A stretch of DNA of 36,805 nt. Source: a virus. The stretch is from positions 1-36,805 of IMG/VR virus record IMGVR_UViG_3300017917_000441. One strand, written 5' to 3'. This document shows positions 1 through 36,805 of this stretch, in pieces. Within the stretch, counting starts at the first letter, position 1. Every line of letters starts with the position of its first letter. The notes below the pieces were generated by a model, which searched no databases, was not told where the DNA came from, and saw only the letters and a program-made list of their open reading frames with translations. The position numbers and the translations under genes were made by a program.

Positions 1-3000
1 AGCTTTACCAAACATACCGTATGCAGTTGAGTTTGGACTGGTTATCTGCTGTTGCTGCACGTAAATGCTGAGACCTAGATCATCAAGCAAGGCGCTATCG
101 GTAGCAGTGATCTTGAGCTTATTAAGGGCGATCAGGCTATCAGTTGATATGGTCAACGCATTGTTTTCGCTGCTAGCAGACACACCCGGAATATTAGACT
201 CGTTAATGACTAACGTTATAGTGTCTAGGTCGTCGCCGTTCTGTATCTCAACCCAGCTATCATTTATTATCAAGTAAGCTGAGACGCTTGCAGTTGGGTT
301 AGTGACCGTGCCTGTTATCGTTCCGTAGAATCTACCCTGGTTGACGAATCTAAATACGCTTCCGGCATTTACCTTGTCGCTTCCTACGTCTTCAGACGGT
401 GCACCTATGTAGACTGAGCAGTTGCTTGGGCACATCTTTATGCTGTAACCAAAGTTTGCACCAGCTTCTGGAACATCAGCAGTCAATCTCGCAGTTTCTA
501 CGATTTGATTGTTTTCAATGACGATCTGCGATCCTACTATCGGAGCATCGATGAACAAGACGTCACCGGAGGACACAGTATATTCACCTATGCCGTAGCC
601 TGTTTCAAGTATCACTAACTCGCCTTCTACGTAAGTGCGTGGCAAGCTTGGATTATAAAAATCTGGAGATGCTGTGTTATCTAGTATGTTTGCAGTGAAC
701 AAGCTAGTGTTGCCATCAGCTGCATAGTATATCGCAGTCCTATCGTAGACATATGCTGCACCTGCATTTGCACGAGCATTGACTGTCTTGTTAGGTGCGC
801 CTACCAGCAATCTCCTACCATCTTCCGTAAAATCTAAGCTAGCGCCAAATCGATCACCTGTAGTATTGTCACTAGATGTAAACGCTTCGACCAATTCATA
901 GTATGATCTCTGATCAACTACAACGGTTTCGTCATCTGCAGGTGCAACCATCAAGGTAATCGAATCACCAGACACTGTGAAATCTCTGAATGGTATCAGC
1001 AGGACACCTTCTACAGAAACTTTTAGCTGATATGGGCTAGTAACGCCTGCGCTGTCACCTGTTAGCGTAAAGGTATCAGTGCTGCCATCACCAACGAACT
1101 CTTGCGTTGGCGTGCCCCTGGATACAGTGATCTCGATCTGCACGTCTGAAGAAGGCACATCGCTGAATACTACCGCACCAAGGTTTAGATCCCAGTTTAT
1201 GGTGCTGCCATCCAATGCAATCTGCGGAAGATCCTCACCGTCGACTGCAACCTTGACCGAGTTAACATCCTGAGGAGATGCTGCTAGACCAGTTAGCAAG
1301 AACGATACCGTAGATCCATCACCAGCAAATGACTGCGTGTATGGAGGTAACGATACTTTTTCCCTGAGCTGATACAGATAAACATAACCACCATCTATGT
1401 CTGGTTGTCCAATAGCTAACCATGCACCGTCATCGCTCTGTGCGATGGCACTACCAAAGTTACCACCAACATCTAGATCGTAAGGCGGTATGACCTGCTC
1501 TGTTATGAAGCTGCCGTTGACTTCAGATGTCTTGACTATGAAGACATATCCAGTGCTGCTGTTGCTACCTGGTGCAGCGATGACTCCGAATCCGTTGCTG
1601 CTAACAGCCACAGATTGTCCAAATTGCGAGATACCTGTGCTGGCCGGCGCAATGATGACATCGGCTGCTAGGTTTTCGCTGCCTTCGAGGAACTTGTAAG
1701 AGTAAACCTTCTGATCGCCTGGTTGTCCGACTAACAAGAACTTGTTGTTGTTATCAGTGTCTAAGCTGTCACCAAACGCACCGTTGATCGTAGCAGCAGG
1801 ACTGATGATTAAGCTAGCAGGATCAAATGGATAAAAATTACCTGCGTTAGAATATATCTGCTTTTTCTCGTAGACTGTCCAACCTTGCTCAGTTACGTTA
1901 TCGATGAAAAGCTTGTCTCCGGTCTTCCATCCGGTTACTGGTTCAGTTCCTGCTACCTCTGAGCTGTTGTCATATCTAAAGCTATTCAGCTTATAGAACT
2001 GACCTGAGAGCTTGATCTCAGGCACCGATGCAAAGTTAGTAACGACATTTACCGTGGTGTTGCTTATCACTGAGTCAACACGATAGAATCCGCTGTAAGA
2101 AGGTGTATTGTTGCTAGTCTTGATGAAGAAATAGTCACCTACCGATAATCCATGATTACCGTTCATCTTGATGGTAGCAAGACCAACGCGATTGATGCTG
2201 ATGCTTCTTAATCTGATGCCTGTCTCAGATATCCTCAGTATGTCCCAGAGATTGTTCTGATTGCTAGCCACCCATATGTAATCTCCGCTTCCAGCTTGAG
2301 AAGCATCAATGGTAGTATTCATGGTAGCTAAAGTAGGTGACGTATAATCTACGTCATCTAAAAGAGCATAACCTGCTGATGGGAGATCGGTTGGCAAGCT
2401 ATCAACTGATCTTGTTTTCAACCAATCCTTGTTCCATGGCTGAGATTTGACCCATATGTCATTCCTTTTATAGCTGTATATGCCGTCAGTAGGTTGATCG
2501 TTGTCAGCTAAGAATTCTATTACGATTGGATCTCTGTTAGCAGCAGTCTCATCAAGGTTGATCTGCAATAGCTCTCTGTTACCATAAGCGCCGTATTGAC
2601 CAGCCCTGACCGCCCATTCTTCAAAGTAATTCACCGTGCCATCAAAGTTATCTAGCTTAGCACGCAGAAGCTTATCAAGGCTATTCTTTGAGCCTTTCTG
2701 CGTGATCATTCCCTGATAGAACTTGGCCTGGCTCGTATCGCTGATCTGTAGATCTTCAAAATAGTTACGTGGACGAAGACCAATCAATCCCTTGCCTAGC
2801 CTATCTGCATCTAGCTCGAGATTAACTGCATCAATGTCATAGTATGACTTGCTTAGGCCAGCACGATTAGCAAGATTTGGCAGCAAGCCTTTCTTGACTT
2901 GTGTGTAATCGCTCTTTAACCAAACCTTGAAGTCAAATTCTGCACTGCCAGGTATGTTTTCGCTTGCAGTCCAATATGCATTCTTAAACAGGACTATCTC

Positions 3001-6000
3001 GCCCTTGTAGTAGTTCTTGCCCTGTTGCCATTCTTCGATGTTGTCATCGTTGATTATGAAGCCAGCAGCACTAAAGCTACCATCCCAGTCGCCCGTCTTG
3101 AATCCAGTCAACTTGAGCCTGTACTGCCTTGCACCTATCTTAGGATCATATATCACGTCGGCGAATCTAGTAAAGTTGTTAATGACCATGACGTGTTCAT
3201 AAGACACGACGTCGATATCTAGCAGATAAATTCCTACATTATCGTTTGTTTCTAGGCTAAACAGTCTGCCTTTTCTGCTTACCTGATAGTTCTCAGATCG
3301 CAGTATCTTGAAGTCTTCTGACAGGACTCTGCTGCCAGAAATCCTGTTCGTGAGTCCATCAACAACACCTAGATCTGATTGGAAATTGATCTTGCTGCCT
3401 ACAGGGCTGATGCTGATAGCTACATCCTGATCCCATCCCTGCTGCACATAGAACATGAACTCTCTTGCAGCGAGATCCCAGTCCTTGTAGAAAGCAGCAT
3501 CTTCATCTAGCTTATCTATGAATAAGAAGCCCTTTGAAGTGAGCCATCTACCGTAGCTGATCAAGAAGTCAACTACCTGCTCTACAGATAGGAATTCAGT
3601 GCCGTAAGGCACATCTACCAAGTAGCCGGTACCGTCTAGATATTTGGTAGCAGTTAGCCCGCCTACCTTTATCTGGTCTCTCCTTCCAGAAGTTGAGCTA
3701 GTTTCTATGGTAAAGTACGGACTGTTATCATCGTAACCATTCACGCTGTATCCTTCAGCAGTCTTGGTAACGATGACACCACTGTATGATATGGTAGTGA
3801 GCGGCGCGCTCTTGTTGATCACGAGCTGATAATCTTCATCAGGCACGGTCACGCTAGCGTTGGTGCTGCCAGGGCTTGCTTGATCAGCATATATCTTGAG
3901 ATACTTCTTATCAGTATAGCCGCCAACCTTGTAGGCTAGCTGCACGTTAAGGTTCCTAAGCTTATCACCAACTGCTATCGATCTATCTAGTCCCAATGAC
4001 ACTGCATATTCTGTCACATAAGACCATATACCATGGGATCTATAGATCTCGCCAGTCGTTGGATCAATCTCGCCATGCACGAGCGTCTGGGCTAGCTTTC
4101 TGAGGCCAGTGTCCTTGTAAACCCACTGCGTGTTATCTGGGCCAAACTCCTTGGCGACCTGCCTATTTCTATCTAAGTTAGCTCCAAAATATTCTGCTGG
4201 ATGCATCAGTGCCATAGCTATCTGCAGGACGAAAGGATATTCTGAGCTCTGCTTCCATGCTGTTTCGACAGGACCGCCGTCGCCAAACTTATATTGTCCG
4301 CTGACGTCTAGGCTGTTATAGTCCTTGACTATGCAGTCAAGAGGGCTAAGTGTTTCACCTGATTCGTTCACAGGTATGATGTTTATCAAACCTGGACGCT
4401 TGTATCTTTCATCAATGCCTTGCCTGTCGCCATCTACTATTCTACCTGCTTCTAGATCATCCCACAGAACCTTGTTACCCCTAGTGTAAGGTGCCTCACC
4501 ATAGTAGTACACCCACCAGTCTGGACGCTGGCTAAAGCCTAGCATCTCCCAAGGTCTGAGTTGAGGTGCGTCAGTGTCAAAGTAATGCTTGTAGATTCCT
4601 CTCCAATAAGCAGCGGGCATTGGAGCACTGTCGACCCTGCTGGTCGTCCTAGAATAGTTCCAGGTATAAGCATCGTTGCTATCAAAGTTAGAAAGATCGC
4701 TAGCACCAAGGCCGTTCTTGCCTAACCATGCATTAAACCTTGTGCTTAGTATCTGATCAAACTCTGCCTTGCTGTATTCTGTGTTCCTAAACGCGCCTGG
4801 TAGATAGCTCCTTATGTCAAAGAGAGCATCATCATGATTTACTTTTAGATTATTGTAAACCCTGCGCTCGTACTCAAGCAAGATCTCGTCTCTGTGGTCA
4901 CCAAACAGAGCAGTCAAGCTACCATCGTGTCCTCTTAGGACTTGGCGAGGATTAGCATCGTGGCCGTCTGTTATGATCATTGGCGTGTAAGCTTGATGCA
5001 GTCCAAGTTTGGTAGGAGTAGGCGGTATGAAGCTACCGTCAGTTGATCTATATTCTCTTATCGTTATCACGTCGCCTGTGTTTACGATAAGCTCGCTCTT
5101 GTTGAAGAAGTCAGTAGGATCAGCCGGTATGAGCTCGACCACAGGTTGATCAGGTATGAACCTATATTCCCTGTCCTTGATCAGCAGTTGGTTGTTCTTA
5201 TAGACCGTGATCGCCTTGTCAGATGCATTAACATCATCATATATGTCAGTGATGTCAAACTTGAGTAGATCAGCTGGTCGAACCACATAGGTCAACCTGT
5301 TAAAGTCTTGTCCAAAGCCTATCATATCGCTGTAGTAATATGGGAACAGCTGGTTCTTGCTGATGACCAGCTCTTGCATGATTTCATCTAGGCTAAGAAC
5401 AGGATCTAGAGGATTGGTTAGAGGCATCGAATATGCCAATTCAAGCAGCTTATTCTTGAATCTTACGTATTCTCTGTGAGCAAGATCCATGCTAGCAACG
5501 AAATTGACCTGTGCATCATTGAACAAGAGATTAGCAAGATGCGTCTGTCCTAGATTCTGTACTATCTTTCCGCCGTATCTCTTGACATCACCAAGGTCGC
5601 GACTGTTGTTCTTTCCGATGTAATCACCAACAAACCCAGGAGCAGTCTCGAAAACAGAAATGATGTGGCTTCTCATCTGTCCTAGCGTGAATGATCCTAG
5701 CTCATCATTGAACGGATTAAATTCGAGATTGGTAGGTACTTCGAACACAGAATTAGAGTTAGACCTTGTGGATCTAATCTTGATGTCGATCTTGTCTCCC
5801 ACTGCTAGATCGTTGTCTAACAGTAAGTATCCCTGTCCACCTTCTATCTGTATGTCAAACAATGATTGGTTCAATGAAGCATTGTTGATGCTGATCAACA
5901 AGTTGTCTAGCTCTACGAATCCGTTAGCACTGTATGGAAGAACGTTTAATGGGAACAAGTTCTTCTGATAATCAGTAGCAACATAAGTCTGTAATTGATA

Positions 6001-8907
6001 CTGCCCTGTGTTGCCTTCTTTCTCTTGCCATTGATTGCGATACTCTACAGAACCATCATCAAGATTGCGTGGAATCTTGCTGCCAGCAATAGATTTAGAT
6101 AGTGTCTTGCTGCCTGACCTATAGTTGAACGAACCAGAAGTGAGATAATCTGAGAACAGTATGTCGCCTACATTGTTTACTGTCCTGTACTTTAGTTTGA
6201 TTCCTAATTCTGGATCTACTGTGCCTGATGTTCCTTCTTGGTATCCAAATATCTTAGTACCAAAGAAATCGCTTAGTGGATATTCCACAGGATCGATCAA
6301 CGATGTTTCGTTGACGTCGACTAAGTGGAACAGAGGAGCTTGATTTCGCTGTAGCTTGTTCTGTCCTGATACCCAGTTTTCACCTGTATAATAGAATTGC
6401 TTTCCTTTGAAACTAAGGCCTTCTAACACTACTACAGTTTCGCCTTCGTCTACGTTATCGTCGACCAACTCTAAGTGTATCTGTGTCTCATACTTTAACA
6501 ATGCAGTGACATTAGAGCCTGCTGGAGGTATAGCGCCTACAAAGACCAACGTGTCGTTGTTTTGTATAGAATACTGATAGATGGTATCGTTTGAATCAAC
6601 GCCGTCGATCAATAGTCTGAAATTCAATGTGTCATAGACATCAAATCCAAGGTAATAAGAACTAGTGCTAGGATCAGTGATTATGCCTGTGCTTCTAGAA
6701 TCAGTGTCGCTCTGTGGCTTGATCCAGTTGACCTTCCAAACCTTGTCCTTAACGTCTGGATCTCTGTCTGCTGCAAATATGACCGTCATTCCAGGAACCA
6801 GAGGAACGCCATCTACTAGATAGCTAGATATTCCTTCGTTGTCTGCTCTAACCGGCTTGCCTTCAACTTGGCTTAGTGCATCAGTGGTCGTGAGGTCCAT
6901 GACCGTCACAGGATCTTTAGCTTTCTTTCCGAAGTCGTGTAGCTGTAGATCTGGAATGAACTCGATGATTGGTCGCTTGGCTCTTGACTCATAATCTAAA
7001 GTTGGTACTGTATTGTTGTATGATCCTGTGTCTCTGAGAACGTCCTCATGGAACCATCTGTTTATCCTAGACCATGCGTTGCTATCACGGCTTGCACGAT
7101 TGATGAGGATGTATTCCTTGTCAACTGCGCCTGTGACTGATTGGTCTAGCGTGCCTTGATCAAATCCTACAGTATCAAAAGGTGTAGATATGCTGCTTAG
7201 GTATGTTTCAGGTGTTACGAGAGTTGTTTCTGGCACCAGCCTGATACCTGTGCCAACGCCTTCTACGTAATACTTGTTACCTTTGAAAGATTCAGGAGAT
7301 ATGTCACCAGAGAACTCAACCTTAAGTCCGTTGGTAAATCTAACACCGTTAGGACTCGTGAATTCTTTAGCACCAATGATTGATTCATCAACATATATGA
7401 TGTTACCAGCGTCTTGATCGATCAGTTCGATAACGCCTTGAACATTAGGATCAATGCTGTCTTGATAATAAAGCACATCAAGATTAGCTGTCAGGTTCCT
7501 TATTAATTCTAGACCTTCTAGGCTATTGTATATCTCTCTGTTACCGTAGCTTATGCCTTCTAGTATTTCAATCTTGGTGTTAACCGGCACATCAAGATCA
7601 GGGACTAGCTTGATCAACCCGTCTGAAGTGATATTGATCCTAAAGCTTCCTGATCTATTTGCTTCTGGTACGTTATCACCCCTGTCGTAATTGAACGTAT
7701 CAAAAGGTATGTCGTCTGAGTCAAACGGTGAAGGATCATACCAGTTATCTAGATCATCAAAGATCTCAAGATTGCTGGTAGTAAAAGTCCTGCCTGTCAC
7801 AAAGGTGCTGAGCACTCTATATAAAGCAGAACCGTAAGTTACTAAGTCACCCTCTGCAAACTGTGTGAAAGGTTGCCAAGCTTGTGGTGTAGAATCCCTA
7901 GCTGGATCTGGAAGGAAGACTACGGTCTTGTTGTCGACGAACCTGCCGCCATCTATTCCGCCATATGTTTCGAGGACTTCGTCATACTTCTTGTACTGTA
8001 AATCAGTATATCTTAGCAATCTATTTTTCCTAGAACTGATTGCTACAAAGTTAGCACTGCCTATCTTTTCCATGGCAATGTAGAAATCTTGTGCGTTCTT
8101 TGCCGGCACGTTGAACGTGACTGTGCCTACTTCTGCACCGTTGTTCTCGACGCCAAAAACGTCTCTGACAAACAAGTTGTTCTGCCATGGTTCGCTCTCA
8201 GACAAGCCAGGCTTGGTCTGTATGAAGAACCCGTGACCAATCTGGTCCAAGCGGAAGTTATATGTGCCGCCACGAGCTAATCTCAAGCGAGGATTTGGAG
8301 TGTTGCCCACATGGCTAAATTTATAGCCATCGTTCCTAACCCTGATGGTAGGATTGAGGCTGACGCCGAATCCAATAGTATCAAAGTTATTAGATTCAAA
8401 AGTTCCGTCAACGACTTCATAGATGCTTGGTTGTGCAACATCTATGTCTAGATTGTTAGGTATAGGCACAGCATAAACAGACACAGGATCTGGGCCGTTT
8501 GGTAACCAATAATAGCTAGCAAAGTTTGCAAACTTATCATAATCAAACAATCCATCATAGCTGTACTGCTTGGCACGGAACAACCTAGAATGATCGTTGA
8601 CCTTTGCACCTAAGCTAGATAACCTGTCAATGAGATCCTGATAGGTTGAGACAAACTTTATCTTGTCTCGCACGTCCTTGAAAACCGTGCTAGGTTCTAG
8701 CTGGTAATCCTGCCTGAGGTCAGTTGACTCTTCGATGTATCCATCGCTCGTCCTGTATTGAGGCGCAAACTTCCTACCAATATATCCATCTAATCTCTTG
8801 AGCTCTGGCTCAGAGATCAGCTGATCCATAGTAGCTGTCAATAGCTTGTCATTGACATCTGTTCTGAATACGCTTGGTAGGAATTCAAGGCTACGCCTAT
8901 ATGCCAT
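1..8907 (-). CDS. Giant baseplate/tail structural protein, 3' end outside window
   Basis: An uninterrupted frame runs from ATG at 8907 to the left edge: 2969 codons, with the C-terminus missing. The start overlaps the gp6 stop by one base (TAATG), so the two are translationally coupled in the baseplate operon. The N-terminus (MAYRRSLEFLPSVFRTD) is of the type I associate with very large virion proteins next to gp6 in marine T4-like phages; this is recalled, not searched. Residues 1-2300 look like a long series of beta-rich modules without a catalytic motif I recognise. From about residue 2370 there are five FG-GAP-like repeats (FG...VGQPG, FG...AAPGS, FG...IGQPD, FG...VGAPN, FG...IGAPS), interrupted by two modules containing F-x-GDGST and LTG. 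By position it could replace T4 gp7 or other wedge/fibre proteins. The virion role is well supported; the exact role is unknown. Confidence 0.85.
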   Translation of the reverse strand, partial: MAYRRSLEFLPSVFRTDVNDKLLTATMDQLISEPELKRLDGYIGRKFAPQYRTSDGYIEESTDLRQDYQLEPSTVFKDVRDKIKFVSTYQDLIDRLSSLGAKVNDHSRLFRAKQYSYDGLFDYDKFANFASYYWLPNGPDPVSVYAVPIPNNLDIDVAQPSIYEVVDGTFESNNFDTIGFGVSLNPTIRVRNDGYKFSHVGNTPNPRLRLARGGTYNFRLDQIGHGFFIQTKPGLSESEPWQNNLFVRDVFGVENNGAEVGTVTFNVPAKNAQDFYIAMEKIGSANFVAISSRKNRLLRYTDLQYKKYDEVLETYGGIDGGRFVDNKTVVFLPDPARDSTPQAWQPFTQFAEGDLVTYGSALYRVLSTFVTGRTFTTSNLEIFDDLDNWYDPSPFDSDDIPFDTFNYDRGDNVPEANRSGSFRINITSDGLIKLVPDLDVPVNTKIEILEGISYGNREIYNSLEGLELIRNLTANLDVLYYQDSIDPNVQGVIELIDQDAGNIIYVDESIIGAKEFTSPNGVRFTNGLKVEFSGDISPESFKGNKYYVEGVGTGIRLVPETTLVTPETYLSSISTPFDTVGFDQGTLDQSVTGAVDKEYILINRASRDSNAWSRINRWFHEDVLRDTGSYNNTVPTLDYESRAKRPIIEFIPDLQLHDFGKKAKDPVTVMDLTTTDALSQVEGKPVRADNEGISSYLVDGVPLVPGMTVIFAADRDPDVKDKVWKVNWIKPQSDTDSRSTGIITDPSTSSYYLGFDVYDTLNFRLLIDGVDSNDTIYQYSIQNNDTLVFVGAIPPAGSNVTALLKYETQIHLELVDDNVDEGETVVVLEGLSFKGKQFYYTGENWVSGQNKLQRNQAPLFHLVDVNETSLIDPVEYPLSDFFGTKIFGYQEGTSGTVDPELGIKLKYRTVNNVGDILFSDYLTSGSFNYRSGSKTLSKSIAGSKIPRNLDDGSVEYRNQWQEKEGNTGQYQLQTYVATDYQKNLFPLNVLPYSANGFVELDNLLISINNASLNQSLFDIQIEGGQGYLLLDNDLAVGDKIDIKIRSTRSNSNSVFEVPTNLEFNPFNDELGSFTLGQMRSHIISVFETAPGFVGDYIGKNNSRDLGDVKRYGGKIVQNLGQTHLANLLFNDAQVNFVASMDLAHREYVRFKNKLLELAYSMPLTNPLDPVLSLDEIMQELVISKNQLFPYYYSDMIGFGQDFNRLTYVVRPADLLKFDITDIYDDVNASDKAITVYKNNQLLIKDREYRFIPDQPVVELIPADPTDFFNKSELIVNTGDVITIREYRSTDGSFIPPTPTKLGLHQAYTPMIITDGHDANPRQVLRGHDGSLTALFGDHRDEILLEYERRVYNNLKVNHDDALFDIRSYLPGAFRNTEYSKAEFDQILSTRFNAWLGKNGLGASDLSNFDSNDAYTWNYSRTTSRVDSAPMPAAYWRGIYKHYFDTDAPQLRPWEMLGFSQRPDWWVYYYGEAPYTRGNKVLWDDLEAGRIVDGDRQGIDERYKRPGLINIIPVNESGETLSPLDCIVKDYNSLDVSGQYKFGDGGPVETAWKQSSEYPFVLQIAMALMHPAEYFGANLDRNRQVAKEFGPDNTQWVYKDTGLRKLAQTLVHGEIDPTTGEIYRSHGIWSYVTEYAVSLGLDRSIAVGDKLRNLNVQLAYKVGGYTDKKYLKIYADQASPGSTNASVTVPDEDYQLVINKSAPLTTISYSGVIVTKTAEGYSVNGYDDNSPYFTIETSSTSGRRDQIKVGGLTATKYLDGTGYLVDVPYGTEFLSVEQVVDFLISYGRWLTSKGFLFIDKLDEDAAFYKDWDLAAREFMFYVQQGWDQDVAISISPVGSKINFQSDLGVVDGLTNRISGSRVLSEDFKILRSENYQVSRKGRLFSLETNDNVGIYLLDIDVVSYEHVMVINNFTRFADVIYDPKIGARQYRLKLTGFKTGDWDGSFSAAGFIINDDNIEEWQQGKNYYKGEIVLFKNAYWTASENIPGSAEFDFKVWLKSDYTQVKKGLLPNLANRAGLSKSYYDIDAVNLELDADRLGKGLIGLRPRNYFEDLQISDTSQAKFYQGMITQKGSKNSLDKLLRAKLDNFDGTVNYFEEWAVRAGQYGAYGNRELLQINLDETAANRDPIVIEFLADNDQPTDGIYSYKRNDIWVKSQPWNKDWLKTRSVDSLPTDLPSAGYALLDDVDYTSPTLATMNTTIDASQAGSGDYIWVASNQNNLWDILRISETGIRLRSISINRVGLATIKMNGNHGLSVGDYFFIKTSNNTPSYSGFYRVDSVISNTTVNVVTNFASVPEIKLSGQFYKLNSFRYDNSSEVAGTEPVTGWKTGDKLFIDNVTEQGWTVYEKKQIYSNAGNFYPFDPASLIISPAATINGAFGDSLDTDNNNKFLLVGQPGDQKVYSYKFLEGSENLAADVIIAPASTGISQFGQSVAVSSNGFGVIAAPGSNSSTGYVFIVKTSEVNGSFITEQVIPPYDLDVGGNFGSAIAQSDDGAWLAIGQPDIDGGYVYLYQLREKVSLPPYTQSFAGDGSTVSFLLTGLAASPQDVNSVKVAVDGEDLPQIALDGSTINWDLNLGAVVFSDVPSSDVQIEITVSRGTPTQEFVGDGSTDTFTLTGDSAGVTSPYQLKVSVEGVLLIPFRDFTVSGDSITLMVAPADDETVVVDQRSYYELVEAFTSSDNTTGDRFGASLDFTEDGRRLLVGAPNKTVNARANAGAAYVYDRTAIYYAADGNTSLFTANILDNTASPDFYNPSLPRTYVEGELVILETGYGIGEYTVSSGDVLFIDAPIVGSQIVIENNQIVETARLTADVPEAGANFGYSIKMCPSNCSVYIGAPSEDVGSDKVNAGSVFRFVNQGRFYGTITGTVTNPTASVSAYLIINDSWVEIQNGDDLDTITLVINESNIPGVSASSENNALTISTDSLIALNKLKITATDSALLDDLGLSIYVQQQQITSPNSTAYGMFGKA
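395..1795 (-). repeat. FG-GAP-like repeat cluster in the giant tail protein
   Basis: Five copies of a pattern FG-x(3)-hydrophobic-x(6-8)-hydrophobic(2-3)-G/A-x-P occur at about nt 1795-1730, 1630-1565, 1465-1400, 855-795 and 460-395. They correspond to roughly residues 2370, 2427, 2482, 2685 and 2817. The first three are evenly spaced at about 55-57 residues, as expected for blades of an integrin-alpha-type beta-propeller. The last two follow an insertion. The canonical calcium loop (DxDxDG) is degenerate: SDDG and TEDG remain in copies 3 and 4. The repeats diverge at DNA level, so this is a protein repeat and not a DNA repeat. Confidence 0.6.
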
Positions 8908-11900
8908 TATGTGTTACTCCCGAGACTGGCTTGTGTTCCAGTAAAGATCGCGCCGCCGTTAGCGACTTGCAATTTGTTGGCAGTGAGCGAGTCAACAATC
9001 TCGACGTCATCCACTGTAGCTGCTGATATGAATATTTCATTTGGTAAACTAGTTATCTGGAATAGGCTACCAAAGTTTAGCGTGCTATCCTTTGGAACTA
9101 TGACCACAGTTGCTAGATCCGGTGCCATCTTGTTGTGTATGTAAGCAGCTAGTTCTGAATAATAGAAGGTATCACCAAAGTCCCAATTTTCTAATGCAAA
9201 GTATTCATCTATGGTAGTGATGACCTTGCTCCTTAGCTCATTTGGGCTTAGCTTAGATGCAGTCGTCTTGACTATCTTAAACATGGCTTGCAATGACGTT
9301 TCTGCCTTGCTACCAAACAATGGACGATATCTAGCTGGATTATAGATGATAGCGTCGCTGACTGACTTAAACATCTCGAGATCAGAATAAGCCAGGGAAA
9401 GATCTACCACGCTGGTCGCTACAGGTTCTGTTACCGTGCCTGTGGTGTCAGCTATCCAACGCCTGTATTCTGTGTCATAGCTAGTAGGCAGTATGAACAT
9501 GTCAATGATGTTCGTAGGAGTAGGATCTATCCTCCTGTCGCTAGGTGCATTGTGCTTATACTGGAAGTAGAAATCTGATCTGCCTGTGTAGAGCCTATAA
9601 TCTGTGGTTTCTACGATCCTGCGCACGTTGTCAAAGAGCTCTGACTTGTAAAACTTATCTTCATCCGTGGCATAAAATACCGTCCCAAGGGGATTGGCAT
9701 TTATGCCATTAACTTCTATGTCACCTAGTGTAGCATAGCTCCTGCTGATGGATTCTGGCGATATCCAAGCAAACCTATCGAGGTTATCGTAATCTAGATA
9801 TTTCTCCTGATACACTTTCTTGAGTTCAGCGTTGGTGCCTTCGTTAACTAGGATATCAAATATTTCTGGATCGTCAGGCACACCGTCGTCGTCGCTGTCA
9901 CTTAGCGTGACCTTGATCAACGTGTCATCCTTGTAGCCATCTGAGTAAGTCACAGCATCATAAACAGTCCAGACATAGTCTGTGCTCAACAAGTCTGCGC
10001 TGTCAGGCAAGCTGTTGCTGCGTAACACCTTGATCGAATCAGTGACCAAGCTGCTAGTGCGAGTGTCATAGATCCTAGTCCTTGAATCAAAATAGAATCT
10101 CGTGCCTTTCACGCTGCCAAAGTAGTAGTTTAGTCGCCTGCGATATACCTGATAGGTAGTCTGAGATACCGCAGTAGAACTACCGCTATCTGGATTGATG
10201 AATGCTATGAACCAGCTGTTGTCTGAATTAGTACCAGAAGTGTTGCCGCCGCTAGTAACATCGATAGGTGTTCTAGACTCGAACATGAGATTGTTTGCGG
10301 TTATGATCTTCCATTCTCTGGCATTTATGTCATATCTCAGACCAAAGTTAGCATTGTTCAACATCTGAGATAGGATCTGTTGTTCTAGCGTTGAGCTTAT
10401 GGTTTGTCCGTAAGGTGCATAGACATAGGTAGCTCTAGCATCGGTAGGTATGTTTTCGTTTAGCACGACAGGACCATTGCCAGTCGAAAGCACGCCTTTG
10501 CCAGCAGCAGTACCGTCGTCAACAGTGCTCAGCACCGTCACCCATATATAGGTCCTGTGTCCGGCTAGTGTTGGTGTTCCTGTCTTTAGGCTGCGATCAA
10601 TATCAAAGTATTTGCCAGCAGGTGCTTCCATCTTTATCAGAGAACCTGGACGCATGTATATCCTGTTGCCAGAAGCAACTTCACCAATGCTCTGTGGAGC
10701 ATACTCGTCGTTGTCATCAATTATAGCAAAGTAGCCATTGCATGCATCATTCTCTGCTATGACTCTCTTCCATATCAATGTGCTTGGCAAGGGATTCTTA
10801 GCATACCTAGCATAGTACAAGTTGAGGCTTTCCTTGCTCCTTATAGATTCGCTGAGCTCGCCCCTGATGTATCGCTGTATGTCTGATGCAGTGTTCCACG
10901 TGAATTCGTTGATCACTTCGTCTTCTTCTTTGTATAGATAACCATCGTCACCAAAGAAGTTAGTTGAACTGTACTTTGAAGTAGGATCAGTTATGTCAAG
11001 GAACCTAGACAGACCAGATGCTGTCCTGTTAACGCTCTTGACCTTGGCAATGTCAGTGAACTTGGTGTTTGGTAAGGTATTGTAATCCTCACCATTGACC
11101 ATCCTGTTCTGTGTGTAGTAGTATTGTGGTGCCTTCTCCTTGACATCAGCTAGAGTTTCTCTGGCGCTGGCATTGCTAACCGTGTATTGCAAGTTAGCTC
11201 TGATGATGAGGCTTTCTATCTTTCCTGAGCGAGAGATGTATGGTATGTTGATAGGAACATTCCTCATCTCTTGTGGAGATATGCTGTAGGTTAAGCCATT
11301 GCTAATCCTAACCACTGCTCTGTAAGTACCGACTGGTATGTTGGTAAACACGCCGTCGCCAAACACTAGATCGATCTGATCTGATGCGCGGCTAGTGACA
11401 GAATACAAGTTTCTGTTAGAGCTAGACTCTGCGTTATAGATCACGTTGCTGTCTCGTAAGCTAGGAACCTGGGTCCACTCGTTAGTATAGACGCCTGCAT
11501 TGTTAGTCTCAAACAACCACACATCTTCGTTGTTGATGTTGTTAACGTTGAGTCCTACGATCCTGTTAGCCAAGCTTTCTGTGATGGTAAAGTCTAGGTT
11601 AGTTAGCGTACCTTGCTTGAATGCTAGGAAGAAACCAGTGTTTACTGATGCGTTTCCTCTGCCATCGTTCCTGAACACCATTCCTAGGCTATCGCTTGGA
11701 GCAGGCGAAGCTTCTCGCACGCCCTTGTTGGCATCTAGTTCTACGCTGTAAACTTCAAAAGGATAGCTAGATCCGTTAGCAGTAGATGAGAAGCTAAAGA
11801 CAGGAACGATGTTATCACGTAATCTAAGCTGATAGAGATCGTGCCTGACAGAACCAATGGTTACCGTGCCAGTTGGTCTTCCCACTCGCTGGCTGGGCTG

Positions 11901-12392
11901 CAATGCAGCGTTCATTATGGCTGTGAACTGCTCAAACCAATCAATGTTAGTGGGATCGTCCCAAAATATAGGAGCGTTTGCTAGGTTCCTGCCTGAGCTG
12001 TCTCTCACTGTTTCAGTGGTAGTCACGCTGACTACCTTGATCAATCCACTTGCTGCTTTAGTGCGGTTTGGGCTGTAGCCCAGCAGCTTGGCCAAGCGAT
12101 AGACGCTATCTCTGCGCTCAGCAGTTTCCATGAAGTTCTCACGGGCGTTTAGATCTGAGCGGAAAGTGATGCTCTGTCCCATGAACGCCATGAGGTCAAG
12201 CAGCGCAACAAACTCTGAGCTTTCTATGTAATCGTTGAAGTCCTCAGGATAGTAAGTCCTGAGATAATCAACCATGCTCTTGCGCAGCGTCTCGAAATCA
12301 TAGCTCTGGAAATCTGCCGTGCGGAAAGTGGAGTAAAGCTTCTTCCAATCTTCTGCGGCGAATAAGTTGCTCTGCCTGGTGCTAACGGCCAT
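8907..12392 (-). CDS. 6: Baseplate wedge protein gp6-like
   Basis: This is a T4 gp6-family (baseplate-J-like) wedge protein, which forms the inner ring that joins wedges around the hub. The N-terminal 150 residues carry the family signature: a helical region with YDFETLRKSMVDYLR, FMGQSITFRSDLNARENF and LAKLLGYSPNRTKAA. I place the start at ATG 12392 (MAVSTRQSN), because GAGGA lies 6 bases upstream; an in-frame TTG at 12410 would lie upstream of that ribosome-binding site. The product is 1161 residues against about 660 for T4 gp6, so roughly 500 residues are extra. Near residue 830 there is an acidic loop, DSDDDGVPDD, like a thrombospondin type-3/EF calcium-binding loop. Its stop overlaps the start of the giant protein. 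Assignment is strong; the role of the extra domains is unknown. Confidence 0.92.
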   Translation of the reverse strand: MAVSTRQSNLFAAEDWKKLYSTFRTADFQSYDFETLRKSMVDYLRTYYPEDFNDYIESSEFVALLDLMAFMGQSITFRSDLNARENFMETAERRDSVYRLAKLLGYSPNRTKAASGLIKVVSVTTTETVRDSSGRNLANAPIFWDDPTNIDWFEQFTAIMNAALQPSQRVGRPTGTVTIGSVRHDLYQLRLRDNIVPVFSFSSTANGSSYPFEVYSVELDANKGVREASPAPSDSLGMVFRNDGRGNASVNTGFFLAFKQGTLTNLDFTITESLANRIVGLNVNNINNEDVWLFETNNAGVYTNEWTQVPSLRDSNVIYNAESSSNRNLYSVTSRASDQIDLVFGDGVFTNIPVGTYRAVVRISNGLTYSISPQEMRNVPINIPYISRSGKIESLIIRANLQYTVSNASARETLADVKEKAPQYYYTQNRMVNGEDYNTLPNTKFTDIAKVKSVNRTASGLSRFLDITDPTSKYSSTNFFGDDGYLYKEEDEVINEFTWNTASDIQRYIRGELSESIRSKESLNLYYARYAKNPLPSTLIWKRVIAENDACNGYFAIIDDNDEYAPQSIGEVASGNRIYMRPGSLIKMEAPAGKYFDIDRSLKTGTPTLAGHRTYIWVTVLSTVDDGTAAGKGVLSTGNGPVVLNENIPTDARATYVYAPYGQTISSTLEQQILSQMLNNANFGLRYDINAREWKIITANNLMFESRTPIDVTSGGNTSGTNSDNSWFIAFINPDSGSSTAVSQTTYQVYRRRLNYYFGSVKGTRFYFDSRTRIYDTRTSSLVTDSIKVLRSNSLPDSADLLSTDYVWTVYDAVTYSDGYKDDTLIKVTLSDSDDDGVPDDPEIFDILVNEGTNAELKKVYQEKYLDYDNLDRFAWISPESISRSYATLGDIEVNGINANPLGTVFYATDEDKFYKSELFDNVRRIVETTDYRLYTGRSDFYFQYKHNAPSDRRIDPTPTNIIDMFILPTSYDTEYRRWIADTTGTVTEPVATSVVDLSLAYSDLEMFKSVSDAIIYNPARYRPLFGSKAETSLQAMFKIVKTTASKLSPNELRSKVITTIDEYFALENWDFGDTFYYSELAAYIHNKMAPDLATVVIVPKDSTLNFGSLFQITSLPNEIFISAATVDDVEIVDSLTANKLQVANGGAIFTGTQASLGSNT

Positions 12393-12410
12393 GGATATTC
12401 CTCTTTTCAA

Positions 12411-12418
12411 TATTTATT
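12411..12418 (-). promoter_or_regulatory. Late promoter motif AATAAATA upstream of gp6
   Basis: The minus strand reads AATAAATA, matching the T4-type late consensus (T/N)ATAAATA. It lies 18 bases before the chosen gp6 ATG at 12392. By the T4 spacing, transcription would begin near 12405, just before the GAGGA ribosome-binding site. This gives a short but usable leader. Identification is by consensus only. Confidence 0.5.
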
Positions 12419-12438
12419 ATGGGAGAAATATGACGTTT

Positions 12439-12810
12439 TTAAGCCGGGCGGGCGGCTCTGCGATCAAAGGTTAGCTGTAGAGTTTCTACTTCGTTAGTGT
12501 TGCTATAGATCAGTCTGAGCTCAAGTATCAACCCTTGCTCATACTGATCTACTAGCACTGATTCAACTTTCAATCTAGGGTCATAGTTAGCTATGCGAGT
12601 GACGTCTTCTACTATGGCGTTTCGCAGCGTTTCAGTGAAGGGTTCATACAAGCTGTCCCATATGATGGTTCCAAAGTCGGGATTCATCAATTTCTCACCC
12701 CTGCGTATGTAGAAATGATTGATGAGATCACGCTTGATCAGCTCAGCATCAGTGAGACTGACTGAGTTTGATTTTATCCCGATCGTGTTGTAACCTCTAT
12801 ACAGCGCCAT
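12439..12810 (-). CDS. 25: Baseplate wedge protein gp25
   Basis: The 123-residue protein matches T4 gp25 (132 residues), the small wedge component related to the sheath-initiating subunit found in all contractile injection systems. The family core is visible: RRGEKLMNPDFGTIIWDSLYEP at about residues 36-57, followed by a helix (TETLRNAIVEDVTRI) and two beta strands. It sits between the gp5-like spike and gp6, as in related phages. The start at 12810 has no Shine-Dalgarno sequence. Upstream is AATAAATAATCC, which places a late-promoter-like motif only 4 bases from the ATG. Translation may depend on coupling with the gp5-like gene, whose stop is 15 bases upstream, or on a leaderless transcript. 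Confidence 0.95.
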   Translation of the reverse strand: MALYRGYNTIGIKSNSVSLTDAELIKRDLINHFYIRRGEKLMNPDFGTIIWDSLYEPFTETLRNAIVEDVTRIANYDPRLKVESVLVDQYEQGLILELRLIYSNTNEVETLQLTFDRRAARPA

Positions 12811-12814
12811 GGAT

Positions 12815-12822
12815 TATTTATT
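12815..12822 (-). promoter_or_regulatory. Late-promoter-like motif AATAAATA immediately before gp25
   Basis: The minus strand reads AATAAATA ending 4 bases before the gp25 ATG. The match equals that of the motif before gp6. If active with T4 spacing, the transcript would start at or near the ATG and be leaderless. It may instead be a chance product of an AT-rich gap. Confidence 0.3.
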
Positions 12823-12825
12823 GGT

Positions 12826-15105
12826 TTAATAACCACTAATTCCGTTGTTTCTAGCACCGTACCACGCACTCTGCCATCCACCATTAGCTTTAGCATAATC
12901 CATTGAGAAGCTGATCTGCTTCTGGATGCTGCCCCAGGATCTGTCTGTGAGAGCATTGACACCTGTTTGATTAGTGAACACTGTACCGAGTCCGCCACCA
13001 CCTTTGCTACCATAATACAACTGATAAGGTCCACCGGAATATCCGCTATCACCGATGTATTTGTTTAGACCCTCAGCTCTAGCAACTGCAACTGCTTTGT
13101 CGGGATCCATGCCTCTAGCGATAGCTTGCTTCCTGATCTCGTCTTCGATCTGTTGCCTTGATATGTCTTCTGGATAACCACTACCTGGACCATTTTCAGC
13201 TGGTCCTTGTCCGTCAGCACCTGTGTCACCACCACCGCCTGGTTGGCCTCCGTCTGCAGGACGCTCGCAGTTCTCGCCGGTAGCAAATCCAGAAGATCCT
13301 CCGCCAGGGCCTGCTGGTATGCTGCTCATAGGAGATTGAGATTGTATCTCATCAAGTGCTTGTGCAGGGTTGCTGCCCATAGCAAGATCCGGGCCCACGC
13401 CTATCCTAGCAGCGCCGCCGCGTCCTAGTGCTGCGTTCTGCTGGGCTCTGCTCATGCTCGCTGTATCATAGCTTCCCATTGCAGGAGATCCACCTCTACC
13501 TTGTATCTGTGCTTGTGTCAAGCTCGTTGCTGGAGCTTGAGCATTAGTAGTGCTAGTCGTGCCAGCAAGATTACGTGCTTGTGTAGCAGCCGCAGTGTTG
13601 ATCGCATTAGATCTTGCACCTGGTTGCTCAACTGTAAATCCTCTTCCGCCGCCTACTGCTTTAGCATAAGCAGCTTCACCAAAAGTTTCCTTATACTTGC
13701 TTGCATTAAAATTAGAAGATCCCGGAACTAAGCTTAATGCAGGGTCTTGACCAGTTGGTGGCACTGCGCCACCACGTCCTGCTTGTTGGTTGTATTCCTG
13801 TCGTTGCTCGGTGCCTTGAGCACCAGTATTTGTGTTTGCAGGATTTTGTCCATTTTCATGGCTCTTGTAAGGTTCGTGGCTTGGAGCGCGTGCCACTGTT
13901 GTCTGGTATCCATCTACGTCTGCTGGTTTTTCAGGCGGCACTTGCTCAGCTTCTTTAGCTTCACCCGAGTTCCAACGGAAGCACTTGCCTTGCACAACTA
14001 AGAAGTTGAATGCCTTGATAAAGACATCCTTGAAGGATGTCATCATTATCTCTTGGCAAGAATGCAAGTGTAAACTATCTACGCCTTCAATCATGGTCTT
14101 AGCACCGTGTATCTGCATCTCTTTGGTGCCTTGTATCTTGGTACCTTCCATACCTACCAGCTTGAGATTCTTGCCAGCATGTATGCTTACATTATTGTTA
14201 CCGTGTATGTTTATGTCGCCTTCGCTAGCAAGATTGATTCCTGCTTGACCATAGACATCTATCTGACCGCTAGGGCTAAGTTCTATCCATCCAGATCCTT
14301 GTGCATTGATTAGATATATCATGCCAGTGTCGTCATGCATGGTTATCTGATTGCCGCCGGCAGTCCTCAATCGTATTAGCTTGCTAGCACCACCTTCATC
14401 TCCATCATCCATAGCAAAGCTATGGCCAGATGGGGTCGAGAAGCCCATGACGTTAGATGGGGATTCACGGAAGGAACTAGTAGACACTGGACCGCGCAAT
14501 GGATCATCTTGCACGCCTTGAGTCTGATAAGTTGCAGCAGAAGGATGCGGCGGTCTTTGTACCGTCCTTATATCAGTGGCGCTCAATACCTCTCCGCTAG
14601 CAGGATCAAACTCAGCTTCAGGCTGGCCGCTCTGTCCTTTGCCAATAGCAGGAATCATGCCATGTGCGACTTCAGGAATCGCCGCAAACCAATAGCCCCT
14701 AGATATGTCGCCATCAGCAAACACGATCAGGACTTTTGTTCCTATAGCCGGTGGTTGAACCCACATGCCAAAGGTGCTTACATCTTCTTGTTTCTTAGCA
14801 TTGTCTAGAGACCCTGCTGTAAATTGATCTCTGTCTGCTCCTTTGAATTGACCAGCTGTTACTTCACCTGTTATTCTCTGAGTGGCGCTATAGCTGGTGA
14901 TGCCATAGAATGGGTTAGCATATTGCACAGTAACCCAACTGCTAGTTACTAGAGGATCACCGCCGTAGCTTGGAACCCAAACTTGCAATCTACCAGAGAA
15001 CAAGGTATCATAGTTGTTCACTACTACAGCAGTATGCACTGCGTAATCTGCTTTAAAGCCTACTCGTTCTTGACGATCTTCTGGTCTCGTTGGTTGATTG
15101 ATCAT
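12826..15105 (-). CDS. 5: Baseplate hub spike, gp5-like, with C-terminal lysozyme-like domain
   Basis: The 759-residue protein has the build of a central tail spike. Residues about 25-150 form an OB-fold domain (GRLQVWVPS; GMWVQPPAIGTKVLIVF; RGYWFAA). Residues about 225-385 form a VgrG/gp5C-like beta-helix with repeated short strands (GDINIHGNNNVSIHAGKNLKL). A long Gly/Gln/Ala-rich linker with GRGG elements follows, at about 395-650. The C-terminal 85 residues resemble a transglycosylase/lysozyme fold: candidate catalytic Glu678 in ARAEGLNKYIGDSG, then GGPYQLYYG and WYGARNNGISGY. T4 gp5 instead carries its lysozyme between the OB domain and the helix. Role: puncturing the envelope and opening the peptidoglycan. 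The start follows AGGATAG with 9 bases to ATG 15105. Domain order is seen directly; enzymatic activity is inferred. Confidence 0.88.
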   Translation of the reverse strand: MINQPTRPEDRQERVGFKADYAVHTAVVVNNYDTLFSGRLQVWVPSYGGDPLVTSSWVTVQYANPFYGITSYSATQRITGEVTAGQFKGADRDQFTAGSLDNAKKQEDVSTFGMWVQPPAIGTKVLIVFADGDISRGYWFAAIPEVAHGMIPAIGKGQSGQPEAEFDPASGEVLSATDIRTVQRPPHPSAATYQTQGVQDDPLRGPVSTSSFRESPSNVMGFSTPSGHSFAMDDGDEGGASKLIRLRTAGGNQITMHDDTGMIYLINAQGSGWIELSPSGQIDVYGQAGINLASEGDINIHGNNNVSIHAGKNLKLVGMEGTKIQGTKEMQIHGAKTMIEGVDSLHLHSCQEIMMTSFKDVFIKAFNFLVVQGKCFRWNSGEAKEAEQVPPEKPADVDGYQTTVARAPSHEPYKSHENGQNPANTNTGAQGTEQRQEYNQQAGRGGAVPPTGQDPALSLVPGSSNFNASKYKETFGEAAYAKAVGGGRGFTVEQPGARSNAINTAAATQARNLAGTTSTTNAQAPATSLTQAQIQGRGGSPAMGSYDTASMSRAQQNAALGRGGAARIGVGPDLAMGSNPAQALDEIQSQSPMSSIPAGPGGGSSGFATGENCERPADGGQPGGGGDTGADGQGPAENGPGSGYPEDISRQQIEDEIRKQAIARGMDPDKAVAVARAEGLNKYIGDSGYSGGPYQLYYGSKGGGGLGTVFTNQTGVNALTDRSWGSIQKQISFSMDYAKANGGWQSAWYGARNNGISGY

Positions 15106-15137
15106 GACTTAATCTATCCTATTAATACTTGTGATTC

Positions 15138-17954
15138 TCAGCCAGCATCATCTGCTGCGCCTGGGCTAGATGTGTTAGTAGTTGGCGATACTGGGGCTGG
15201 AGGCTGCACTGTGACATTGTTGCTGCTGTTGAATGTAGATGTGTTCACTGTTTGATTGGTATTAGCACCAGTCCTGCCTCCGCTAGTCTGCCTGTCACGG
15301 GTATTTCGGCCGCCTGAATTTTGATTATCCCTATTGACTGCGTTAGATGGTTTGTTCTCTGTTTGGTTCTTAGCTCTGACCATGTGTAAGGTTTGCTTGA
15401 ACTGACCGCTTTCAAACACTGATTCTACTGTTATGACTTGATAGACACCAGTTATCATGGTCTGATCTGTCGTGAGTTCCATCAACCCTGTGGTATCTGA
15501 ATAATCTCTCGGAGTCTTGAACTTGATCTTGGCATAGACCGCTTCTGCGTCAACAGCTATGCTACCATTTCTGTCAAACCCATCAGTTGATATCTCTACT
15601 AGATCGCCTTGTGGCCTGACAGACAAGTCCTGTGGTATCCAATCTGGATCTCCAATGATGTCTATGTCAAGCTGAACTAAGTCAGCATTATTAGGATTGT
15701 TCAGCTGCTGATCAAAGTATTCTTGCACGGCAGTATCTCTGGCACCCCTTAGGATAGTATAAGATGCTTGCCCAGGCTGGCCCATGTAAGCATATGTTGT
15801 TTCGTTAGTTCCTGGGTTATCTGGTGCAACGGTATCTTCCACAGTGTTCGTGCCGGACATCGCCTGGCTGGCGCTAGGACTTGCATTCTGGAATAGATTG
15901 AAGTAAGCTAGATTATACTGTAGATCAATGTTGATGATGTCTTGGTTCTTGCCTGTGAACAACCAATTATACTCTTTAGCTATCAGTCCTCGATCAACAG
16001 TAGCTTGTCCTGCATATGGATATATCTCTCCGTACTTGAAGTACGTGGTTACTTTGTAGGTTACTGTTCTCTGATAACGCTGCCTGATCTTATCAAACTC
16101 GCCTAGTTCCACGACAGGTATGACCTTGATCAATTCCATGGGTTTATCTTTTTGGCTGTTAGGCGCGTCAGTCGTCATCCTATCCTGGAAGTATTTGGTT
16201 TGCATGGCTATGCGCTGCACCACGTCCTTGATGTTAGATCCGCCTGCTACCTCAAAATATTGCCTGAGTGGATCATTAACTGGTGCATCAGTTGGACCAC
16301 CAGCAGTTGGTCTCGAAGTACCTCGCTTGTATATCACCGTGCTATCGCTGTCTACTGATTTGAAAGTTACCTTGCTGTTCAGCAGTTCATCGTTCTTGCT
16401 GTTGTTAGGACCAAAGCTTGTTACCACGAACTTATATCTGTCAGGTAACTCACAAAGCTTCTTATCTTTGGCATCATCTTCTTGATCGTTCAATGCCTGA
16501 GCTAAACTGTTAGGCCCTTCTACCAGGATCTCTTTGAGATTCTGCCCGTATAGCTGCAATCTTTGCCTTGCTACACCAAACTGTGTGTTGAGGGCAATCT
16601 GGCTGTAAGGGACCATCGTTATGTTATAGGTAGTACCTGCACCGGTGATGTTAAAAGTTATGTTGATTATCTGGCAAGGAATTAACTTAGGGCCAGAATC
16701 TTTTATGTTAGTAACGATCTTACCGTTATCATCATAACCTACGAACTTTATCTCGAGGAGATAAGGCAATTGGAAATGCTGTTGGCTTCCGCCCATCTCG
16801 TCTGCCATTCGCTTGAGCTCTGGAAGGAAGTTTACTCCGTAAGGTTCAACCACAGACATCTCTATAGAAAACAGGTTAGCGTTAGGACTTGCTTTGTTAT
16901 TGCCAATCACACCAGATGTCCTCAAGTTAGAAACATACAGGTCATTCTTCATGCCTGAATCGCCTTTCTTGAAGCCTCCAGACTTCAGCACTGGTCGACC
17001 ACGAAGGTTGCCCGAGTCTTTGCCAGACAACACGAATTCATTGTAGGTGCCGACGTCTAGCATGTAAAGTCCTATCTGGTACGTCCAGTTGACATATTCA
17101 TGCAGTATGTTTGATCTAACTCTTATCTTCCTGTTTAACGGGGTTTCGTTAGCTGATGTTAATGCGGTTACGCCGCCGCCGTTAGTAGTGACGCTGTTAT
17201 TACCGCCAGTTGCCGGCCCAGTTCCTCCTCTGTTAGGATCAGTGGCAGTTCCTTTGTCATCGTCGATAGGAGTAGCAGTGTTTGATGATCCACCGCCTTC
17301 TCTGTTAGGATCAGTGGTAGTAGTTTGGGATCCTTGTTCTGTCTTACTGGTTGACGGGCCAGTTGAGTTTCCTGGGCTTGGTGTAGCATCAGACGTGCCG
17401 CTGGGAGGCGCAGTGCCATTGCTAGGAGAGGCAGTATCGCCTTGATTAGGACGCTGCTGCTGATTCTGAACGCTTGGGGCATCAGTAGCAGCGGATCCAT
17501 CTGTTGTGTTCCTGGCGCTGGCACCAGTTTGGATCTTACCGGGATCATTCGGGTGCTGCGTGCCAGTATTTGGTTTTGGTGTAGTTGAGCTGCCTGATAT
17601 GGCAGAATATGCATCGTCTCTGTTTGGGACAGACCCTACGTTAGATAGTGGTTGTTTAGCATTTGGAAAATTTATGGTACCGTCGGTCTTTACATAGAGC
17701 TGATCTGATACCAGCTTACCTGTGGTTTGTGATTCAACATAAGGATATTTCTGCAATATCTCTTGCAGCTTAGGTTCAGCCTGCATGCGCCAACCATTGG
17801 GGAACGATTCAATCGTCACGCCGTTAACTGTCTGGTATGTCCTGTTGGCTGCTAGATAATCATTCCATTCTGTTCTTGCTTGATTTAGCTGCCTGACTGC
17901 TTCTGCCTTGTCAGCTGCGGTGCTGCTAACAGTAAGCTGGTATTGATCTGCCAT
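15138..17954 (-). CDS. Large baseplate hub protein (gp27-position)
   Basis: A 938-residue protein between gp53 and the gp5-like spike, the place where a gp27-type hub protein is expected. I do not recognise enough sequence to assert homology with T4 gp27 (391 residues). Residues 1-115 form a small N-terminal region. Residues about 115-285 are a Ser/Thr/Gly/Pro/Asn-rich linker with two TDPNR-containing repeats. The folded part, about 285-875, contains stretches typical of hub/tube-like beta domains (SIEMSVVEPYGVNFLPELKR; LPYLLEIKFVGYDDNGKI; TYNITMVPYSQIALNTQFG). The last 65 residues are again low complexity. The start at 17954 follows the gp53 stop by one base (TAACATG). A structural role is well supported by context; the specific name is inference. 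Confidence 0.75.
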   Translation of the reverse strand: MADQYQLTVSSTAADKAEAVRQLNQARTEWNDYLAANRTYQTVNGVTIESFPNGWRMQAEPKLQEILQKYPYVESQTTGKLVSDQLYVKTDGTINFPNAKQPLSNVGSVPNRDDAYSAISGSSTTPKPNTGTQHPNDPGKIQTGASARNTTDGSAATDAPSVQNQQQRPNQGDTASPSNGTAPPSGTSDATPSPGNSTGPSTSKTEQGSQTTTTDPNREGGGSSNTATPIDDDKGTATDPNRGGTGPATGGNNSVTTNGGGVTALTSANETPLNRKIRVRSNILHEYVNWTYQIGLYMLDVGTYNEFVLSGKDSGNLRGRPVLKSGGFKKGDSGMKNDLYVSNLRTSGVIGNNKASPNANLFSIEMSVVEPYGVNFLPELKRMADEMGGSQQHFQLPYLLEIKFVGYDDNGKIVTNIKDSGPKLIPCQIINITFNITGAGTTYNITMVPYSQIALNTQFGVARQRLQLYGQNLKEILVEGPNSLAQALNDQEDDAKDKKLCELPDRYKFVVTSFGPNNSKNDELLNSKVTFKSVDSDSTVIYKRGTSRPTAGGPTDAPVNDPLRQYFEVAGGSNIKDVVQRIAMQTKYFQDRMTTDAPNSQKDKPMELIKVIPVVELGEFDKIRQRYQRTVTYKVTTYFKYGEIYPYAGQATVDRGLIAKEYNWLFTGKNQDIINIDLQYNLAYFNLFQNASPSASQAMSGTNTVEDTVAPDNPGTNETTYAYMGQPGQASYTILRGARDTAVQEYFDQQLNNPNNADLVQLDIDIIGDPDWIPQDLSVRPQGDLVEISTDGFDRNGSIAVDAEAVYAKIKFKTPRDYSDTTGLMELTTDQTMITGVYQVITVESVFESGQFKQTLHMVRAKNQTENKPSNAVNRDNQNSGGRNTRDRQTSGGRTGANTNQTVNTSTFNSSNNVTVQPPAPVSPTTNTSSPGAADDAG
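17229..17317 (-). repeat. 17-base direct repeat in the hub linker
   Basis: The 17-mer TCTGTTAGGATCAGTGG (plus-strand reading) occurs at 17229-17245 and again at 17301-17317. The offset is 72 bases, exactly 24 codons. It encodes the twice-repeated TDPNR element in the low-complexity linker of the hub protein. Nucleotide identity suggests a fairly recent in-frame duplication. Confidence 0.7.
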
Positions 17955-17955
17955 G

Positions 17956-18258
17956 TTAGATACCTAGCACCCTCTTTAATGTCTGTAGCTTAGGCAAGTA
18001 GATAGACACACCGGCTTGGAAATCAAATATGGGATCTTCTATCGAGTTGGGATTTCTAGCAGCAAATACCCACCACAATCCAGGATCACCATACAAGTCA
18101 GCAGCTAGCAGATCTGGCCTGAGAGCGTGCATGCTCTTGATGGTATAGACAGCGTCATCTGGTTCTTTTGGAATGGCTCTAAACTCGAGAACGTCGAGAT
18201 AGAAATCTTGCATGCCTGTTAGGAAATAAGGACTGCTTTGACTATAAATGGTATCCAT
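17956..18258 (-). CDS. 53: Baseplate wedge protein gp53-like
   Basis: A 100-residue protein with the gp53 family hallmarks: a tyrosine-rich start (SSPYFLTGMQDFYLD), DLLAADLYGDPGLWWVFAARN in the middle, and a LysM-like end (GVSIYLPKLQTLKRVLG). T4 gp53 is about 196 residues, so this is a compact form that keeps the conserved core. In T4 gp53 helps join wedges around the hub. Its ATG overlaps the stop of the preceding gp48/54-like gene (TGATG), and the hub gene starts right after its own stop, so the three are one translational unit. Confidence 0.85.
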   Translation of the reverse strand: MDTIYSQSSPYFLTGMQDFYLDVLEFRAIPKEPDDAVYTIKSMHALRPDLLAADLYGDPGLWWVFAARNPNSIEDPIFDFQAGVSIYLPKLQTLKRVLGI

Positions 18259-19328
18259 CAGATAAACCCTCCTCTGCCGTTCTTGGCTCCCAGCAACCTA
18301 CCAGCAGCAAATTCCCTGAGGCTGAAGTCGTTGCTGATGCTGCGCCTCGAGTAGACAGGTTTAAGTTCTATCGTAAATTCTTGCATGACAGGTACTTTAG
18401 TGTTGCTGCTTGATGTTATGTAGTCTACGTCAGTTGGCAGGTTTGCAGAGAAGCTAGATACCACTACTGGCACGCTAGAGAATTGATAATCACCATGACC
18501 ATCGAGCCTGAGAACAGGAGGCGGAACGCCTGCTTCGCTGTCTTGTCCGTAGAACATCTTGGTCACTGAGCGGAAGAAGTGCTGCACAGCCACGACATAA
18601 TCTGCCGATGCTTGATCCTTGGCAGTGAAGGTACCAGTGATGCTTATGGTTGCTGTTGGTGAATTCTGATAGAAGAAGTAAGAATAGTTAGAGTGCGTTA
18701 GCTGAGCTTCATCGTAGTTTGCAGAATGAGCGACAGATATAGACGGAGTGTAGGGGAATATCACTTGATTATCGCTCTGCACCAGCGGCGTCAAGATTGG
18801 ATTAGCTGAGCTTATGAACACGCCACTAGGATCTGATATCCTCACCCTATCTTCAGTCTGATCTCCTTGGAACTGTACCTGGTTACGGCTGGTGTTGCTG
18901 TACAAGGGATTTTCAGCGAACTGACCAAGTCCTGCTGCTACTAACCTAGCATTCTTGGGATCAAATGCTAACCTGCTAGCCGCTATAGCTGGATCAATGA
19001 TGGGAGTGCGTCCCAGAGATCGTATGAAATCGTTAGCTTGCGGTTGTGGGTTCAGTGACAGCAATGCTTGGTTAGATAAGAAATTGTTGCTAATAGCTGC
19101 ACGCTGATCTGCTCTAATAGCTTGCAAGCTTGATCGTTCTAGATCATTCAATATGCCACCTAGTTGATCATAGGTAGTGCGATTAAAAGTACCAGCAGTG
19201 TTGCTATAAGTAACGCTGACTGGTATGTCAGCTTCATAAGCCACGTTAGTTACTTGATCCAAGGTAAATCCCATGGATTTTCCTAGCTTTCCTAGGATCT
19301 CTTCTTGTCGTGGTGTGTAAGTTGCCAT
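18258..19328 (-). CDS. 48: Baseplate tail-tube cap/initiator, gp48/gp54-like
   Basis: A 356-residue protein, close to T4 gp48 (364) and gp54 (320), which sit on the hub and start tail-tube polymerisation. The C-terminal half has the tube-like pattern: FPYTPSISVAHSANYD, ATISITGTFTAKDQ, HFFRSVTKMFYGQD, PVVVSSFSANLPTDVDYI and MQEFTIELKPVYSRR. I prefer gp48 by length and gene order, but gp54 cannot be excluded. It is the first gene of the left baseplate operon, with a late-promoter motif 26 bases upstream. The start follows GGATCACAA, a poor ribosome-binding site, and no better start is visible. Confidence 0.78.
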   Translation of the reverse strand: MATYTPRQEEILGKLGKSMGFTLDQVTNVAYEADIPVSVTYSNTAGTFNRTTYDQLGGILNDLERSSLQAIRADQRAAISNNFLSNQALLSLNPQPQANDFIRSLGRTPIIDPAIAASRLAFDPKNARLVAAGLGQFAENPLYSNTSRNQVQFQGDQTEDRVRISDPSGVFISSANPILTPLVQSDNQVIFPYTPSISVAHSANYDEAQLTHSNYSYFFYQNSPTATISITGTFTAKDQASADYVVAVQHFFRSVTKMFYGQDSEAGVPPPVLRLDGHGDYQFSSVPVVVSSFSANLPTDVDYITSSSNTKVPVMQEFTIELKPVYSRRSISNDFSLREFAAGRLLGAKNGRGGFI

Positions 19329-19344
19329 TTGTGATCCAAGAATA

Positions 19345-19373
19345 TTGTCCTTGTTATTTATTGGAACTAATAT
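19345..19373 (+). promoter_or_regulatory. Candidate sigma-70-type promoter for the gp55 operon
   Basis: TTGTCC at 19345-19350 (4 of 6 to TTGACA), a 17-base spacer, and TAATAT at 19368-19373 (4 of 6 to TATAAT) point toward gp55. Transcription would begin near 19380, leaving about 17 bases of leader that include the GGAG at 19386-19389. The match is modest and rests on position and spacing. Confidence 0.35.
19355..19362 (-). promoter_or_regulatory. Late promoter motif AATAAATA of the baseplate operon
   Basis: The minus strand reads AATAAATA with 26 bases between it and the ATG of the gp48/54-like gene at 19328. This is a normal late-leader length. It is the likely head of the whole minus-strand baseplate operon and a target for the gp55 sigma factor encoded by the divergent neighbour. 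It lies inside the spacer of the candidate sigma-70 promoter facing the other way. Confidence 0.6.
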
Positions 19374-19396
19374 GTGCTATTATTTGGAGTTAAGCT

Positions 19397-20215
19397 TTGG
19401 CTAAAGTCAATTACCTCAACAACAGAGATCTGCTGCGGGAGATCCATAAGAGCAAGAGCTCTTACTGTTATTTCTTAGATAAATCAGATGCTGCATATGA
19501 CATGATACTGCCTAGCGTCAGCAAGATAAACCGCAATAGCATAGCACAAGCTAAGCGCAACAGAGCAGAACGGTTAGCTCGAGAAGCGTGGGAGATAGCC
19601 TTAAAGGAAAACCCAAAAGTCAAGCTAGACGAGTTTAGGCAAGACCCCAAGAAGATAGTCAAGACTGATTTGGTGTTCAGGATCATGACGTTCGATCACA
19701 TACCATTGGCTCCAGGTAGGAAGAAAACACCAAAGACCAAGAGCGATCATCACGTCAGGATAAACTTTCCTCCTTTCCAGCATTTCAAGATAAGGGAAGA
19801 TGACAGCCCGTATTGCGTGGGCAAGAGCCATTGGCAAGGTGGATTAGAAAACGGAGAGTTTTCCAAGGACCACGGCAAGATGACCAACGAGCTAGCCAAG
19901 ATGTTCATGAAGTTGTGCGAACGCTATGGTACCAGGGGCAACTGGCGCGGTTATACCTACAATGACGAGATGCGAAGCCAAGCACTGCTACAGCTAAGCC
20001 AAGTTGGATTGCAGTTCGACGAGAGCAAGAGCTCTAATCCGTTTGCTTATTACACAGCTACCATAACCAACTCATTCACCCGCATACTCAATCTCGAAAA
20101 GAGAAACCAAAGCATGCGTGACGACATACTAGAGATGAATGGCATGACACCTAGCTACACTCGCCAGACTGAGTGGGGCATGGGCGGTGGTGGCGGGCGA
20201 GGACCAGATGAATGA
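19397..20215 (+). CDS. 55: Late-transcription sigma factor gp55
   Basis: A 272-residue homologue of T4 gp55 (185 residues), the phage sigma factor that directs host RNA polymerase to late promoters together with the sliding clamp. The family signature is in the C-terminal third: NDEMRSQALLQLSQVGLQFD followed by NPFAYYTATITNSFTRILNLEKR. This corresponds to the sigma region-2-like helices that recognise the -10-like late motif. The N-terminal 150 residues are longer than in T4 and basic. The start is TTG at 19397, preceded by GGAG with 7 bases of spacing; no ATG competes. The C-terminal tail is Gly-rich. The next gene starts inside its stop (ATGA overlap). Confidence 0.93.
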   Translation: MAKVNYLNNRDLLREIHKSKSSYCYFLDKSDAAYDMILPSVSKINRNSIAQAKRNRAERLAREAWEIALKENPKVKLDEFRQDPKKIVKTDLVFRIMTFDHIPLAPGRKKTPKTKSDHHVRINFPPFQHFKIREDDSPYCVGKSHWQGGLENGEFSKDHGKMTNELAKMFMKLCERYGTRGNWRGYTYNDEMRSQALLQLSQVGLQFDESKSSNPFAYYTATITNSFTRILNLEKRNQSMRDDILEMNGMTPSYTRQTEWGMGGGGGRGPDE

Positions 20216-20946
20216 AGCTGATCGCAGGTGGCGACAGCTTTGTTTGGGGAAGTGAGCTAGCTGATCATAAGCATGCTGGTCCCGGCGGTCATAGCCTTTC
20301 TACTTTTGCTGCTCTGCTGTCACAGAAGAACAACCTAGAGTATCGTTGCGTGGCCATACCAGGTTCTGGTAATGACAGCATCGCTAGGCAAGTGATGTCA
20401 GCTTGTTCAAAAAACAAGGATGCAGTGGTGTTAGCGTCTTGGACTTGGAGTGCAAGATACGAGTTTAGATTCACGCACGATAATAGATGGGAAACCGTCA
20501 GTGCTAGGCAATATGAATTGGGATCTAAGCTGAATGTTCCGCATAGAGATTTCATCAAGCACTTCTTTCAATCAGTTGGATTCAGCGACTATTGGGAAAC
20601 TTATAACAGCCTCAGAGAAATGCTTAGATTGCAAGACTATCTCAAGCTGAGGCACATACCTTACATGTTCACCATATCAGACAATTGGTTTGACAAGGCG
20701 CACGCTATCAAGCATCAAGACGACAACATCAGAGCATTGCATTCTGAGATTGATTGGACACGATGGTATCTCTTTCCTGCAGGCACCGAAGGCAATCATA
20801 CCTTAACACCACGCGGTTTCTATCAATGGGCAATAGAAGAAGGATACGAGATAGCCCCGCAACATCATCCGCTTGAATCTGCTCATCGAGATGCAGCCGA
20901 GATGATGTCAGATCATTTCTTGACCATGTTACAGTCAAGACCGTAA
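20212..20946 (+). CDS. SGNH/GDSL-hydrolase-like protein
   Basis: A 244-residue protein with the layout of the SGNH hydrolase family. Block I is GGDSFVWG near residues 7-14 (candidate nucleophile Ser9). A GSGNDS motif at about 52-57 resembles the Gly and Asn oxyanion-hole blocks. Near the C-terminus HHPLESAHRDAAEMM contains a late His like block V (DxxH). Substrate is unknown; family members cleave ester bonds in lipids or acylated carbohydrates. It overlaps the gp55 stop by 4 bases and precedes gp47, so it is made with sigma and recombination proteins and not with tail proteins. No signal peptide is visible, so it should act in the cytoplasm. Fold assignment is moderate; function is not established. 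Confidence 0.65.
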   Translation: MKLIAGGDSFVWGSELADHKHAGPGGHSLSTFAALLSQKNNLEYRCVAIPGSGNDSIARQVMSACSKNKDAVVLASWTWSARYEFRFTHDNRWETVSARQYELGSKLNVPHRDFIKHFFQSVGFSDYWETYNSLREMLRLQDYLKLRHIPYMFTISDNWFDKAHAIKHQDDNIRALHSEIDWTRWYLFPAGTEGNHTLTPRGFYQWAIEEGYEIAPQHHPLESAHRDAAEMMSDHFLTMLQSRP

Positions 20947-20955
20947 CATACGTGC

Positions 20956-21969
20956 ATGACGAATCCTTTTAGCAGAGCCTTGGTGTTCACCGACATACAC
21001 TTTGGCAAGAAGTCTAACAGCCAGCAGTTCAATCAAGATTGCCTTGACTTCGTAGATTGGGCAACCAAGCTAGGACAAGAGAAAGGCTGCGACAGGGTAA
21101 TCTTTGGTGGTGACTGGCATCACAATCGCGCCAGCATCTCAGTCTACACTCTAACAGCTAGCCTCAAAGGACTGGAGCTAATCAATGATAGATTTGATCG
21201 CGCTGACTTTATTGTTGGCAATCACGACCTGTATTACCGTGATAAACGGACGGTGGCCAGCGTTGAGTGGGCTAATCACATACCTAACATTCACGTTCAT
21301 AGCGATATATTTCGCGACGGAGATATGGTACTGGTACCGTGGCTAGTAGGCGACGAGTACAAGGCCATGCGCAAGCTAGAAGCCAAGCATGTGTTTGGTC
21401 ACTTTGAGCTGCCGCGCTTTAAGATGAACTCAATGGTAGAGATGCCAGATCATGGCGAGATACAAGCCGAGGATCTAGGTGGCATCGACTACGTGTGGAC
21501 TGGTCACTTCCACAAGCGGCAGACACGCAACAATGTAACCTACATTGGCAACACCTTCCCGCATGATTACTCAGATGCGTGGGATGATGAACGCGGTGCG
21601 CTGATACTTGATTGGGACGGTACCATGGAGTACCATGCTTGGCCCAACGCTCCTAGATACAGGACGCTCAAGCTTAGCCAAGTGCTAGACAATCCAGAAG
21701 AACACATCACGCCTACCAGCTATCTCAGAGTTAATATAGATATACCTATCTCATATGAAGAAGCTAATTTCATTAGAGAGACGTTTGATCAGCAGTACAA
21801 GCCGCGTGAGCTTGCGCTGATCCCGCAGAAGCAGGATGAGGTTGTGTTTGATAACTCTATCGAGATCAAGTTTGAGAGCGTGGACCAGATCGTGCATGGC
21901 CAGTTGGCTGCGGTTGACAGCGAGTTCTATGACTCCAAGCTGCTGCTACAGATTTACGAGAACCTCTGA
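20956..21969 (+). CDS. 47: Recombination endonuclease subunit gp47 (Mre11/SbcD-like)
   Basis: A 337-residue protein, matching T4 gp47 (339). It is the metallophosphoesterase nuclease that pairs with gp46 to process DNA ends for recombination-dependent replication. All metal-binding motifs are present: DIHFG (Asp13, His15), GGDWHHN (Asp53), GNHD (89-91), a GH in HVFGHFELP, and TGHFH near residue 182. The gene ends in TGATG, overlapping the ATG of gp46, as expected for a stoichiometric complex. The ribosome-binding site is weak, with the upstream stop 7 bases before the ATG. Confidence 0.96.
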   Translation: MTNPFSRALVFTDIHFGKKSNSQQFNQDCLDFVDWATKLGQEKGCDRVIFGGDWHHNRASISVYTLTASLKGLELINDRFDRADFIVGNHDLYYRDKRTVASVEWANHIPNIHVHSDIFRDGDMVLVPWLVGDEYKAMRKLEAKHVFGHFELPRFKMNSMVEMPDHGEIQAEDLGGIDYVWTGHFHKRQTRNNVTYIGNTFPHDYSDAWDDERGALILDWDGTMEYHAWPNAPRYRTLKLSQVLDNPEEHITPTSYLRVNIDIPISYEEANFIRETFDQQYKPRELALIPQKQDEVVFDNSIEIKFESVDQIVHGQLAAVDSEFYDSKLLLQIYENL

Positions 21970-23753
21970 TGTTTAAGATCAAGAGCCTAACCGTTAAGAA
22001 CTTCATGAGCGTTGGCAACGTCACACAGAGTGTTGACTTTGATCGCAACGATCTAACCTTGGTCCTCGGACAAAACATGGACCTTGGTGGCGACGATGCT
22101 GGTGCCCGCAACGGTACCGGCAAGACCACCATGATCAATGCGCTGAGTTACAGCTTATATGGCCTAGCACTGACCAACATCAAGCGAGACAATCTCATCA
22201 ACAAGACCAACGGCAAGAACATGTTGGTCACCTGCGAGTTTGAAGTCAGTGGGCGTAGCTACAGGATCGAGCGTGGGCGCAAGCCCAACGTTCTCAAGTT
22301 CTATGTCAACGGACAGGAACAGAACCAAGACGAGCATCAGGACGATGATGCACAGGGCGACAGCAGAGAGACGCAGGCCGAGATCGAGAAGCTGTTGGGC
22401 ATGAGCCACGACATGTTCAAACATGTCTTGGCGCTTAACACTTATACCGAGCCCTTCCTTTCCATGAGGGCTAATGACCAGCGTGAGATAATCGAGCAGT
22501 TGCTTGGCATCACTCAGCTATCAGCCAAGGCTGACAGGCTCAAGGAAGTGGCCAAGATAACCAAGGATGCGATCACGGAAGAAGAGTATCGCATCAAGGC
22601 TGTTCAGGATGCCAACAAGAAGATCCAAGATCAGATCGAGGGTCTCGAGCGCAGGCAGAAGCTTTGGATAGCTAAGCGGGATGAAGACATCCAGAAGCTA
22701 GCAGATGCGCTAGAAGCACTGAAAGATATCGACATCGAAGCTGAGCTAGAAAACCACAGGCTGTTGACTTATTACTACAATGACGTCAAGCGCAGGGATG
22801 AAGCCAAGAAGTGGATTGCCAGCATCGAGGCTGCTGAAGCCAAGGAAGCCAAGCGCACAGCACAATTAGAGAAAGAGATCGCAGCACTGCAAGAACACAA
22901 GTGCTATGCCTGTGGCGGCAAGCTGCATGATAACAAGCAGGAAGCCATCCTAGCAGACAAGAAGAAGCAGTTGCAGGAATCAGCCCTGCAGAGCCTAGCA
23001 CATTCTACTCAGCTGATGGATCATCTCGAGGTATTGAAAGAAGTTGGCGAGCTAGGCAAGGCTCCCAAGGTGTTCTATGATACCATAGAGCAGGCACAGG
23101 AACATCGCACCAGCATGGACAAGCTGACCACTCAGCTAGAAGCCAAGCTAGCAGAAGTTGATCCTTATAGTGAGCAGATTGACGACATGCGCAACACTGC
23201 GCTGGAAGAAGTCAACTGGGAGCAGGTTAACGAGCTTAACAGGCTGAGAGAGCACCAGGACTTCCTGCTAAAGCTGCTTACCAACAAGGATAGCTTCATA
23301 CGCAAGACCATCATAGATCAGAATCTAGCCTATCTAAACGCTAGATTGAGCTACTACTTGCAGCAGATTGGCTTGCCTCACTCAGTCAAATTCCAGTCGG
23401 ATCTGACCGTTTTAATCGAGGAGCTGGGCAGGGAATTGGACTTTGACAATCTGTCTAGAGGCGAAAGAAATCGCCTTATTTTGAGCTTGAGCTGGGCGTT
23501 CCGAGACGTCTGGGAGGGGCTTTATCAGCCCATAAATCTGCTGTTCATCGACGAGATGGTAGATAGCGGCATGGATACTAGCGGTGTAGAAGCTGCTATG
23601 GCCATACTCAAGAAGATGTCGCGAGAGCGAAACAAGAGCATATTCCTTGTTTCGCACAAGGACGAACTAGCTGGGCGTGTTAACAACGTGCTCACAGTAA
23701 CTAAGGAGAACGGTTTCACTACATATGGAACCGACATAGAGATAAAGGAGTAA
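21969..23753 (+). CDS. 46: Recombination endonuclease subunit gp46 (Rad50/SbcC-like ATPase)
   Basis: A 594-residue SMC-like ATPase, near T4 gp46 (560). Walker A is GARNGTGKTT at residues 45-54. A coiled coil runs at about 185-310, with a zinc hook CYAC at 312-315 and a returning coil at about 320-440. The ABC signature is LSRGERNRL at 495-503, Walker B LLFIDE at 524-529, and the H-loop His563 in LVSHKDE. All catalytic parts are intact. It binds gp47 and uses ATP to open DNA ends. The start overlaps the gp47 stop. It is followed after 3 bases by a small basic protein gene with a clear GGAG. Confidence 0.97.
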   Translation: MFKIKSLTVKNFMSVGNVTQSVDFDRNDLTLVLGQNMDLGGDDAGARNGTGKTTMINALSYSLYGLALTNIKRDNLINKTNGKNMLVTCEFEVSGRSYRIERGRKPNVLKFYVNGQEQNQDEHQDDDAQGDSRETQAEIEKLLGMSHDMFKHVLALNTYTEPFLSMRANDQREIIEQLLGITQLSAKADRLKEVAKITKDAITEEEYRIKAVQDANKKIQDQIEGLERRQKLWIAKRDEDIQKLADALEALKDIDIEAELENHRLLTYYYNDVKRRDEAKKWIASIEAAEAKEAKRTAQLEKEIAALQEHKCYACGGKLHDNKQEAILADKKKQLQESALQSLAHSTQLMDHLEVLKEVGELGKAPKVFYDTIEQAQEHRTSMDKLTTQLEAKLAEVDPYSEQIDDMRNTALEEVNWEQVNELNRLREHQDFLLKLLTNKDSFIRKTIIDQNLAYLNARLSYYLQQIGLPHSVKFQSDLTVLIEELGRELDFDNLSRGERNRLILSLSWAFRDVWEGLYQPINLLFIDEMVDSGMDTSGVEAAMAILKKMSRERNKSIFLVSHKDELAGRVNNVLTVTKENGFTTYGTDIEIKE

Positions 23754-23756
23754 ACT

Positions 23757-23951
23757 ATGAACGATACACATGAAGCCATGGGCAAGGCCTGGGCAACTTA
23801 TTTGGAAGAAAACGAGAAGTTCGTGACCAAAGGCGTCAAAGCTGCTGCTGGTCGTGCCCGCAAGGCACTGAACGATGTTCGCAAGCTAGCCGCTGCTCGC
23901 CGCAAGGAGATCACGGAAGCTAAGAACGCTATGACTGCTGAAAAGAAGTAA
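23757..23951 (+). CDS. Small basic helical protein, unknown
   Basis: A 64-residue protein, Lys/Arg/Ala-rich and predicted entirely helical (GVKAAAGRARKALNDVRKLA; EITEAKNAMTAEKK). It has a good ribosome-binding site (AAAGGAG, 6-7 bases before ATG) and follows the gp46 stop by 3 bases, so it is a real gene of this operon. Its composition resembles histone H1-like tails, which suggests DNA or RNA binding, but there is no diagnostic motif. Function unknown. Confidence 0.75.
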   Translation: MNDTHEAMGKAWATYLEENEKFVTKGVKAAAGRARKALNDVRKLAAARRKEITEAKNAMTAEKK

Positions 23952-23954
23952 TCA

Positions 23955-24140
23955 ATGAAGATCGAGATACAGCGCAACGAAAGCAGTTCACCCCTCGTCT
24001 ATGACGATGTGATCAATGCTTATACCAAAGGTAACTTGTATTGCGTCCTGTTTATCAAGGACGGCAACCGAGTGACACATAAGTATCCGCTGTGTAGCAT
24101 ATTTCGAATCATTGAAGACTATCCAGAAAGCAAGAGATAA
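23955..24140 (+). CDS. Small protein, unknown
   Basis: A 61-residue protein starting 3 bases after the previous stop. Predicted beta-rich (KIEIQRN; LYCVLFIKDGNRVTHKYPLCSIFRIIEDY), with no signal peptide or membrane segment. I do not recognise a family. The ribosome-binding site is only AGAAG. It is directly followed by the TTG start of the nuclease gene with no gap, which supports expression as part of this operon. Confidence 0.65.
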   Translation: MKIEIQRNESSSPLVYDDVINAYTKGNLYCVLFIKDGNRVTHKYPLCSIFRIIEDYPESKR

Positions 24141-24662
24141 TTGCCAAGCAAGGGAAAAGCCAAGGGTAACGGATGGGAGAGGGAAGTCGCAGATTTCCTA
24201 TCCCAGTTGTATGGGGAAAGCTTCGTGAGGGTGCCCAACTCGGGCGCCTTCATAGGTGGCAAGAACAGCCATCGCAAGACTAACCTCAGCGAACAGCAGA
24301 TCCGTGGATTCAAGGGGGATATAATTCCAGGTCCCAGTTTCCCTTGCTTGAACATAGAGGCGAAGTTCTACAAGGACTTCGCCTTTCATCAAGTAGTACA
24401 AGGCTCATGCAAGCAATTAGACGACTGGATAAATCAGATATTGACCACTTGCGACGCAACAGATATAAACATACTTGCGATGAAGTTTAATCGCAAAGGC
24501 TCATACATAGCACACGAAATCAAGCATCTGCCAAAGATACAAACAGGCCCCAGCTACATACGCTATCACAATCAAAAGCAACATCATGGCCCTTGGATCA
24601 TCCAAGAATTCGAAACATTCTGGCAACTCAATAGTGACGCAATAAGACTTTTAGCTCAGTAG
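24141..24662 (+). CDS. PD-(D/E)XK-type nuclease, Holliday-junction-resolvase-like
   Basis: A 173-residue protein with the layout of restriction-like and resolvase nucleases. It has an N-terminal helix with Glu (GNGWEREVADFLSQLYG), a basic/Gly stretch (VRVPNSGAFIGGKN), GFKGDI with the first acidic metal ligand, and NIEAKFYKDF with the E-x-K pair. The start is TTG at 24141, directly after the previous stop. No in-frame ATG lies before the conserved Glu helix, so TTG is the only reasonable start. Position after gp46/47 fits a role in recombination, branch resolution or DNA degradation. It could be a RecU-like resolvase or another endonuclease; the family is moderately supported and the substrate is unknown. 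Confidence 0.7.
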   Translation: MPSKGKAKGNGWEREVADFLSQLYGESFVRVPNSGAFIGGKNSHRKTNLSEQQIRGFKGDIIPGPSFPCLNIEAKFYKDFAFHQVVQGSCKQLDDWINQILTTCDATDINILAMKFNRKGSYIAHEIKHLPKIQTGPSYIRYHNQKQHHGPWIIQEFETFWQLNSDAIRLLAQ

Positions 24663-24707
24663 AAGCACAGGCCATATAGCCCCTTATATTCGTAATCTGA
24701 TGGTTGC

Positions 24708-25007
24708 GGAGACACCCCGACATTGTCTCCATGTGGGCACAGCAAGGCTAGCTTTAGGCTAAAAGATCGCGGCTCTGTGAAACAGATACAACCGCAGCTA
24801 AGATACACGTTCGCTTGTTAGGGCGTGTTGAAGTTCCGTCATGAGAAGCTGGAGTAGGGGGTACCGGGTGACCGCCTCCGTGTAGTGATACAATCTCCTT
24901 TAACACAGTATGACAGAGTACTCAGATGAAGTGTTCTGATCAGCTTCGCCTGGAAACAGGTGAAGTATGACTTCATATCTAGATGAAATCTTATCGCTGA
25001 AGCGTAA
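24708..25007 (+). ncRNA. Candidate structured non-coding RNA in the convergent gap
   Basis: The 392-base gap 24663-25054 has no credible ORF but contains a chain of hairpins best formed on the plus strand. These are: 24708-24714/24724-24730 (7 bp; loop CCC can pair with GGG 24735-24737 as a pseudoknot); 24749-24752/24758-24761; 24769-24772/24092-type partner at 24792-24795 enclosing 24774-24778/24782-24786; 24851-24854/24876-24879 with an inner GG-GGT/ACC-CC helix; 24881-24884/24889-24892 closed by GTGA; 24944-24952/24957-24965 (9 bp) closed by GAAA, nested in 24926-24932/24970-24976; and 24991-24997/25002-25007. Two loops are GNRA only on the plus strand, which sets the strand. I recognise no Rfam family, and it is not tmRNA, RNase P RNA or tRNA. 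Ends are approximate. Confidence 0.55.
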
Positions 25008-25036
25008 AGAAAAATGTTCGAGCGAAGCGAAGAACA
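25006..25036 (-). terminator. Rho-independent terminator of the amidinotransferase operon
   Basis: On the minus strand TGTTC (25036-25032) pairs with GAACA (25019-25015) around a 12-base loop, and TTTTTCTTT follows. It lies about 20 bases after the amidinotransferase stop. The stem is short, so strength is uncertain. On the plus strand no T-run follows. Confidence 0.5.
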
Positions 25037-25054
25037 GATGTGCGTAGCACATCT
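25036..25054. repeat. Perfect 8-bp inverted repeat beside the amidinotransferase stop
   Basis: AGATGTGC-GTA-GCACATCT is a perfect palindrome with a 3-base loop, ending one base before the stop codon of the minus-strand amidinotransferase. It could protect the mRNA 3' end, add to termination from either side, or close the 3' end of the plus-strand RNA candidate. Confidence 0.6.
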
Positions 25055-26089
25055 TCACATGATGATAGCTGCTTCTCTCTGTGTAAAGAGATTGAATGTA
25101 TCACCTGATCTGTTTAAGTCAAGTGTAGAGCAGTGAATGCCATTATCCCAGAAGTATTGATGTCGATAAGGACACACGATGGGTTCGATGCTGTGCTTGT
25201 CTAGGAAATCAAACACTCGATTGTCATGCTGTGCGAACACTACCTTGCTCTCGTCGATGATCAATGCATTGATGCTGAATATGGTTTCCTGTACGTTACC
25301 TATCCAATCAGTCAACCATGCAGCTACGAACTGCTCGAACTCTTGATCAGTCTCTCCGCGGATCATCCACCACTTGGTAAAGTCTGGTGATCTAGCGTTA
25401 GTCATCTTCCTGTAGGGATGATCCTCATCGCTATCGATCTCTAGCATGTCCCAGTCTGGCATGAGTGTTGACCAATCGATACCTATGTCCCTACGTGCGA
25501 TGCCCACGCCTGGCTTGAGGAATATGAAGTCTCCATCGTTGTGGCCTCCCAGCGTTATCTGGTTGATGCGATTGTGCGGTAGCTGTTTTTGCAGCCAGGC
25601 TATTTCTATGTGATGGAAGGTAGCATATCGATCAACGATTATGTCTTGTCCAAGCTGCGTGATGCTGGGAGCAGCTAGTTCATTGTATGATCTCTTGGAA
25701 TATCCCGGCAATCTCAGGAAAGGCGCATAGCAAACATCTTCTAGCTTGCTTATTATGTTAGGATGATCAGCACCTACCAAGAACATCTTATCGCCTATGA
25801 CCAACTGGCCATCTCGTGGTGCCATGGGCGGTCTAGGTACCAACGTGCTGTCTTTGATATGCTGCTGTATGCTGCCTTCTGCTCGATCAGGTCTGATGAC
25901 GCCAACGCCTTGCTGTCTTAGAAGATCGCAGAGCCTTTGGAAATCTTCTTCGGTCTCGTCAGCTATCTGCTCCAGCATGTGCTTGGTCTTGCTGTTGGGC
26001 ATCTCGCGGAAGAACTCGCGATCATAGACTCGCCCAACCATTGCGTTGCGCAAAGGGTGCCACTGGCAATGTATGTTGAGATCGATCAT
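25055..26089 (-). CDS. Glycine-amidinotransferase-like enzyme (guanidine-group superfamily)
   Basis: A 344-residue protein of the guanidine-modifying (GATM/arginine deiminase/DDAH) superfamily. Visible parts: HPLRNAMVG at 11-19; RPPMAPRDG at 86-94; GGHNDGDFIFLKPGVGI at 181-197, where His183 and Asp185 match the H-x-D of GATM; QETIFSINALII at 267-278; and GIHCSTLDLNR at 317-327 with Cys320 as the candidate nucleophile, matching the HC of GATM. Such enzymes move an amidino group from arginine to an amine, or hydrolyse arginine-like substrates; the acceptor here is unknown. All candidate catalytic residues are present, so it is probably active. ATG 26089 overlaps the stop of the 58-aa ORF (TGATG), tying a metabolic enzyme to a tail-assembly operon. 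Similar genes are known in marine T4-like phages, by recollection. Confidence 0.85.
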   Translation of the reverse strand: MIDLNIHCQWHPLRNAMVGRVYDREFFREMPNSKTKHMLEQIADETEEDFQRLCDLLRQQGVGVIRPDRAEGSIQQHIKDSTLVPRPPMAPRDGQLVIGDKMFLVGADHPNIISKLEDVCYAPFLRLPGYSKRSYNELAAPSITQLGQDIIVDRYATFHHIEIAWLQKQLPHNRINQITLGGHNDGDFIFLKPGVGIARRDIGIDWSTLMPDWDMLEIDSDEDHPYRKMTNARSPDFTKWWMIRGETDQEFEQFVAAWLTDWIGNVQETIFSINALIIDESKVVFAQHDNRVFDFLDKHSIEPIVCPYRHQYFWDNGIHCSTLDLNRSGDTFNLFTQREAAIIM

Positions 26090-26265
26090 CAGAAGAACGG
26101 CATGCCTGATTTCTTGGTAGTCTCGAGGTTTTCCTTGATCAAAGATCCAATTAGCTTCTTATCTTCGAGATCGAGATCCCAAGCTTCTGTCATGGTGATG
26201 CCACCACGCATGTACCAACATATCTTGATTATTTCGTTCTTGATCTCGTTGACCTCCCGGTCCAT
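26089..26265 (-). CDS. 58-aa ORF after gp26-like gene; candidate frameshift extension
   Basis: A short ORF from ATG 26265 to TGA 26091-26089 encoding 58 residues (MDREVNEIKNEIIKICWYM to KKSGMPFF), helical with a conserved-looking WYMRGGITM segment. Its frame stays open upstream of the ATG into the end of the gp26-like gene, back to and beyond the heptamer A_AAT_TTT at 26328-26322. The ATG has no Shine-Dalgarno sequence and lies just after a perfect 7-bp hairpin (26289-26272). Both facts favour translation by -1 frameshifting from the gp26-like gene, giving a 351-residue fusion, like the lambda G/GT tail chaperones. Re-initiation after the gp26-like stop at 26298 is the alternative. It resembles small tail-chaperone partners by context only. 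Confidence 0.7.
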   Translation of the reverse strand: MDREVNEIKNEIIKICWYMRGGITMTEAWDLDLEDKKLIGSLIKENLETTKKSGMPFF

Positions 26266-26271
26266 GCTAGA

Positions 26272-26289
26272 CAGATAGCTAACTATCTG
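26272..26289 (-). repeat. Perfect 7-bp hairpin between gp26-like stop and 58-aa ORF ATG
   Basis: The minus strand reads CAGATAG-TTAG-CTATCTG. It lies 32 bases after the slippery heptamer and 6 bases before the ATG of the 58-aa ORF. It may hide that ATG from ribosomes or help stall elongating ribosomes, though the distance is longer than for classic frameshift stimulators. Confidence 0.6.
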
Positions 26290-26297
26290 TTCGTTAT

Positions 26298-27143
26298 CTA
26301 GCGTGAGGAGCCGGGACCGAAAAAATTTGCAGGATTGAACTCTAGCTTAGTCTCGTAGGTCTTTGTGCATCCTTCGCAGTTAACGGTCAGCATGGGCAAC
26401 TGATAACCTTTGACATATCCATCAATGATAGATCTGATATTATCAAATGTTTCTTTATCTACGTTGCTGATGAAATCAGCAATCATCCCTTTATCAGTCA
26501 CTACTTCACCATCAGGGGTTGTTATCTTTTGAACGCTTTCTGCCAGTCTCAGCCCTAGCTTGCTAGCAAGAGTCTTGATAGCACCTTGCAGTATGTTCTG
26601 CCTTTGGCTAGTGGTGATGTTTTCTTGCGCAAGCTGCATGATGATCCTCTGTTCATCATACGTGTCTTGATCTAGCTGATTAATAGCTCTGTAATCAGTT
26701 GGTTTGAGATGAAGTAACAATGTACCGCAGGAATACTTTGGATCATCTTCAGGTTGCTTGATGTTTTCTAAAACCCAACGCAAGTCTATCTCACCGTCGT
26801 TGACATGATTGCAATGCGGGCACTTAGTTTCGATCTTCATCTCATGCCCGTAAGTTGCTATCCTGATAGCTATCAATATGACGTCTAGATCAGTCCTAGG
26901 TGTGCTCCACGGGTCTAGTATATTTGGCATGCAGCTCTGTATCATGCTGGTAGTAGCGGTTCCGTTCATCAGAGCGTCAGCATTCTTTACTAATAGCTCA
27001 TCCTTGCCTGTCATGCTGAGAACCGGGTATTCACCGTTCTCAGTCTTGGCTAAAGAACCTTCTGGCCACCATCTGTCTTGTCCAGGCAGCTTGATGAATA
27101 TCTTTGGTTGCCTAAAGTGCTTGCGCAATGGGTTATCGGTCAT
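26298..27143 (-). CDS. 26: Baseplate hub/tail assembly protein, gp26-like
   Basis: A 281-residue protein of the T4 gp26-type baseplate family. The N-terminus (RKHFRQPKIFIKLPGQDRWW) and the zinc-ribbon cysteines are the main marks: Cys108-P-H-Cys111 and Cys256-E-G-Cys259, flanking a helical middle with DQDTYDEQRIIMQLAQENI. T4 gp26 has 208 residues and is needed for hub assembly. The C-terminus is FFGPGSSR with TAG at 26298, but a slippery heptamer sits 8 codons before the end. It is the first gene of its minus-strand operon, with a perfect TATAAATA 38 bases upstream, and is divergent from the tape measure gene. The ribosome-binding site is weak (CGGAAA). Family assignment is fairly secure; the role as hub component or chaperone is inferred. 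Confidence 0.8.
   Translation of the reverse strand: MTDNPLRKHFRQPKIFIKLPGQDRWWPEGSLAKTENGEYPVLSMTGKDELLVKNADALMNGTATTSMIQSCMPNILDPWSTPRTDLDVILIAIRIATYGHEMKIETKCPHCNHVNDGEIDLRWVLENIKQPEDDPKYSCGTLLLHLKPTDYRAINQLDQDTYDEQRIIMQLAQENITTSQRQNILQGAIKTLASKLGLRLAESVQKITTPDGEVVTDKGMIADFISNVDKETFDNIRSIIDGYVKGYQLPMLTVNCEGCTKTYETKLEFNPANFFGPGSSR
26322..26328 (-). promoter_or_regulatory. Candidate -1 frameshift slippery site A_AAT_TTT
   Basis: In the reading frame of the gp26-like gene the codons are GCA AAT TTT TTC (Ala272-Asn-Phe-Phe). This gives a zero-frame X_XXY_YYZ heptamer, A_AAT_TTT, followed by three more T. A -1 slip enters the open frame of the 58-aa ORF, bypassing the TAG stop at 26300-26298. 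The linking residues would be F-R-S-R-L-L-T-L-D-N-E-Q-I-V-S-Y-L-S-S before Met. Confidence 0.5.
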
Positions 27144-27154
27144 GTGTTTTTCCG

Positions 27155-27162
27155 GTTAAATA
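27155..27162 (+). promoter_or_regulatory. Late-promoter-like variant GTTAAATA before the tape measure gene
   Basis: GTTAAATA matches the T4 consensus at the last six positions. It has 37 bases to the ATG at 27200, much like the spacing of the TTAAATA motif before 31501. It is a plausible weaker late promoter facing the opposite way to 27182-27189. Confidence 0.35.
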
Positions 27163-27181
27163 AAGTAGCTGGATTCAGTTG

Positions 27182-27189
27182 TATTTATA
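27182..27189 (-). promoter_or_regulatory. Consensus late promoter TATAAATA
   Basis: The minus strand carries a perfect T4 late-promoter sequence, TATAAATA, with 38 bases to the ATG of the gp26-like gene at 27143. This is the clearest late promoter in the window and predicts control by gp55. Confidence 0.75.
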
Positions 27190-27199
27190 TGGGTAGATA

Positions 27200-29332
27200 A
27201 TGGCCGTTACGGGAAAATTTGGTGATGAGAACATAGAGCTCAACAATGCTGCTGAAGAAGCAACGTTGCAAGAGCTTGTGGACATAATGAAGAAAGCTAC
27301 CACATCTGGTGGTAAGCTTGATCCTAAAGCCATGCAGGGATTAACTGACTCTGCTAAGAAAAACACATCTAGCTTAAACGACATGCTCAAATCAGCTACT
27401 CGCGGTGCTGACGGTCTAGACGAGCTTGCTACCGAGTCCGAAAAGGGACAGAAAGCAATCAAGAATTTTGGCAGCAGCATGGCGTCTACTGCTTCTAACT
27501 TTGCCAAGAGCATGACACAAGCTAGTGGCGAAGGTGCAGTCAAGAACGTGTTTGAAGCCGCTACAAACGGAATCACTGACACCATAGAAGCAATAGGTGA
27601 CGTAGTACCCGGTGGCGTTGGAAAAGCCATAGCTGGTGGAGCGAGTGCGGTAATCGGCACCATTGGCGGTGCAGCTGGTTTCTTCATAGGTACCATGCAA
27701 GAGTTTGGGGAAAGCTTCCGCGAGCAAGCTAACATGGGATTCATAGCTGGCGAGGGAATAGGTGCTTTCAACAACAAGATACTAGAGTCTGGCATGACCT
27801 TTGGGCAGTTCAACGCTCTATTGAAGGAAAATTCTGAAAATTTAAGGACGATGGGCGGATCAGTTAGCCAGGGTGCTAGACAAGTATTGAGATTGCGCAA
27901 GTCCTTGCAAGGACAAGAAGAGCAGTTTCTGAGATTAGGTTACGCTCAAGAAGAACTAGCACCTATGTTGGCAGAATATTCTGCCATCTTAGAACGAGGT
28001 GCAAGTAGTAGAACTATTAGCGATCAGCAGCTTATAGAACAGAGCTATGAATACGCTAAGAGCTTGCGATTAATGACTGATCTCACAGGCAAGAGCGCAA
28101 AAGAGTTGCAAGATGAAGCTCAAGCTGCGGCTACTGAAGCTAAGAATCAAGCTTATCTAATGGACCTAGAAAGGCAAGGTCGAGCAGGCGCTAGCACTAC
28201 GTTTGGAATGATCTCAAGCGATCTAGCCAGACTTGCACCTGGATATGAAAATTTGTTTAAGGATTACAACACCCAATATGGTGTTGCTATGAGCGCCACG
28301 ACTGGTATCTTAGAATCACAGAATCCTGCTCTAGCAGGTGTCTTGCGCGAGATGAAAGAAGGTATCGCAAATGGCACCATTAACGAAACTAATGCAAGAG
28401 ATATTTTTATACAGAAGATAAAAGAAAACGAAGAAGGAATTAATCAAGGACTTAGGAATATTGCTAATCTGGCACAAGCAGGTATTGAAGGTACTGAAGG
28501 TGTTGGTGTTGCTATCAAGAACTTGAATGATATCTTTAAGCTTGATCTTGAAGCTGCAAAAACAAACTTAGATAAAGCAAAGACAACTAAAGATGAGTTA
28601 ACCACATCTTATGTTTCGTTGTCAAACGCTAATCAGAATCTAGCACGGATACAGAATGAATTAGCGAATGCTATTGGAGCTGCAGGAACTAAGTTTGGAT
28701 TAGTTGGCGGAATAGAATCTGCTACAGATGCTTTAAAATCATGGACTGAAGCCTTGCGTCCTGAATTTTCAGCTGAGAGGTTAAGTGCAGGAGCAGAAGC
28801 AGCTACGAGAGTAGGTGAAGGCGGGTTAGTTGAACCAGTTCCTCAGAATTTAGGAAGAGGCGGCACTAGACCGTTGACAAGTGCTCAACAGCAGCAGCTA
28901 GCTGACTTTGAGAGATTCGAAGGCATGAGTGACGAAGAACTTGCGCAGATAGGCATGAGAAGAAGCATAGCGTCAGGTTCTGGATTGTTTGGATCTGATT
29001 TCCTAAGCAGTTGGGTTGGAGATAACATCTATGAAAAAGTCAATGATAGGAACATGCCAGGTAATACTCCCACAGTCAGTGAAAAGCGTTTTGCCAGGGG
29101 AGGCATTATTCCAGACATGGGACCTGATGGAATCAGCATCAGAGCAGGTGACGGTGTTTCAGAAGCAGTAGTTCCTTTGCCTGACGGTCGCAATATTCCA
29201 GTCAACATGAGCACAGACTTCAAACAAACTAATCAACTTTTAGGTTCACTTATCTCTATCAACCGTGCTATGCTACAGGCAATGGAACAAAGCAACAATA
29301 TCAGCAGAACCTCTGCTATGTACGCTAGGTAA
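27200..29332 (+). CDS. Tail length tape measure protein
   Basis: A 710-residue protein with tape-measure features. It has an alpha-helical, Ala/Glu/Gln-rich body, a hydrophobic Gly-rich segment at about 135-165 (VVPGGVGKAIAGGASAVIGT) that could insert in the host membrane, and a C-terminal end typical of tape measures (FARGGIIPDMGPDGISIRAG; GVSEAVVPLPDGRNIPV). It would set tail length from inside the tube, as T4 gp29 does (590 residues). At roughly 0.15 nm per residue the tail would be about 105 nm. It starts 57 bases from the divergent gp26-like gene, keeping the tail-chaperone/tape-measure neighbourhood seen in other tailed phages. The start follows GGGTAGATA. Role is well supported; homology with gp29 is unproven. 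Confidence 0.82.
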   Translation: MAVTGKFGDENIELNNAAEEATLQELVDIMKKATTSGGKLDPKAMQGLTDSAKKNTSSLNDMLKSATRGADGLDELATESEKGQKAIKNFGSSMASTASNFAKSMTQASGEGAVKNVFEAATNGITDTIEAIGDVVPGGVGKAIAGGASAVIGTIGGAAGFFIGTMQEFGESFREQANMGFIAGEGIGAFNNKILESGMTFGQFNALLKENSENLRTMGGSVSQGARQVLRLRKSLQGQEEQFLRLGYAQEELAPMLAEYSAILERGASSRTISDQQLIEQSYEYAKSLRLMTDLTGKSAKELQDEAQAAATEAKNQAYLMDLERQGRAGASTTFGMISSDLARLAPGYENLFKDYNTQYGVAMSATTGILESQNPALAGVLREMKEGIANGTINETNARDIFIQKIKENEEGINQGLRNIANLAQAGIEGTEGVGVAIKNLNDIFKLDLEAAKTNLDKAKTTKDELTTSYVSLSNANQNLARIQNELANAIGAAGTKFGLVGGIESATDALKSWTEALRPEFSAERLSAGAEAATRVGEGGLVEPVPQNLGRGGTRPLTSAQQQQLADFERFEGMSDEELAQIGMRRSIASGSGLFGSDFLSSWVGDNIYEKVNDRNMPGNTPTVSEKRFARGGIIPDMGPDGISIRAGDGVSEAVVPLPDGRNIPVNMSTDFKQTNQLLGSLISINRAMLQAMEQSNNISRTSAMYAR

Positions 29333-29358
29333 GTATAGTAGCATTAGGAACAAATTAC

Positions 29359-31119
29359 ATGTCATGGCGCAAGCACTTTAAGATAGCTAATCCAGACGGT
29401 GTGTTCAGCCCACTAGGTGGCGGACAATCATCGAGCTCTACTCCGCAGTTTGGATTCAAGAACTATCAGAACCCACTACCAGATGTCTACACTGGGCATC
29501 CAAACCGCATCGAGCGTTACAACCAATATGAGAACATGGACATTGACCCTGAGGTCAATGCTGCCCTAGACACCATCGCTGAGTTCTGCACACAGGAAAG
29601 CGACGAGAATCAAACGCCATTTGACATCAAGTTCAGCGATGAACCAACCAAGACAGAAGTAAAGATCATCACAGAGCAGCTCAAGAACTGGTGCAGCTTG
29701 CAGCAGTTTGACCGCAGGATGATGAAGCTGTTCCGCAACACTCTCAAGTATGGCGATCAGGTCTTGATCAGAGATCCGCAGACCTTTGAGCTCTTCTGGG
29801 TTGACATGGCCAAGGTAACCAAGATCGTGGTCAACGAGAGCAAGGGCAAGGAGCCTGAGCACTACTTCATCAAGGATGTCTCGCCTAACTTCGAGAACCT
29901 GACCATCACCACTACTACAGCGCAGGACACTTATGTCCGCAGTCCTCAGACTGGCGGTGCCACAGGCAGCTACACATTGCCAACTGCTCCATACACTGGC
30001 GGCAGCAGATTTACCTTAGGTGCAAACGAGAAGAGCATAGACGCCAAGCACATCGTGCATCTCAGCTTGACAGAAGGCTTAGATGCCAACTGGCCATTTG
30101 GCATAAGCATCCTCGAGAACGTGTTCAAGGTCTACAAGCAGAAAGAACTGTTGGAAGATGCTATCCTGATCTATCGCGTGCAGCGTGCGCCAGAGCGCAG
30201 GGTGTTCTACATCGACGTGGGCAACATGCCCAGCCACTTGGCCATGCAGTTCGTTGAGCGCGTCAAGAACGAGATCCACCAGCGCAGGATACCTACGCAA
30301 ACTGGTGGTGGCAACAACATCATGGATGCTACCTACAATCCACTTAGCATCAACGAAGACTACTTCTTCCCGCAGACAGCAGAAGGCCGTGGTTCTAAGG
30401 TCGAGACCTTACCAGGTGGTGAGAACCTAGGTCAGATCGATGACCTCAAGTATTTCAACAACAAGCTGCTGCGTGGCCTGAGAATTCCAAGCTCTTACCT
30501 ACCGACTGGTCCAGAAGATGGCACAATGGCCTACACGGACGGCAAGGTAACTACTGCTCTCATCCAAGAGCATCGATTCAACCAATACTGCAAGAGATTG
30601 CAGAACCTAGTGTCGAGCACGCTAGACAAGGAGTTCAAGACCTTCCTAGCTTGGCGTGGATTCAACATCGACAACAGCTTGTTTGAGCTCAAGCTGACTG
30701 AGCCAATGAACTTTGCTGCTTATCGCTCAGTTGACGTTGATGCTGCTAGGATACAGAGCTTTACTGGCATAGCTGCTACTCCTTATCTATCTAAGCGTTT
30801 CATGCTCAAGAAGTACCTAGGCCTCAGCGATGTTGAGCTCAAAGAGAACGAGGAGCTGTGGCGCGAAGAGACAGGCAAGAGCGCAGAACCAGCAGCTACA
30901 GGCACGGATCTACGTAACGTAGGCGTGAGCCCAGGTGCTATCACGGGCGACCTAGATGCGCTAGACACACTCGAGCAACCAGCTGGTGAAGAGGGCGGCT
31001 TACCTGGTCTAGAAGCAGGCGCACCAACAGCTACACCACCTGGTGGCGCCACACCTGGAGCAGCAGGTCCAGCAGGTGGGCTACCTGGAGCAACGCCTAC
31101 AACGGGCCCAACGGTGTAA
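29359..31119 (+). CDS. 20: Portal vertex protein gp20
   Basis: A 586-residue homologue of T4 gp20 (524), the dodecameric portal through which DNA enters the head and to which the tail joins. Family stretches are clear: YQNPLPDVYTGHPNRIERY, YENMDIDPEVNAALDTIAEF, LIYRVQRAPERRVFYIDVGN and a MAYTDGKVTTALIQEHRFN segment. The C-terminus ends in about 45 residues rich in Gly, Pro, Ala and Thr, a low-complexity tail absent from T4. The start is ATG 29359 with TTAGGA about 13 bases upstream; an in-frame alternative is not obvious. It follows the tape measure and heads the capsid block. Confidence 0.96.
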   Translation: MSWRKHFKIANPDGVFSPLGGGQSSSSTPQFGFKNYQNPLPDVYTGHPNRIERYNQYENMDIDPEVNAALDTIAEFCTQESDENQTPFDIKFSDEPTKTEVKIITEQLKNWCSLQQFDRRMMKLFRNTLKYGDQVLIRDPQTFELFWVDMAKVTKIVVNESKGKEPEHYFIKDVSPNFENLTITTTTAQDTYVRSPQTGGATGSYTLPTAPYTGGSRFTLGANEKSIDAKHIVHLSLTEGLDANWPFGISILENVFKVYKQKELLEDAILIYRVQRAPERRVFYIDVGNMPSHLAMQFVERVKNEIHQRRIPTQTGGGNNIMDATYNPLSINEDYFFPQTAEGRGSKVETLPGGENLGQIDDLKYFNNKLLRGLRIPSSYLPTGPEDGTMAYTDGKVTTALIQEHRFNQYCKRLQNLVSSTLDKEFKTFLAWRGFNIDNSLFELKLTEPMNFAAYRSVDVDAARIQSFTGIAATPYLSKRFMLKKYLGLSDVELKENEELWREETGKSAEPAATGTDLRNVGVSPGAITGDLDALDTLEQPAGEEGGLPGLEAGAPTATPPGGATPGAAGPAGGLPGATPTTGPTV

Positions 31120-31138
31120 ATACTACGGAGAAACTAAG

Positions 31139-31360
31139 ATGATCCTGAACGAGATGTTTGCAGAATACCCAGATCAGTACCAGGATCTATCCAAGGATGC
31201 TAGTCAGTTAAAGTACACTGACACTAGGAAAACCAGGCTAACATTAGATCAAATCAACAGGCTTCGCAAGATGAATGACATGAGGGCTCTAGAACATGCA
31301 AAAGAAATGGCATTAGTGCAACAGATGTACGGCGCGCAACCTACCGAGCAGACATTATAA
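31139..31360 (+). CDS. Small conserved protein between gp20 and prohead core
   Basis: A 73-residue helical, charged protein (MILNEMFAEYPDQYQDLSKD; RKTRLTLDQINRLRKMNDMR). The frame is open from 31043, but that earlier ATG lies inside gp20. GGAG 9-10 bases before ATG 31139 fixes this start. A similar small protein follows gp20 in marine T4-like phages as I recall, and T4 has gp67 here. It may be a prohead core or chaperone component. No catalytic motif. Confidence 0.8.
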   Translation: MILNEMFAEYPDQYQDLSKDASQLKYTDTRKTRLTLDQINRLRKMNDMRALEHAKEMALVQQMYGAQPTEQTL

Positions 31361-31408
31361 TAAGCGCGTTGTTTATACCAATTTTTCCGTAATAACTACC
31401 TGTCAAGC

Positions 31409-31429
31409 GCAGATTTGTTCAAAATCTGC
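31409..31429. repeat. Perfect 8-bp hairpin in the 31361-31500 gap
   Basis: GCAGATTT-GTTCA-AAATCTGC forms a perfect stem-loop between the small gene after gp20 and the core gene. No T-run follows on either strand, so it is not a standard terminator. It could mark an mRNA processing or stability site. The rest of this gap holds the promoter-like motif at 31458 and a ribosome-binding site. Confidence 0.55.
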
Positions 31430-31457
31430 CTATTATAGCTCTATATCCAAGCTCATC

Positions 31458-31465
31458 ATTAAATA
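31458..31465 (+). promoter_or_regulatory. Late-promoter-like variant ATTAAATA before the core gene
   Basis: ATTAAATA matches the last six positions of TATAAATA, with 35 bases to ATG 31501. A strong ribosome-binding site (ATAGGAG) follows it. It would provide separate late expression of the core-protease-scaffold-capsid genes. Confidence 0.35.
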
Positions 31466-31500
31466 TTCTTAGATCCCACGGGATATAGGAGTTATATCAA

Positions 31501-32262
31501 ATGAGCAAGTCTAAGTTTGAAGCACTCATTGAGCACATCCTCAATGATAACACAGAAGCAGCTAAAGAGCTGTTCCATGACATCGTGGTCGAGAAGAGCC
31601 GCGAGATTTACACAGATCTAGTACGTGAAGAGTCTGAAGGATCAGAGGGTTCAGAAGGATCCGAAGGTGCAGAAGACGTTAAGGAAGCTATCGTTGATGA
31701 GATCGGTGGCGATGCCGCTGACGACATGATCGATGACATCGAGAGCGATGAAGCAGGTATGGGCATGGATGCCGCTGCTGATGAGCTTGGTTCAGAGATG
31801 GGCGATGCAGATTCTGCAGAAGCTGGCGAAGAGATGGGCGACGAGGAAATCGAAGATCGCGTCGTTGATCTAGAAGCTGCTCTCGACGAGCTCAAGGCTG
31901 AGTTTGACAAGCTAATGAGCGCAGAAGAAGAGAGCCACGCTGAAGCTGGTGACGAGATGGGCGCAGAGATGGGCGCAGAAATGCCAGAAGAAGGCATGGT
32001 GCGCGAGTACGTCGAGAAGGCCCCAGCCCCAGTAAAGTCTGAGACCAACGTAAACGCTCACAGCGTTGTCGCTGGCAAGAACGACATGGGCGGTACTGCA
32101 AAGAACCTAGTCCAGGGCGGTGAAGCCAAGGGCGCCGCAACACCTAAGTCAGGTGACATGGGCGCTGTTGATCCACGCGAAGCAGGCAAGTCAGCTTTCG
32201 ACAAGAAGGCTCCAGCTGCTAAGACTGGTGAATCAGGCGTAAACGCTAAGAGCACATTGTAA
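31501..32262 (+). CDS. Acidic prohead core protein (gp67/gp68-type)
   Basis: A 253-residue, extremely acidic protein. The N-terminal 45 residues (KFEALIEHILNDNTEAAKEL; VVEKSREIYTDLV) are the recognisable part, of the type seen in prohead core proteins of marine T4-like phages. An EGSEGSEGSEG repeat follows, then a long Glu/Asp/Ala/Met-rich region with MGAEMGAEM and a helical heptad at about 119-140, and a basic C-terminus (KSAFDKKAPAAK). Core proteins fill the prohead and are degraded by gp21; LIE at 10-12 fits the L/I-x-E cleavage rule. The start has AGGAG 8 bases upstream. It precedes gp21, as gp67/68 do in T4. Which T4 core protein it equals is unclear. Confidence 0.78.
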   Translation: MSKSKFEALIEHILNDNTEAAKELFHDIVVEKSREIYTDLVREESEGSEGSEGSEGAEDVKEAIVDEIGGDAADDMIDDIESDEAGMGMDAAADELGSEMGDADSAEAGEEMGDEEIEDRVVDLEAALDELKAEFDKLMSAEEESHAEAGDEMGAEMGAEMPEEGMVREYVEKAPAPVKSETNVNAHSVVAGKNDMGGTAKNLVQGGEAKGAATPKSGDMGAVDPREAGKSAFDKKAPAAKTGESGVNAKSTL

Positions 32263-32271
32263 GGAACTGCA

Positions 32272-32898
32272 ATGAAGCCCCTTCTAATTGAGAGCTTGAC
32301 TTTCGACCAGGCCCAGATGGTGACAGAGAGCGCCAACGACGGCAAGGATCTATACATGAAGGGCATCTGCATCCAGGGCGGGGTAGAGAACGGTAACAAC
32401 CGCATCTATCCCGTCAATGAGATCTCTAAAGCCGTAAAGACCATCAACGAGCAGATCAAGGGTGGTTTTAGCGTGCTAGGTGAAGTTGATCATCCAACTA
32501 ACCTGCGCATTAACTTAGATCGCGTCAGCCACATGATAGAACAGATGTGGATGGACGGCCCTAACGGTTACGGCAAGCTAAAGATCCTTTCAACCCCAAT
32601 GGGTAACCTAGTGAAGACCATGCTTGAAGCTGGTGTCAAGCTAGGCGTATCATCAAGGGGTGACGGAAACGTAAACGAATCTACTGGTCATGTTAGCGAC
32701 TTCAACATACTAACAGTTGACATAGTAGCACAACCTTCCGCTCCAAATGCATATCCACAAGCTGTCTATGAGAGCTTGCTGAACATGCGTTATGGTCATC
32801 GCACGCTTGAGATGGCTCAGGAGCTTAATGAAGACAAGCGAGTACAGAAGCATGTGACTGAAGCAGTCAAACGCTTTATCAATGAACTGAAAATATGA
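32272..32898 (+). CDS. 21: Prohead maturation protease gp21
   Basis: A 208-residue homologue of T4 gp21 (212), the serine protease that cleaves scaffold and capsid proteins after L/I-x-E. The candidate catalytic residues are His74 in GEVDHPTN and a Ser in GVSSRGDG (127-128), with Asp150 in the LTVDIV strand as a possible third member. The start has AAGGAACTGCA before ATG, 9 bases after the core stop. The end overlaps an upstream ATG of the gp22 frame, though the likely gp22 start is later. Confidence 0.95.
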   Translation: MKPLLIESLTFDQAQMVTESANDGKDLYMKGICIQGGVENGNNRIYPVNEISKAVKTINEQIKGGFSVLGEVDHPTNLRINLDRVSHMIEQMWMDGPNGYGKLKILSTPMGNLVKTMLEAGVKLGVSSRGDGNVNESTGHVSDFNILTVDIVAQPSAPNAYPQAVYESLLNMRYGHRTLEMAQELNEDKRVQKHVTEAVKRFINELKI

Positions 32899-32912
32899 TT
32901 CAGGAGAAAAAT

Positions 32913-33998
32913 ATGTTCGAAGCTATCAAGCCATTACTCGATAGCGGCATACTCAACGAGGAATCAAAGGTTGCCCTAGAGGAAGCCTGGAAGTCTAAGT
33001 TGGATGAAGCAAAGGCTGAGCTACGCTCAGAGTTTGCAAGCCGTTACGAGCACGACAAGAGCGTGATGGTTGAGGCCTTAGACAAGATGGTGACTGAAAG
33101 CCTTACTGCTGCTATCAACGAAGTAGCTGCTGAGAAGGCACAGTTGGTCGAAGACCGTACCAAGTTCGTTGCAGAAATGCAGGACAAGGTAGGCAAGTTC
33201 GAGGCTTTCTTGGGTGAAAATCTCAAGAAGGAATTGACCGAATTTGTACAGGACCGTGAAACATACAAGGCTGGCTTAGCTCGCCTTGAGAAGTTCGTCG
33301 TGCGTGCCCTCGCCGAAGAGCTTTCAGAGTTTGCGGAGGATAAGAAAGACCTCATTGACACTAAAGTCAAGCTGGTTGCTGAAGCCAAGGAGAAGCTCGA
33401 GGATCTGCGTCAGCAGTTCATCGCACGCGGTTCTAAGCTGGTCGAAGCTACCGTCACCAACACACTAAGGTCTGAGCTTGGACAGCTCAAGGAAGACATC
33501 AAGGTTGCTCGCGAGAACAACTTTGGACGTCGTCTGTTTGAAGCATTTGCTAGTGAGTTCACTGCAACCCATCTTAACGAGCACGCAGAGATGCGCAAGC
33601 TACGTGACATGATGGCAAGCATGGAGCAGAGGCTAGTGGAAGCTGAGACCAAGGCTGCTGAGAAGCAGGCTCTTGCAGAGTCCAAGAACCAAGAGATCGC
33701 AAAAATCAAAGATGGTATCGCTCGCGATGCCAAGCTCAATGAAATGCTGAAGCCATTGGCCGGCGACAAGCGCCAGGTAATGGTCAGCCTGCTGGAATCA
33801 GTTGCTACTGACAAGCTAGAAGGTGCTTTCCAAAAGTATCTACCAGCTGTCATGAACAACACAGCAAAGAACGACCGCAAGGTCATCAACGAATCCGTTA
33901 CATCAGCTGTGACGGGAGACAGGGCCGCCAAAGCCCAAGATTCAACTGAGGACAAGGGCAATATAGTTGAAATCAGACGTTTGGCAGGATTGAAGTAA
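32913..33998 (+). CDS. 22: Prohead scaffold protein gp22-like
   Basis: A 361-residue, highly helical coiled-coil protein rich in Lys, Glu and Ala, in the position of T4 gp22 (269), the major scaffold of the prohead core. Typical start MFEAIKPLLDSGILNEESK and C-terminal KGNIVEIRRLAGLK. I choose ATG 32913, since AGGAGA lies just upstream; an in-frame ATG at 32895 overlaps the gp21 stop and would sit before that ribosome-binding site. It is expected to be cut by gp21 to small peptides during maturation. It is longer than in T4 by about 90 residues of coiled coil. Confidence 0.92.
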   Translation: MFEAIKPLLDSGILNEESKVALEEAWKSKLDEAKAELRSEFASRYEHDKSVMVEALDKMVTESLTAAINEVAAEKAQLVEDRTKFVAEMQDKVGKFEAFLGENLKKELTEFVQDRETYKAGLARLEKFVVRALAEELSEFAEDKKDLIDTKVKLVAEAKEKLEDLRQQFIARGSKLVEATVTNTLRSELGQLKEDIKVARENNFGRRLFEAFASEFTATHLNEHAEMRKLRDMMASMEQRLVEAETKAAEKQALAESKNQEIAKIKDGIARDAKLNEMLKPLAGDKRQVMVSLLESVATDKLEGAFQKYLPAVMNNTAKNDRKVINESVTSAVTGDRAAKAQDSTEDKGNIVEIRRLAGLK

Positions 33999-34011
33999 AA
34001 GGAAAGAAACA

Positions 34012-35217
34012 ATGACTCAGAACTTAATCGAGAGCCGTTGGGACGAGACCAAAGACGCCCTCCTAGAAGGCCTCAGTGGAACCCGTCGCAGCACCATGGG
34101 TGCCGTGCTCGAAAACACCAAGCGTTACTTGGCAGAATCTGCTTCCGCAGGTGCAACTGCCGCTGGTAACGTTGCTACGCTTAACCGCGTTATCCTCCCA
34201 GTGATCCGTCGTGTGATGCCAACCGTCATCGCTAACGAGATCGTTGGTGTGCAGCCAATGACTGGCCCAGTTGGTCAGATCCACACGCTGCGCGTTCGTT
34301 ATGCTGAGGACTTCACCTCCACAGCATCACCAGCAAACGGTCCTGGTACCGACACAACCGCTGGTGAGGAAGCACTGAGCCCATTCAAGATCGCTCAGGG
34401 CTACTCAGGTGTTGCTCCAGGCGTTAACAGCGCCGACGGCAAGGCTGGTTCAACCAGCTCAATGGAAGGCACCCCAGGTCGTAAGATCTCTGTGCAGATC
34501 CTCAAGCAGGCTGTTGAAGCCAAGACTCGTAAGCTCAGCGCACGCTGGACATTCGAGGCTGCTCAGGACGCTCAGAGCATGCACGGTCTTGACGTCGAGG
34601 CAGAGATCATGGCTGCTCTCGCACAGGAGATCACCGCAGAAATCGACCAGGAAATCCTCTACAGCCTGCGCGCCCTAGCTGCTCAGGAAGAGAGCTTCAA
34701 CCAGGCTGCCGTTTCTGGTACAGCAACATTCGTTGGTGACGAGCACGCTGCTCTTGCAGTCCTCGTAAACCGCGTTGCTAACAAGATCGCTAGCCGCACA
34801 CGTCGTGGCGCTGGTAACTGGGCTGTTGTGTCTCCAGAGGCACTGACAATCCTCCAGTCTGCAACGACTTCTGCTTTCGCTCGTACAACCGAAGGCACAT
34901 TCGAGGCTCCAACCAACACCAAGTTCGTTGGTACCCTCAACGGTGCAATGAAGGTTTACGTTGACTCTTACGCATCTGACGGCACCTCAGTGCTCGTTGG
35001 TTACAAGGGTTCAAGCGAAGCTGACGCTGCTGCGTTCTATTGCCCATACATTCCGCTGATGTCTTCAGGCGTTGTGCTTGATCCATCAACCTTCGAGCCA
35101 GTTGTTGGCTTCATGACCAGGTATGGTTATGTCGAGCTCACCAACACTGCTTCTTCTCTAGGTAACGCTGGTGACTATCTCGGTGAGATCGCTATCAGCA
35201 ACGTCACCTTCTCATAA
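34012..35217 (+). CDS. 23: Major capsid protein gp23
   Basis: A 401-residue homologue of the T4 gp23 hexamer protein (521), with an HK97-type fold expected. Family stretches: NRVILPVIRRVMPTVIANEI, VGVQPMTGPVGQIHTLRVRY, the long helix KLSARWTFEAAQDAQSMHGL, and CPYIPLMSSGVVLDPSTFEP near the end. The N-terminal 42 residues are a likely propeptide: YLAE|S at 39-43 fits gp21 cleavage. It is shorter than T4 gp23, probably lacking part of the insertion domain. Codon use differs from neighbours (ATC, CGT and CTC favoured; ATA and AGG rare), as expected for the most abundant protein. The start has AAAGGAAAGAAACA upstream; a strong terminator follows. Confidence 0.97.
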   Translation: MTQNLIESRWDETKDALLEGLSGTRRSTMGAVLENTKRYLAESASAGATAAGNVATLNRVILPVIRRVMPTVIANEIVGVQPMTGPVGQIHTLRVRYAEDFTSTASPANGPGTDTTAGEEALSPFKIAQGYSGVAPGVNSADGKAGSTSSMEGTPGRKISVQILKQAVEAKTRKLSARWTFEAAQDAQSMHGLDVEAEIMAALAQEITAEIDQEILYSLRALAAQEESFNQAAVSGTATFVGDEHAALAVLVNRVANKIASRTRRGAGNWAVVSPEALTILQSATTSAFARTTEGTFEAPTNTKFVGTLNGAMKVYVDSYASDGTSVLVGYKGSSEADAAAFYCPYIPLMSSGVVLDPSTFEPVVGFMTRYGYVELTNTASSLGNAGDYLGEIAISNVTFS

Positions 35218-35238
35218 GAGAAAAAGACATCACGATAT

Positions 35239-35270
35239 AAAGAGGGTGGAGAAATCCACCCTCTTTTATT
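35239..35270 (+). terminator. Strong rho-independent terminator after gp23
   Basis: AAAGAGGGTGGA-GAAA-TCCACCCTCTTT is a perfect 12-bp stem with a GAAA tetraloop, followed by TATT. It starts 21 bases after the gp23 stop and would end the main capsid transcript. Confidence 0.92.
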
Positions 35271-35275
35271 AAATA
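35268..35275 (+). promoter_or_regulatory. Late-promoter-like variant ATTAAATA after the gp23 terminator
   Basis: ATTAAATA directly follows the terminator and could restart transcription for the next gene. It shares the TTAAATA core with the motifs at 27155 and 31458 but lies 74 bases before the ATG, farther than those. The resulting leader would contain two hairpins. Confidence 0.3.
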
Positions 35276-35281
35276 AACTTG

Positions 35282-35320
35282 CTGATGCGAGTGCATCAGT
35301 TTACGGGGCACCACCCCGTA
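35282..35320 (+). promoter_or_regulatory. Two tandem hairpins in the leader of the gene at 35350
   Basis: CTGATGC-GAGT-GCATCAG (35282-35299) is followed by TACGGGG-CACCA-CCCCGTA (35302-35320), each a perfect 7-bp stem, 2 bases apart. Neither has a T-run. They lie between the gp23 terminator and a strong AGGAGA ribosome-binding site. They may stabilise the 5' end of the mRNA or serve as a control element. Confidence 0.6.
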
Positions 35321-35349
35321 GGCCTAGAACGCCCAACAGGAGAAAACAA

Positions 35350-35922
35350 ATGGCAAAGTTTAGAGTAGCAAAGACAAACGCACAAGGCACTGCATATAAC
35401 AACGGTACACCACTAGAGGGTGGTCTTACTTCACTGACTGGTAACCAGATCCAACCACGTGTAAAGATTGGTGGAGCATCAGAAGCTACAGGTTCCATCC
35501 TGCGTGCCAAGGGTGCTAAGAAGTTCTTGGTAACAGACGGCGCTTCTATCAATGATGAAAGCGTAACACTAGGCAACATGTATCAGATCCTGACACTTGG
35601 TGATACCAATTGGGCAGCTATGGGCGTCAAGGGTACACCAGCAGTTGGCGGTATCTTTGTTGCTACAGCAGCAGGCGCAGGAACCGGCACGGTCTCAGCA
35701 GTGGGAACATGCACGTTAGCGGATACAGCTAACGGTGCTCTCGCAAATAACACCATGACCATCACCTGCACCAAGCAGACTTCAGCTACTTTCCGCGCTA
35801 AGCGCATAACCAACAAGTTCGTCTGGGACTTCTCAGACAACAAGTACAGGGTCAGCGCATCTAGCGCAGCTACTTCACCAGCAGACGGTAAGATCGAGAT
35901 CGTCAACGTTGCAGTAGCTTAA
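35350..35922 (+). CDS. Small structural protein after gp23, possible head decoration
   Basis: A 190-residue beta-rich protein rich in Ala, Thr and Gly. The N-terminal 60 residues (MAKFRVAKTNAQGTAYNNGT; LRAKGAKKFLVTDG) are followed by a module, GNMYQILTLGDTNWAAMG to GAGTGTVS at about 77-115, of a type recurrent in phage surface proteins. The C-terminus is a small beta domain ending in KIEIVNVAVA. Isolated between two strong terminators and with its own strong ribosome-binding site (CAGGAGAAAACAA), it looks like an abundant virion protein. A capsid decoration role is suggested only by position. Confidence 0.75.
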   Translation: MAKFRVAKTNAQGTAYNNGTPLEGGLTSLTGNQIQPRVKIGGASEATGSILRAKGAKKFLVTDGASINDESVTLGNMYQILTLGDTNWAAMGVKGTPAVGGIFVATAAGAGTGTVSAVGTCTLADTANGALANNTMTITCTKQTSATFRAKRITNKFVWDFSDNKYRVSASSAATSPADGKIEIVNVAVA

Positions 35923-35944
35923 TAGCTAGAAATTGAACTAGATC

Positions 35945-35978
35945 AAATCGCGTGCTAAATTAACAGCACGCGATTTTT
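35945..35978 (+). terminator. Strong rho-independent terminator
   Basis: AAATCGCGTGCT-AAATTAAC-AGCACGCGATTT is a perfect 12-bp stem followed by TTCTT, the T-run being five bases including the stem end. It lies 22 bases after the stop at 35922 and only 6 bases before the next start codon at 35985. Confidence 0.9.
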
Positions 35979-35984
35979 CTTATC

Positions 35985-36602
35985 ATGGACACTAAACCAG
36001 CATTCGTACTAGGCAATGGAAGATCTAGGTTATCTGTCAATCCAGAAGACCTAAGATCTCATGGAAAGGTATATGGCTGCAATGCTCTATATCGAGATTT
36101 CACTCCGCATGTCTTGGTAGCTACTGATCCTGGAATCACTGCTGAGATCGAATCTAGCGGATATCCTATCAACAACGTGTTCTACACTAGGAAACCAAAC
36201 ACAGAAATTGGATCTAGATTGATACCTAAGCATTTTGGATTTAGCTCGGGCCCAATTGCTACCAAGCTAGCAGCAGATGCAGGGCATGGAGTGATCTTTC
36301 TCTTAGGCTTTGATCTGCAAGGACAAGATGGGCTGCAAAACAACGTATATGCAGGCACCGAAAACTACAGACCGCCGGGGGAAAAAGCAACCTATCACGG
36401 TAACTGGGTAAAGCAGCTAGCCAAGATATTTGACGAGCATCCAAATCAGCAGTTCATAAGATTGATAAGCACAGACGGCATAGTACCCTACGAGTGGCTA
36501 AACAAACCCAACCATTACACGGTCACTCTAGACTATTTCATGCCCCGCATAAATAACAAGCCATGGCTGAGATTAAAAGAGTTAATGACCAATATACGAT
36601 AA
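35985..36602 (+). CDS. Rossmann-like protein with GNG motif (DUF115-like), function unknown
   Basis: A 205-residue protein with an N-terminal strand and Gly-rich turn FVLGNGRS (residues 7-14), then GKVYGCNALYRDFTPHVLVATDP. This layout recalls DUF115/MptE-like and some glycosyltransferase-related Rossmann proteins. A second GVIFLLGFDLQGQ strand lies near residue 107 and a conserved-looking TYHGNWVKQL after residue 135. Substrate and reaction are unknown. It starts directly behind a terminator and has no visible Shine-Dalgarno sequence. The next gene begins inside its last 40 bases in another frame. Family suggestion is tentative; that it is a real gene is likely. Confidence 0.7.
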   Translation: MDTKPAFVLGNGRSRLSVNPEDLRSHGKVYGCNALYRDFTPHVLVATDPGITAEIESSGYPINNVFYTRKPNTEIGSRLIPKHFGFSSGPIATKLAADAGHGVIFLLGFDLQGQDGLQNNVYAGTENYRPPGEKATYHGNWVKQLAKIFDEHPNQQFIRLISTDGIVPYEWLNKPNHYTVTLDYFMPRINNKPWLRLKELMTNIR

Positions 36603-36805
36603 CCGCTCCTAGCATCTTGCTAGACGGAAACGTGCAGATCACTGGATCAAGCACTACTGTTGACGTGATCACTTCTGTGATCAGCGATACTAGCATCACG
36701 CTTAATTCAGGTGAAACAGGTGCTGGTGTTAGTACCTTAGGTACTACAGCACAGATTATAATTGACAGAGGTAGCTTACCAGCAGTAGAGCTAAGATGGA
36801 ACGAA
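36563..36805 (+). CDS. N-terminal part of a fibre- or tail-like structural protein (partial)
   Basis: An open frame from ATG 36563 reaches the right edge (81 codons). It begins MAEIKRVNDQYTITA and contains repeated beta motifs, including TSITLNSGETGAGV and IIIDRGSLPAVELRWNE. The phrases LNSGETGAGV and RGSLPAVELRW are of a kind I recall from long virion/fibre proteins of marine T4-like phages. It overlaps the preceding gene by 40 bases in a different frame, so the start could be later, but no later ATG is visible in the window. A structural role is likely; the rest lies outside. Confidence 0.65.
   Translation, partial: MAEIKRVNDQYTITAPSILLDGNVQITGSSTTVDVITSVISDTSITLNSGETGAGVSTLGTTAQIIIDRGSLPAVELRWNE

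Follow-up and report, generated by a model that had tools for sequence, protein, structure and literature searches.

The DNA analysed here (the window, 36,805 nucleotides, positions 1 to 36,805 of the IMG/VR record IMGVR_UViG_3300017917_000441) belongs to a T4-like phage. Its gp47 and gp46 genes (20956-23753) lie upstream of a gap at 24663-25054, and a gene for a T4 baseplate protein (PF12322) lies downstream. The initial annotation had called this gap non-coding, and the call holds: a PDDEXK_15 open reading frame on the plus strand ends at one edge (24141-24662), a minus-strand reading frame begins at the other (25055-26089), and no ORF of at least 60 amino acids is found in between. The two bordering genes converge. 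The minus-strand gene, previously described as amidinotransferase-like, gave no Pfam match at E 0.001. The features of the locus are as follows.

24141-24662, plus strand: PDDEXK_15 phage endonuclease gene (PF24608, E 1.7e-26), upstream neighbour of the RNA
24663-24746, plus strand: variable 5′ domain of the window type, with a GGAGACA/TGTCTCC hairpin and a possible CCC/GGG pseudoknot
24747-24989 (about 243 nt), plus strand: conserved core (covariance model R1, 194 bits)
24769-24772 with 24792-24795, plus strand: helix PA, around the conserved CUCUGUGAAAnAGAUACAA; 99.6% paired, four pair types at 24770-24794
24797-24834, plus strand: helix PB; 79-92% paired, both sides change
24815-24914, plus strand: long-range pseudoknot PC (e.g., 24819-24902 and 24820-24901); 77-84% paired, with double changes
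24838-24843 with 24867-24872, plus strand: pseudoknot PD; 95.4% paired, double changes in five of six pairs
24851-24854 with 24895-24898, plus strand: helix PF, enclosing PE and PG; 97% paired, double changes in four of four pairs
24857-24862 with 24874-24879, plus strand: helix PE; 100% paired
24909-24914, plus strand: TATGAC motif of repeat unit 1
24924-24930, plus strand: direct repeat X1 (AGATGAA), in a loop and preceded by ACTC
24943-24965, plus strand: hairpin PI, 9 bp, with a GAAA loop in the window; 84% paired, both-sided changes in two of six pairs
24966-24971, plus strand: TATGAC motif of repeat unit 2
24981-24987, plus strand: direct repeat X2 (AGATGAA), preceded by ATCT, at the 3′ end of the core
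25015-25054, plus strand: two tail hairpins (TGTTC..GAACA and AGATGTGC-GTA-GCACATCT), between the convergent genes

Homologues of the element were sought from the neighbouring endonuclease, which led to IMG/VR contigs L001-L009. The element sits directly behind the endonuclease gene in L001, L003, and L004, and 3.4 kb away from it in L002. The set was then widened by pattern scans for short conserved stretches and by a profile built from the first members, and the profile matched 195 loci, nearly all of them in IMG/VR. Parts of PA, PE, and unit 2, and a few letters of PD, were prescribed by the scan patterns, so that letter conservation in PA, PE, and unit 2 is partly built in; X1, PB, PC, PF, and PG were absent from all scan patterns. 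Among 18 records searched whole (6-340 kb), 17 carry a single element. A bacterial carrier was considered on the strength of one GTDB match (L169, an Akkermansia MAG), which covers only about 70 model positions and was taken as chance or decay.

The usual site of the family has gp46 upstream and the T4 baseplate gene downstream. Within 2.5 kb of the family loci, the T4 baseplate protein gene is found on the opposite strand at 60 loci, gp46 at about 46, a tape-measure-like gene at 38, and PDDEXK-type nucleases at 24. Thus, the nuclease that directly precedes the RNA in the window is a neighbour that varies across the family.

When the region is folded as a single sequence, its plus strand reaches -119.2 kcal/mol (z -1.60), and 9 of 100 shuffles are equally good; the minus strand gives a z of -0.17. 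Because these values are unremarkable, proof of structure comes from comparison only. A structure alignment (A2) of the approximately 243-nt core was made from 58 diverse members, and helices were derived from pairwise column statistics without prior structural assumption. The top canonical column pairs fall at 24770-24794 (PA), 24842-24868 and 24840-24870 (PD), 24851-24898 (PF), and 24819-24902 (PC), and additional pairs of PC reach into the segment before 24915. The resulting model consists of 46 pairs, including the two pseudoknots. Across the 58 sequences, 91.5% of its 2604 cells are paired versus 72.9% after shuffling, and sliding the partners leaves no more than 51% paired. Furthermore, double-sided changes occur in 483 cells versus 145 in shuffles, 32 of the 46 pairs vary on both sides, and the covariation score is 0.499 versus 0.175 for the control. 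The shuffle controls used here leave the relatedness among the sequences in place. G-U combinations outnumber A-C combinations by 405 to 43 over the structure, which settles that the RNA is read from the plus strand.

The element at 24663-25054 is therefore almost certainly a real conserved structured RNA. This very strong covariation among diverged homologues, together with the Rfam results given below, supports the initial proposal of an unrecognised plus-strand structured RNA outside the known families, and the strand assignment made there is borne out by the G-U excess. Two of the hairpins that had been picked out by eye also stand: the 7-bp GGAGACA/TGTCTCC hairpin is present, with a stem that covaries among relatives, and the 9-bp stem with a GAAA cap is PI. 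A third, the proposed 4-bp stem with a GTGA cap, does not form a hairpin: nucleotides 24867-24872 pair instead with 24838-24843 to form PD. The window element carries helices PA to PF, the conserved CUCUGUGAAA and CCG motifs, and the twin X repeats, and thus belongs to the new family defined by the core and model R1.

Upstream of the core, compensation in the 5′ hairpin is seen as GGCGACA/TGTCGC in L001, GGTGACA/TGTCAC in L013, and GGAACA/TGTTCC in L166. The possible CCC/GGG pseudoknot of the window (24715-24737) is kept in close relatives with hardly any variation. Other members of the family have different folds at this place or a Polynucleobacter-1 (RF01718) domain. Four members matched the Rfam model of the latter above its gathering score of 37 bits:

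L004:6664-6808, RF01718 domain, 54 bits
L050:10349-10489, RF01718 domain, 91 bits
L070:1938-2082, minus strand, RF01718 domain, 83 bits
L136:6850-6992, minus strand, RF01718 domain, 80 bits

The domain lies immediately 5′ of the conserved core or is inserted in it; the one in L004 is mounted on a perfect helix, TATACACTATT/AATAGTGTATA, inserted in the 5′ side of the core. Because RF01718 adjoins or enters the same core in four members, the motif is one domain of a larger phage RNA. In the 2010 list, Polynucleobacter-1 was assigned to Burkholderiales from fresh water and estuary, with no phage context (Weinberg 2010, PMC2864571). It spans only the approximately 141-nt 5′ domain of some members, without the core, and the 5′ domain of the window differs from it: the RF01718 covariance model, at its gathering score, does not recover the window element, which is not a member. 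An orphan Rfam motif from 2010 is hereby accounted for as a domain of the new phage RNA.

Downstream of the core, the arrangement of two tail hairpins recurs with altered stems in L003, L045, and others. These hairpins probably end transcription or protect the 3′ end, a role that is assigned by inference because a terminator scan over 25015-25054 made no call. Five copies from cultured phages have a TGnTATAAT site 57-82 nt ahead of their conserved 5′ start.

These cultured copies were reached through the covariance model alone, as BLAST searches of cultured phages with the window and five cores returned nothing. Model R1 matched L004 (E 3e-5, R1 E-values being rough). In Klebsiella phage RaK2 it picked out two sites, each within a gap with little annotation (7143-7336, L339-L341; 279887-280167, L342). 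BLAST with a RaK2 copy then bridged to 41 cultured records, many with two to four places each, from jumbo phages of Klebsiella, Escherichia, Salmonella, Pectobacterium, Cronobacter, Serratia, Erwinia, and Xanthomonas. R1 itself detects the RNA several times in each of 121Q, Munch, CBB, GAP32, and XaC1. Its scores on cultured copies are modest (18-29 bits), and homology was therefore tested separately by pairing. When 15 uncultured copies are aligned with 14 cultured ones, 93.9% of PE and PF is paired, with 61 double changes versus 16 after shuffling. When only the cultured rows are considered, all 14 form both PF and PE, and most positions show two or three kinds of pair. The PD pairing is present in cultured phages as well and covaries there (CGTTGC/GCAAC, CTCTGC/GCAGA, CGTCAT/ATGAC, and CGTTAC/GTAAC).

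Synteny points in the same direction. One copy in each of 121Q, GAP32, and XaC1 lies downstream of gp46 and endonuclease VII, a site equivalent to that in the window. In 121Q, an unannotated gap of about 830 bp separates gp46/EndoVII from the baseplate hub gene, and the RNA lies one small gene before the hub gene; the gene preceding the RNA has the opposite orientation in 121Q and GAP32. Covariation in PE, PF, and PD, the syntenic site, and the twin repeats described below together place the cultured copies in the family. The RNA family is ancient, and the T4-like phages that have conserved it include many jumbo phages. With it, a widespread group of giant phages gains a new class of RNA that is large, structured, and deeply conserved. 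Its copies in cultured phages, including Sharanji (recorded on E. coli K-12 MG1655), are unannotated and make its function testable at once.

Paralogues of the RNA occupy large gaps in RaK2, 121Q, GAP32, CBB, Munch, and XaC1, some at unrelated places, and the gaps filled by enterobacterial copies measure about 700-800 bp. Enterobacterial jumbo phages thus have several unannotated RNA paralogues per genome (L339-L363), and the annotated ORFs that overlie some of them, such as RaK2 ORF014w, are probably spurious. The gp46 protein of the window is closest to those of the jumbo phages PA5oct, Phosso, and Atu_ph07 (at most 50% identity), and R1 found no match in these three phages or in SCTP-2. The matching gap in PA5oct (L334:5850-5990; 76350-76490), without an R1 match, contains a hairpin, GTTGCTCTGGTAGAAAAAGATCAAC, that by eye resembles helix PA, and the small ORFs annotated in this gap may be spurious. 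Phosso has a 1-kb unannotated gap (L335:5260-6270; 229760-230770) with many inverted repeats, flanked on either side by Holliday junction resolvase and RNase HI genes. It lies at the place that matches the element in the window and might hold a distant relative.

No known family accounts for the core. At a threshold as lax as E<=10, Rfam yields nothing for the window element except chance snoRNA fragments, and apart from RF01718 in the four members listed above, the many uncultured homologues and cultured copies that were searched match no family in the core. ARAGORN detected no tRNA or tmRNA in the window. Likewise, Rfam models for RNase P RNA, group I and II introns, and phage riboswitches (e.g., glnA) have no match in the window region (E<=10) or the homologues searched, and the same is true of GOLLD, ROOL, and OLE. 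Covarying twin direct repeats are, to our knowledge, undescribed for GOLLD or ROOL. GOLLD and ROOL are large, pseudoknotted, phage-borne noncoding RNAs whose role is not known, and in GOLLD, too, the 3′ part is conserved and the 5′ part varies (PMC12286853); the RNA described here differs from both in having no Rfam sequence or structure match to them and, in the window, no tRNA. Phage ICP1 produces an abundant noncoding transcript of about 800 nt from an ORF-free gap between gp139 and gp140 of this lytic phage (PMC7567579). Compared by description only, it is alike as a large RNA from an ORF-free gap and differs in phage and place. We found no description of the core RNA in the open-licence literature. 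The core family is apparently undescribed, although its general kind, the large phage noncoding RNA, is already known from GOLLD and ROOL.

The most unusual feature of the RNA is found near its 3′ end, where two units follow each other with the PI hairpin between them: (A/G)TGAC-n-ACTC-X1, which ends in a loop, and ATGAC-n-ATCT-X2, which ends the core. X1 and X2 are about 50-60 nt apart (49-67 nt in most elements; 82-100 nt in some cultured copies). Between clades the X sequence varies widely (AGATGAT, GGATGAT, ACGAAAT, GAATAAT, ACATGAT, AGGTAAT, AGCAGAA, ATAGCAG, and others), yet X1 and X2 match at all seven positions within most of the 96 distinct elements, and at six of the seven in most others. 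Per-position identity over the 58 aligned sequences is 95-100% versus 50-95% after shuffling, where the shuffles keep no phylogeny. Position 9 is also coupled (73% versus 28% shuffled), and at position 8 unit 1 mostly has G and unit 2 mostly A. Ranked among all column pairs, the X1/X2 pair 224/292 comes third and is as strongly coupled as the best base pairs. Departures from identity are mostly single A/G differences, which is the pattern expected of step-by-step co-evolution.

Twin repeats persist in cultured phages, such as TCTTCAAGA in RaK2 copy b and TCGTCAG in GAP32 and CBB. They were found by targeted search, as an automatic search for the longest repeat mostly chose unrelated ones. Paralogues of one genome can have different X sequences and still keep X1 equal to X2 (ACGTCAA versus GCGTCAA in XaC1 L363; TGTCA versus CGTCA in Munch L344), and the coupling therefore appears to be intramolecular. 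No complement of X above chance is present inside the RNA itself in the uncultured set: 7-mer complements occur in 0 of 94 elements (1-5 in swapped controls), 6-mers in 12 (mean 17), and 5-mers in 68 (68). A partner site was not found in four whole phage records either, where the best complements to a phage's own X are the element itself or no better than those to foreign X units, and neither X nor its complement is enriched in the loci. A small ORF in unit 2 (ATG ACN ... TCT NNN TGA) was considered and rejected; its spacing is 12-15 nt, and several members, including the window, have no such frame.

We know of no RNA family in which direct repeats covary as strongly as base pairs, and repeats that do so call for a mechanism. 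Comparison among the homologues establishes a plus-strand fold with at least two pseudoknots, a conserved place, and an X1 in a loop that is held identical to an X2 at the 3′ end. We tentatively favour the reading that this is a trans-acting RNA, or the core of an RNP, that presents two equivalent tags to one partner. The RNA would be transcribed during infection as a discrete trans-acting molecule, perhaps often driven by a promoter-like site of its own in the cultured relatives and in the window perhaps released by processing from the end of the gp46-nuclease transcript. Its folded core would hold X1 and X2 such that one and the same binding site reads both, either in succession as a two-state exchange or by a dimeric partner through its two halves. 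X1 and X2 would then be coupled by the need for both to fit that one site. However, this reading has to contend with the lack of a complement above chance in the RNA and of a partner in the four phage records, and the X differences in XaC1 L363 and Munch L344 speak against a single trans partner whose specificity is the same across the genome. An apparently intramolecular coupling would suit a strand-exchange switch, in which a single complementary strand could pair with either X1 or X2, giving the RNA one fold until, for instance, its 3′ end is completed or a protein binds, and another fold afterwards. X1 is indeed the 3′ strand of a local hairpin in some cultured copies (GACGA-CTATCA-TCGTC in GAP32 and CBB; GAAGA-CTACCA-TCTTC in RaK2 copy b), and X2 could therefore displace X1 there. 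The uncultured set offers no such strand above chance, as the 7-mer count shows, and the switch seems unlikely, if the best placed of the alternatives. The two repeats might also be copies of a 7-nt seed with which an antisense or guide regulator recognises one host or phage target. Their length is appropriate, one copy lies in a loop and the other at the 3′ end, and the A/G departures, the ACTC and ATCT flanks, and the G or A at position 8 would all be tolerable to a single partner that can form G-U pairs. Nevertheless, the absence of enrichment in the loci and in the four phage records, and the coupled X differences among paralogues within one genome, leave a guide function rather improbable.

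Slightly less credible still is a large RNA-only assembly or decoy in the manner of GOLLD and ROOL, with the twin repeats engaged in inter-subunit or cargo contacts. These RNAs are of the same general kind (long, pseudoknotted, and phage-encoded; PMC12286853), and the enterobacterial copies fill gaps of about 700-800 bp, but the missing Rfam match to GOLLD, ROOL, and OLE speaks against this, as does the fact that pairing between subunits would require complementary segments, whereas X1 and X2 are identical. The near-constant distance at which matching direct repeats flank PI in most elements brings to mind programmed excision or processing, whereby about 50-60 nt including PI would be removed and the X repeats would mark equivalent cleavage or joining sites. 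A match would then be needed per molecule, in line with the X differences among paralogues. We nevertheless consider this very unlikely, given that the RNA contains no guide strand, has no Rfam similarity to a known intron or ribozyme, and in some cultured copies has its repeats as far as 82-100 nt apart. The lowest standing goes to a purely cis-acting element, either the 3′ UTR and terminator of the nuclease/gp46 operon or a replication origin with a priming transcript. The RNA does follow gp46 and the nuclease on the same strand, with two end hairpins between convergent genes, but its paralogues reside at unrelated places, some with promoter-like sites of their own, and the preceding gene runs the opposite way in 121Q and GAP32. 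It is unlikely, though worth raising, that the RNA performs a reaction needing two identical 7-nt sites per molecule. The stretch between the sites might be removed or exchanged under guidance, for example, or strands might be exchanged at a single catalytic or binding site. If true, such a two-site reaction would be a new use of matched direct repeats in an RNA machine of many giant phages.

The PDDEXK nuclease upstream of the RNA is replaced in L013, L166, and L196 by homing endonuclease-like proteins with a tail of the CPHCKKTGGxxNMxRYHFDNC type, that of L196 being GIY-YIG-like. The gp46 homologue of L234, whose ORF ends 649 nt upstream of the core, has an apparent intein in its ATP-binding loop (...HRFYTNDIISHNTT...).

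Follow-up and report, generated by a model that had tools for sequence, protein, structure and literature searches.

Frameshifting in tail assembly chaperone genes is classical. In lambda, the short chaperone (gpG) binds the tape measure protein and the −1 form (gpGT) recruits tail tube subunits; counterparts in other long-tailed phages likewise make a short and a −1-extended chaperone, and the review describing them names T4 as the exception (PMC5009743). For T4, the hub assembly chaperones listed include gp26 and gp51, of which gp51 is needed for assembly and is not present in the particle (PMC3004832). Vladimirov, Gautam and Davidson (Virology 2022;566:9-15) are credited, in a passage of PMC12846349, with T4-like tail assembly chaperone genes and poly-T −1 signals, and are cited, in a passage of PMC10885494, for phages that have one short copy and one longer, fused copy. 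Because these passages credit T4-like chaperones and poly-T signals to that work, the kind of system is already known; the initial annotation of the DNA studied here was aware of no established case for T4-type gp26, a view that appears to be wrong. Phage Adele and the Vandenendeviridae/Andersonviridae have a poly-T motif, an open −1 frame and an extension annotated as a separate hypothetical gene (PMC12846349). In cyanophages and vibriophages a "short gp51" of about 20% length, missing the first ~200 residues, was described as a reduced gp51, and frameshifting was not invoked (Sullivan et al. 2010, PMC3037559).

We analyzed a 36,805-nucleotide stretch of virus DNA (the window; IMG/VR record IMGVR_UViG_3300017917_000441) that carries a gp26-like gene. 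Like T4 gp26/gp51, this gene belongs to PF12322; its predicted long form has a C-terminal extension at the same place as that of gp51, and it shares a poly-T slip signal with the T4-like TAC-N genes credited in the passage of PMC12846349. T4 uses two genes, which probably arose by duplication, whereas the window and its relatives have one gene and a predicted −1 slip. The arrangement of a short and a −1-extended chaperone is that of lambda gpG/gpGT, but the heptamer and the protein family differ, and a long downstream stem is conserved in the window's group. Adele shares the poly-T motif, open frame and separately annotated extension with the window but belongs to other phage families and has GTTTTT where the window has T_TTT_TTC. 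In the collection of papers searched, none combined jumbo phage, ribosomal frameshift and tail assembly chaperone. On sequence grounds, the window is a well-supported new case of predicted frameshifting; its possibly new aspects are the jumbo-phage group, the precise heptamer that is conserved (T_TTT_TTC), the stem that covaries, and the account of the cyanophage "short gp51".

The gp26-like gene and its −1 extension

The positions of the relevant features are given in Table 1. The short form matched the PF12322 (T4_baseplate) profile with an E-value of 5e-14 (52.9 bits; cut-off 24.5) and phrog_150 (baseplate hub) with an E-value of 1.3e-16. Its AlphaFold2 model had a pLDDT of 90, and in BFVD the model matched predicted T4-like baseplate hub proteins (best E 6.7e-24). 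The PDB, searched by sequence and by fold, yielded no clear relative, and the model had no significant match there to a solved chaperone fold; this absence proves nothing.

Table 1 Features of the gp26-like locus in the window
Feature	Positions	Strand	Evidence or remark
gp26-like zero-frame ORF (281 aa), short form of the tail assembly chaperone (T4 gp26/gp51 type)	26298..27143	(-)	PF12322, phrog_150, AlphaFold2
Slippery heptamer T_TTT_TTC, predicted −1 frameshift site	26319..26325	(-)	Phase conservation in homologues
−1-frame extension, 76 codons + stop, C-terminal domain of long form	26089..26319	(-)	Open in homologues
58-aa ORF, contained within −1 extension	26089..26265	(-)	Open reading frame
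ATG of 58-aa ORF	26263..26265	(-)	Inside 3' side of stem, without Shine-Dalgarno
Predicted stimulatory stem-loop	26255..26316	(-)	−29.3 kcal/mol, z −3.67 vs dinucleotide shuffles
Stem pairs	26316-26311/26260-26255, 26309-26307/26263-26261, 26302-26297/26271-26266, 26289-26283/26278-26272	(-)	Folding
Apical 7-bp hairpin CAGATAG-TTAG-CTATCTG, caps longer stem	26272..26289	(-)	Folding

The short form ends in ...NPANFFGPGSSR-stop, the zero-frame stop being TAG, and T_TTT_TTC lies 8 codons before it. The sequence TTTTTTC occurs once on both strands of the whole window, against 3.8 occurrences expected from dinucleotide shuffling, and the window's main genes contain nine Phe-Phe pairs, of which the one at the slip site alone is coded with TTT first. 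In the −1 frame no stop interrupts the stretch from the T run to the end of the 58-aa ORF. A −1 slip after codon 275 would give 275 + 76 = 351 residues, in agreement with the fusion length predicted originally; across the junction the product would read FF-RSRLLTLDNEQIV... and continue for 76 residues to 26089. The extension was modeled by AlphaFold2 as helical with a pLDDT of 92, and one predicted helix (extension residues 9–37) runs across the position of the ATG (residue 19). The 25 nt 5' of that ATG, ACAGATAGTTAGCTATCTGTCTAGC, contain no Shine-Dalgarno sequence, as the initial annotation had stated, and the ATG is probably not a start.

The divergent neighboring gene at 27200–29332, which had been taken to be the tape measure, gave no profile or family match, and that identification was not confirmed; the C-terminus of its product looks tape-measure-like, and its Kaldavass equivalent had weak tape-measure matches (E 0.0035 and 0.0041). 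On the other side, at 25055–26089 (−), is a 344-aa ORF whose ATG overlaps the extension stop (TGATG); it matched phrog_25854 (function unknown; E 6.4e-16) and no Pfam family, and looks amidinotransferase-like. Elsewhere in the window, a 2969-aa ORF at 1–8907 (−) runs off the left contig end and adjoins a gp6-like baseplate wedge gene, and a 244-aa ORF at 20212–20946 (+) has an SGNH/GDSL-hydrolase-like start (GGDSFVWG) and no Pfam match.

Open −1 frame and slip site in homologues

A tblastn search found homologues in 62 phage records. The junction sequence was inspected in isolates and in another 80 loci of IMG/VR. In all, 100 loci were tabulated, drawn from jumbo phages, cyanophages, a pelagiphage, KVP40, Aeh1 and IMG/VR contigs; removal of near-copies left 76 non-redundant lineages. 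The collection scan used the closer alignment A2, alignment A1 being too divergent. Loci were collected with two peptide patterns, one containing FF; because the pattern was back-translated into degenerate DNA, codon choice at the slip site should be unbiased by it. A guessed extension peptide used as query recovered only the three already-known records.

The −1 frame was open in all 76 lineages, with a mean of 0 stops compared to 7.3 in the zero frame and 6.6 in the +1 frame. The extension was 75–77 residues long in 62 lineages, and the zero-frame stop lay 2–12 codons past the slip site, most commonly 3. Between the slip site and the ATG, conservation tracked the −1 codon positions (0.68, 1.04 and 0.31 bits), and in tblastn comparisons of the window's −1 frame with Atu_ph07 (E 1e-9) and Phosso (E 2e-8) the similarity began upstream of the ATG. 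An ATG at the window's codon was found in only 17 of the 76 lineages. The homologue comparison suggested at the outset thus came out as predicted there: a slippery heptamer (T_TTT_TTY, in 99 of 100 loci) and the open −1 frame are kept and the ATG is not.

These data bear on whether the downstream ORF could instead encode a separate small protein, either initiated at its own ATG or made by ribosomes that re-initiate once past the zero-frame stop (translational coupling). In 17 of the 76 lineages a −1 ATG overlaps or touches the zero-frame stop, as in Atu_ph07, Phosso, 121Q, KVP40 and others (ATGA or TAATG), which would also permit coupled re-initiation, and several of these phages have the extension annotated as a gene of its own. 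However, the window's ATG lacks a Shine-Dalgarno sequence, falls within the stem and is missing from that position in the other 59 lineages, and the extension of Pseudomonas phage MIJ3 has no ATG, GTG or TTG at all. Moreover, coupling requires neither T_TTT_TTC nor a downstream stem, and both are conserved; and the same domain appears to be fused in frame in T4 gp51. We therefore regard a separate protein as very unlikely.

An in-phase T_TTT_TTY was present in 99 of the 100 loci, as T_TTT_TTC in 96 and T_TTT_TTT in 3. In the 65 aligned lineages, all seven heptamer bases and the following G were invariant, wobble positions included. If lineages were independent, the chance of these TTT and T-ending codon choices would be ~10^-33; they are not independent, and the figure is an illustration, not a probability. 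The sole exception was Rhodothermus phage RM378 (locus at ~2014–2043), which has TCC TTT TTT TGG with the continuing open frame in +1; its sequence suggests a +1 (or −2) shift.

The slip site proposed originally was A_AAT_TTT. This heptamer is indeed present in phase in the window (26328–26322), and in lineages with AAT before Phe-Phe (AAT TTT TTC in 62 of the 100 loci); the conserved heptamer is T_TTT_TTC, which overlaps it 3 nt downstream. The codon before T_TTT_TTY varies (AAT, GAT, AGT, CAT, ACT, TCT or GCT) and always ends in T. Because only this final T is constant, A_AAT_TTT is not general: it is impossible after GAT, AGT, CAT, TCT, ACT or GCT, yet T_TTT_TTY is always there. That ribosomes slip on A_AAT_TTT is, in our estimation, slightly less likely still than a separate protein.

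RNA stem downstream of the slip site

The perfect hairpin noted before the ATG is real, and proved to be the apical part of a longer stem (26316–26255). The 90 nt after the slip site in the window had a z-score of −4.7 against synonymous-codon shuffles. The stem starts 2 nt past the heptamer. Stimulatory stems usually lie 5–9 nt from the slip site; since the window's is nearer, its lowest pairs would need to open when the ribosome sits on the site.

In each of the 76 lineages, the folding of the 90 nt that follow the heptamer was compared to controls in which synonymous codons were redrawn from the same gene. The mean z-score was −3.13, with z < −2 in 57 lineages, compared to means of −0.47 for control stretches further down and −0.21 for those upstream. 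Stems anchored at this place had on average 9.4 Watson-Crick pairs versus 5.2 in shuffles. The 5' arm, often AAGGCUUUUGAC, mostly starts 3–6 nt past the heptamer, and its 3' partner is found at several alternative places; the window carries its own version of the stem. A gapless consensus fold of the post-slip stretch found no structure because the 3' arm stands at differing distances, and the stem was resolved by folding each sequence separately and by using a subset of same spacing. In this subset of 30 lineages a 17-pair helix was 83% paired, and at 7 pairs both partners had changed. Its covariation score was 0.151, compared to 0.091 for shuffles (0 of 500) and to no more than 0.085 when slid. 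Folding gave no unusual stem after the slip site in Kaldavass, Syn9 and HTVC008M. In three loci (L054, L065 and L089) the 5' arm just past the slip site can pair with two downstream partners (i+j 41 and 59), which suggests alternative stems. No Rfam family, tRNA or terminator was found at the frameshift site.

The stem also bears on transcriptional slippage, in which RNA polymerase slipping on the six-T/U run would produce a mixed mRNA population and the ribosome would not slip. A run of at least six T was kept in 99 of the 100 loci, which speaks for such slippage; however, polymerase slippage usually takes more than six bases, most lineages have not extended the run, and the phase together with a covarying stem just downstream fits ribosomal slippage. 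Of the explanations weighed so far we give this one the least credence. A sequencing error or gene decay splitting one ORF, which a single contig could carry, has a negligible chance of explaining a frame arrangement that recurs in 99 loci, which come from independent metagenomes as well as complete genomes of isolates.

We conclude that one message very probably yields two proteins by programmed −1 ribosomal frameshifting at T_TTT_TTC in the gp26-like gene, a conclusion drawn from comparative sequence evidence. The sequences themselves show the slip site, the open −1 frame and its conservation, the RNA stem, and the single gene copy of relatives. For the window we infer the slipping, its rate and the chaperone role as follows. 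Most ribosomes would terminate at the TAG, giving the short chaperone of 281 residues. A smaller share, held up by the downstream stem-loop, would slip one base back on T_TTT_TTC, the P-site UUU and A-site UUC re-pairing as UUU, UUU, and would read on to 26089 to give the 351-residue long form with its helical C-terminal domain. By analogy to lambda and T4, the short form, present in many copies, would hold or coat the tape measure, and the long form, present in few, would recruit tail components.

T4 gp26 and gp51 and the origin of the two forms

Both T4 gp26 (E 8.8e-64) and gp51 (E 3.9e-52) matched PF12322, and gp26 has no slip site. A single PF12322 copy was found in 19 of the 21 records searched whole, the exceptions being T4 and Campylobacter phage NCTC12673, both of which lack the slip site. 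The latter has two adjacent copies (record positions 15536–16650; loci L032/L034/L035), the first without a slip site and the second with a C-terminal extension, possibly a second, separate gene duplication like that of T4.

A profile of cyanophage-type −1 extensions matched gp51 residues 208–244 (E 1e-7, one target) and did not match gp26; the extension read in −1 by cyanophage-type relatives appears to be present in frame in gp51, the long form. A profile of the extension from the window's own clade did not reach that of gp51. The "short gp51" of Sullivan et al. (PMC3037559) fits the −1 extension found in S-PM2, Syn9, P-SSM2 and KVP40. In a tree of the short domain (moderate support, midpoint rooting), gp26 and gp51 were grouped and adjoined KVP40 and Aeh1, which carry slip sites. 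This fits a single duplication among single-gene frameshifters as the origin of gp26/gp51. More tentatively, and with rather less confidence than doubt, we suggest that the ancestral T4-type chaperone may have been a single gene frameshifting at T_TTT_TTC with a stem, its 5' arm fixed and its 3' arm moved to several places, and that this state was kept in jumbo phages, cyanophages and vibriophages and replaced once, by duplication, in the T4 branch.

These results suggest why T4 is the exception: relatives with a single gene would rely on frameshifting, and in the T4 branch duplication would have given each form a gene of its own, gp26 or gp51. They also offer an explanation of the "truncated" cyanophage gp51 (PMC3037559). 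In many jumbo-phage records, the small genes that follow gp26 and are labeled "hypothetical" probably encode the end of the chaperone. With slip site and stem both conserved, the short-to-long ratio can be tested directly.
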